Source: Akkermansiaceae bacterium
GTDB lineage: Bacteria > Verrucomicrobiota > Verrucomicrobiia > Verrucomicrobiales > Akkermansiaceae
Length of the DNA: 41,971 nucleotides
Direction: 5' to 3'
Assembly (NCBI GenBank): GCA_947491475.1
Contig: CANLKN010000025.1
Location: forward strand, 1-41,971
In this document: one piece after another, positions 1 to 41,971 of the stretch
Layout of the letters: each line of letters starts with the position of its first letter
Numbering within the stretch: position 1 is the stretch's first letter
Position numbers and translations under genes: made by a program
Notes under the pieces: generated by a model
The model's input: only the letters and a program-made list of their open reading frames with translations
Databases searched by the model: none
What the model was told of the DNA's origin: nothing

Positions 1-122
1 TGGATAGTGGATAGTGGATAGTGGATAGTGGATAGTGGATAGTGGATAGTGGATAGTGGATAGTGGATAGTGGATAGTGGATAGTGGATAGTGGATAGTG
101 GATAGTGGATAGTGGATAGTGG
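1..122. repeat. 7-bp tandem repeat (TGGATAG)n
   Basis: The window opens with about 17 nearly perfect head-to-tail copies of TGGATAG. The array starts at base 1, so its left end is outside the window. Just to its right, degenerate copies (GTGGAT/ATCCAC units, about 121-160) run into the 3' end of the minus-strand gene that stops at 140. Seven is not a multiple of three, so it is unlikely to be coding. It is a simple-sequence array that could vary in length. Confidence 0.95.
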
Positions 123-139
123 ATTCTTGCATCCAGAAT

Positions 140-1246
140 CTACGATCCACGATCCATGGTCTTCTTCAGAATGAACCTCGATGCGATGATGGCACCTGCG
201 TTGCGGTCGTGGCGGGCAAGGGCGTGTTTCATGGCACGCCAGCCGGCGGCTTGATCGCTGAGGAGGGCAGAAAGTTGATTGCCCAAATCTCCGGGCGCAT
301 CGGCTAGGGAGCCAGCACCGATGGATTCGAGCAAGCGGAGGTTTCCTTCCTCCTGACCCGGCACGAGGTGGTGGATGAGCATCGGGCAGCGGGCCGCGAT
401 CGCCTCGTGAACGGTGGCTCCTCCGGCCTTGCCGATCACCAGGTGGTGCTGGTTGAGGAGCTGCGGCACACGGCGGGTCCAGCCGATGAGCCGCACGCGG
501 CCGGGGTATTGGTCCTTGATTTCGCGGGCTTTCGGGTAAAGCCGGCGGACGTTGCGTCCCAATACGATGGTGATGCACACGGCAGGCGACGTTTCTAACA
601 AGTCACGCGCATGTCGCCGGAGGAAAGACAATTGCGCAGTAGGGAAATATAAGACGCGGAAGGGGGCGCACACATCAGTGGCATCCATCGGCTGGAGCTG
701 CGAAAACACCGGATGCACCGGGAAGCCGGTGTCGACGATTTTTTCCGCAGCCAGACCCTTGCGAACCATCGCTTCGCGGGTGGCGGGATCGGTGACGAGC
801 CAGCCGTTTCCAGGTGCACGCAGCCAGGCAGAATTGATCTCGATGGAATCGGTGACCACGGTGAAAACCGGCAGACCGGCGGCGATGCGCGGCATGAGAT
901 ACGGGTAAAGCGGGTAGGTGCTGACCACCGCTGTGGGCTGGAACTCGTCGATCAGGCATTCCAGCGCACGCTCCACCCATCGCAGGACCGGCGAGTGTTG
1001 GCGGGAAAAATCGCAACGGTCGGTCGATTGGTAGATCCATTCCCAGAGCTGCGGCAGGCGTGTGGTGACAAAGCGGTAGCCGCGGCTGACCATGTCGGTG
1101 AGGCGCGGCGCGCCGAGAACGCAGGGATCGGCGACGCGGGTAACCGCCCCAGCCGCATCGAGCGCTAGCGCGAGATTGCGGGCGGCGCTGTTGTGCCCCT
1201 CGCCGAAGGCGGCGGTGACGATGAGGATGCGCGGAGCGGCAGACAT
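140..1246 (-). CDS. MGDG-synthase/GT28-type glycosyltransferase
   Basis: This 368-residue protein resembles monogalactosyldiacylglycerol synthase and processive diacylglycerol glucosyltransferases, which move a sugar from a nucleotide donor to a membrane lipid. The N-terminal part has the typical opening ILIVTAAFGEGHNSAARN (MGDG_synth-like domain). The C-terminal part has the GT28 donor-site signature VIGKAGGATVHEAIAA followed by PGQEEGN. I chose the ATG at 1246 because family homology begins there; the frame is open about 90 codons further upstream, but that part is low-complexity and overlaps the divergent gene. The last residues (MDRGS) derive from the repeat-like sequence next to the 7-bp array, so the original C-terminus may have been slightly different. 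A role in glycolipid synthesis is inferred; the acceptor is unknown. Confidence 0.8.
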   Translation of the reverse strand: MSAAPRILIVTAAFGEGHNSAARNLALALDAAGAVTRVADPCVLGAPRLTDMVSRGYRFVTTRLPQLWEWIYQSTDRCDFSRQHSPVLRWVERALECLIDEFQPTAVVSTYPLYPYLMPRIAAGLPVFTVVTDSIEINSAWLRAPGNGWLVTDPATREAMVRKGLAAEKIVDTGFPVHPVFSQLQPMDATDVCAPFRVLYFPTAQLSFLRRHARDLLETSPAVCITIVLGRNVRRLYPKAREIKDQYPGRVRLIGWTRRVPQLLNQHHLVIGKAGGATVHEAIAARCPMLIHHLVPGQEEGNLRLLESIGAGSLADAPGDLGNQLSALLSDQAAGWRAMKHALARHDRNAGAIIASRFILKKTMDRGS

Positions 1247-1319
1247 GGCGGGGCGCGGCAGATTTAGAACGACACGGGCGTTGCGTCGATGGAGATTTGC
1301 GGCTTTCATCCCACCGCCT

Positions 1320-2438
1320 ATGGCGCGCGAGGAAAAAAAACCAGTTAAGCTCAGAGCGGTCGATGACGAAGTCGCGCCGGTGGTGAAGGTCGTGCGCCTC
1401 GAAAACCAGAAAACGGCGCAAAATACCAAGGAGGAACCGGTTCGCCTGGGGCGGCTCACTCCAAACCTTGAGCCAAGCAGGCTTGATGTTCCCAGCCGCG
1501 ACGATCTGGAGTTGCGCACCCATCAACCGGGGATTGAGGTTCTGATCGATAGTGAGAATTTCAATCTGGATCATCTGGAGGAAGGCTGGGGTGAGAGATC
1601 CGCGCGCAAGCATCCAATCCCATGGGGATGGTTTGCCCTGATAGGCCTGACGATCTCAGGAGCGGTGGTGTGGGCGCTCAGCCATGTCCGCGAAGCAGAT
1701 GTGCAGGCGGATCAAATCCGCGTGGAAACCGAATCAGCGCTCGCTAAGGAAGAGCGGGAGATCAGTGAGGCACACGAGCTTGTCACCCGCATCGAAGACT
1801 CGCTGCGCTATTTTTTCAACGCCACTACTGTTGACTCCTTGGCAAAGATGGTTCGCCAATCTGAACGGGTGAATCCATTGATGCTGAAATATTACATGAT
1901 ACATCCGGTATTCCGGAGTCCCTTGAGCATGGTCCGGGTCCTGCAACCACTCACACTCGAGAACCGCACGAATTTCTGGATTGCCTCCGTCGTGCTGGCA
2001 AACGGCCAGAAGCACAACCTCGTCATTGAGACCGAAGAAGATGGCAATCCCCTCATCGACTGGGAAACCTTCGTCTGTGACCAGCCGCTGCCATGGGACG
2101 AGTTTGCATTGGAAAGGCCTGCCGGAACATCGCTCGACTTCCGGGTTTATGTGGAGCGCGACATGTTTTTCAGCCACGAGTTTGCGGATTCGGACCGCTG
2201 GTTGTGCTTTCGCCTCACCGCCTTGGAAAGCGAGGAAACGCTTTTTGGCTATGTGGCGGTGGACAGTGAGGAAGCCCAAGCACTCCTGAATCTACTGGAA
2301 GCGAATGCGGGCCGCAAAACCAGCATGATCCTGCGTCTTTGCATCCCGGAGGGACTGCAATCCCGCCGCGGCGTCATGATTGAAAAAGTGATCAGCCCCC
2401 GCTGGATGTATCTCGATCCGCCCGGATCCCCCCCCTGA
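1320..2438 (+). CDS. hypothetical single-pass membrane protein
   Basis: This 372-residue protein matches no family I recognise. It has a charged, probably disordered N-terminus of about 95 residues, one transmembrane helix at about 101-122 (WGWFALIGLTISGAVVWAL), then a charged, possibly coiled-coil stretch (about 125-165) and a folded C-terminal domain of about 200 residues. The topology suggests a bitopic inner-membrane protein with a large periplasmic domain. The start at 1320 leaves a 73-bp divergent gap to the glycosyltransferase; no clear Shine-Dalgarno is visible, and the frame is open further upstream without homology support. Its stop overlaps the next start in TGATG at 2436-2440, so it is probably translationally coupled to the sulfatase-fold gene, and the two proteins may work together. 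Confidence 0.75.
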   Translation: MAREEKKPVKLRAVDDEVAPVVKVVRLENQKTAQNTKEEPVRLGRLTPNLEPSRLDVPSRDDLELRTHQPGIEVLIDSENFNLDHLEEGWGERSARKHPIPWGWFALIGLTISGAVVWALSHVREADVQADQIRVETESALAKEEREISEAHELVTRIEDSLRYFFNATTVDSLAKMVRQSERVNPLMLKYYMIHPVFRSPLSMVRVLQPLTLENRTNFWIASVVLANGQKHNLVIETEEDGNPLIDWETFVCDQPLPWDEFALERPAGTSLDFRVYVERDMFFSHEFADSDRWLCFRLTALESEETLFGYVAVDSEEAQALLNLLEANAGRKTSMILRLCIPEGLQSRRGVMIEKVISPRWMYLDPPGSPP

Positions 2439-4636
2439 TGCGCTTGTTCCGCTCCATTTTCAATCCGTCTGCCGACCCGGCCCGGGCTCGGACTGTGGCG
2501 TCGTTGCCGGCGGTGTTATCCGGAGTGAGTGCTTTTTTACTGCTACAATATGTCATTGCGCTGTGGCGGCTCACGCAAACGTCCGGCGGCATGATGAACA
2601 AGTTCAGCGCGCTGGCCCGCGAGCAATACCTGGGGTTCCTGGTCCGGCAGAACCTTTTGATTCTTGTGGCCTATCTCATGTTGGCGCTTGCAGCGGTGTT
2701 TCTTGCCCAACCGTTGGTCAGTTGGTGGTCGCAGTGCTCCAAGCGCCGCGGTTTTGCGTTTGTCGCGCTGCGCGGCTTTGTGATCGCGGCGCTGTTACAT
2801 GGTTATTTCATGCTGCGTCTGATGAAAACCCGGCCGTATTTCCTCAACGAGGCGGAGTTCGGCCATTGGTATTACAAGTTGCTCGATTTCCCGGAGCCGG
2901 TGAGGCCCGCGGGATTGTTCATCCTCTTCACGCTGCTGCCGTTGGTTTTTCTCGGTTATGTGTTGATCTGGCATGCCCGCCGCCACGGCCGCAAAGGATG
3001 GGTGGTGGCCGGCGCGCTGGTGGTCGCTGGCGCTCTCACCTTTGGCATCCAACCCTCAACCAAGCGCCCGGTGGCGGCGGCTTCGCCCAATGGCAATGCT
3101 CCCAACATCCTGATCATCGGCTCGGACTCACTGCGCGGTGATCTTCTCGGCTGTGCCGGCTACCGGCCGCAGCGCAGCGACGGACCTGCTGCGGCGGGCG
3201 TTTCACCTACAATCGATGCCCTGGCCGCAAAGTCGGTGCGCTTCGAGCGTTGTTACACCTCCATCGCCTCCACGCTGGAGTCCGGCGTGCAATTGATGTC
3301 TTCGCAGTATCCCCACAGCCATGGCATCCGGCAGATGTATCCGGATCGCCAAACCGTGGATTCTGCAAAACAACGCATTGTTCCGTTGGCAGGCTTGCTG
3401 CGTGAGCGTGGCTATGACACCGCCGCCATTGGCGATTGGTGCGCCGGTTATTATGAAATCATGCCGATGGGTTTCGAACACATCTCGGTATCGAGTTTCG
3501 ACAACTTCAAGATCTACATGAGCCAGGCCGTGGTGATGGCGCACTTTGTGGTGCCGCTTTATTTCGACAATCCGCTCGGGCATCGCTTGTTTCCGCAGCT
3601 CCAGTCGTTCGCGCAGTTTGTCACACCGGAAGTGGTGACCAAGCGTGTAGAGCGCAGACTTGAATCCGTGGCCCGGGAAAAGAAGCCGTTTTTCTGGCAC
3701 GTCTTCTATTCATGCAACCATCTGCCCTACCGAAGCAAGGAGCCGTATGTCAGCATGTTCGCCGATCCCGCCTATCAGGGACCTAACAAAAACGGCGTGG
3801 ACTTCGATATCGACTCGTTCATCGGCGGCACCGACCTCGAATCCAAGTGGAAGGCACTGTCACCCGCCGAGGTCTCTCAGATCCGTGCATTGTATGACGG
3901 CTGCACCCGGCAGTTCGACGATTGTGTTGCTGAAATTCTCGCCGCGCTCGAGCGAAATGGCCTGGCGGAAAACACCATTGTCATCATCACCTCGGACCAT
4001 GGTGACGATCTTTACGAACCGGGCGTCACCCTCGGCCACGGACTCACCTTCAATGGTGGCTTGCAGGCCAACCATGTGCCGTTGATCGTCCACGTGCCGG
4101 GCGTAGAGCCGCGGGTGATTCCCGAGACGGTGCGTTTGATCGATGTGGTTCCCACTCTGGCCGACTTCACTGGCGCGAAAAAATCCAGCACTTGGGAGGG
4201 GCGGGGTTTTGCGGCATGGCTCCGTGGTGCGGAAACGCCGGAGCACCGGCCGTTTTATGGTGAGACCGGCTTTCCTTTCATCCAGTTCACGGTGCCCGGG
4301 GTCGAGCGCCCCAAGCTCCCGCCGATGGATGAGCTCACCTACATCGATAAAAACTACAACTACCAGTTCGTGCTCAAGCCCGAATATGCTGAGCGCTTGG
4401 TGAACGCCAAGCAGCGTTGCCTCAGAACCCGCGATTGGAAGCTCGTATGCACTCCCACCGCTTCCGGCGGTCGGAGCTTCGGGTTGTTCCACCTCGCATC
4501 CGATCCGCACGGTGAGATCGATCTGGCCGAATCGCGGCCCGAGGTGCTCGAGCCGATGCGAAAAGCCCTCGAACGCTGGATGGATGGTGGAATCGAAACT
4601 CCAATTAAGGAAATTTTCTCCGGTGATGAACCCTGA
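2438..4636 (+). CDS. membrane-anchored sulfatase/alkaline-phosphatase-superfamily enzyme
   Basis: This 732-residue protein has about five hydrophobic helices in residues 25-205 and then a periplasmic sulfatase-fold domain from about 221 (APNILIIGSDSLRGD, first metal-binding Asp) to the C-terminus, including ITSDHGDD (metal-binding Asp/His). Where sulfatases carry C/S-x-P-x-R, this one has TLESG (Thr279), followed by the conserved-looking YPHSHG. Membrane helices plus a Thr in this position recall phosphoglycerol and phosphoethanolamine transferases (LtaS/OpgB/EptA type) more than formylglycine-dependent sulfatases. A role in modifying an envelope lipid or glycan is therefore inferred. It starts within the stop of the upstream membrane gene (TGATG), which indicates coupling. 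Confidence 0.8.
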   Translation: MRLFRSIFNPSADPARARTVASLPAVLSGVSAFLLLQYVIALWRLTQTSGGMMNKFSALAREQYLGFLVRQNLLILVAYLMLALAAVFLAQPLVSWWSQCSKRRGFAFVALRGFVIAALLHGYFMLRLMKTRPYFLNEAEFGHWYYKLLDFPEPVRPAGLFILFTLLPLVFLGYVLIWHARRHGRKGWVVAGALVVAGALTFGIQPSTKRPVAAASPNGNAPNILIIGSDSLRGDLLGCAGYRPQRSDGPAAAGVSPTIDALAAKSVRFERCYTSIASTLESGVQLMSSQYPHSHGIRQMYPDRQTVDSAKQRIVPLAGLLRERGYDTAAIGDWCAGYYEIMPMGFEHISVSSFDNFKIYMSQAVVMAHFVVPLYFDNPLGHRLFPQLQSFAQFVTPEVVTKRVERRLESVAREKKPFFWHVFYSCNHLPYRSKEPYVSMFADPAYQGPNKNGVDFDIDSFIGGTDLESKWKALSPAEVSQIRALYDGCTRQFDDCVAEILAALERNGLAENTIVIITSDHGDDLYEPGVTLGHGLTFNGGLQANHVPLIVHVPGVEPRVIPETVRLIDVVPTLADFTGAKKSSTWEGRGFAAWLRGAETPEHRPFYGETGFPFIQFTVPGVERPKLPPMDELTYIDKNYNYQFVLKPEYAERLVNAKQRCLRTRDWKLVCTPTASGGRSFGLFHLASDPHGEIDLAESRPEVLEPMRKALERWMDGGIETPIKEIFSGDEP

Positions 4637-4690
4637 GATTCGCCGCTTGAGTTTTAATCCCCCCGGATTCAGCCTCCTGCCCGCCCACCC

Positions 4691-5431
4691 ATGAAACTTC
4701 ACTTACCGTTCATCGCTGTCTCACTGATTGCCGCCGTTTCCGCAGCCGAGGCGCCAAAGGTGTTCGCTGGCCTGCTGGCACCGGGTGTCGCCAAGCGCGG
4801 GCAGATCGGCATGGTCGTTCCGCCGCAGGAGATCGACAAATTTGTGGCTAAAGTGGAGGCCTCCGCACGCAAGGATCCGAAGTGGTTCAGCGAGTTCAGC
4901 GCCACGGCGAAACCCGGCGTGCCACTGCCATATGACGAGCGGCTCGGACTGACCAAGGAGGAATATGCCGAATACCTGGCGCTCTGGAACAAACGCGAGT
5001 TCAAGCCAATGGAGGAAGTGCAATTGATGCTCCGCGAAAGCGCTGCTGGCGGTTGGGTAATCACCTCCACCGGCGGTGCCAGCACGCTTTCCACACTGCG
5101 CTATCTCGAAAAGGACGATCTTTTCCGTTCTCCCAACGGTGAGCTCAAACGCATCGATGACATTAATGCTGATCCCACCAGCATCCTCGGCGAGTGGACC
5201 GGACATGAGTGGAGATTCGAGGAGGAAACCGGACTTGGCAAAACCAAGGAAAACGTCGCTCTCGGCCGTTATGCGGACAACAAGTTCGGCCTGATCATTT
5301 ACCGCGTGCAGGAGCTGTCCACCGAGGGCACTCGGCTGCTGGACCGCAGCCTTGTCATCCGTGTGCCGCTCGACAAGTCAGCACAAGCCAAACCGACACC
5401 GGTAAAGGTGACGCCGAAGAAGAAACCTTGA
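4691..5431 (+). CDS. secreted hypothetical protein
   Basis: This 246-residue protein has a clear Sec signal peptide (MKLHLPFIAVSLIAAVSAAEA, cleavage after about residue 19 or 20) and a soluble periplasmic body ending in a lysine-rich tail (KVTPKKKP). I recognise no domain. It lies 54 bp after the sulfatase-fold gene on the same strand and could belong to the same transcript. It converges on the decayed efflux locus, with only 17 bp between the two ends and no obvious terminator. Confidence 0.7.
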   Translation: MKLHLPFIAVSLIAAVSAAEAPKVFAGLLAPGVAKRGQIGMVVPPQEIDKFVAKVEASARKDPKWFSEFSATAKPGVPLPYDERLGLTKEEYAEYLALWNKREFKPMEEVQLMLRESAAGGWVITSTGGASTLSTLRYLEKDDLFRSPNGELKRIDDINADPTSILGEWTGHEWRFEEETGLGKTKENVALGRYADNKFGLIIYRVQELSTEGTRLLDRSLVIRVPLDKSAQAKPTPVKVTPKKKP

Positions 5432-5448
5432 GGCGAGCGGATGTTTCT

Positions 5449-6305
5449 TCAGCCTTCTTTTGCTGCAGCCTTGCGCAGTTGACGCTCGCGCAACCAAAGG
5501 AAGATAACAGGAGTGACGATGAGGATGTGGATGAGGCTGGAAATCATGCCGCCGATGACCGGAGTGGCGAGCGGCTTCATGACTTCCGCTCCCTGGCGGT
5601 TGCTCCACATGATGGGCAACAGGCTGGCGACGGTGGTGGCCACGGTCATGACTTTCGGGCGAAGGCGGAGCTTGGCACCATCCTTGACCGCTTGGACCAG
5701 ATCGGCACGGGTGAATCTTTCACCGAGTTCGGCCATCTTCGACTTCAGGCTTTCCTCCAGATAAACGACCATCACCACGCCGGTTTGCACAGCAGTGCCG
5801 AAGAGCGCGATGTAGCCGACCCAGATCGCGCCGTTGAAATCATAACCTAACAGTTTTTGCAGGATCACTCCGCCGCTCAGTGCGAAGGGCACTGCGAGCA
5901 TGACGTGCGCCGCTTCCGAGGCGCTGTGGAAGACCATGAACAACAATACGAAGATGATTAGCAGCACGATAGAAACACCAGCCACATCGTTTTCACGAAA
6001 CGGCGCTGGTTTTCGTATTCGCCGGTCATCTTGTAAGTCATGCCTTCCCAGTCGAGAGTCTTGAGTTTCGCCTCGACCTCCTGGACGAAACCGCCGAGAT
6101 CGCGGTCCTGGACGTTGGCTTGCACAAAGCTGCGCAGCTTGCCGTTTTCGGAGGCGATTTCATTCGCGCCGACGCTGCGCGTGATCTTCGCCACCATGCC
6201 AAGCGGGATGTAGGTGCTCTCCGATCCTCCGCCGGATGGAGCGGTGGATGCGGGCGCTGCACCTCCGGCCACCTGATAAGAAGCGCCTTGCTTAGCTCGG
6301 CGCAC
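5449..6305 (-). pseudogene. cusA: 3' remnant of a CusA/CzcA-type RND efflux pump, frameshifted
   Basis: Two minus-strand frames together give the last ~290 residues of a CusA-type heavy-metal RND transporter, roughly E. coli CusA residues 750-1040. The first frame (about 6305-5960) carries YIPLGMVAKI and the sequence up to RRFVKTMW. The second (about 5985-5449) continues with [42 protein letters not shown] and GGMISS, which are signature transmembrane segments TM10-TM12. A small indel near 5965-5985 separates the frames. The first ~750 residues and the whole membrane-fusion subunit are missing. The 5' boundary lies where the truncated TolC-like gene breaks off (about 6300). It cannot make a working pump. 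Confidence 0.85.
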
Positions 6306-7177
6306 AACGTGGTGCTTTTGATGTCGCCGGTGTCAGAGTAGAGTTGGGCATCGACGCCGACAGCGACTTCCGGCTGCCGTTCGCGGTCCGCGATGCGGGT
6401 GTCGGCTTTGGCGGCGGTGGCCATTTCGCGCATGGCGCGGACTTTGGGATTCGCATGCGGGATGCGTGCGATCTCGGCTTGCGCGATTGGGACCGGGGGT
6501 GCGCTGGCAGGCAGTTTCAACACCGGCCATGGCGAATCCAGCGGACGACCGAGGATGAGGTTGAGGTTCATGGCGAAGCCCTCGCGGCTGCGGCGCGCGG
6601 CATCGAGCATCTGCTGTTCCTTCGCCAGCTCGGTTTCCATGCGCAGGGCGTCGGTGCTGGAGCCCATCGGGTCTGCCGCCATTTGTTTGGCGTTTTCAAC
6701 CATCTTGGTCATCCATTGGATCTGCGCCTGTTGCAGGGCGATGGATTCATCGGAGAGCGCGAGTTCGATGGCGGCTTTGGCGACCTCGGCACCGGCGTTG
6801 AGCGCGAAGCTGCCGGAGTTTTCGATTTGGGCGCGTTGCATCGCTTCCATCTTGCTGCGCTCCGCCGCGAACATGCCGGGCTTCGGCAAGGCCTGTTCGA
6901 AGCCGACCATGATGTCGCCGTCGTCCATGCGCATCATTTCGGTAGCGCCCATGAAACCGATGCCAACCATGGGATCGTTCCACAGGCGGACCGACCGGGC
7001 CTCGTGCGCGGCGGCGATGGCCTGGTGTTTTCCGGCGATGGCGGACGGGTGGGTGCGAGTTGCTTCGGACCTCAGTTTTGAGAGGAATGCCTCATTCAAT
7101 AGCTGGGTTTCGCCCGCATGGAGCAGGCCTCCGGCCACAGCCAGGCCGGCAAGGAATTTGGAAATGGTATGCATCAT
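6300..7177 (-). pseudogene. cusC: truncated CusC/TolC-family outer-membrane efflux protein
   Basis: This frame starts with a signal peptide (MMHTISKFLAGLAVAGGLLHA) and continues for about 290 residues of an outer-membrane efflux protein: long amphipathic helices, FEQALPKPGMFAAERSKMEA, then a second repeat that breaks off after DAQLYSDTGDIKSTT. Family members are about 420-460 residues long, so the last third is missing. The frame stays open downstream to 6038, but that part is out-of-frame cusA sequence with no TolC similarity. The simplest reading is one deletion that joined the middle of cusC to the 3' third of cusA. The small Cys-rich gene upstream (7291-7656) probably belonged to the same operon. 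Confidence 0.85.
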
Positions 7178-7290
7178 TCATGAGAGTGTGAATTTGAAAA
7201 CTTGGATCCAATGATCCAATCGCCTGCTCAAAACGCACGCAACACGGCGGCGGAGGTGAGTGGGCACAATTCGCCTGGGAAGGCGCACAC

Positions 7291-7656
7291 TCAGATGACG
7301 AACGAACAGAAGGCGACCGAAAGTCGGACGCCGGTGTAGCCGGACAGTTGACCGGTGATCGATGGCACCGCCATTACGGCGGAAGGCTGGGTTCCGGCAA
7401 CAGTTTCGATGGAGAGGCGGATCCCGGAGGCCTTGGCGAGCGGGATTTTCAGGGAATTCCCGGATTCCGAAGAGAGTGGGGTGGGGTTTTGGGGCGTCTC
7501 ATCGTTTCCGGCACAGGGGCATGAATCGGCAGGATCGCAGCATTCGCAGGAGGACACGACCGGTGCGCAGAACTCAATGGCGGCTGTGGTTGGCAACACC
7601 TGAACGAGCTGGAAAACCAGCGCAAGGATCAGGGCGATGACCGATTTGACATTCAT
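7291..7656 (-). CDS. small secreted Cys-rich protein upstream of the efflux remnant
   Basis: This 121-residue protein has a signal peptide (MNVKSVIALILALVFQLVQ, cleavage near TTAA) followed by a cysteine cluster, CAPVVSSCECC and then CPCAG, in the first third of the mature protein, and a hydrophobic C-terminus. The ATG at 7656 is preferred because the signal peptide begins there; a start 13 codons upstream is possible. It lies 113 bp upstream of the truncated cusC gene on the same strand. The clustered thiols and this context suggest metal binding or sensing, which is inference. I do not recognise a named family. Confidence 0.6.
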   Translation of the reverse strand: MNVKSVIALILALVFQLVQVLPTTAAIEFCAPVVSSCECCDPADSCPCAGNDETPQNPTPLSSESGNSLKIPLAKASGIRLSIETVAGTQPSAVMAVPSITGQLSGYTGVRLSVAFCSFVI

Positions 7657-7754
7657 GTCGTGGGTGAGAGTATATGCATTGCCTTTCTCTTCCAAGGATT
7701 AACTCAGTGGAGAAGTGAAAAAATTTTTGCTATCAACGGGTTGCGGAAATTAGA

Positions 7755-8507
7755 ATGCTGTTTATGGTGCGCGACATGACTGCAGACACACTCCACCTCA
7801 GCCAAACCGCATTCATTTACGGCATTTCGCCGCTGTATCTGATCATCATCGGTGCTACCTTTCTCGCCAGCATGCTCATCAGCGGCATGCTGAAGAGGCG
7901 TTTCAGCGAGTATTCTCAGGTTCCGCTGCCAATGACTGGAGCCCAGGTGGCCGAGCAGATGCTGCGGCAAAACGGCATTAATGACGTTAAGGTCATCAGC
8001 GTGCCCGGCCAACTCACCGACCACTACGATCCGGTTAAAAAGACCGTCAATCTGAGCGAGCCGGTCTATCACATCAACTCGGTGGCCGCCGCCGCAGTGG
8101 CTGCTCACGAATGCGGCCACGCCATCCAGCACAAAGAGGCCTACGCGTGGCTCAACTTTCGCTCTAAAATGGTGCCCGCAGTCCAGATTTCCAGCAAACT
8201 GCTCAATTACATCATGATCGCCGGTTTTCTCGGCATGGGCCTGATGCAGAGCACCACGATGCTGTGGCTGTGGGTCGGCCTGTTTGCGGTGACCACCCTG
8301 TTTTCGATTGTCACGCTGCCGGTGGAATTCGACGCGAGCCGCCGCGCGCTGGTGTGGCTGGAACGCAGCGGGCTGGCCGCCAGCATGGAGCAGGAAAAAG
8401 CGAAAAACGCGCTCTTCTGGGCCGCCATGACTTATGTAGCCGCCGCAGTTGGCTCGGTCGCTCAGTTGCTGTATTTCCTGATGATGGTGCTTGGCCGCCG
8501 GGATTGA
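7755..8507 (+). CDS. YugP-like neutral zinc metallopeptidase, membrane-bound
   Basis: This 250-residue protein belongs to the YugP/zinc-dependent membrane peptidase family. It has an N-terminal transmembrane helix (about 26-44), the zinc-binding motif HECGHAIQH (HExxH) at about residue 118, and further hydrophobic helices at about 150-200 and 220-246. The segment TLPVEFDASRRAL after the helices is typical of this family and may supply the third zinc ligand. Natural substrates are unknown for most members. Possible starts are 7755, 7764 and 7776; 7755 has a weak GGAA upstream. It is monocistronic, flanked by the divergent Cys-rich gene and a 365-bp gap. Confidence 0.85.
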   Translation: MLFMVRDMTADTLHLSQTAFIYGISPLYLIIIGATFLASMLISGMLKRRFSEYSQVPLPMTGAQVAEQMLRQNGINDVKVISVPGQLTDHYDPVKKTVNLSEPVYHINSVAAAAVAAHECGHAIQHKEAYAWLNFRSKMVPAVQISSKLLNYIMIAGFLGMGLMQSTTMLWLWVGLFAVTTLFSIVTLPVEFDASRRALVWLERSGLAASMEQEKAKNALFWAAMTYVAAAVGSVAQLLYFLMMVLGRRD

Positions 8508-8872
8508 CCGTGGCTGGACGAACGGGGCATGAGAGCTCAGGAAGGCGAGATATTTCCTCCGCCCCTCTCCGCAGCGCTGCGGTTCTGTTTCTCCCCGACC
8601 TTGGCGGACAATGGAAAATCGATCCGCCTTCACTGATTGGCCAATTTATGGGCATCGGCGGAGCAAAAGTCCGCCGCCCTTGGTCATTTTGTCCGACCTC
8701 TGGATTTTTTGAGATCCGGTTGGAGGCTTGACAAGGAAGGGGGTGCCTGCTTGCCTGCGGCGTCCTGCGACTGATTTTCAATCAATTGCCGACACCGGAC
8801 ACTCTCGCAACCTCGCACTTCCATTCTGGAAAACGCGTCCGGCCACCACCATTCACCACCTGACTTACTTTC
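8508..8872. other. intergenic region without gene
   Basis: No convincing gene is seen in these 365 bp. The stretch holds a perfect 7-bp stem hairpin at 8656-8676 (CGGCGGA / TCCGCCG, 7-nt loop) without a U-tract, and a consensus TTGACA at 8728-8733 without a good -10 element. It presumably contains the promoter of the glycosyltransferase operon that starts at 8873. Confidence 0.5.
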
Positions 8873-10384
8873 ATGGACTGGACCTCTCCGATCTGGTATG
8901 CTTCTTACATCCTGGTGCTTATCGGCCTTGCCGGCTATGGCTCGCATCGCCTGACAATTATTTTTCTTTATCTCAAACACGCCCGCAAAAAGCCTCACCC
9001 CGTGCGCTTGTTCGAGGACCTGCCCATGGTCACCGTGCAGTTGCCGGTGTTCAACGAAATGCATGTGGTGGACCGCCTGCTGGAGTCCGTCTCTAAGCTC
9101 GATTACCCGCAGGACAAACTGCAGATCCAACTGCTGGACGACTCCACCGATGAAACGGTGGACATCTGCCGCAACGGCATTGAGCGCTTGAAAGCGCGTG
9201 GTTTCGATGCCGAGCATATCCACCGCACCGATCGCACCGGCTACAAGGCAGGCGCTTTGGAAAACGGCACCCGATTCGCGAAAGGCGAATATCTGCTGAT
9301 TCTGGACGCCGACTTTGTCCCGAATCCTGACCTGCTGCAAAAAACCATCCACTACTTCACGGATGACAAAATCGGCATGATCCAGACGCGCTGGGGCCAC
9401 CTCAACCGCACGTTCAACGTGCTCACCCGCGTGCAAGCGATGTTTCTCGACGGCCACCTTGAGCTGGAGCAAACCGCGCGCAACCGCTCCGGGCGCTTCT
9501 TCACCTTCAACGGCACCGGCGGCATCTGGCGCAAGTCCTGCATCGCGGATGCCGGCGGCTGGGAACACGACACGCTCACCGAGGATATGGACCTCAGCTA
9601 CCGCGCCCAACTCAACGGCTGGCGTTTTATCTTCCTTAACGACGTGGAAACCCCCGCCGAGTTGCCGGTGGACATGGACGGCTTCAAGAGCCAGCAACAC
9701 CGGTGGACCAAGGGTTCCATCCAAGTGTGCAAAAAAGTCCTGCCCGCCATTTGGAAGGCGGATATCCCGCTCTTCATCAAGCTGGAGGCCACCGCGCACC
9801 TCACCTCCAATTTTGCCTACCTGCTGCTCGTGTGCCTGTGCTTCCTGATCTATCCAAACCAGCAGTGGCAGCCGGATTTTGGCAAACTCACCTACTACAT
9901 CATCAACATTCCGATCTTCTTTTTCGCCTCGGTCTCGGTGCTGGTGTTCTACATGGTTTCACAAAAGGCGCTGCGCCCCGGTTCGTGGTGGCGCGAGATT
10001 CCCTACTTGCCGCTGCTTCTCGCGCTGGGCATCGGCATGTCCATCAGCAATGCCAAGGCCGTCATCGAGGCGCTCTGCAACCACCAGTCCGCATTCGTCC
10101 GCACCCCGAAATACGGCATCAGTCAGACCAAACGCAGTGATTGGAAAAACAGCAGCTACAAGGCGATGAAGACGCTCACGCCATTCGTCGAGTTGCTCTT
10201 CGGCTTCTTCTTCCTGTTCGTAGTGGTGGACGCCGCCATGCGCGGCACCTGGTCGTCTGCAATCCTGCTGCTGCCATTCCCGGTCGGCTTTTTCTACACC
10301 TCGCTCTGCTCGCTTTCCCGCATGCTGCCAACCTCCGCTTCCGGCACCCCGTTGCCCAAGCCTGTGAACCGCAACACTCCGTGA
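8873..10384 (+). CDS. GT2 family membrane glycosyltransferase (CslA/ceramide-glucosyltransferase-like)
   Basis: This 503-residue processive-type GT2 enzyme has one N-terminal transmembrane helix, a cytosolic GT-A domain and four to five C-terminal helices. The catalytic motifs are all visible: LLDDSTDET (first Asp), LDADFVP (DxD), TEDMDLSYRAQ (catalytic ED) and QQHRWTKG (QxxRW-like). This arrangement is shared with CslA mannan/glucomannan synthases and bacterial ceramide glucosyltransferase-like proteins. It would move a sugar from a nucleotide donor to a polymer or lipid on the inner membrane; the product cannot be told from sequence. An L,D-transpeptidase starts 7 bp downstream, so an envelope role is likely. 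Confidence 0.88.
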   Translation: MDWTSPIWYASYILVLIGLAGYGSHRLTIIFLYLKHARKKPHPVRLFEDLPMVTVQLPVFNEMHVVDRLLESVSKLDYPQDKLQIQLLDDSTDETVDICRNGIERLKARGFDAEHIHRTDRTGYKAGALENGTRFAKGEYLLILDADFVPNPDLLQKTIHYFTDDKIGMIQTRWGHLNRTFNVLTRVQAMFLDGHLELEQTARNRSGRFFTFNGTGGIWRKSCIADAGGWEHDTLTEDMDLSYRAQLNGWRFIFLNDVETPAELPVDMDGFKSQQHRWTKGSIQVCKKVLPAIWKADIPLFIKLEATAHLTSNFAYLLLVCLCFLIYPNQQWQPDFGKLTYYIINIPIFFFASVSVLVFYMVSQKALRPGSWWREIPYLPLLLALGIGMSISNAKAVIEALCNHQSAFVRTPKYGISQTKRSDWKNSSYKAMKTLTPFVELLFGFFFLFVVVDAAMRGTWSSAILLLPFPVGFFYTSLCSLSRMLPTSASGTPLPKPVNRNTP

Positions 10385-10391
10385 GAGAATC

Positions 10392-11033
10392 ATGTCCGGT
10401 TTTATTTCGCCACGCATTTTCCTGTTCGGATTTTTAAGCCTGCTCAGCGCCTTCGCTTTCAGCAGTTGTGGCAGCACCTCTTTTTTCGGCCGCGACACCC
10501 GCAACAAGATGATCGTTAGCGTAAGCGATCAGAAAATGCTGCTGGTGCGCGATGGCCAGCCGGTCAAAACCTACAGGATCTCGACCTCCAAGTTCGGCGT
10601 GGGCGACAAACCCGGCAGCAACCGCACGCCCCTCGGCCACATGTGCGTCGCCAAGAAAGTCGGCTGCACCGCACCACAGGGCGCGGTCTTTAAGAGCCGC
10701 AGGCCCACCGGCGAAATCCTCAAGCCCGATTCGCCTGGCCGCGATCCGATCGTCACCCGCATCCTTTGGCTAAAGGGGCTGGAACAGCGCAACCAGAACG
10801 CCTTCAAACGCACCATCTACATCCATGGCACACCCGAGGAAAAACGTTTAGGCCGTCCCGCCTCGTTCGGCTGTATCCGCATGTCCAGCCGTGATGTCGT
10901 GGACCTCTACAATCGCGTCGGCTACGGCGCGGATGTCTTCATCATCCGCGGCTCCATCCAGAATGGTTACCGCAACGGACAGACCAGCGCGGTCGCCAAC
11001 CGCAACGGCAAGCGCAGCCGCAGCCATAGCTGA
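10392..11033 (+). CDS. L,D-transpeptidase lipoprotein (YkuD domain)
   Basis: This 213-residue protein has a signal sequence ending in a lipobox (AFAFSSC, lipidated Cys26) and a YkuD domain at about 38-177. The catalytic motif is complete: H145 in IYIHGTPEE and the nucleophile C161 in ASFGCIRMSSRDV. Such enzymes form 3-3 peptidoglycan crosslinks or attach proteins to the wall, acting in the periplasm. The C-terminal ~35 residues are basic and low-complexity (NRNGKRSRSHS). It follows the GT2 gene by 7 bp with a GAGAGAA ribosome-binding site, so the two are co-transcribed. Confidence 0.9.
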   Translation: MSGFISPRIFLFGFLSLLSAFAFSSCGSTSFFGRDTRNKMIVSVSDQKMLLVRDGQPVKTYRISTSKFGVGDKPGSNRTPLGHMCVAKKVGCTAPQGAVFKSRRPTGEILKPDSPGRDPIVTRILWLKGLEQRNQNAFKRTIYIHGTPEEKRLGRPASFGCIRMSSRDVVDLYNRVGYGADVFIIRGSIQNGYRNGQTSAVANRNGKRSRSHS

Positions 11034-11120
11034 TGATGCCGGTTTCAGCAAGTTGGCCGTTCTTCATAATGCGTTTTTTGCACTTGCGGGCATGCTGCCC
11101 GGACGTTGGAGTGGTCCCTC

Positions 11121-11786
11121 ATGACGTATCTGCGGCAGAATTGGCGGCAATGGCTTGCGCTCTGGATGATGGTGCTCGGGCTGATCATTGCCAATGAAGC
11201 GCCTGCCCAAAGCATCAAGGTCAACTTTGCCGACGGTTTTGATTTCCCGGTTGGGAAACCCAATGCCGACGGCTACTACAAGTCTCGTGGCCTGCGTTTG
11301 CGCTCGCCTCAACACTTCGGCGAGGATTGGAACGGCCGCGGCGGCGGCAACTCCGATACCGGAGATCCCGTCTTTGCCATCGCCGACGGTGTGGTCACCT
11401 TCGCCCACAACGTGCGCGGCGGCTGGGGCAATGTGGTGCTCACCCGCCATGCCTACCGCGATCCGGCCTCAGGCCAAGTGAAATTCATTGATACACTCAA
11501 CGGCCATCTCGACCGCATGAGCGTCAAAACCGGCCAAATCATAAAGCGCGGCCAGCAGATCGGTACCATCGGCACCAACTCCGGCATGTATCCGGCCCAT
11601 CTCCATTTCGAAATGCGCCATAATATCCACATCGGGCTGCATCGCGATGTGGCACCGGATACCCTCGAACATTGGGTGGACCCCACCCAGTTCATCAACC
11701 GCCACCGCAAGCTCAACCGTGAGTGGCGCCCGGCCGCGATTCCCACCGGCACCTATAAAACATACAAGGGCTACAGCGGGCTCTAA
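11121..11786 (+). CDS. M23 (LytM) family metallopeptidase
   Basis: This 221-residue exported protein has an N-terminal signal peptide or anchor (WLALWMMVLGLIIANEAPAQ) and an M23 domain. Zinc and active-site motifs are present: HFGEDWNG (H-x-G-x-D), GHLDRM and HLHFEM (HxH). Family members cut peptidoglycan cross-bridges or, when degenerate, activate amidases; here the ligands look intact, so a hydrolase is likely. The ATG at 11121 is chosen because GGAG lies 9 bp upstream; a TTG at 11106 is in frame. It sits 87 bp after the L,D-transpeptidase on the same strand, forming a small wall-remodelling group. Confidence 0.88.
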   Translation: MTYLRQNWRQWLALWMMVLGLIIANEAPAQSIKVNFADGFDFPVGKPNADGYYKSRGLRLRSPQHFGEDWNGRGGGNSDTGDPVFAIADGVVTFAHNVRGGWGNVVLTRHAYRDPASGQVKFIDTLNGHLDRMSVKTGQIIKRGQQIGTIGTNSGMYPAHLHFEMRHNIHIGLHRDVAPDTLEHWVDPTQFINRHRKLNREWRPAAIPTGTYKTYKGYSGL

Positions 11787-11832
11787 CCGAAAGTCATCAG
11801 CGGAAAATGTTGGAAAAAACCGGATCACGCGC

Positions 11833-12774
11833 ATGATTCCGCCACTACTCATGGAAGATACAGAATCCATCACCCGCGATGCGCCCTCAGCGGACGCCCT
11901 ACCCGTGCCAGGACTTCGCCAGGATCTCGCCGTGCTGATGAAGGTGCGGCTGAATTTCTTTGTCCTCATCACCGCCTTCTTTGGCTTTCTTCTCGCTTCG
12001 CGCGGCGCTCCGTTTGAGTGGATGAAACTGGTGCACACCATCCTTGGTGCCGCCGCTGCCGCCTTTGGCTCGGCCGCTTTCAATCAACTGATGGAGATCG
12101 AGCTTGACGCCCGGATGAAACGCACGGCCGACCGACCGCTGCCATCGCGCCGGATGGATCCGATCGTCGCCTTCGGCATCGGTTGGGTGCTTTGTGCCAT
12201 CGGCATCATCCACCTCGCAGTGCAAGTGGGACACCTCGCCGCCTGGCTCACCGCAGCCACCATCGCAATCTATGTGTTTGTTTACACGCCACTCAAGCGG
12301 GTGAGTGCCACCAACACCCTGGTCGGTGCCATCCCCGGTGCCATTCCACCGGTCATCGGCTGGGTCGGTGCCGGCGGCTCTCTCGGTTGGGAAGCTTGGT
12401 TCCTCTTCGGCTTGCTGTTCTTCTGGCAGCTTCCGCATTTCATCGCCATCAACTGGCTGTGCCGCGATGAATACGAATCCGTCGGCTATCAAATGTGGTC
12501 CAATGGCGATCTAACAGGCCGCAAGAGCGGTATCCTTTCCGCAATTTTCTCGCTGATGCTCGCCGCTTGGTCGCTCATTCCCGCGTTTTTTGATTTCGCC
12601 AACCTGTTATGGACGATCGTTGGTCCGCTACTCGCGCTCATCATGATGGCGCTGGCGCTCAAGTTTGCACGCGATGGCGAACGAGGCTCCGCCCGCCGCC
12701 TGTTTCTTTACACCCTGCTCTACCTACCAGCCTCCCTGACCGTGCTGGTGCTCGCATGGAGGGCCCGCTCATGA
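11833..12774 (+). CDS. ctaB: protoheme IX farnesyltransferase (haem O synthase)
   Basis: This is a 313-residue UbiA-superfamily prenyltransferase that farnesylates haem b to haem O for cytochrome oxidases. It has about nine transmembrane helices. The diagnostic first Asp-rich loop is NQLMEIELDARMKRTADRPLPS (N-x3-D-x3-D pattern, shown in full at about 12085-12150), and the second loop carries YTPLKRVSATNTLVGAIPG and the WQLPHFIAI region typical of CtaB/CyoE. The start could be 11833 or 11851; neither has a good ribosome-binding site. Its stop overlaps the next start (ATGA at 12771-12774). No oxidase subunit genes are adjacent in the window. Confidence 0.92.
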   Translation: MIPPLLMEDTESITRDAPSADALPVPGLRQDLAVLMKVRLNFFVLITAFFGFLLASRGAPFEWMKLVHTILGAAAAAFGSAAFNQLMEIELDARMKRTADRPLPSRRMDPIVAFGIGWVLCAIGIIHLAVQVGHLAAWLTAATIAIYVFVYTPLKRVSATNTLVGAIPGAIPPVIGWVGAGGSLGWEAWFLFGLLFFWQLPHFIAINWLCRDEYESVGYQMWSNGDLTGRKSGILSAIFSLMLAAWSLIPAFFDFANLLWTIVGPLLALIMMALALKFARDGERGSARRLFLYTLLYLPASLTVLVLAWRARS

Positions 12775-13496
12775 ATCACAGCGCCAATCTGGTTGCATCC
12801 AGCCAGCGTCTCAACAAGGCACTTGCGCATCTGCGCTTCGCACCGCCGGTGGCATGGGTTTACCGGCCGCTTGAATACGCGTGGGAACCACACCGCATGT
12901 TTCTCGAACGATTCGCACAGGGAAAAAAACGCGTCGTTTTCCTCGGCATGAATCCCGGGCCATTCGGCATGGTGCAAACCGGCGTGCCATTCGGCGAGAT
13001 CGCCGCCGTGCGCGATTGGATGGGCATTCACGCTCCGGTGGGCAAGCCCGCTGCGGAACACGCGAAACGCCCGGTCGAAGGCTTCGACTGCAAGCGCTCG
13101 GAAGTCAGCGGTCGCCGCCTCTGGGGCTTGTTCTCCGAACGCTTCGGCACGGCGGAGGCTTTCTTCAGCGAACACTTCGTCCTCAACTACTGCCCGCTGG
13201 TGTGGATGAGCGAAACCGGAGCAAACCTCACGCCGGACAAGCTCTCCGCCGCAGACATGCAGCCCGTCGAGCAAGCCTGCCTCGCACACCTCGGTGAGGT
13301 GATCGAGATACTACAGCCATCGTTTCTGATAGGTGTGGGAGGTTTCGCGGAAGAACGCCTGCACCGCGCCGCGGAAAATTCCGGCAGCTCAGCCATCATC
13401 GGCCGCATCCTCCATCCCTCGCCCGCGTCGCCCGCCGCAAACCGTGGCTGGGCGGAGGCCGCATCCCGCCAACTCGCGCAGCTCGGCGTGTGGTGA
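12771..13496 (+). CDS. SMUG1-type uracil-DNA glycosylase
   Basis: This 241-residue protein closely follows animal SMUG1, the single-strand-selective monofunctional uracil-DNA glycosylase of base-excision repair. Motif 1 is GMNPGPFGMVQTGVPFG at 59-75, with the catalytic Asn at 61; RDWMGI and the SEVSGRRLWG segment match the SMUG1 core; motif 2 is LHPSPASPAANRGW with the catalytic His215. Human SMUG1 has HPSPRNPQANKGW there, so the Arg-Asn pair of the DNA-wedging loop is Ala-Ser here. The gene starts inside the ctaB stop codon (ATGA), which suggests coupling, although the functions are unrelated. Confidence 0.92.
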   Translation: MNHSANLVASSQRLNKALAHLRFAPPVAWVYRPLEYAWEPHRMFLERFAQGKKRVVFLGMNPGPFGMVQTGVPFGEIAAVRDWMGIHAPVGKPAAEHAKRPVEGFDCKRSEVSGRRLWGLFSERFGTAEAFFSEHFVLNYCPLVWMSETGANLTPDKLSAADMQPVEQACLAHLGEVIEILQPSFLIGVGGFAEERLHRAAENSGSSAIIGRILHPSPASPAANRGWAEAASRQLAQLGVW

Positions 13497-13502
13497 AGTG
13501 CG

Positions 13503-14357
13503 TCATTTCATTGCGGTGCGCAGCTGGCGCACCAAACGCGCGTCATCCTTGCGGCCTTCGCCCTCTAGCGCGGCCACCAGGTTGTTGAGCATGCGCATGA
13601 GCACCGTGCCGGGGTCCGCCGTCTGGCGCAGCACATTTCGCTCCGCGCGACCCATCTCCGGATCCTCCAGCAATGTTGCCTGCAAATGCATCCGCCCGTG
13701 GTCGAAACAATCGATGATGATAGGAAAACCATCCTCATAAATTCGGCAGAGGAAATGGCCGGGAAAATTCACGGCTTCCACCACCAGATCAAGGCGGCGG
13801 GCCACCAGCATGAAGACCAGCGACAATCCCAGCGGGTTGGATCGGCCGTCGGCGATCACCCAGGCGAGATCCGAATTGCAAGGATCATCGTATTCCGCAT
13901 CGTTGCCTGAAAGACGACCGTCTTGGAAGAGAAAGGCGCGCAGTTCATTGGCACTCGTGATTCCGTTTTCGCATGCCTCCTCCGCAAGCAGATCCAGTGC
14001 GTCTGACAAGGGCTGGCGGACCGTGATGCCGTCATGCAGGAAATCCGAAATCGTGCGCAACAAAGCCTCAAAGGCATCCCAATCCTCGCTCAGCGCCGCA
14101 GCGCCCCCGCTAGGTGCCAGCCAATCACGCTCCAATGCCTTGCGCCGCGCCGGGCGCAGCAGTTCCGCCAGCAACTCGCGCTCAGTCTCACTCAGGTTGC
14201 GGGGTTGGGTGGATAGGAATTCACTCAGATCGCCATCGCACATGGCCAGACGTCCGGCAACCCGCGAGCGCACCTCGGGTGTCTCATCATCCAACAGCCG
14301 CAACAATGCGGACAATTCTTCGGGCGCGGGCGGCACCTCTTGCGGCGGTGAACTCAA
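13503..14357 (-). CDS. SirB1/transglutaminase-like family protein
   Basis: This 284-residue protein has the SirB1 (YchA-like) transglutaminase-related domain at about 95-265. Recognisable parts are the RSNPLGLSLVFMLVARRL helix and VNFPGHFLCRIYEDG, followed by IIIDCFDHGR; this matches the family pattern P-x-x-L ... PGHFLVR ... iDPFxxG. The first ~90 residues contain HEAT-like acidic helices (LLRLLDDETPEVRSRVAGRL). Biochemical function in bacteria is not established; most members lack a proven protease or transglutaminase activity. It converges on the SMUG1 gene with a 6-bp gap. Confidence 0.8.
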   Translation of the reverse strand: MSSPPQEVPPAPEELSALLRLLDDETPEVRSRVAGRLAMCDGDLSEFLSTQPRNLSETERELLAELLRPARRKALERDWLAPSGGAAALSEDWDAFEALLRTISDFLHDGITVRQPLSDALDLLAEEACENGITSANELRAFLFQDGRLSGNDAEYDDPCNSDLAWVIADGRSNPLGLSLVFMLVARRLDLVVEAVNFPGHFLCRIYEDGFPIIIDCFDHGRMHLQATLLEDPEMGRAERNVLRQTADPGTVLMRMLNNLVAALEGEGRKDDARLVRQLRTAMK

Positions 14358-14388
14358 AACAGGCGGATCGCTGGGTGAATGGAATGAA

Positions 14389-14463
14389 TGGTGCGCGATA
14401 CTGGGTTCGAACCAGTGACCCCCTCCGTGTCAGGGAGGTGCTCTACCACTGAGCTAACCGCGC
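14389..14463 (-). tRNA. tRNA-Val (anticodon GAC)
   Basis: The minus strand folds into a complete cloverleaf: acceptor GCGCGGT / ATCGCGC (one G-U pair), D-arm GCTC...GAGC, anticodon stem CCTCC/GGAGG with loop CTGACAC (anticodon GAC), T-arm ACTGG/CCAGT with loop TTCGAAC, discriminator A and an encoded CCA (14389-14391). The body is 72 nt plus CCA. Confidence 0.97.
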
Positions 14464-14533
14464 GTTGTGTCGTCCGGGGCGCGGGAAACTAGGATGGACT
14501 GGCGCGGCCATGCAACCCATTTTTTCCATGTCA

Positions 14534-14569
14534 CAAAAAGAAAGGCGGAGGATCCGAGGACCCCCCGCC
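14534..14569 (-). terminator. rho-independent terminator after the BlaI-H1 gene
   Basis: On the minus strand a GGCGG...CCGCC hairpin (14544-14569) with a further paired GG-TCC core is followed by TTTCTTTTT (14534-14543). It lies about 80 bp after the stop at 14648 and before the tRNA-Val gene, so it would end transcription of the lysine-rich repressor gene. Confidence 0.7.
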
Positions 14570-14647
14570 GTTGACATGCTCCGGATGGAAACCAAGGGCG
14601 GGCGGCTTTGCGGCCGCACCACCCCGGATTCCGATCAGGTGCCCCGA

Positions 14648-15343
14648 TCAGCCTTTCTTGGCAGCCTTTTTAGCAGGTGCCTTCTTGGCTACTTTTTTAG
14701 CGGCTTTCTTTGCAGGTGCCTTTTTGGCGGCTTTCTTGGCGGGAGCCTTTTTGGCAACTACCTTTTTAGCAGCCTTCTTGGCGGCCTTCTTTGCGCTTTT
14801 GGCAACCTTCACCGCTTTTTTGGCAGCCTTTTTGGCAGCCTTTTTGGCGGGGGCTTTGGTGGCCACCTTTTTCACTGCCTTTTTGGCCGGAGCCTTCTTG
14901 GCAACTTTCTTAGCGGCTTTTTTTGCGGGGGCCTTTTTAGCGGCCTTCTTTGTTGTTTTTTTTGCAGCCATGGTTTTGTGTCGTTGGAGTTCGCGTTCTA
15001 TTTTTGTTTTCTCTTCCGGCGTTAATGTGCCAGCGGAGAGGATTGCGAGGAGCGCCTCACCGAGGCGTCCTCCAAAAGCATTGGTTAGAAAATCATGCGT
15101 CGCGCGTTGCACGATGACTTCCTGCGAGTAGGCGGCCTCATAGACGTGGGCCCTGCCAACCAGCGAGCGCTTCACCAGATTCTTGCGCTCGAGGTTTTGC
15201 ATCACTGTGAGCACTGTGGTGTATGCGCGATCTTTACCATCAGGCAACGTGTCTTGAATTGCGGCGACTGTCGATGGCCCTTCATGCCACAGGACTGAGA
15301 GCGCCTGAAGTTCGAGATTGGATGGATTGGAAGGTCTCGCCAT
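14648..15343 (-). CDS. BlaI/MecI-family repressor fused to a histone H1-like tail
   Basis: This 231-residue protein has two parts. Residues 1-124 form a BlaI/MecI/CopY winged-helix repressor (NLELQALSVLWHEGPSTVAA, AYTTVLTVMQNLERKNLV), about the normal full length for that family. Residues 125-231 are almost only Lys, Ala, Pro and Val in KKAAKKAPAKKAAKKV-type repeats, as in bacterial histone H1-like proteins. The two run in one frame with no stop; the tail begins MAAKKTTKK, so an internal start giving a free H1-like protein is possible, but no ribosome-binding site is visible there. No BlaR1-type sensor protease gene is adjacent. The ATG at 15343 is used; a TTG lies 3 codons upstream. Confidence 0.85.
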   Translation of the reverse strand: MARPSNPSNLELQALSVLWHEGPSTVAAIQDTLPDGKDRAYTTVLTVMQNLERKNLVKRSLVGRAHVYEAAYSQEVIVQRATHDFLTNAFGGRLGEALLAILSAGTLTPEEKTKIERELQRHKTMAAKKTTKKAAKKAPAKKAAKKVAKKAPAKKAVKKVATKAPAKKAAKKAAKKAVKVAKSAKKAAKKAAKKVVAKKAPAKKAAKKAPAKKAAKKVAKKAPAKKAAKKG

Positions 15344-15370
15344 GCGATGCAAGCTCGTTGCTTGATGACG

Positions 15371-15399
15371 ATAAGACTAGTAGTTCGGAGATCCGTCAA
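15371..15399 (-). promoter_or_regulatory. probable promoter of the BlaI-H1 gene
   Basis: On the minus strand TTGACG (15394-15399) is followed after 17 bp by TCTTAT (15371-15376), which gives a reasonable sigma-70-type promoter about 25-55 bp upstream of the ATG at 15343. A small palindrome, ACTAGT (15376-15381), overlaps the -10 region and would be a plausible site for autorepression. This is inference from position only. Confidence 0.4.
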
Positions 15400-15492
15400 G
15401 TTCAAACGTGTCGATTTTTAAGAAAAGTTTAGAACCTCTCAAAGGGTGTTTGCCGTGACTACGATGCACGCCGTAGAAGGGCGTTGAGGTCA

Positions 15493-16464
15493 CTATTGCG
15501 GCGCGTTGCCCGATGAAGGACGCTTGATGCGCTCATCGATGCCGCGCAGTGCCTCCCAGAAGGTTTCCTCCGAAGGATCGCCGTTGAAAAGCACTTTGCC
15601 CGCCGCGGATACGATGACCATCGTTGGTAGCTTGCGCACGCGCAGCAGGCGTGCGAGCGATCCTTTATCAGGATCCACCCACCATGAACCGGCGGCCTTG
15701 CCAGGCAATGAAGCGATTGCATCGCGCGCGTCCGTGATGAGCGCTGGCGTACCGGAAGCAAGCAGCGAGACTACTGCGAGGCCATGAGCGGAGAGCATGG
15801 CGGCGGTGGTGTTGAAATCGTCCATGGCCTCGGCGCACTCGCGACTCCATGGCGACCAGAAGTGAAGCAGCATTGCTCTGTTTCCTGCCATCAAGTTGGA
15901 GAGTGGCACCGGATCGCCGCCTGCGAGAGGTGTGGCATTGAACGAGAAATCCATTTCAACAAGAGCCATGGATTCCTGCATGCGCAGTCTTTCGATGTGA
16001 GGAGCGAAAGCGGCGGCTTGGCCGGGGCTGAGCCAGAATGCTTCGGTGATGTGGCGTTTGAACGCCTCCTTATCGCCCTTGTTGAGCGCGTCGATGGCCT
16101 GCACGTATTCGATCACGGCGAGCCAGTCTTCTTCCAAGCTGAAGATGGCGGAGTCCGAGAGTTTGAAGGCAGTGCGGCGCTTGAGGAAATCCGGCAGCAG
16201 CGCGGCGATGCCCTGATCGTCGCTGCGGTCCACATGATAGAGAAAGCGAGCCTCAAGCATGGCTTGCTCGCTGACGCCGGCGGTTCGCGCGGCGGTGAGA
16301 GCTTGGTCGAATGCGGCGGGCGCTCCGCGTTCGGAGAGGATTTTCTCCAGTGCGTCTTGTCGCGCGGCGGCTTCCACTTCAGCGGCGAGTTGTTGAGGTG
16401 TGGGTGACTGTGCGGGAAGCACGCCAAGCATGGCGATGAAGGGCAGGAGGAGATGCGGGCGCAT
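15493..16464 (-). CDS. exported thioredoxin-fold (TlpA-like) protein lacking the CxxC pair
   Basis: This 323-residue protein has a short signal peptide (RPHLLLPFIAMLGVLPAQS), a helical N-terminal part (about 22-165) and a C-terminal thioredoxin-like domain (about 170-310), including the cis-Pro region VRKLPTMVIVSAAGKVLF. At the active-site position the sequence is HFWSPWSREC: the first Cys of the usual WCxxC is Ser207 and only Cys210 remains. It therefore cannot do normal dithiol exchange; a structural, chaperone-like or monothiol role is possible. The start at 16464 is chosen because the signal peptide begins there. It is separated from the upstream LysM gene by a terminator. Confidence 0.75.
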   Translation of the reverse strand: MRPHLLLPFIAMLGVLPAQSPTPQQLAAEVEAAARQDALEKILSERGAPAAFDQALTAARTAGVSEQAMLEARFLYHVDRSDDQGIAALLPDFLKRRTAFKLSDSAIFSLEEDWLAVIEYVQAIDALNKGDKEAFKRHITEAFWLSPGQAAAFAPHIERLRMQESMALVEMDFSFNATPLAGGDPVPLSNLMAGNRAMLLHFWSPWSRECAEAMDDFNTTAAMLSAHGLAVVSLLASGTPALITDARDAIASLPGKAAGSWWVDPDKGSLARLLRVRKLPTMVIVSAAGKVLFNGDPSEETFWEALRGIDERIKRPSSGNAPQ

Positions 16465-16470
16465 GAGTTG

Positions 16471-16506
16471 AAAATAAAAAGCGCCGGAAGCACGCTGGCT
16501 TCCGGC
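16471..16506 (-). terminator. rho-independent terminator after the LysM lipoprotein gene
   Basis: On the minus strand a 9-bp perfect stem, GCCGGAAGC / GCTTCCGGC (16483-16506, 6-nt loop), is followed by GCTTTTTATTTT (16471-16482). It lies between the LysM gene stop at 16524 and the next gene start at 16464. Confidence 0.85.
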
Positions 16507-16523
16507 GGTGAGAGGGATGCGGA

Positions 16524-16970
16524 TCAACGCGGAGGAATGACCATTTTTCGGTCGAGCACGACAACGTCGGTGGTCATGTTATTGGCGCGCTTGATGGATT
16601 CCATGGGGACATTGTATTTTCTGCTGATACCGGAGAGGGTATCGCCCCGGGCCACGGTGTGGACGGTGGCGGTGGCGGTGGCGGTGGCGGTGGCGGTGGC
16701 GGTGGCGGTGGCGGCGGCGGCGGCGCTTGCGGGAGCAGCGTTTGCGGAAGATGCCGGCGGCTGGTATGCGGTGGACGGGGTGGAGCCGCTTTCCTCGTAA
16801 GCCGCGGGAGTGTCATAGACGGGGTTTTCGTAAGCGGGCGCGGCATCGGCATAGCCGGCATCGGGAGCACCATAAGGATCGGGGGTGTCATACATATCGG
16901 CCTTTTGTGAAGCGCAGGATGCAAGCGCGATGGCGATCGCGGATGGTGCGAGAATTCGGATGGGATTCAT
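16524..16970 (-). CDS. LysM-domain lipoprotein with an Ala-Thr repeat linker
   Basis: This 148-residue lipoprotein has a signal sequence with lipobox IALASC (lipidated Cys19), a Tyr/Pro/Asp-rich low-complexity stretch, an (Ala-Thr)n linker encoded by a hexanucleotide repeat, and a C-terminal LysM domain (VHTVARGDTLSGISRKYNVP to the end), which binds the glycan chains of peptidoglycan. It would tether or sense the wall from the membrane. The ATG at 16970 is chosen because it starts the lipoprotein signal; an upstream TTG is in frame without support. Confidence 0.85.
   Translation of the reverse strand: MNPIRILAPSAIAIALASCASQKADMYDTPDPYGAPDAGYADAAPAYENPVYDTPAAYEESGSTPSTAYQPPASSANAAPASAAAAATATATATATATATATVHTVARGDTLSGISRKYNVPMESIKRANNMTTDVVVLDRKMVIPPR
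16665..16712. repeat. GGTGGC hexanucleotide tandem repeat (8 copies)
   Basis: Eight perfect GGTGGC units lie inside the LysM lipoprotein gene and continue into GCG repeats to about 16727. They encode the Ala-Thr linker. The unit length of six keeps the frame, so slippage would change the linker length without breaking the gene. Confidence 0.95.
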
Positions 16971-17060
16971 GGTGGTGGTGGGGATACGGGTTGAATGGTT
17001 TGGATGATACATGGGGAAGGTCAAGACGTTGGATAAAACGCCGCAACAGCAGCGGTTTAT

Positions 17061-17873
17061 TCATTTTCCTGAGGATCGGAAGCGGAAAAATCCGGCAGCA
17101 CAGGCTGCGGTGTGCCGGCATAGCTCTTCAAAAGTCTCGTTTCGCAGTGCGGCAAGGAAGGCGGCGGTGTGTCGCACAAAAGCCGGTTCGTTGCGTTTGC
17201 CGCGGTGCGGTTCGGGCGCGAGGTAGGGAGAATCGGTCTCCACCATAAAGGAAGCGGCCGGACACTTGAGCGCGGTGTCGCGCACATCGCGGGCATTCTT
17301 GAAGGTGACAACTCCGCCGAAGGAAACTAGGCCGCCCAGATTGATTACGAGTTTGGCGTTCTCCCATGGTCCGATGAAGCAGTGGAATACCGCGCGCGTG
17401 CGCTTGTGGAATTCCTGATAGATATCGAGAGCGTCTTCAAACGAGGCGTGCCCCGCACGGTCGCGGGTGTGGATCACCACGTTGAGACCGCAGGCGGCGG
17501 CGAGGTGGAAATGTTGGCGCAGGAAATCGCGTTGGCGCTGGCGAAATGCTTGCTCCTGCCATCCATCCGGCGCGGGGTGATAGTAATCGAGGCCGGTCTC
17601 GCCGATCGCACAGACACGCGGGTCATCAGTGAAAGCGGCGAGTTGCTCCACCGCATCATCCGGCGCGTGATGGACATCGCATGGATGAATGCCGATGCAT
17701 GCGTGCACTGTCGGGTTTTCCGCAAACAGCAGGTTGGCCGGCACGTCACCGAGTGATGTGGCGAGTGTGATCAGCTTGCCGACGCCGGCATGCGCGGCGC
17801 TTTCGATGAGCGCGATGGCTTCGTTTTCCGCGAATCCGTGTGAGGCAAGATGGCAATGGGAGTCGATGAGCAC
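17061..17873 (-). CDS. tatD: TatD-family metal-dependent hydrolase/DNase
   Basis: This 270-residue TIM-barrel protein has the TatD metal ligands: DSHCHL at the N-terminus, GETGLDYY (Glu), the VIHTRD His, FHCFIG and VETDSPYLAP with the catalytic Asp. Length is normal (about 260). TatD proteins have 3'-5' exonuclease activity and act in DNA repair and turnover. Its start lies 5 bp after the trpF stop on the same strand, so the two form an operon. Confidence 0.88.
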   Translation of the reverse strand: MLIDSHCHLASHGFAENEAIALIESAAHAGVGKLITLATSLGDVPANLLFAENPTVHACIGIHPCDVHHAPDDAVEQLAAFTDDPRVCAIGETGLDYYHPAPDGWQEQAFRQRQRDFLRQHFHLAAACGLNVVIHTRDRAGHASFEDALDIYQEFHKRTRAVFHCFIGPWENAKLVINLGGLVSFGGVVTFKNARDVRDTALKCPAASFMVETDSPYLAPEPHRGKRNEPAFVRHTAAFLAALRNETFEELCRHTAACAAGFFRFRSSGK

Positions 17874-17878
17874 GGCGA

Positions 17879-18535
17879 TCAGCGGTTGAGTGCGGCAAGC
17901 AAGGCGGAGACTTTCCCAAAGTCCTTGATGCCGGGTGAGATCTCCGCGCCCGATGCCACATCAAGCGCGCAGGGGTGCACGGCGCTTGCGGCGAGCGCGG
18001 CGTTTTCCGGTGTGATGCCACCGGCCAGGATGATCGGTATCGATGGATGGCGTGACTTGAAATCAAGCGCCGCATGCCAATCGAAAGTCTCGCCGGTGCC
18101 GCCATAGACGCCGGGTGCATGCGCATCGAGCAGGATGGCATTTGCCTGAAACTCCGCCGCATGCTCGAGATCCGCGATGGTCTTCACGCCGATGCCCTTG
18201 ATGAACGGCACGCCTTTTTCCCGATAGATCTTTGCATCCTCCGGTGTCTCATCGCCGTGGAGCTGAACCACATCGAGCAAGCCGTCGGCCATCAGGCGCA
18301 GGGGTAGCTGCGGCGCTTCATTGACGAACACTCCGACGCGCAGGATGCTCCCCTCGAGGTGGCGAAGCCAAGTGGCCTTTGCCGGTGCAAGATGGCGTTT
18401 GGATGGCAGCCAGAAATTCACACCCAGCGCGTCCACGCCGAGTTCGGCTAGACGCTCCGCGTCATCCTGCGTGGTGACACCGCAGATTTTCAATGAGACG
18501 GAGGATGGATCGAGAAAACGCGAGAGCAAGGGCAT
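17879..18535 (-). CDS. trpF: phosphoribosylanthranilate isomerase
   Basis: This 218-residue TIM-barrel enzyme converts N-(5-phosphoribosyl)anthranilate to CdRP in tryptophan synthesis. It has the catalytic Cys motif LKICGVTTQDDA, VVQLHGDE, the phosphate-binding LAGGITPENA and ALDVASGAE, and the GTGETFDW loop with the catalytic Asp region. No other trp gene is near; it is paired instead with tatD, 5 bp downstream. Confidence 0.93.
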   Translation of the reverse strand: MPLLSRFLDPSSVSLKICGVTTQDDAERLAELGVDALGVNFWLPSKRHLAPAKATWLRHLEGSILRVGVFVNEAPQLPLRLMADGLLDVVQLHGDETPEDAKIYREKGVPFIKGIGVKTIADLEHAAEFQANAILLDAHAPGVYGGTGETFDWHAALDFKSRHPSIPIILAGGITPENAALAASAVHPCALDVASGAEISPGIKDFGKVSALLAALNR

Positions 18536-18603
18536 GGGTTGGGTTGATGGATTGCTTTTGCGGCGGAATTAAACTGCCCCGGCCATTTCAAACCAGTGCA
18601 CGC

Positions 18604-20238
18604 TCAGGTGCAGACCGGGCAAGAGTTGAGTTGGGTGAAGAAATCGTTGCCCTTGTTGTCCACCAAGATGAAGGCAGGGAAATTCTCGACGGTGATTTTC
18701 CAGACGGCTTCCATGCCAAGCTCTGGAAATGCGACGACTTCCTGCGATCTGATGTTTTCCTTGGCAAGCAGCGCGGCGGGGCCGCCAGCGGAGCCGAGGT
18801 AGAATCCACCGTGCGCTTTGCAGGCATCAGTCACGGCCTTGCTGCGGTTGCCCTTGGCCAGCATCACCATCGAGCCGCCGTGTGATTGGAACAGATCGAC
18901 ATAACTATCCATCCGCCCGGCAGTGGTGGGGCCGAAAGAGCCGGAGGGCAAGCCCGCCGGCGTCTTGGCCGGACCAGCATAGTAAACGGGATATTTTTTG
19001 AAGTAATCCGGCAGCTCGCCCTCAGTCTCGAGGATCTCCTTGAGTTTGGCGTGGGCGATGTCGCGCGCGACGATGATCGTTCCCGTTAGAGAGAGCGCGG
19101 TGGTGACGGGATACTTGCCCAGCGTCTTGAGCGTTTCCTCCATGCCGAGGTCGAGGTCGATTTCGACACCCTTGAATTTCCAATCGCGGTATCGGTCCGG
19201 GATGAAGCGACCGGGGTTCTTTTCGAGTTTCTCGATAAAAATGCCGTCCTTGGTGATCTTGGCCTTCGCCTGGCGGTCGGCCGAGCAGGAGACGCCGATG
19301 CCGACGGGACAGGACGCGCCGTGGCGCGGCAGGCGGACGACGCGCACGTCGAGCGCGAAGTATTTGCCGCCGAACTGCGCTCCGATGCCCACGTCGCGGG
19401 CGATCTGCAGCAGTTCCTTTTCGAGTTTCAGATCACGGAATGCCTGGCCGTGCTCGTTGCCTTCGGTGGGCAGGGCGTCGTAGTATTTGGTGGACGCGAG
19501 CTTGACGGTCTTGAGGCAGTTTTCCGCAGAGGTGCCGCCGATCACAAAAGCGAGATGGTAGGGCGGACAGGCGGCGGTGCCGAGCGATTTCATTTTCTCC
19601 ATGCAGAACTCCTTGAGCCGCTTCGGATTTAGCAGCGCCTTGGTCTCCTGATAGAGGAAAGTCTTGTTGGCCGAGCCACCACCCTTGCTGACAAAGAGGA
19701 ATTTATAGGCGTCACCCTCGGCGGCGTAGAGATCGATCTGCGCGGGCAGGTTGGTGCGGGTGTTGACCTCGTCATACATGTTGAGAGGCGCTGTCTGCGA
19801 GTAGCGCAGGTTCTCGTGGATGTAGGTTTGATAGATGCCTTTGGAAAGAAACTCCGCGTCGTCGCAGCCGGTCCAGACCTGCTGGCCTTTTTTGGCGACG
19901 ATGGTGGCGGTGCCGGTGTCTTGGCAGAAAGGCAGGATGCCGTGAGAGGCGATTTCCGCGTTCTTGAGCATCATCAGCGCGACCATGCGATCGTTTTCCG
20001 ATGCCTCGGGATCATCAAGGATGGCGGCCACCTGTGCGAGGTGGGCGGGACGGAGGGTGAAATTGATCGCCTTGATCGCCTCCGCAGCAAGCCGGGTGAG
20101 TCCTTCCGGCTCGATCTTGAGGACCGGTTGACTCTCGAATTCCGAGACGGAAACATGCTCGGTGCTGATGCATTCGTATTCGGTGGTGTCCTGTCCTAGC
20201 GGAAAGGGGTCTTGGTAGAAGAACGGTTTGTCGGCCAT
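18604..20238 (-). CDS. fumA: class I fumarate hydratase (4Fe-4S)
   Basis: This 544-residue enzyme interconverts fumarate and malate in the TCA cycle. It has the full length and both domains of the single-chain class I type (FumA/FumB). The three cluster cysteines sit at C105 (LPFCQDTGT), C224 (TAACPPYH) and C318 (GVSCSADR), the same positions as in E. coli FumA. The C-terminal part carries [16 protein letters not shown]. It is monocistronic with about 68 bp to trpF. Confidence 0.95.
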
Positions 20239-20394
20239 GGTTGCGGCAGATTTCTAGGGCCTGTGCCTGCCACGTGCAACCGGTTTCCGGAATCGCATCA
20301 AATAGGGCGCGGCGAATCGCAAAATGCGCGGGATGGCAATTCCCGGACAGTCAAGTCACGACACGTTGTTTTGTCTGATCCGCCGACAAAACCG

Positions 20395-21612
20395 TCAGAA
20401 AGCCATTCGCAGTCCCGCCAGCCAAGTCCAGCCGTTGAAGTCGCCGCCGCCGGGCCCGCCATCGAGATAACTGTATTTCAGTCCGGACATGAGTTTGAGC
20501 CGGTGACCGTCGATGTGATAATTCAGCCCGGCGTAATTGGCGAACCAGTGGTCGCCGCGCTTGTCGCCCGCGCCGGGTGAAAAAGCCTCGTAGCGCTTTG
20601 GCAGGATCACGCCGTTGTCATCGTTGCTGGCGGCAAACTCCATCACATTGATGAATTGAAGTTTCTCCGTGAACGACCAACTGGTCATGGTGGAGAGCGC
20701 ACCGACATTCGGGCGGCCATCGACGCCGTCGCCCCAGAGCAGTTCGGCGGTGAAACCGAGGCGGCCTTGCCGGATTTCATTGGAGAGCGAAAACGAGTCT
20801 GAATATAGCGGCGATGCCGGGTCGTTCGGTGACGAACTGTGACCGGGCTCGGTGTTGTGCAGCCATTGGAACTTGATGGAGCCGAAGTCGATATCAATGC
20901 GCTCGCTGTAATCGAAGCCGGCCTTGGCAAGGATCATCGCGCCGCCCTCGAAGCGCGGCCATTCGTCACGCCGCTCGTTGCTGAACGCTCCAAGATAATA
21001 CAACCATCCGCCGGCGATCTTCTCGCCGCAGATCCATGTGCCTGTGAGTTCGCCTCCATAAAGCATGTTGCCCACGGCAGTGCGCTCGAAGGCAGGAAAC
21101 TCGAGTGATGAATATTCCTGCTCGCGATCAAACTTGAGCTCACGCTTTCCCGCCGAGATGTGCAGGGCGTCGCTGTGCATCCAGGTGGCGTAGTTCTCGA
21201 CGAGGCGCCGGTAAACGCGCGGCGATAGATCCGGCTCAAGATCGGTCAGGCTGAGGAAAAAAAGTTTGTGAAACAAGCGCCCCTTCATGCCGAAGCGCAT
21301 GCACCTAACTTCAACATTGCCCCACGAGCAATCGTCGGGCGTGTCCGCCGTGCCGAATTTTCCCGAGGCGTCAGAGCCATAGGCATACTGCGTTTGGAGC
21401 TGGCCGATGAAGGCGAGCTGCTGGACCCACGGATGCTTCGGATTCTGATAGAGCACGGGCACCGACATCAGCCGCTGATACGGCGAGCCCTCAGCCAGCC
21501 TGCCCACAAGGATACCGCTGGCCTCGGCTACAGGCAGCGTGGAGGCCGCGCGGGCGCACAGGGCGAATGCCAGCGCCAATCCTGCGAGGGCGGTGTGGAA
21601 AAATAACTTCAT
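20395..21612 (-). CDS. OprP/OprO-like outer-membrane porin
   Basis: This 405-residue protein has a signal peptide (MKLFFHTALAGLALAFALCARA) and a beta-strand-rich body with alternating aromatic residues, typical of 16-stranded phosphate-selective porins O/P. It ends in a C-terminal strand with terminal Phe (WLAGLRMAF), the usual signal for outer-membrane insertion. Segments such as GKRELKFDREQEYSSLEFPAF resemble the OprP family. The substrate cannot be judged from sequence. Start 21612 is chosen by the signal peptide. Confidence 0.75.
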   Translation of the reverse strand: MKLFFHTALAGLALAFALCARAASTLPVAEASGILVGRLAEGSPYQRLMSVPVLYQNPKHPWVQQLAFIGQLQTQYAYGSDASGKFGTADTPDDCSWGNVEVRCMRFGMKGRLFHKLFFLSLTDLEPDLSPRVYRRLVENYATWMHSDALHISAGKRELKFDREQEYSSLEFPAFERTAVGNMLYGGELTGTWICGEKIAGGWLYYLGAFSNERRDEWPRFEGGAMILAKAGFDYSERIDIDFGSIKFQWLHNTEPGHSSSPNDPASPLYSDSFSLSNEIRQGRLGFTAELLWGDGVDGRPNVGALSTMTSWSFTEKLQFINVMEFAASNDDNGVILPKRYEAFSPGAGDKRGDHWFANYAGLNYHIDGHRLKLMSGLKYSYLDGGPGGGDFNGWTWLAGLRMAF

Positions 21613-21924
21613 GGGTTGGCACAGGCGGGGCCGCCGGTGAGCGTGGGAAATGCTCCCCGCCCGCACTCCGCCTCAAGAGCGGAGCAAGAAATGCAGAGCA
21701 TGTGCATTGATTCGGGCAGACCGCTCATCTCCAATGTCCGCAATGCCTGCCATTTTCACCAACCCGGGGATCTCATAAGGGAAAAAGCATTTCACAAATC
21801 CCGCACGCCACCACAGGCGGGGTTTGCATGAAATAGTGAGGGCCAATAAGTGGCGCTTGAAGCTGCAAAGCCCACCCTTGCGTCCCGCACGGGAAGCGTT
21901 TAGGAATTCCGAAACAATTTTCCC
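21613..21924. other. intergenic region between divergent porin and parE genes
   Basis: This 312-bp spacer must hold the promoters of both divergent genes. No gene-like frame with homology is visible; the frames on both strands that cross it are shadows of the parE start or are low in coding character. No clear operator or terminator was found. Confidence 0.5.
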
Positions 21925-23784
21925 ATGGCCGCAGACTACACCGAAGCAGACATCAAATCCCTCGATTGGCGCGAACACATCCGCATGCGCCCCGGCATGT
22001 ATATCGGCAAACTCGGCGACGGCACCTCGCCCGACGACGGCCTCTACATCCTGCTCAAGGAGGCCATCGACAACTCGATCGACGAGCACATCATGGGCTA
22101 CGGCAAGGAGATCAAGGTGGAGATCGACGATGAAGGCCGTGTGGAGGTGCGCGATTTCGGACGCGGGATTCCGTTAGGAAAACTTTTCGACTGCGCGGCA
22201 CAGATCAACACCGGAGCCAAGTATGACAGCGAGGCGTTCAAGAAATCCGTGGGTCTCAACGGCGTGGGCATCAAGGCGGTGAACGCCCTCTCCGACTTCT
22301 TCGAGATTCAGGCGTGGCGTGATGGTGAAACCAAGGCGCTCGAATTTTCCAAAGGCCAGCTCACGGTGGATATGAAGCATCCACGGCGCGACGATGGCTC
22401 GAACGGCACGCGGCTCGCCTTCGAGCTCGATCGCTCGATTTTCCCGGCCAAGGCGAAATTCAAGGAGCCCTTCGTCGAGAAGATGTGCCGGTATTATTCT
22501 TATCTCAATCCGGCGCTCACCGTCACCTTCAACGGCAAAAAGTTCCGCTCGAAGGATGGTTTGCTGGACCTGCTGCGCGAGGAAATGGAAAACGAGGCGC
22601 TTTATCCGCCGATCCATCTCATCGGCAAGGACATCGAGATCGCCTTCACCCACACCCCCGAGAGCAGCGAGGAATATTACACATTCGTCAACGGCCAGAA
22701 CACCTCCCAGGGCGGCACGCACCTCGCCGCATTCCGCGAGGCTTTGGTTCAAGTGATCCGCGGGTTCTACAAAAAACAATATGAACCTGCCGACATCCGG
22801 GCTGGCATCGAGGCGGCGATTTGCGTGCGCATCGTCGAGCCGGTGTTCGAGTCCCAAACCAAAACCAAACTCGGCTCCACCACCATCGTGCCCAATGGCG
22901 AGTCGCTGCGCTCCTTCATCGGAAATTTCCTCAAGACCAATCTCGACAACTACCTGCACAAGAATCCGCAGGTCGCCGAGGCGATCCAAAAACGCATCCA
23001 AGCCGCCGAGCGCGAACGCAAGGACCTCAAAGGCGTGCAGAAAATCGCCCGCGAACGCGCCAAACAGGCGAAGGTCCACAACAAGAAACTGCGCGACTGC
23101 CGCGTCCGCTTCGATAGCAAGCACAAGCGCCGCGAGGAATCCACGCTCTTCATCACCGAGGGCGACTCCGCATCCGGCTCGATCACCAAAAGCCGCGACG
23201 TGGAAACGCAGGCGGTGTTCTCGCTCCGCGGCAAACCGCTCAACACCTTCAGCCTGCCGCGCAAGATCGTCTATGAAAACGAGGAGTTCGCCCTGCTCCA
23301 GGCCGCTCTCAACATCGAGGACGGCATCGAGTATTTGAGATACAACAAAGTCGTCATCGCCACCGATGCCGATGTGGACGGCATGCACATCCGCCTGCTG
23401 CTTCTTACATTTTTCCTCCAGTTCTTTCCGGAAATGATCCGCGACGGACATTTGTATATTTTGCAAACGCCGCTGTTCCGCGTCCGCAACAAGAAGGAAA
23501 CGATCTATTGTTATGATGACGACGAACGCCGCAAGGCGCTCAACAAGCTTGGCAAGAACTCGGAGATCACCCGATTCAAGGGGCTTGGTGAGATTTCACC
23601 CGACGAGTTCGGCTTCATGATCGGCCCGGAAATGCGCCTTGATCCCGTGGAATACGAAGAAGGCAAGGGAGTAAAGGAGTTGCTCGCCTTCTACATGGGC
23701 AAGAACACGCCGGACCGCCAGGATTACATCATCGCGAATCTCCGCGAGGATGTGGACAAGCAGATTGAGGCCGCCGTGGCGTGA
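21925..23784 (+). CDS. parE: DNA topoisomerase IV subunit B
   Basis: This 619-residue type IIA topoisomerase ATPase subunit has the GHKL motifs ([45 protein letters not shown]), the transducer Lys loop ([12 protein letters not shown]) and the TOPRIM motifs EGDSASGS and [17 protein letters not shown] replaces the usual RGKxLNV. The compact length matches the Bacteroidota/Verrucomicrobiota ParE-like group rather than GyrB of about 800 residues. It works with a ParC subunit to decatenate chromosomes; parC is not adjacent in the window. It converges on the phosphorylase gene with a 14-bp gap. Confidence 0.93.
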
Positions 23785-23798
23785 GCCCCAGCAGGCGC

Positions 23799-25466
23799 CT
23801 ACTTCGCCGCGTAGATTTTCTTGTAATACTCGTCAGCCATGCGGTCGGCGTCGAAGAAAGGAGCCACGTCGTTCATCGAGTTGAAGACCATGCGGCTCCA
23901 TTCGGCGGGATTGTCATAATAGGTCGGCAGCACCTTTTCATTGAGAAGATCATAGAATCCGAGCAGGTCATGGCGGTCGCGTTCCTCCGGGCTGAGCTCT
24001 GGATTGGCGGGCTCGATGATGAACGAGTTTTCACCGTCCTTGGCGAACTCGCAGACCCAGCCGTCGTAGGTGGAAAGGTTCACCGAGGCATTCATGGCCG
24101 CGGTCATGCCGGAGGTTCCGGATGCCTCGCGGGTGACCACGGGGTTGTTGAGCCAGATGTCCGAGCCGTTCTTGAGGAAACGCGAGAGTTCAAGCTCGTA
24201 GCCGACGAGCACCGTGGCATTGGGGAAGTCGCGGGTGGTGCGAATCAGATGGTTGAACATATCGATGGCGCCGTAATCGAAAGGATAAGGTTTGCCGGCC
24301 CAGATCATTTGCACCGGGTATTTGCCGTTGCCCAACATCTCGCGAAACAACTTGATATCCCGCGTGATGAGGTCAGGGCGCTTGTATCCGGCGAAGCGGC
24401 GCGCCCAGACGATGGTCAGCACGTCGGGCTTGAACAGCTTGCCGGTCTGGTCGGCCACGACACGGAAGAGGCGCTCCTTGAGTTCGCGCTTGCGATGGCG
24501 GAGCTCCTCGGCGCTGCCCTGCTTGCGGGCGTGCTCGAGCCCGTGATCCGCCCAGTATCTCTTGTTCTGGGCATTGGTGACGTGGGTGATCTCGCAAAGA
24601 TCGGGGAAATCCTTCCACATCTGGCGTGAGACTTCACCATGGAGCTTGGAAACTCCATTGGCGATGCGTGCGAGCCGCAGGGCGGCCAGCGAGTGGTTGA
24701 ACACATCACCTTGAATGCCGGTAATCTCGCGGACCTCTTCTTGAGGCACGTTTCCAAAAAACGAGAAATCGCGCAGCAAGTTGAAATCGTGGCGCTCGTT
24801 GCCCGCGTCCTCCGGCGTGTGGGTGGTGAACACGAGGCGCTTTTTCACCTCCTCCAAGCTGTGGTGCTTCTCATAAAGATGGAATGCGGCGGACAAGCCG
24901 TGTGCTTCATTGAGGTGCCAGACCTCTGGATCCACGCCGAGTTCGTCAAGCAGGCGTGCGCCGCCGGCTCCGAGCACGATGTATTGGGCGATGCGGCGCA
25001 GGTGGTCGTGATCGTAGAGACGGTGCGTGATGGCACGCGAGAGCGCGTCGTTTTCCTCCACATCCGTGCTGAGGAAAAACATCGGCACCGTGCCGAAAAT
25101 ATCACCGGGCAGGAACATCGCCTTCACCCACACCGGGTGGCCATGCACCGGCACGGTGAAACGAATGCCGGTATCCTGCAGGAACGCGTATTCCTTCTTG
25201 CGGAACTGAATCGCCAGCTCGCGGTCCTCACCGCGCGCCTGGTTGTAGTAGCCGTAGGTCCAGAGGATGCCGATGCCGCAGAGGTTCTGCTTCAAATCCG
25301 CCGCGGAGCGCATGTGCGATCCGGCCAGGAAGCCAAGGCCGCCGGAATAGACTTTGAAACTCTGGTCGATGCCATATTCGCAGGAGATGTAAACGGCGCT
25401 CTTGGCGTATTGCGGATCGATTTCGTAATGGTGGGAGAACGGTTTGGGAAGAAAAGAGGAAGCCAT
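23799..25466 (-). CDS. glgP: short-form GT35 alpha-glucan phosphorylase homologue without the PLP lysine
   Basis: This 555-residue protein has the fold signatures of the short alpha-glucan phosphorylase group: YSGGLGFLAGSH, VWHLNEAHG, TTHTPEDAGNERH, WARRFAGYKRPDL and EASGTSGMTAAMN. In working phosphorylases the last motif is EASGT(S/G)xMK with the lysine that binds pyridoxal phosphate; here Thr455 stands in that place. Similar MTAAMN-type proteins occur, as I recall, in Bacteroidota, so this may be a real subgroup with a different mechanism (for example nucleotide-sugar-dependent transfer) rather than a dead enzyme. It is monocistronic. Confidence 0.85.
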   Translation of the reverse strand: MASSFLPKPFSHHYEIDPQYAKSAVYISCEYGIDQSFKVYSGGLGFLAGSHMRSAADLKQNLCGIGILWTYGYYNQARGEDRELAIQFRKKEYAFLQDTGIRFTVPVHGHPVWVKAMFLPGDIFGTVPMFFLSTDVEENDALSRAITHRLYDHDHLRRIAQYIVLGAGGARLLDELGVDPEVWHLNEAHGLSAAFHLYEKHHSLEEVKKRLVFTTHTPEDAGNERHDFNLLRDFSFFGNVPQEEVREITGIQGDVFNHSLAALRLARIANGVSKLHGEVSRQMWKDFPDLCEITHVTNAQNKRYWADHGLEHARKQGSAEELRHRKRELKERLFRVVADQTGKLFKPDVLTIVWARRFAGYKRPDLITRDIKLFREMLGNGKYPVQMIWAGKPYPFDYGAIDMFNHLIRTTRDFPNATVLVGYELELSRFLKNGSDIWLNNPVVTREASGTSGMTAAMNASVNLSTYDGWVCEFAKDGENSFIIEPANPELSPEERDRHDLLGFYDLLNEKVLPTYYDNPAEWSRMVFNSMNDVAPFFDADRMADEYYKKIYAAK

Positions 25467-25842
25467 GGAGTTGGAAGTTGGAAAATTGGAAAAGTCTTGA
25501 AAACTTGGTCAACAGATGTCGCGTAATGGGCGATGGTTAGGGCGCTTTTGGATGAAGGGTGTTGGTGATGCCGGGATATGGCGCGGATCGGAGCTCTGCG
25601 GATTTTGCCTGAGGATCGAAGGCGGCGGAAACTGAGCTGAGGCCGGGCGCTTGTCCAGTCCGGTGAATTTACCGCTGCTCGTTTTGTGCCAAAACGACGC
25701 CATTTTACCTGGGTGCCGCTCAGCGCCGCCCGGCGGTGGTCAAATTATCCTTGGAAAATTCGCGCATTCTTGTCCCGCCAGTGAAAACGGTATTGCAATC
25801 ACCGCAACTGCGTGCTGTTTTCCGCCCGGCCGCAAGGCCGAT
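25467..25842. other. intergenic region upstream of the phosphorylase and tRNA-Leu
   Basis: No gene is supported in these 376 bp. It includes low-complexity GGAAAA-rich sequence just upstream of the phosphorylase start (about 25467-25505) and should contain the divergent promoters of the phosphorylase and tRNA-Leu genes, but I could not place them with confidence. Confidence 0.5.
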
Positions 25843-25929
25843 GCGCACGTGGCGGAATTGGTAGACGCGCTAGATTCAGGTTCTAGTAGGGGCAACCCTG
25901 TGGAGGTTCGAGTCCTCTCGTGCGCACCA
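25843..25929 (+). tRNA. tRNA-Leu (anticodon CAG)
   Basis: A class II tRNA with a perfect 7-bp acceptor stem (GCGCACG / CGTGCGC), anticodon stem CTAGA/TCTAG with loop TTCAGGT (anticodon CAG), a long variable arm, T-arm AGG...CCT around TTCGAGT, discriminator A and an encoded CCA at 25927-25929. Its 3' end marks the start of the mosaic region, so it is a candidate integration site. Confidence 0.97.
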
Positions 25930-25949
25930 TCTTTAAAATCAACAATTTA

Positions 25950-25974
25950 GGGAGCCGTAAAGGCTCCCTTTTTT
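25950..25974 (+). terminator. rho-independent terminator after tRNA-Leu
   Basis: A perfect 7-bp stem, GGGAGCC / GGCTCCC, with a 5-nt loop (GTAAA) is followed directly by six T residues. It lies 20 bp after the tRNA end. Confidence 0.93.
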
Positions 25975-25993
25975 GTTAGGCGGAAAGGGCATG

Positions 25994-26026
25994 CTGCCCG
26001 AATACTGCCCGAATACTGCCCGAATC
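25994..26026. repeat. 11-bp direct repeat CTGCCCGAATA (3 copies)
   Basis: Three head-to-tail copies of CTGCCCGAATA (the third ends in C) lie 65 bp downstream of tRNA-Leu. Tandem short repeats next to a tRNA can be recombinase arm sites or remnants of a former integrase gene end; no integrase gene is present. Confidence 0.85.
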
Positions 26027-26275
26027 GCGCGAGAAATAGATTTACACAATGGATTTGCTGCCTCTTGTTGCCGGAATAGCATTTAAATCATTGGTTTTTA
26101 ATCACATGCCGATTTTTCTGTTTTGATTTTGGCGTCAAAATCTGACGTTTGCCGACCCTTGCTTTCATGCGCCTGCGAATGCGACGACCGTAAAAACCGA
26201 CCTCCGAATTGCTCGCTGGGAACCTAAATCCAATGCCTCCGACAGTCAGCTGCCCTGAGCAGGCTCCCTGAGAAC
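26027..26275. other. AT-rich intergenic region
   Basis: This stretch is clearly richer in A/T than the surroundings, with runs of T around 26090-26130. Only a 25-codon frame (26049-26126) begins with a good-looking start, and it has no support. The base composition shift fits foreign DNA inserted next to tRNA-Leu. Confidence 0.5.
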
Positions 26276-26734
26276 ATGGGAATGCTCACCGTCATTCCCG
26301 ATCTTCTCAAGGTCTGGCAGATTCAACAGCAGATGGTGGCCAATGTGGCGGCATGCTTCGGCAAGTCGGCATATTTGAACCGTCAAATGATGGTGTATTG
26401 TCTTTTCCGCCACGGGGCAGCGATGCTGGTGCGGGATGTGGTCGCGCGTGTCGGACAACGGGTCATTGTCAAACAAGCCAGCCTGAGGGTCGTCCAACAG
26501 ACTCTCGGACGGATCGGCGTTCAGGTCACGCAACAGGCCGTCGGCAAAACTCTGTCCCGATGGCTGCCGATTGTCGGGCCGATCTTCATTGGCGGCTACT
26601 CGTTGATCGACACCCGGAACGTCGGAAAAACCGCTATCGATACGTTCAACTGCGAGATTGAAATCGAACCGGCTGAACCGGACGATACTGAGGTCACCCG
26701 CATTTCGAATCGAACCGATCCATCCACCCCATGA
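26276..26734 (+). CDS. EcsC-like protein, probably N-terminally truncated
   Basis: This 152-residue protein resembles the C-terminal half of EcsC-family proteins: a helix with PDLLKVWQIQQQMVANVAA and, near the end, ALGR/AVGK-type sequence QQAVGKTLSRWLPIVGPIFIGG followed by RNVGKTAIDTF. EcsC-family proteins are usually about 220-260 residues, so roughly the first 80-100 residues are missing; the frame is open upstream only to 26228. Its stop overlaps the ATG of the truncated exonuclease (ATGA, 26731-26734). The family assignment is from motif memory and is moderate. Confidence 0.55.
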   Translation: MGMLTVIPDLLKVWQIQQQMVANVAACFGKSAYLNRQMMVYCLFRHGAAMLVRDVVARVGQRVIVKQASLRVVQQTLGRIGVQVTQQAVGKTLSRWLPIVGPIFIGGYSLIDTRNVGKTAIDTFNCEIEIEPAEPDDTEVTRISNRTDPSTP

Positions 26735-26826
26735 GCTGGATCATGGTCGATATTGAAGCCGACGGGCCGATCCCGGGCGATTACTCGATGGTTTCCTTCG
26801 GAGCCGTAGTGGTCGAACTCAGTTGA
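26731..26826 (+). pseudogene. 5' fragment of a DEDDh 3'-5' exonuclease gene
   Basis: Thirty-one codons are left. They read MSWIMVDIEADGPIPGDYS and then MVSFGAVVVELS before TGA. This is the exonuclease I motif (D-x-E) with the following strand of RNase T/DnaQ-type enzymes, which need about 170-200 residues. The gene breaks off at about 26815-26826, exactly where the convergent L,D-transpeptidase ends (its stop codon is at 26819-26821). It was the second gene of an operon with the EcsC-like gene (ATGA overlap). Confidence 0.75.
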
Positions 26827-27448
26827 AATTCCACATCTTTCCCTGCTCTTGGTCGGCGAAGACCTTGCTGCTTTTCAGGTAGGAATCTGGGGGATTCGGT
26901 AGCGGGCTGTCGTCGAGGCGAGGAAGCTTCGCACCGATGGTGGAGTCCCATGGCTTCGAAGAAGCTACGCTCACAGGGGTCCCGACTTGCGTCATGTCGA
27001 AGACCTTCCGGGCGGAATTGAGCGGCATCCGAACACAGCCCATGGTTGACGGATACGGCTTCACAAAGCCCCAGTGCATTCCGTAGGCCGGGCTGTAGAA
27101 TGACATCCAGTAAGTCATCGGGTAGCCGGCTCCGGGATTCCCTTGGCGGCGGCGGTGGCGGGTCTTCGAGTTGATCCTGAATTCACCTTTCGGCGTTGGA
27201 GCGGCGCTCGTTCCCACGCCTACGGGCGTGGCGAGTAGGACTTCGTCCCCTTCTGTCACATAGAGTTTTCCCGCGCCGGTGCTGATATGCACCTTCACGG
27301 CCGCGGGGTTACTCGGTTTTTTGGCCGGAGGGTCGAACGAAAATGACGAGCCAGAGGTGCCAGGGCCACTCAAGTTGCCGCAAGAACTCAAGAGAAGGGC
27401 GGCACTGCCCAGCGTGATGGATAGGAGGATACGGAATGATTTTTTCAT
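26819..27448 (-). CDS. L,D-transpeptidase lipoprotein (ErfK/YbiS type)
   Basis: This 209-residue protein has a lipoprotein signal (SAALLLSSC, lipidated Cys23) and a YkuD domain whose catalytic motif is complete: MHWGFVKPYPSTMGCVRMP, with His and the nucleophile Cys. The N-terminal strand region KLYVTEGDEVLLATPVG and PTPKGEFRI are typical. It would crosslink peptidoglycan or attach lipoproteins. It is the second L,D-transpeptidase in the window and is not a close copy of the one at 10392. Its 3' end overlaps the truncated exonuclease, which suggests it arrived by a recombination event at that point. Confidence 0.88.
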   Translation of the reverse strand: MKKSFRILLSITLGSAALLLSSCGNLSGPGTSGSSFSFDPPAKKPSNPAAVKVHISTGAGKLYVTEGDEVLLATPVGVGTSAAPTPKGEFRINSKTRHRRRQGNPGAGYPMTYWMSFYSPAYGMHWGFVKPYPSTMGCVRMPLNSARKVFDMTQVGTPVSVASSKPWDSTIGAKLPRLDDSPLPNPPDSYLKSSKVFADQEQGKMWNFN

Positions 27449-27519
27449 GAAGCTGCCGGACTTGGATTGAACTATGGACGAGGAACCGCAGGGTGTTGGA
27501 CGATGGTTTTCTGGATGTA

Positions 27520-27936
27520 TCAGCGAACGGTGGCGTCGCGCAGTGCGAGGTAGCTCTGGTACTCCGCTAGGGTGACTTGGCCATTTTTGTTGGTATCAGT
27601 TTCGTCAAAGCCGACGACGAAAGTGTTGAACACCAAAGGGCTGGCTTGCGCTTCCGCAAGTGAGGTTTTCCCGTTCCCTGATGTGTTCACCTTGCGGAAG
27701 TTCTCGGTGCTGCCTCCTGAAGCCACGAATTCTGCTTCGGTCACAATGCCGTCGCTATTGGCATCATACATCGCAAAGGCCTCGGCAATGATCAGGTTGG
27801 TTGCCTCGGACCGGCTCACCGTGCCACTACCGTCCTTGTCGGCTTGCTTGAATCGTTGTTCAGGCGTAACCGCTGTGGGAGTCGTGGCGCAACTTGCCAG
27901 GAAGAGAATAGGGCAGAAGGTTAAGATCAATTTCAT
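27520..27936 (-). CDS. EF-hand lipoprotein
   Basis: This 138-residue lipoprotein has the signal MKLILTFCPILFLASC (lipidated Cys16) and four EF-hand-like loops: DKDGSGTVSRSE, DANSDGIVTEAE, a degenerate NTSGNGKTSLAE, and DTNKNGQVTLAE. Loops 1, 2 and 4 keep the calcium ligands at positions 1, 3, 5 and 12. It should bind calcium at the membrane surface; its role is unknown. Start 27936 is chosen by the lipoprotein signal. It is followed on the same strand by the L,D-transpeptidase, 71 bp away, so they may be co-transcribed. Confidence 0.82.
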   Translation of the reverse strand: MKLILTFCPILFLASCATTPTAVTPEQRFKQADKDGSGTVSRSEATNLIIAEAFAMYDANSDGIVTEAEFVASGGSTENFRKVNTSGNGKTSLAEAQASPLVFNTFVVGFDETDTNKNGQVTLAEYQSYLALRDATVR

Positions 27937-28061
27937 TCTGCGAGGGAAATAGGCCGGATAGTCGCATTCGTCGACGAAGAATATCGCAAAAAGGGACCTG
28001 CGCAATCGGGGCAGTGAGCAAAACCTGAACAACCCCCATTCACCCGCCATCCGGTCCGGCC

Positions 28062-28421
28062 CTACTGCTCTTTCAGGAGCCTCGCGCCAAAGGGGCGGGG
28101 GCTACTTCTTGGGATCCCCTGTGCCACGGCCGACAGCAGCACCCGTTCATTGCCCATCACCGCGTAGATCGCCGTGATCTTCTGTTTCTCCGCGAGAACC
28201 TTGACCGCCTTCGCTTGGGAGTCGCTGGGTTGGATCGTATGGCTGATGATCACATGCCCGATTCGCCGCAGACTCGCCCCTTGCCGGTGGCCGGCGTCCT
28301 CACTACCATGGGGTATGACCGAAAAGCTCATCGTGAGTGCGTCAAAGTCCAGTCTGAGACGATCCGACTCCAACCGAAAGCTGGCTTCGCTGCGCCGCTC
28401 CGACGTGGGTGACTGATTCAT
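28062..28421 (-). CDS. hypothetical small protein, possibly a gene remnant
   Basis: This 119-codon frame has no family I recognise. Its first half is Arg/Ser-rich and unconvincing; the second half (HVIISHTIQPSDSQAKAVKVL then KITAIYAVMGNERVLLSAV) has normal protein character. It may be a C-terminal remnant of a larger gene, which would fit the fragmented neighbourhood. Confidence that it is expressed is low. Confidence 0.3.
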   Translation of the reverse strand: MNQSPTSERRSEASFRLESDRLRLDFDALTMSFSVIPHGSEDAGHRQGASLRRIGHVIISHTIQPSDSQAKAVKVLAEKQKITAIYAVMGNERVLLSAVAQGIPRSSPRPFGARLLKEQ

Positions 28422-28477
28422 TTTTGAAAAATGCGATTAAGGCTTAGGCGAGGGCCGATTCCAAATTCCAGTCAGCA

Positions 28478-29935
28478 TTACCTTCTGGCAAATCCATCCA
28501 GGTTTGGCGACAAGGCACCAGCATCAGCTTGTGAGCGAAGGTATACATTGCGGTGCAACCTACCTGTTGCATTGGGCTGCCAAGACAGGATCTGGAAATT
28601 GCTTTGGCCGGAACGTTCGGGCGAATCCACACTGTCGGGATTAAGACAGTTTCGGTCGAAGACGCAGCCCTCAATCACAATGCCTTTGTTGGGATTCTTA
28701 GCCCGGCCATATTCGTCAATTTCTGAGTCCGTGTTGCAGATCATGAGACCTGCACCCGCATTGCCAACAAAGCTGCAGCGTAGGATCCTGACATTTACGC
28801 AAGCTCCCTCCAAATCAAGGCCAACACCATCATGGCACGCTACCTTGAGTTCCCAGTGAGGTTGACGGGTGATGCCATTGAAGGCGCATTCCACGATGTC
28901 GATGTCGGAGCAAGATTGCAGAAACGCCCCGCAGACACCCGACGAACTAAAGCCACCGCCGGAGTAGACATGGAAATCCTTGATAAAGGCACCTGCCACA
29001 TTGTTGAGCATGAAACTTCCCTGCAAGGATCCGTATGCGATTGACCGCATTAAGGTCACGTTGCGAATCAGGACAGCGTTGGGCTTCTTGGGCCAATAGA
29101 ATGCGGTGGCAAATTCCGTATCGCAACCAATGAAGCGGCAATCGGTTACGGTCACTCCTGTAACAAGAGCATTCCCCTCAGCGTAATCAAAATCGCCCAA
29201 GGATCCGCCGATGAAAATGGCTGCATTCCAAAACACTCGATCCCCCCTGCCTTCAGTGATGCGCTGCCCTAAAGCTTTGATTCCATTTTCGTAGAAATAT
29301 TGGTCGGGATGGGCTGCAATACCATTGAAGCGGCAATTAACCACCTGAAAACCCACCTGTGCCCGTCCGCTTTGCTGAATGTATATTCCTGCCTTCCCAC
29401 CCTTAAAGTCGATCCCGTCAATTTTCACATGGGACGATTTTCGCAGGGTGATACCCTTAAAACCACCAATCGGGATTTCCATCACTTTGCCATTATCAAT
29501 GGGATACGCCTCGGTTCTAAGATGCGGATCGATTGAAGGGCAGTTGATTTGCGGGGCTTTCGCTGTCTCATCCCCATAATTACTAATGACTACCGCATTT
29601 CCCTCGCTTCCACCTCCACTCAAAATGATTTCCTCGCTCCACTTGTCGCCTCGGCGCAGGTATATGCGATCACCAGGCTGCAGTCGCAGGTTCTTTAGAT
29701 GCTGGAAGGATTGCCAGGGACGCTCCGGACTTCGACCGTCATTGGCATCGGAGCCCTGCTCGGAGCTAAGATAAAACGATCGTAGTGCAGGACCAACATT
29801 CGCCGAATACACTGGAAATTCAGGCATCTCAGGCACCAATGCGAGGCTTGTCGCGGTCGTAATAGGGCACATGATCATAAGTGGGAGTAGAATTGCGCAG
29901 ACCTTTATTGGGAAGAGAGTTGGCTGATTTTTCAT
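28478..29935 (-). CDS. secreted right-handed beta-helix protein
   Basis: This 485-residue protein starts with a signal peptide (MKNQPTLFPIKVCAILLPLM region) and then FYLSSEQGSDANDGRSPERP with PWQSFQ and PGDRIYLRRGDKW, the DUF1565/pectate-lyase-like opening of parallel beta-helix proteins. The rest is a series of short repeats with VxxCxFxG-type turns (VVNCRFNGI, VTDCRFIGC, VECAFNGI, ILRCSFVGN, IEGCVFDRN) that build the helix. It may bind or cut a polysaccharide, but no catalytic residues can be assigned. Base composition is lower in GC than the flanks, which suggests transfer. The frame is open upstream into a deoA fragment; the signal peptide marks the true start at 29935. Confidence 0.8.
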   Translation of the reverse strand: MKNQPTLFPIKVCAILLPLMIMCPITTATSLALVPEMPEFPVYSANVGPALRSFYLSSEQGSDANDGRSPERPWQSFQHLKNLRLQPGDRIYLRRGDKWSEEIILSGGGSEGNAVVISNYGDETAKAPQINCPSIDPHLRTEAYPIDNGKVMEIPIGGFKGITLRKSSHVKIDGIDFKGGKAGIYIQQSGRAQVGFQVVNCRFNGIAAHPDQYFYENGIKALGQRITEGRGDRVFWNAAIFIGGSLGDFDYAEGNALVTGVTVTDCRFIGCDTEFATAFYWPKKPNAVLIRNVTLMRSIAYGSLQGSFMLNNVAGAFIKDFHVYSGGGFSSSGVCGAFLQSCSDIDIVECAFNGITRQPHWELKVACHDGVGLDLEGACVNVRILRCSFVGNAGAGLMICNTDSEIDEYGRAKNPNKGIVIEGCVFDRNCLNPDSVDSPERSGQSNFQILSWQPNATGRLHRNVYLRSQADAGALSPNLDGFARR

Positions 29936-30016
29936 CGTGCTGCTAGGAATTTGCTTTGTGCGGGAGGCCCCTGAAACAGCCCTTGGACCGGACCGGAGGC
30001 GGGGGAAAAAGGGGGT

Positions 30017-30505
30017 GTTCATGGAGTTGAGGATGGTGTGGACTTTCACGCTCATTTCCTTACCGACGGCAATCATGCTGGCGGCGAGAATCTCTGCGTC
30101 CTTGCGGGTTTTCATGAAGACTCCGCTGCCGAATTTAACATCCAGCACCAACCGGTCGAGCGAATCAGCCATTTTTTTGGACATGATGGAAGCGGTGATG
30201 AGTGGGATCGAGGGCACGGTGCCGGTAACGTCACGCAGGGCGTAGAGTTTTTTATCGGCCGGGCAGAAGCGGTCCGTCTGCCCCATCATCACCACGCCGA
30301 TCCGTTCCAACTGGGCGGCCGCCTCGGCGAGCGAGATATGGACATTGAATCCCGGGATCGATTCCAGTTTGTCGAGCGTGCCTCCCGTGATGCCGAGACC
30401 GCGCCCGGACACCATCGGCACCCAACAACCGGTGCAGGCCACGAGTGGGGCCAGAATGAGCGATGTTTTGTCTCCAATGCCGCCTGTGGAATGCTTGTCA
30501 ACGAC
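30017..30505 (-). pseudogene. deoA: internal fragment of thymidine phosphorylase
   Basis: About 163 codons match the middle of thymidine/pyrimidine-nucleoside phosphorylase: VVDKHSTGGIGDKTSL, SGRGLGITGGTLDKLESIPG, MGQTDRFCPADKKLYALRDV, PLITASIMSKKMADSLD and LDVKFGSGVFMKT. This corresponds to about residues 82-245 of the ~440-residue enzyme. The first ~80 and last ~190 residues are absent, and there is no matching sequence in the other frames. Phosphate- and base-binding residues in the middle are intact, so the loss is recent. It lies in frame with the upstream end of the beta-helix gene but is not part of it. Confidence 0.9.
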
Positions 30506-30676
30506 GAACGGACACGACGAACGGATGTCGCAGCATTCCTTTGTAAATGATGCCTTTGGTGCAAATGGTGGTGTCCTTTTCATGATTAATTTTCGCCCGG
30601 GCTCCACTCTTCGGAGAAAGCCGTTGCAACAATGCCTCATCGGAACGCCTCGCATTCCCGCTCCGGAAAGAACTAT

Positions 30677-33600
30677 TCAATCTTTCCTGAGGCGGAAGAA
30701 ATCGGCGGGGGAGGGAGGATTTCCAGCAGTGCCGGGATCTGGAACCGAGTTGAAATTTCCGCTACCATTGCCATCCAGGATGACTTGGCCGATGACTTGC
30801 CATGGGTCGGATTTTCCGAGATCGGTCGAAGCTTCAAGGAAGACGGTGCTGCCGGGCGGGCCGGAGACATTCGCTGAAAATGCCGCTCCGGTGCCGACTC
30901 TTGCCGGAGTGATGACCGGGATCGACGTCAGCGCCAACTCCGGTGAAGTCGCGGTGGTCACCACGGCCCGCAATGGGATCTGATAGGGATTTTCATCGGG
31001 ATCGCTGCTGCTGATTTCCATGATACCTGCATAGGTACCTGGAGCTGTGCCATTGAAACGGATCGCGGGCAGAGCGTGATTGCCGAAAAATCCGATGGTG
31101 ATAGGGAACGGCGGGGCGGAGACAAATGAGAAGCCGACCGGCAGGCTTGCTCCTGTGATGGTTAACGATTCACTACCCAGGTTGAACAGGGTGATTCCGC
31201 GTTCGCTCGGACCCGGAGTGGTGAAAACAAGCGGCTCCGCCTGATTGTGGAGAATCACGCCCTCAGCGGAGGACCCGGAATCAAATTCGCCAGCCAACTC
31301 CGATCGAACCGCCATCAGGTCCGATACATCGCCAATCCGGCTGGTTACCAGGAAACTGAATGGGCTTTCGTCCGGATCATTGGAGAGAATCCTGACCCAG
31401 CCTTTGAGGAACGAGGGGCTGGGGCCATTGGCCTGGATGCGGAGGTTCACCGAGCCGGAGTTTTCGTCAAGGACGAGGGGAAACACCGGAGGATCCTGAA
31501 TTTGAAAACCGGGAGGAAGTTCGATGGAGGAAATGGTCAATGGCGGGCCGTTGTGATCGAGGTTCAACGACAGTCCATCAAAACTGCCGGTGCCGGAAGA
31601 AACTCCGAATCGCCGCGTGCCGCTGGCAAAGTCGAAGGCCTCCACGCTGAATTGATTGACGATGATGTCTGGCGCTTCGACTTCGCCGCTCAGGTTCAAT
31701 TCGAAGAGTGGCATTAGCGGGTCACTCGTCCCGATCTCCATGATCCCGTTGAAAATGCCGAAGGCATTGGCCAGGAAACGAACGGTGAACGTCGCCGAGC
31801 CGGATGGCGCAATCACCATTGGAAGGACCGGCGGGCTGACCAGCGCGTATCCCGCTGGCAGTGTGATCGGGCCGATGGTCGCAGGGCTTGCTCCACGGTT
31901 GAAGACCGTGATTTGGTGATCCTGCGGATTGCCCAGGGTGGAAGCGAAGGTGAAGCCGTCTTGTCCATCCCTCAACTCGGTCCCGGAACTGTCTGCGCCA
32001 TCGAAAACTCCGACGATTCCACTGTGGATCCAGGCATCCAGATTGGTCTGGCCGGTCGCGCCATCCTTGTCGGTGGCGGAAATGACAATCTGGCGCGAGA
32101 CGCCGGGCTGGCCGAACGTGTGCGAAAAACCGCGCTCTGCCGATTGGCCGGCGGCGCTGGTTTCCACCGTGCCATCGCCCCAATCGATCACCCAGGTGAA
32201 ACCGGCTGCGGTATCGGGCGCGGAATCGACTGCGGTGAGCGTGAAGGAAGTCTGCACGCCTGCCGCAAACGAGGTCGGCAGCAATCCCGAGATCTCAGGA
32301 GCCGCGTTGCTGATCGGGATCTGCCCGGAAAAATCCGCGCTGGATCGTGAATCAGTGATTCGCACCCGCGCTGAAAACGAGCCGGGCCCATCCACACCGG
32401 CCAGGGTGAGGGTTTGGCCGCTGGCATCGTCATACGCGCCATCGCCATCCAGGTCCCACGCGTAGCTCACCGGCCCGAAATTGAAGCCGAATGCAAAAGC
32501 CGAAACCTGGGGATTCGGCGATTCGAAAATCTGGCTGCTGAAGCCCTGGAAAACAATCGAGTCCTCCCGCACCGCACCGAACAAATCGAGCGCGAACGCA
32601 CCCTCGTCATGGTCGTTGTTATGGATGATCAGGGTGCCATTGAAATTTCCGGATGCGGTGGCGGCGAGACGAACTCCGATGTCACGGAGCGCATTCTTTG
32701 CCAGGTTGATGGGAAAGGTCGGCACCGGACTGAGGACAAACCCGTCGGGCAGGGTGATTCCGGTGATCGTTAGGGTGGGAACGGACAGATTGGTGATGCG
32801 GAGGTTGCGGCCGACGGGTTGGCCGAAGGTCGCGGTCCCAAAGTCCAGCGAGCCGCCGCTTTGGACCACGTCGCCAAAGTTGGCCGCTACTTGGATTTCC
32901 GGGATGTTGTGCAGCGCGGAAATCGGGAAGTTGAACTCGCTCTCATCGTCGTCATCGTTGAACAGGGTCACGATGCCCCCATAGGAACCGGCGGCCGGAC
33001 CACTGGTGCTGATGATCACGCTTACCGAGTTGCCGACAGTGAGGGTTCTCGGCAGAGTAACGGGGAACGAACCGCTCGAAGCCGTGACCGTGAATCCGGC
33101 CGGAATGCTGAGCGATGACAACGTGAGCGGATCGGGGCCATCGTTGGTAACCAGGAAGGTAGCAGCGGAACTGACCGCAGAGCCCGCTTGGAAAACCACC
33201 GGCTCCGCCTGGCCGTCGGTCACCGCTCCAAACGGCCCCGTCACCCGGATTTCCCGTGCCAACGGCACTTGCGCGGTGAGTGGAATCCCGACTTCGCGCG
33301 GATCATCGTCGGATGAAAACACCCGCAATGTTCCGGCATAGGTGCCGCCTCCGCCCGTCTGCACCGCGAGGTTGAAAGTCAGCGTCGCGCCGGGAGCCAG
33401 GACAGCCGGAAGTGCCGGAAGACCGGACACTGCATAAGAACCAAGCGCACCCACCCGGTGAATCGTCAGGGGATCGACTCCGGTGTTCTTGAGCGTAATC
33501 GGCCGCGAGCTGGTCGCGTTTCCAGCCAAGGTGCCGAAATTGACGGGAACCGCCTGGTTATGGATCAATGCCGGGTCCGTGTCCGCCGCACCATCAAACA

Positions 33601-34453
33601 GGGCGATCTGTCCGCTTCCCGGAGCGGCAACTTCCGGCACGAACGTGAGTCCGGCCAGAGGCAGGCTGGTGGAACCTACCAGCGTCAGCGCACCGGTGGC
33701 CATGTTCACCTGGAACAACCTCGATCCGATACACGTGTCATCTCCGCGGCAGGCATCGGCGAGCCACGCCTGGTCGGTAAGCGGGTGGAAAGCCAGGCCC
33801 GCGACCACTCCGATGTCCGTATCGAGAACCGTCGTCTGGAGAATGGTCCCGCTGATCGGATCGATCCGCAGCAGATGGGGCGGATCGGCGGTGCGGCTGT
33901 TAGGATTCACGACGTAAAGATCGCCAACCGCGTTGAACGCGATGCACGAATAGTCATTGGTGGCAGCCAGGGCGAACGAGCGGACAAATTTTTTGGTGAC
34001 CGAGTTCCAGACATGGACGGAGCCGCCGGACCGCAGCGAGAAGACGAGCCCCGTGCTTTTCTGAACGGCCACATCGCCTTCCGGCACCGAGTCAAAGTTG
34101 CCAAGGCCCACTAAGTAAAAGTTGTCGATGGTCCCGGAGAAGCGGTTCACCTCGACCAAGCGGCTTGAATAGAAGCTGGCATGGGTCGTGGCGGCATAGA
34201 GCTTGTCGCCGATCTCATCATAGGCGATGCCCATCAGAAGTTTGTCTCCGGTTCCTGTGTAGGGCGTGGCGAGTCCGGTGCTCATGTTGACCACGCACAG
34301 GCTCTCATTTGGTTGCTGGTCCCAGGTGCTGCCAAGAAGCAGATAGCTGGGGTCTGCATGCAGCGGGTTGGCATGCAAACCCAGAATTGCGATGGCGGCG
34401 ACCCGGCAAAAACAACGCTTCGAGCGCGGCATGGTAAATCGAAAGAGGTTCAT
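30677..34453 (-). CDS. large secreted choice-of-anchor/ASH-repeat protein with PKD-like domains
   Basis: This 1258-residue protein has a signal peptide (about residues 8-33, RVAAIAILGLHANPLHA), an N-terminal beta-propeller-like region (about 35-275) and then about seven immunoglobulin-like ASH/choice-of-anchor D domains. These repeat patterns such as ITLKNTGVDPLTI, LTLSSLSIPAGF, LTITGITLPDGF and ITLFNLGSESLTI, each preceded by an indication of a mean or zero level (GTLAGNATSS, FGTATFGQPV). Two PKD-like domains lie in the middle (YAWDLDGDGAYDD; WVIDWGDGTVET). The C-terminus ends SPADFFRLRKD, a tail common to secreted verrucomicrobial proteins. A role in surface adhesion or extracellular matrix is inferred. 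Confidence 0.8.
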   Translation of the reverse strand: MNLFRFTMPRSKRCFCRVAAIAILGLHANPLHADPSYLLLGSTWDQQPNESLCVVNMSTGLATPYTGTGDKLLMGIAYDEIGDKLYAATTHASFYSSRLVEVNRFSGTIDNFYLVGLGNFDSVPEGDVAVQKSTGLVFSLRSGGSVHVWNSVTKKFVRSFALAATNDYSCIAFNAVGDLYVVNPNSRTADPPHLLRIDPISGTILQTTVLDTDIGVVAGLAFHPLTDQAWLADACRGDDTCIGSRLFQVNMATGALTLVGSTSLPLAGLTFVPEVAAPGSGQIALFDGAADTDPALIHNQAVPVNFGTLAGNATSSRPITLKNTGVDPLTIHRVGALGSYAVSGLPALPAVLAPGATLTFNLAVQTGGGGTYAGTLRVFSSDDDPREVGIPLTAQVPLAREIRVTGPFGAVTDGQAEPVVFQAGSAVSSAATFLVTNDGPDPLTLSSLSIPAGFTVTASSGSFPVTLPRTLTVGNSVSVIISTSGPAAGSYGGIVTLFNDDDDESEFNFPISALHNIPEIQVAANFGDVVQSGGSLDFGTATFGQPVGRNLRITNLSVPTLTITGITLPDGFVLSPVPTFPINLAKNALRDIGVRLAATASGNFNGTLIIHNNDHDEGAFALDLFGAVREDSIVFQGFSSQIFESPNPQVSAFAFGFNFGPVSYAWDLDGDGAYDDASGQTLTLAGVDGPGSFSARVRITDSRSSADFSGQIPISNAAPEISGLLPTSFAAGVQTSFTLTAVDSAPDTAAGFTWVIDWGDGTVETSAAGQSAERGFSHTFGQPGVSRQIVISATDKDGATGQTNLDAWIHSGIVGVFDGADSSGTELRDGQDGFTFASTLGNPQDHQITVFNRGASPATIGPITLPAGYALVSPPVLPMVIAPSGSATFTVRFLANAFGIFNGIMEIGTSDPLMPLFELNLSGEVEAPDIIVNQFSVEAFDFASGTRRFGVSSGTGSFDGLSLNLDHNGPPLTISSIELPPGFQIQDPPVFPLVLDENSGSVNLRIQANGPSPSFLKGWVRILSNDPDESPFSFLVTSRIGDVSDLMAVRSELAGEFDSGSSAEGVILHNQAEPLVFTTPGPSERGITLFNLGSESLTITGASLPVGFSFVSAPPFPITIGFFGNHALPAIRFNGTAPGTYAGIMEISSSDPDENPYQIPLRAVVTTATSPELALTSIPVITPARVGTGAAFSANVSGPPGSTVFLEASTDLGKSDPWQVIGQVILDGNGSGNFNSVPDPGTAGNPPSPADFFRLRKD

Positions 34454-34587
34454 CAGATTGGGGAGGGGTGGAGCGGATTCCCAGTTTTCTTCTAGCGGAA
34501 ATCCCGCTGGGTGAAAGCCCTATATTTGAGGATCCAAGCCTGAGGAAGAGATGGCTGGGCTGCTAGGCATCCGGGCCGATGCGTTCC

Positions 34588-35034
34588 TCACGGTGTAGGC
34601 TGAAAAATCCCCTTGCGGGCAAACTTTAGGTCGCTGTTGGTGTTGTCGAAATACGAGATCGCAGGCTGGCCATCGGGGCCGAAGGCCAATGATGTGTATA
34701 GTCCGACAGATCCGGTGCTATCGATGGTGGTGAGACTCCAAACGCTGCCATTGAAGCGGGCAAACTTTAGGTCGCCAAAGAATACGTCTCTATAAGTGAT
34801 AGCAGGCTGGCCATCGGGCCCGAACGCCAGTGATGTGTAATCTCCGACAGCTCCAGTGCTATCGACGGTAGTCGCTGTCCAAATGTTGCCATTGAAGCGA
34901 GCAAATTTTAGGTCGCCGTTGGTGTTGTCTAAATAGGAGATCGCAGGCTGGCCATCTAGGCCGAAGGCTAATGACGTATGTGGTCCAACGTCTCCCGCGC
35001 TATCTACGGTAGTGACGTGCCATGGTAGAGCAAG
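34588..35034 (-). pseudogene. 3' fragment of a repeat (propeller-like) protein gene, three 141-bp repeats
   Basis: The minus strand reads three 47-residue repeats with the core TTVDSTG.VG.YTSLAFGPDG followed by QPAISY.D..NGDLKFARFNG, then a short tail (KGIFQPTP) and TGA at 34588. GCAGGCTGGC recurs at 34661, 34802 and 34943, exactly 141 bp apart. Intact proteins of this kind have many such repeats and a signal peptide; here only the last three remain, joined upstream to WGR-domain sequence at about 35035-35050. The frame stays open through the junction but has no start. Confidence 0.75.
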
Positions 35035-35049
35035 CCCAGTTGCAGAGAT

Positions 35050-35180
35050 GGCCGAGGATAGTCCCGGTGTTGAGTGTATTGCCGCGCCGACCGTAGGCGA
35101 AGGTCACAATGTAGCCTTCGCCTTTGGGTTCGATGGCGGCGTTGTATTCCTTGTCGGATGATAGCTGCCGTCTTTTTCCG
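35050..35180 (-). pseudogene. WGR-domain gene fragment
   Basis: One minus-strand frame reads SDKEYNAAIEPKGEGYIV and then TFAYGRRGNTLNTGT, the core of a WGR domain (a nucleic-acid-binding module seen in PARPs and bacterial proteins). It lacks both ends: on the 5' side it joins DUF1257 sequence in another frame (about 35180), and on the 3' side it joins the 47-residue repeats (about 35040). Forty-odd codons of homology with no start. Confidence 0.7.
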
Positions 35181-35364
35181 GCGAGGGATCGACGGCGATG
35201 TCATACGGGCCTTTGAGCTGGATGATGTAGGGAGCCCGCCGGGTGACGCCGGCATAGCCGCGACAATGGAAGTCGGGCTGGAGTTTGAGTCCGAGTTCGA
35301 CGCAGGCGTCTTGCAGGGCATCGAGATCCCGGATCTGGGTCTGGATGGTGGTGAAGTGGGACAT
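35104..35364 (-). pseudogene. DUF1257 (Ycf35-like) gene, truncated after about 60 codons
   Basis: The reading frame starts MSHFTTIQTQIRDLDALQDA and continues RRAPYIIQLKGPYDIAV, the family-typical first half of DUF1257. After SPEKDGSY (about 35182) it stops resembling the family; the remaining codons to 35104 are an out-of-frame read of WGR sequence. DUF1257 proteins are about 110-130 residues. In other genomes this family is often found beside DUF2997 and a MoxR/Ycf46-like AAA ATPase; an AAA fragment lies 3 kb away here (38255). Confidence 0.8.
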
Positions 35365-35413
35365 TGGTTTTGTTAGATCGTGGATGGTTGATTGTGGATG
35401 GTGGATTGAAGAG

Positions 35414-35518
35414 GAGACGCAAGACACAAGACTTGAAGACACAAGAGCCGTTGGGGGAGCGGATGCCCCGGGCCAACGGCTCTTCTCTTGCGTCTTGGGT
35501 CTTGCAGTCTTGCGTCTC
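35414..35518. repeat. 105-bp imperfect palindrome (hairpin element)
   Basis: Two arms of about 41 and 46 bp begin and end with GAGACGCAAGAC / GTCTTGCGTCTC and meet at AGAGCCGTTGG (35444-35454) / CCAACGGCTCT (35473-35483), with an 18-bp GC-rich loop. The middle of the arms pairs with a few 1-3 base bulges and is itself built of CAAGAC units. Upstream (35380-35411) lie GTGGAT-type repeats. It looks like a MITE- or REP-like element or a long RNA hairpin placed about 50 bp upstream of the DUF1257 start. Confidence 0.85.
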
Positions 35519-35685
35519 TCGGTGGTGTCAGGTGGGGGAAGTGGCTTCAGAGGTGGTGGGATGAGTGATGGGAGTAGTTTTGGTGGGAGTGGTTGAAAAA
35601 TCAGGCTGGTGAGGGCGAAGTCGGCTTGTTGGGAGTGGATAATGACGTCTTGGGTAGGAAAGGTTCGTGTCAGTCAACGAGCACG

Positions 35686-35716
35686 AAAAAGCCCGCCGGG
35701 TGTGGACCAGGCGGGC
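35686..35716 (-). terminator. rho-independent terminator (minus strand)
   Basis: On the minus strand GCCCGCC / GGCGGGC forms a perfect 7-bp stem with a 12-nt loop and is followed by five T residues (35686-35690). It would stop transcription that leaves the nuclease cassette (36082 and upstream) before it reaches the palindrome. Confidence 0.75.
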
Positions 35717-35776
35717 GCTGTGAGATAGCCGTGGGAGATGGCTTGCGTCAGCGGTCGATCATTGCCATTTTCAGGC

Positions 35777-36031
35777 ATGCCAATGACTCTTGAAGTGCCT
35801 GATGACATCCAGGCGGCGATGCGTGTTCCTTTTCCGGAACGGCAAAGCCGACTACTGGTCGAATTTGCCTGTGCCTTGTATCAGCGTGAAATCCTCACGT
35901 TCGGCAAAGCTGCGGAGTTGTCGCGGCTGAGCCAGTTTGGCTTCGGCCAAGCGCTGACGCAGCGTGGCATCGCCAGGCACTACACGGACGCAGACATCGC
36001 CGAAGATCTGGCTTATGCGGGTCGTCAGTAA
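35777..36031 (+). CDS. UPF0175-family antitoxin
   Basis: This 84-residue protein matches UPF0175: MPMTLEVPDDIQAAMRV at the start, REILTFGKAAELSRLSQFGF in the middle (helix-turn-helix-like) and HYTDADIAEDLAYA at the end. The family is usually the antitoxin of a PIN-domain (DUF3368) toxin encoded directly downstream with a short overlap. Here the toxin start is present (36015) but the gene breaks off after a few codons. Start 35777 is chosen because the conserved N-terminus begins there. Confidence 0.85.
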   Translation: MPMTLEVPDDIQAAMRVPFPERQSRLLVEFACALYQREILTFGKAAELSRLSQFGFGQALTQRGIARHYTDADIAEDLAYAGRQ

Positions 36032-36060
36032 TGCATCGCCGGTCAGCAATAACAGGATCA
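36015..36060 (+). pseudogene. 5' remnant of a DUF3368/PIN toxin gene
   Basis: The ATG at 36015 overlaps the end of the UPF0175 gene by 17 bp, the usual arrangement. It reads MRVVSNASPVSNN, which matches the conserved start of DUF3368 PIN toxins (VVSNASPL with the first catalytic Asp/Asn region), and then loses all similarity. The break is at about 36040-36080, where the convergent nuclease gene ends (36082). Confidence 0.6.
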
Positions 36061-36081
36061 TCAGGATGACGGGAAAGCGCA

Positions 36082-36933
36082 TCAGGCCGCCCTCCTCTCC
36101 TGATAGCTCCCCGGCAGCCACGCGATGCATTCGTTTTTATACTGGCACCACGAGCAGTGCATCCCGGGCTGCGGATGGTGGCGGTTGTTGGCGATGCCTT
36201 CGACGGCGGTTTCCAATAATGACACCACCCGGCGTTTGCGGTGGGCGTCGGCCGGCGGGGATGAAACCCGGATGACCAGTGGTGTCTTGGTTTTCACCAG
36301 GAACACCAGGTCGAGTGAGGGCGGACTTTCGCCCGTCGCCACTTCCAGCAGCAGCTGATAACTGACGAGCTGGATTTCATGATCGAAGGCGGCGTTGGCC
36401 GGATCGGGTTTGGCGGCGGCGGATTTGAAATCCACCGGCGTGAAGTTGCCTTCGACCAGATCCATGGCCCCGGTGAGGGGCACGGACAGGCCGGGGATTT
36501 CTTCTTTGAGCAGGACTTCTACGGCGCGCGGTTTTTCCTTCATCGCTTCCGGGGAATCGAGGTAGGCGGCCACCACGCGCAGGCCGTCGAGGCGGCATTT
36601 CTCACGCTCGGTCTCGTCGTCGAAGTTCACCGGGCCTTCCTCGCGTTCGAGGCTGATGAAGGCCACGTCATAGGCGGCGGCGATGGTTTCCGGCGAGTCG
36701 TCCCCTCCCCTCCACCGTGCGAGGTGGAAGGCTTGCAGGGCGGCATGCACCGCCTTGCCAAGGTGGAGGGCGGGCGGTGTTTTCTTCCGGATGCAGGCGA
36801 CCCGCTCGAAGTAGAACTTCAGGCTGCATGACAGATATGCTTTCGCCGCCGACGGGCTGATGTGCTGGGGCAGGGTTTGCGCGTGGGGTTTGAGCCCGGT
36901 GGTGAAGCGCGCGTCCTCAAAGCTGGCGATCAT
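36082..36933 (-). CDS. Cas4/RecB-like PD-(D/E)xK nuclease with iron-sulfur cysteines
   Basis: This 283-residue protein has the PDDEXK_1 layout of Cas4, AddB and RecB-type nucleases. The first Cys (C36 in YLSCSLKFYF) is followed by the HxxL-type motif GKAVHAAL (H63), the catalytic GAMDLVEGN (D158) and PVDFKSA (D168, K170), the QxxxY motif (QLVSYQ, Q188), and a C-terminal cluster C260-x2-C263-x5-C269 (HCSWCQYKNEC). The four cysteines fit a 4Fe-4S cluster. It should be a 5'-3' DNA exonuclease or a recombination enzyme. Its start overlaps the stop of the upstream gene (36930-36933), so the two are translationally coupled. Confidence 0.88.
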   Translation of the reverse strand: MIASFEDARFTTGLKPHAQTLPQHISPSAAKAYLSCSLKFYFERVACIRKKTPPALHLGKAVHAALQAFHLARWRGGDDSPETIAAAYDVAFISLEREEGPVNFDDETEREKCRLDGLRVVAAYLDSPEAMKEKPRAVEVLLKEEIPGLSVPLTGAMDLVEGNFTPVDFKSAAAKPDPANAAFDHEIQLVSYQLLLEVATGESPPSLDLVFLVKTKTPLVIRVSSPPADAHRKRRVVSLLETAVEGIANNRHHPQPGMHCSWCQYKNECIAWLPGSYQERRAA

Positions 36934-37490
36934 GCGGCGTCCCTCCCTCGCTGGTTGCCGCGGGTCCCGTTGTAAGCGGAGCCGTTGCGGCGGTTGTTGT
37001 TGCCGGACGACCGACTACTACTTCCACCGTAGGTGTCGAGCAGCTCGTCGATGAGGCCCGAGGCTTCCACCTTGTTGAGTTGGCGGACGCCTTTGGCGAA
37101 TCTTTCGACGGCGAGGGCTTCGACGTCGGCTTTGTCGAGCTGGTGTTCTTCGACGAGTTTCAGGATGAGATCCTTCTGCTTGTCGCTGCATTTCCAGGCC
37201 GGGCCGCGTTGCCAATTGGCAACTTTGGTGACGTTGTCGGGAGCGCCATCGGCACCATGCGGCTGGACGGATTCGGATGCGTCCATGCCGTAGTCGCCCG
37301 GGGGGACGAAGCCGGTTTGGAGCATCTGTCCGTCCACGGTGGATTGAAGACGTTGATAGAGGCGCTCGGATTCGGCGGCGACATCGTCGGTGGTCACCAG
37401 CTCCGTTTCTACGGAAACGGAAAACTGGTGGGACGAGTAGCCGGGCAGGCCGAGGCGTTTGGAATAATTGACGATGAGTTTGATGGCCAT
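36930..37490 (-). CDS. conserved hypothetical partner of the nuclease
   Basis: This 186-residue protein has an N-terminal domain (about 1-60, MAIKLIVNYSKRLGLPGYSS) of an unknown family, a variable middle, a helical domain at about 100-150 (DKQKDLILKLVEEHQLDKAD then LNKVEASGLIDELL), and a Ser/Asn/Arg-Gly-rich disordered tail (NNNRRNGSAYNG, RGNQRGRD). The helical part resembles the C-terminal modules of phage and bacterial recombination proteins, and the RG-rich tail suggests single-stranded nucleic-acid binding; both are inference. Its 3' end overlaps the nuclease start (ATGA), so the products are probably made together and may act together on DNA. Confidence 0.7.
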   Translation of the reverse strand: MAIKLIVNYSKRLGLPGYSSHQFSVSVETELVTTDDVAAESERLYQRLQSTVDGQMLQTGFVPPGDYGMDASESVQPHGADGAPDNVTKVANWQRGPAWKCSDKQKDLILKLVEEHQLDKADVEALAVERFAKGVRQLNKVEASGLIDELLDTYGGSSSRSSGNNNRRNGSAYNGTRGNQRGRDAA

Positions 37491-37504
37491 GATGGTAATT
37501 GGTT

Positions 37505-37548
37505 GGGGGCTGGTTGTTGGGGGTTGGGGTGGGTTGATGGATTGGGGG
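37505..37548 (+). other. G-run cluster, possible G-quadruplex
   Basis: The plus strand has five runs of three to five G (37505-37509, 37519-37523, 37526-37529, 37531-37533, 37544-37548) separated by short T-rich loops. It lies between the two small genes of the nuclease cassette, and the C-rich strand would be the transcribed leader of the downstream gene. A G-quadruplex could form in the DNA; this is inference from sequence only. Confidence 0.4.
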
Positions 37549-37557
37549 TTGATGGTT

Positions 37558-38034
37558 TCAGTGGAACGCCGGCCGGAAACCCGGCCAGGAAATCCACTTG
37601 GGCGGCTTGGTTTCGATGGTGAACTCGATGCGGCGGAAGGCGGTGAGCGGGACCGGTCCGGCCACCGCCCTCCAGTCCGCCGGGTCGGCTCCCATTTCGA
37701 TGCCCGCCGCGAGCAAGCGTTGGTGGACGTCCTCCGGGATGCACAGGGCGTCCCGGAATTCGGACGGGCCGAGCAGGCACACGCGGGCGTGATCGATCTC
37801 GATCCTCACCAGGCAGCCGCACAGTCCGATGAGTTCGGCGAGGCTGGCCTGGCGGCGGACACCGTTTTCCACGACGCCCTTGGTGGCACTCGGTTCCCAG
37901 ACGGGTGCCGAGGACAACCAAACGGCCGGGATTTCCGGCGGGGTGACATGCGCGGTAGCCGGAAGGATCGCCCGGCTGGCGATGATCCGCAGGAAGCGGT
38001 CACCGGTGGTGTAGTGATAGATCGGAGGAGGCAT
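37558..38034 (-). CDS. hypothetical protein of the nuclease cassette
   Basis: This 158-residue protein begins MPPPIYHYTTGDRFLRIIAS and continues with a VWLSSAPVWEPSA segment. The opening (YHYT, then a hydrophobic helix, then an AVW-S-x-P segment) recalls the small ADP-ribosyltransferase-like or DUF-type proteins that start with HYT/Y motifs, but I cannot name the family and no catalytic residues can be assigned. Start 38034 is chosen because the frame upstream is proline-rich and overlaps a terminator. It is transcribed toward the KQKD-type gene and the nuclease and is probably part of their transcript. Confidence 0.65.
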   Translation of the reverse strand: MPPPIYHYTTGDRFLRIIASRAILPATAHVTPPEIPAVWLSSAPVWEPSATKGVVENGVRRQASLAELIGLCGCLVRIEIDHARVCLLGPSEFRDALCIPEDVHQRLLAAGIEMGADPADWRAVAGPVPLTAFRRIEFTIETKPPKWISWPGFRPAFH

Positions 38035-38055
38035 CGGGTGCGTTGGTTGGAAATG

Positions 38056-38083
38056 AAAAGGCCCGGCGTGATTGCCGGGCCTT
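38056..38083 (-). terminator. rho-independent terminator upstream of the cassette
   Basis: On the minus strand a 10-bp perfect stem AAGGCCCGGC / GCCGGGCCTT (6-nt loop) is followed by TTCATTT. It lies just upstream of the start at 38034, so it would end a transcript coming from the right and isolate the nuclease cassette. A bidirectional use is unlikely because the other side lacks a T-tract. Confidence 0.65.
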
Positions 38084-38112
38084 CGGGGTTGGGGTGGATG
38101 GTGCAAGTCCGC

Positions 38113-38244
38113 TCAGGCGGCGTCGGGATCGCGGCTGGTGCGGTAGGGAACGACATCCTCGCCCACGCTGGGAACGGCGACGAGAATGGGAACATCCGCC
38201 AGTGCGTCACGAAGCAGTTCGTCGGCAAGGCGGGTCATCGTCAT
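38113..38244 (-). CDS. small ORF or C-terminal gene fragment
   Basis: A 43-codon frame reads MTMTRLADELLRDALADV then PILVAVPSVGEDVVPYRTSR and stops just before the terminator at 38056-38083. It has normal protein character and the correct position for the 3' end of a gene upstream of that terminator, but no family is recognised. It overlaps the start of the AAA fragment on the other strand, so it may be the truncated 3' end of a lost gene. Confidence 0.35.
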   Translation of the reverse strand: MTMTRLADELLRDALADVPILVAVPSVGEDVVPYRTSRDPDAA

Positions 38245-38254
38245 CAAGGCGGGC

Positions 38255-38785
38255 AAGGTGGCGGACGTGCTTTTGCGAAAAGCCGAGCGCCTGCGGACGA
38301 ATCCCGACCAACCGCTCAAGCTGCTGATTTCCGGCGCTCCCGGCATCGGCAAGACGAGTTTGGTGAACATGATCGCCCGCACGCTCGCCAGCCACCCCGT
38401 CGCCATCGAGGACGTGAACGGCAAGGAAGTGGGACTTGAAATCGCCCGTGAATGGACGCGCTCACTCGCCTACAGATCGCTCTTCGGATCGTGGTCGGTA
38501 AAAGTCGTCAATGAACTCGACCGAATCGAGGAGCAAACCGGTTGGCGTCCGCAGGATGCGTGCTTCGCGCCCAAAGGTTGGTGGAATCCACCGGCAATCA
38601 AAGAGCATCTGCTCAAAAAGGACGTGTTCCCGATCCACGGCGAAGATGCCCGCCACCTCGCGATTGAGAGCAACCCACGGACCCGTGAGATGTATGCCCG
38701 GTTCGCCATCCCGTGCTACTGGGTGACGGAAGAAGGCACCTGCCTGACCGAAGGAATGCGCATCGTTAAACGGTTGCCGCCATAG
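38255..38785 (+). pseudogene. AAA+ ATPase N-terminal fragment fused to unrelated C-terminal sequence
   Basis: The plus strand reads an AAA-type core without a proper start: VADVLLRKAERLRTNPDQP, then the Walker A loop LISGAPGIGKTSLVN, AREWTRSLAYRSLFGSW and the Walker B strand VKVVNELD. From RIEEQTGW (about 38525) the sequence changes to a segment with RPQDACFAPKGWW, HGEDARHLAIESNPRTREMY and VTEEGTCLTEG, which does not belong to an AAA fold (sensor 1 and the arginine finger are absent). The upstream codons to 38186 are antisense to another frame. It looks like two truncated genes joined in frame. Confidence 0.7.
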
Positions 38786-38974
38786 GCACCTGCAGGTGAT
38801 GGTGTTATTCATCCTCTGATCTGCCGCCGCTGTCACGCCCTACATTTCATGATTCCCGTGCTGCGTCGTTCAGGTTCGTCACCAACACGGTCAGGAGGAG
38901 GGCGATCGATAAGACGGAATTAACCATAGTCAGAGGTCATAAGATTTTTTTCATGGGTGTTATCAAATGCCGTT

Positions 38975-41971
38975 TCAAGCAACGAGAGATACGGCCAGCG
39001 TTCCCCCAGTGGGAATAGTCACACCGTTTTCCCATGAAACCGTGGCGCGGTTTCCTTCCACTGCAACAGTCGCCGGGATGGCAAGGCGGTCCAGCGATAC
39101 TGAGACTTGGGGTTTTCCTGTCAGGACTTCCGGGAGCTCAAGGGAAAGCGATTTAAGCAGAAGCCTGCCCCACTTTATCTCCAGCGCGGCATCAAGCTTG
39201 GCTCCCGCGGTTTTCTGGGAGAATAATCCCCAGCCTTCGGCAGCAGTGAAGGCAGCTTTAAAATTCTCCGGCGTGAGGCGCGGCGCGAAGCCGATATGTT
39301 GATTCGGGCCGTCGTATTCGAATCCGCAGGCTGCGGTGAAAACGCCGTAGCTGGCCATCGCGCGGCCGTAATGGTCGCCGCATTCGACTTCATTCCACGG
39401 ATTGCGGCGTGAGGCGTCATAGCGGTCGTGGATCATGCGTGCGACGGCCAGCCCCTTTTCGATCAGATCGCCGCCTTCCCAAATCATGTGCGAGGCGACC
39501 TGGTATTCGAAGCCGCTCATGCACTCGTTGAAATAGAACGCGTGGAAGCCGTCGCCGACCGGTTGCGGGTGCTCCGGGTCCGGGAAGGTGCACATGACGA
39601 GTCCGCCCTCACCGGGCATGGCAAACCAGCGTCCGCCGGGGATCGGCGAGCCTTTGCGGAACGGACCTACGTCGGGAGTGAAATTGTAGAGCCACAGTGA
39701 TTCGAGCGCCCTGCGGGTTTGGTCTTGAGGCAATACGCGCGGCTGCCCGACCTGATAGGCCCAGCTCTGGCCAAACACCTGATCGATCTGGCAGCCGAAT
39801 CCGGAGCCGAGTTTTTCGAGATGTTCCGGCGGCACCCGCTGGATGTAGTATTGCCCCTTGTGAAAGAGGTTCTCCGAAATCCGCTTCGCACCCATTTCGG
39901 CGATGGCGTTCCACTGCCTGGCGTTGGCGTCATCGCCCATTTCCAATGCCATTTTTCCGCCGGCTTGCAGGGCGGCCACATAGAGCGAACTGATCCACGG
40001 AATATGTCCGAACCAGTCGGCATCGAGCGTGTTCGGCTGTGCTCCCTCGATCACGCCGTCGTGATTGCCGTCCTGTGCGAGGAGCCAGCCCATGGCCTTT
40101 TTGATTTTCGGGTAATTCCGTTCGAGAAACGACTTGTCCGGTGACATCTGATGCTCGCGCAAGGTGCGCAGGATGGTGCCCGCATGACCATCGGTGGCTG
40201 GCGCGGGACCTGCCGTCTCGGCGCGCATGGTGATCATGCCGCTGTCCTCCTGGAACCCGATGCCGAAATCCACCCTTTCGCGCAGATCGCGTTCGATCTC
40301 CGGGAACAGGCGGCCAATCGCCTGGGCGTAGTGCCAGACATGGGTGCAGGTGCCGTGGCAGCAGTAAATGCCTTCCCAGAACCAATACCGGCCGTTGTCG
40401 AAACGGTGACAGGTCACACTGGCGAGCGTGGAAATGTTGAGCAAAGTGCGATCCAACAACCAGAACGGCAACGTCGAGTCATACCATGTCGCACGCCAGA
40501 GATGGGTGTCTCCCGAGAGACGTGGAAAATTCGTCGCAACATACTCCACCACCGCCGATGCATCAGCGAAACGTTTCGCATAGTAACGTTTGAGTTTCGC
40601 GATGTCCTGAATGCGCGTCCAGCCATCCTGCATGGTGATCGCGTAATCCACTTTCGGGAAATGCCAGGCGATGACGAAGGAGACCTTGCGCTCCGCCCCG
40701 GGGGCGAGTTGGAAACGCGTGCCAACTCCGCCGGTCAGGCGTTTGGAAAGCGACACTTCCACCGGTTCCGCCTTGTCTTTGAGCGACTGGAACAAGGAGG
40801 CTGCCCCGGCATCACCGGAGAGCTGCGCCGCCGCGAGGGCGTTCGTTTCGCCCAGGATCGCAAGCGCCATCGTCCCGAAGTCCGCAGCCTGTCCGACGGG
40901 CAAGCGCACGCCGGGGTCGTCGGTGAACACGATGCGGTCCACGCCGATGTTCCCCCATGAGCCGGTGTGCTGGTCGAGGATTTCCAGCCGTGCCTCGCGT
41001 CCCTCGAACTCCTGCACATCCCACAAATCCTCGCGCAGCACATTGCTGTTATGGCCGGTGGCAAGGCGCACGGGGCGGCCATCCACCACCATGCGCAATG
41101 CCAGTTGATCGGGAAAGCCGCCGCCGGCGATGAGAAACCGGATGTAGCGGTGCTCCACCCGGAAGGGCTTGCTGATCAGCTTGCCGGTCGCGGCATCCCG
41201 CGCTTCAGGTCCATCTCCGGGAGCGGAGGCATGACTCTGGACCATGCCCTTGCCATGGATGTTCATCGCCGCGGGACCCTGATAGGCCGGAATCGTGTCG
41301 ATGCGCGCCGGAGCATTGCCAAAGGCCGCGCCCTCGCGGGTCCATTCACCATAATTTTCATCCTCGAAATCCGCAAAGATGAGATCCGCGCGGCGGGGTT
41401 CGGCAGAAGCGCTGTCATCATCCCGTGCCGAAGATGATACGAACAGCATCCCATCCCGGCGGAGAACCTCATTCTTGCGCAGGCCGAACGCGCCCTTCGA
41501 AAAGCGGCCCACCGCGTTTTCCAGCCAGCCGCCGAGTTCCACTTCCACAGCCGTTCCGGACGGATTGCGCACGGTGAATTCCATGATCGTGGCAGGAAGC
41601 CCGGAGTCCTCGGCATTGAGTGGGACAAAAGGCGAATAGGCTTCCAACACCACCTCGACCGGAAAATCCTTGGCACGGTAGGTCACCGTGCCGATCGGAT
41701 ATTGTCCCGTGAAGGTCACGTCCGGGAATCCCACCCGGTCGAGCGCGCGGATCTGGCCGTTGGCCTTGATGGCGAAGCCTTGTTCGATCGGTGAAATCGC
41801 GGGCAGTGGTTGCTCGTAATGAGCGGCGGAAATCTGCGATGGCGGCGGCGCGTTGAACACGTCCCAGTGCCAGAGCCGCCCGTCGCCGCCGAGATAAAGC
41901 TGGCCCGTGCAGAATCCACCCACCGGCATGCCGATGAAATCCAGATCCTTGCCGGAATACACGGTGGCTTT
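38975..41971 (-). CDS. GH116-type glycosidase with an inserted module (5' end outside the window)
   Basis: About 1000 codons are present; the frame runs off the right edge, so the true start is beyond 41971 (the GTG at 41962 is unlikely to be the start). The protein resembles GH116 (GBA2-type beta-glucosidase/glucosylceramidase): GMPVGGF and GQLYLGGDGRLWHWDVFN at the N-terminus, the (alpha/alpha)6 barrel with RYWFWEGIYCC (Glu530, probable nucleophile), NTLDADWFGHIPWISSLY (Asp647, probable acid/base) and NPWNEVECGDHYGRAMASY. Residues about 193-348 form a separate beta-rich module (IFADFEDENYGEW, RFLIAGGG, GNIGVDRIVFTD) inserted into the N-terminal domain. It probably acts on beta-glucosides outside the cytoplasm; the signal peptide would be in the missing part. 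Confidence 0.82.
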   Translation of the reverse strand, partial: KATVYSGKDLDFIGMPVGGFCTGQLYLGGDGRLWHWDVFNAPPPSQISAAHYEQPLPAISPIEQGFAIKANGQIRALDRVGFPDVTFTGQYPIGTVTYRAKDFPVEVVLEAYSPFVPLNAEDSGLPATIMEFTVRNPSGTAVEVELGGWLENAVGRFSKGAFGLRKNEVLRRDGMLFVSSSARDDDSASAEPRRADLIFADFEDENYGEWTREGAAFGNAPARIDTIPAYQGPAAMNIHGKGMVQSHASAPGDGPEARDAATGKLISKPFRVEHRYIRFLIAGGGFPDQLALRMVVDGRPVRLATGHNSNVLREDLWDVQEFEGREARLEILDQHTGSWGNIGVDRIVFTDDPGVRLPVGQAADFGTMALAILGETNALAAAQLSGDAGAASLFQSLKDKAEPVEVSLSKRLTGGVGTRFQLAPGAERKVSFVIAWHFPKVDYAITMQDGWTRIQDIAKLKRYYAKRFADASAVVEYVATNFPRLSGDTHLWRATWYDSTLPFWLLDRTLLNISTLASVTCHRFDNGRYWFWEGIYCCHGTCTHVWHYAQAIGRLFPEIERDLRERVDFGIGFQEDSGMITMRAETAGPAPATDGHAGTILRTLREHQMSPDKSFLERNYPKIKKAMGWLLAQDGNHDGVIEGAQPNTLDADWFGHIPWISSLYVAALQAGGKMALEMGDDANARQWNAIAEMGAKRISENLFHKGQYYIQRVPPEHLEKLGSGFGCQIDQVFGQSWAYQVGQPRVLPQDQTRRALESLWLYNFTPDVGPFRKGSPIPGGRWFAMPGEGGLVMCTFPDPEHPQPVGDGFHAFYFNECMSGFEYQVASHMIWEGGDLIEKGLAVARMIHDRYDASRRNPWNEVECGDHYGRAMASYGVFTAACGFEYDGPNQHIGFAPRLTPENFKAAFTAAEGWGLFSQKTAGAKLDAALEIKWGRLLLKSLSLELPEVLTGKPQVSVSLDRLAIPATVAVEGNRATVSWENGVTIPTGGTLAVSLVA

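Follow-up and report, generated by a model that had tools for sequence, protein, structure and literature searches.

A subfamily of GT35 glucan phosphorylase homologues with threonine or serine in place of the pyridoxal phosphate lysine in Bacteroidota and Akkermansiaceae-like Verrucomicrobiota

According to PMC8950772, the characterised enzymes of glycosyltransferase family GT35 are alpha-1,4-glucan phosphorylases without exception, and in PMC11046441, pyridoxal phosphate (PLP) is treated as a covalent cofactor of this family. In MalP, the PLP lysine is K646, and the phosphate is coordinated by K534, K540 and K554 (PMC11046441). The same review proposes that a proto-GT35 enzyme used NDP-sugars, and that PLP could have replaced a nucleoside monophosphate in it. 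PMC8950772 treats retaining GT4 phosphorylases alongside GT35 and ascribes to them a front-side mechanism with the phosphate as proton donor. Among the papers listed in searches of an open-access library of journal articles, we found no description of a GT35 group that lacks the lysine. Here, we analyse such a group, starting from one protein encoded in a stretch of 41,971 nucleotides from an Akkermansiaceae bacterium (contig CANLKN010000025.1), referred to below as the window.

The gene is an open reading frame with an ATG start and no internal stops, and it encodes 555 amino acids (Table 1). The protein is a GT35 homologue and scores 421.7 bits against TIGR02094 (cut-off 191.7) and 67.6 bits against Pfam PF00343 (cut-off 27). 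The initial annotation had pointed out that threonine stands where the signature EASGTxxMK has the Schiff-base lysine, and that the other GT35 motifs are preserved. Both observations proved correct: residues 447-455 read EASGTSGMT, and the quoted motifs WARRFAGYKRPDL and TTHTPEDAGNERH are both found. The basic phosphate-site residues (R-R....K) are present in the window protein as well; by analogy with MalP, we take R356, R357 and K362 to be the residues of the PLP phosphate and the substrate phosphate. No second GT35 gene was found with PF00343 or TIGR02094 in the genome of the window (3.89 Mb, 96.6% complete).

Table 1. Coordinates of the GT35-like gene and its motifs in the window, and of diverged copies on plasmids (positions within the respective loci)
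Feature	Position	Strand	Basis or remark
555-aa GT35-like protein, Thr/Ser type	23799..25466	(-)	ORF, TIGR02094, PF00343, AlphaFold model
EASGTSGMT, residues 447-455	24102..24128	(-)	E447, catalytic-site Glu; T455 at the PLP-lysine position
WARRFAGYKRPDL, residues 354-366	24369..24407	(-)	R356, R357 and K362 kept in both types
TNAQNKRYW, residues 297-305	24552..24578	(-)	TNAQ(N) stands where lysine-type proteins have TNGVH
TTHTPEDAGNERH, residues 214-226	24789..24827	(-)	H216; pairs with the GT5 'HN' histidine (profile alignment)
KVYSGGLGF, residues 38-46	25329..25355	(-)	Glycine loop GGLG; K38 almost fixed among Thr/Ser proteins
Diverged Thr-type copies, Bacteroidota plasmids (Pontibacter, Runella)	L214 5977-7632; L215 5947-7611; L172 1956-3617		

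The AlphaFold model of the protein (50 sequences) has a mean pLDDT of 91.2 and a pTM of 0.90, and its weakest block (residues 441-450, pLDDT 65) is the loop just ahead of EASGT. The nearest solved structure is a phosphorylase with the GT-B fold, the glycogen phosphorylase of Segatella copri (9l6i; Z 34.4, 2.4 A over 535 residues, 30% identity); the Foldseek E values are 2.3e-43 for 9l6i and 1.7e-44 for its mutant 20yr. With this TIGR02094-type alpha-glucan family phosphorylase, the window protein shares the fold and the order of motifs; it differs from the lysine-type members in Thr/Ser for Lys and in 27 further columns, with TNAQ(N) for TNGVH among the changes. TIGR02094 scores are 396-446 bits for five Thr/Ser proteins versus 544-627 bits for five short lysine-type proteins. 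The classical GT35 enzymes MalP (Z 31.6) and GlgP of E. coli share the GT-B fold (Z 30-32), the EASGT..M motif and the R/K residues of the phosphate site; however, classical enzymes from E. coli and mammals are longer by about 240-290 residues, and the window protein lacks their PLP lysine. The model is also close to solved GT5 enzymes, including the ADP-bound starch synthase IV (6gne, Z 31.2) and E. coli glycogen synthase (3cop, Z 31.0), over 441-453 residues. In GT5 (E. coli GlgA 2qzs and Arabidopsis SS4 6gne, Z about 31), the fold is again GT-B, and the conserved Glu, R and K align, whereas identity to the window protein is only 15-17%. It should be noted that the absence of a fold from the structural match list carries no information.

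Position 455 is T in 114 and S in 21 of the 135 distinct members of this type (two plasmid proteins included), whereas the lysine column is K in all 45 distinct relatives that were read from outside it, namely 18 from the set of the window's kin, and 15 and 12 from two further sets. Among the window's kin, T or S was found in 32 of 32 type members (30 from genomes of the same genus, the window itself, and one from a genome of another family), and K in 18 of 18 other relatives. Within the genus, the protein is present in 31 of the 36 other genomes searched and is 76-90% identical where whole; in one genome (G024), the gene is split across two contigs, and one of the five remaining genomes has just a 44-aa fragment. 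In a scan of named genomes, 574 relatives were confirmed, and the best 80 of the 574 read T or S without exception (80/80). These best 80 include Verrucomicrobiota (Luteolibacter, Haloferula, Persicirhabdus, Rubritalea, and many Akkermansiaceae and Verrucomicrobiaceae assemblies, some of them titled Akkermansia muciniphila), as well as Bacteroidota (Larkinella, Spirosoma, Dyadobacter, Emticicia, Flavobacterium, Chryseobacterium, Persicobacter and others). A further set of sequences gave T or S in 10 of 10, four being repeats of genomes already read. Sampling of 296 Bacteroidota genomes separated two score classes: 35 matches in 33 genomes lie at 803-1013 bits, and the next match lies only at 463 bits. 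The upper class reads T or S in 28 of 28 fetched proteins (with at least one repeat; the motif was read in 29 of the 35 matches), and the lower class reads K in the 12 fetched of its 70, the 463-bit match among them. The Thr/Ser clade occurs in Bacteroidota and in Akkermansiaceae-like Verrucomicrobiota. Nine longer lysine-type proteins of Bacteroidota (L159-L163, L166-L169) read EASGTSG[QE]K; thus, the Met preceding the lysine is not fixed there.

The codons at position 455 were counted in 133 Thr/Ser proteins, the census being confined to such proteins by construction. Threonine is encoded by ACC (47), ACG (31), ACT (18) and ACA (16), and serine by TCC (8), TCT (5), TCG (4), AGC (3) and AGT (1). 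The use of nine different codons indicates that the hydroxyl residue was kept through synonymous turnover. The dN/dS ratio against ten near relatives is 0.05-0.11 (dS being partly saturated), and the subfamily is under strong purifying selection. A pseudogene or a base error is ruled out by T/S in 135 of 135 proteins, the codon census and dN/dS, and the earlier view that the gene is conserved rather than decayed is confirmed by the same figures and the intact reading frame. We also considered fusion partners in two long frames (L108, 860 aa; L069, 1239 aa), and rejected them, as the N-terminal extra parts look like read-through of an upstream open frame; a Pfam search of that of L108 gave no match.

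To place the change in a phylogeny, the lysine column was removed from an alignment of 69 Thr/Ser and 29 lysine rows (without four classical proteins and without Thr/Ser rows more than 88% alike). In the resulting 98-row tree, the two types are split by one branch with support of 100/100, and a single change of state is needed. In a second tree of 63 rows (reduced from 69), with classical GT35 and GT5 and without GT3, the Thr/Ser clade of 24 rows is again whole (100/100); it is sister, with support of 98/99, to two short lysine-type proteins, one from a Bacteroidota genome (L158) and one from a distant Verrucomicrobiota genome (L133), within the lysine-type proteins. Since the clade is nested among lysine-type proteins, the lysine appears to have been lost, rather than never gained, and it was most likely lost once. 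For the same reason, a relic that predates PLP is disfavoured. Both conclusions carry the caution that the long classical and GT5 branches meet in the 63-row tree. The initial annotation had suggested that an 'MTAAMN' group might form a clade of its own: a single clade was indeed recovered, but the group is wider than that label, with serine for threonine in the 21 members counted above. Judging from the alignments, these proteins make up one GT35 subfamily without the lysine of the PLP Schiff base, in which the rest of the putative catalytic machinery is kept. All but one of the Thr/Ser proteins of Verrucomicrobiota form a single branch (44 rows, 100/99) inside Bacteroidota sequences in the 98-row tree, which points to transfer of the Verrucomicrobiota copies from Bacteroidota. 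The exception, L150, comes from another family of the same order and is basal to the whole Thr/Ser clade; thus, the history of transfer is not quite so simple.

The columns of the alignment (140 proteins after merging of identical ones) were compared between 107 Thr/Ser and 29 lysine-type sequences, before 28 more were added. A column was taken as different if a single residue accounted for 90% or more of the Thr/Ser sequences and a different one for 75% or more of the lysine-type sequences. Besides the lysine, 27 columns differ in their prevailing residue, including TNAQN for TNGVH (299-301), Y304, S50, A188, W354, P393, E424, F474 and F482; G422 (N/D in the lysine type) just misses the list. 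The residues E447, S449, G450, T451, S452, R357, K362, N298, Q300, H216, W305, E424 and K432 are invariant in all 135 Thr/Ser proteins; R356 is found in 134 (K in one), W354 in 133, and position 301 is variable, with N in 120. All 134 ungapped rows retain the GGLG loop. Presumably, by assignment to residues of the rabbit muscle enzyme, the conserved residues are those that hold glucose and phosphate in known phosphorylases. The sugar and phosphate sites look intact in these alignments, and the cofactor anchor is gone.

Two lysines could in principle replace the lost anchor, so that PLP would still be bound covalently. K432 is found in 135 of 135 and K38 in 132 of 134 ungapped Thr/Ser rows, whereas lysine-type proteins have mostly T/V and P, respectively, at these columns. 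However, K38 lies just before the GGLG loop of the N-domain and is replaced by R or A in two members, K432 lies near the end of helix 425-434, and, judging from the sequence and the predicted model, neither would adjoin the EASGT loop; we regard a substitute lysine as very improbable.

A second alternative is that the protein is catalytically dead, i.e., a pseudoenzyme, regulator or scaffold that binds a glucan or metabolite and uses the phosphorylase fold for binding only. The loss of the cofactor anchor is in line with this, as are the lack of a conserved neighbour gene across the group (see below) and the fact that the 14 tested genomes without the protein include several with glycogen genes. 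On the other hand, a pure binder would hardly need E447, R357, K362 and H216, which are kept in 135 of 135 proteins over two phyla; a role of this kind appears unlikely, yet it is a serious alternative.

We searched 49 genomes for glycogen genes: 35 carriers of the Thr/Ser protein and 14 non-carriers (in Bacteroidota, a non-carrier is a genome without a match at 1e-60, with at most four candidates scored per genome). In 32 of the 35 carriers, the search showed no GT35 besides the Thr/Ser protein; the other three (G135, G161 and G476) also match classical phosphorylases. Five genomes of the window's genus (G001, G003, G011, G013 and G024) hold both the Thr/Ser protein and a short lysine-type protein, and one more (G035) also has a classical phosphorylase; thus, the types are not exclusive and are not simple substitutes for each other. 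Full-length matches to GT5 occur in 23 of the 35 carriers, above the GlgA cut-off in 12 Bacteroidota and below it in 11 Verrucomicrobiota, including the genome of the window (GT5-like, 272-295 versus 328 bits). Four further carriers have GT3, so that a GT5-like or GT3 synthase is present in 27 of 35. The search gave no full-length GT5 and no GT3 glycogen synthase in the remaining eight; these are four genomes of one genus, g18 (G060, G061, G121 and G066), which is probably Akkermansia, and G164, G587, G552 and G594, the last of which has GlgC with an adjoining GT4-like gene. In at least 23 of 27 Bacteroidota genomes, a separate frame of 259-315 aa (for example, G473:C11:904611-905306) corresponds to GT5 glycogen synthase over the N-terminal half only.

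Branching-enzyme matches (E <= 1e-20) were found in 35 of 35 carriers and 13 of 14 non-carriers, above the curated cut-off in 21 of the 49 genomes; being nearly universal in both groups, they make co-occurrence uninformative. Genes of family GH77 were found in 14 of 14 carriers versus 2 of 6 non-carriers in the window's family (Fisher p 0.003, uncorrected for kinship), and in 11 of 19 carriers versus 3 of 8 non-carriers in Bacteroidota. At E <= 1e-30, GlgC had no match in any of the Verrucomicrobiota genomes tested, carrier or not, and none in 6 of the 19 Bacteroidota carriers. If the donor of the protein is a nucleotide sugar, UDP-glucose is, therefore, at least as likely as ADP-glucose in those genomes.

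The protein could still be an alpha-glucan phosphorylase, either with PLP or another B6 phosphate bound non-covalently, or with PLP-free catalysis like that of the retaining trehalose phosphorylases of GT4. Glycogen phosphorylase needs the phosphate of PLP and not the imine, and reduced (non-imine) PLP still supports catalysis. What disappears with the lysine is only the covalent anchor; thus, tight non-covalent binding of PLP is possible. Retaining GT4 phosphorylases, for their part, are not known to need PLP. Their front-side use of phosphate as the source of the proton, as described in PMC8950772, is a precedent for the PLP-free variant, although GT4 trehalose phosphorylase belongs to a different family and is likened here by description, not by sequence. 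The residues that bind glucose and the two phosphates in phosphorylases are kept. As the only GT35 protein found in 32 of the 35 carriers, with a GT5-like or GT3 synthase present in 27 of the 35, the Thr/Ser protein could be the degradative partner. However, the lysine is kept in 45 of 45 relatives outside the clade, so that its loss was hardly neutral; the 27 other differing columns speak for altered chemistry or an altered ligand; and the co-residence of both types in five genomes of the window's genus does not fit simple substitution. We consider retained phosphorolysis rather unlikely, yet a serious alternative.

The reading that we tentatively prefer, while holding it to be somewhat short of probable, is an active, retaining GT-B alpha-glucosyltransferase without covalent PLP, in which a nucleotide sugar would be the most economical occupant of the vacated pocket. 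In the place of PLP, there would be the nucleotide moiety of such a donor, with UDP- or ADP-glucose as the likeliest candidates; R356, R357 and K362 would hold the diphosphate, and E447 and the GGLG loop the glucose; the hydroxyl of T/S455 would take the position of the second Glu of EX7E enzymes, adjoining the ribose; and glucose would be passed to the end of an alpha-glucan or maltodextrin. In short, a phosphorylase may have become (again) a transferase that uses nucleotide sugars. The initial annotation had suggested a function other than PLP-dependent phosphorolysis, such as nucleotide-sugar-dependent transfer or glucan binding, and this is supported in part, by the conservation of the gene, its separate clade and the missing Schiff-base lysine.

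Structurally, the chief argument for a nucleotide in the empty pocket is the position of the lysine column. In EX7E transferases, the second Glu is in contact with the nucleotide's ribose. In the profile alignment and in the 63-row alignment, the PLP-lysine column lies 8 residues past the catalytic Glu of GT5, i.e., at the position of this second Glu, and is Y in 3 of 3 GT5 proteins. Two GT3 glycogen synthases read EPWGYTPLE, that is, E-x7-E, the spacing being taken by eye, with GT3 outside the alignment. It should be noted that comparison of sequences and structures gave no direct sign of nucleotide binding in the Thr/Ser proteins. The KTGGL motif is present in 3 of 3 GT5 proteins read, while the window protein reads K-x-Y-S-G-G-L-G, and its score against the GlgA profile is 18.8 bits (cut-off 328.45). 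With the same profile, five Bacteroidota Thr/Ser proteins score 41-49 bits, and five lysine-type proteins score 40.4, 31.0, 23.8, 12.5 and none. In hhalign comparisons with a GT5 profile of three sequences (from 12 fetched GT5 loci, the others having been missed by the motif filter), the probability is 94.7 for the Thr/Ser profile and 93.1 for the lysine-type profile. We therefore rejected GlgA-like character as a trait of the Thr/Ser type: the score ranges overlap with those of the lysine type, and the hhalign values hardly differ.

In favour of the nucleotide-sugar reading, we count the single clade and the loss of the lysine, the low dN/dS, the kept catalytic residues and the 27 remodelled columns, the E+8 position of the lysine column, the similarity to ADP-bound GT5 (Z about 31), the 32 of 35 carriers without another GT35, and the eight of 35 without GT5 or GT3. 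The proposal in PMC11046441 that PLP could have replaced a nucleotide is counted on the same side. Against it, we count that the Thr/Ser profile is hardly nearer to GT5 and that GlgA scores overlap with the lysine type; that 27 of the 35 carriers already have a synthase and the lysine type is co-resident in five genomes; and that the phosphate-site residues of phosphorolysis are all kept, with no group-wide partner gene found. Under this reading, the subfamily would be a natural reversal of the PLP-for-nucleotide step proposed in PMC11046441. A stronger version is doubtful: here, the clade as a whole, across two phyla, would have undone the step proposed for the origin of glycogen phosphorylase, expelling PLP and readmitting a nucleotide sugar to the same pocket. 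The result would be an NDP-glucose glucan synthase that annotation still takes for GlgP and that provides the synthase activity of the eight carriers without full-length GT5 or GT3, probably including the genus Akkermansia.

By descent, the Thr/Ser protein is a member of GT35; however, it ought not to be classed with the PLP-dependent alpha-glucan phosphorylases, because the lysine that defines this class was tested for and is absent. Consequently, 'glgP' calls in many genomes of Bacteroidota and Akkermansiaceae, and glycogen pathways derived from them, may be wrong. A large natural subfamily in which the PLP lysine was lost and its replacement then conserved makes the proposed exchange of PLP and nucleotide in GT-B enzymes directly testable, and the lysine-type sister group is available for swap mutants, L133 and L158 being the best controls.

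In 80 loci, no neighbour gene common to the whole group was found. The most common neighbour cluster occurs in 14 of the 80 loci, all in Verrucomicrobiota, and is FAD-linked-oxidase-like by eye, without a family search; a conserved operon was, therefore, rejected. These counts were obtained with ORF calling that favoured long antisense frames in GC-rich DNA and, in 6 of the 80 loci, failed to pick even the target gene, so that neighbours were missed as well. Among viral contigs, 101 pattern matches included no relatives. In PLSDB, two plasmid-borne members were found, from Pontibacter actiniarum (52% identical) and Runella rosea (51%); both read EASGTSGMT and TNAQ, and both are annotated as 'glgP: alpha-glucan family phosphorylase'. 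According to the annotation of the Runella plasmid, the next gene encodes a protein of the pyridoxamine-oxidase family, and SDR and TauE genes lie upstream. A second copy in one genome (G666) has neighbouring frames that, read by eye, are alike in length, look and order, which suggests that the plasmid copies and this second copy could be one travelling island.

In the window itself, the positions 21925-23784 (+) encode a 619-aa GyrB/ParE-like B subunit of a type IIA topoisomerase, a divergent paralogue whose scores fall far short of the curated NCBIfam cut-offs (at best, 418 versus 740 bits). Another frame, 28478-30655 (-), encodes 725 aa; its start resembles pyrimidine-nucleoside phosphorylase in a motif (KHSTGGIGDKTS), and after about 215 residues it looks like a secreted beta-helix-type protein. 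This frame may be a disrupted gene that reads on into a new one.
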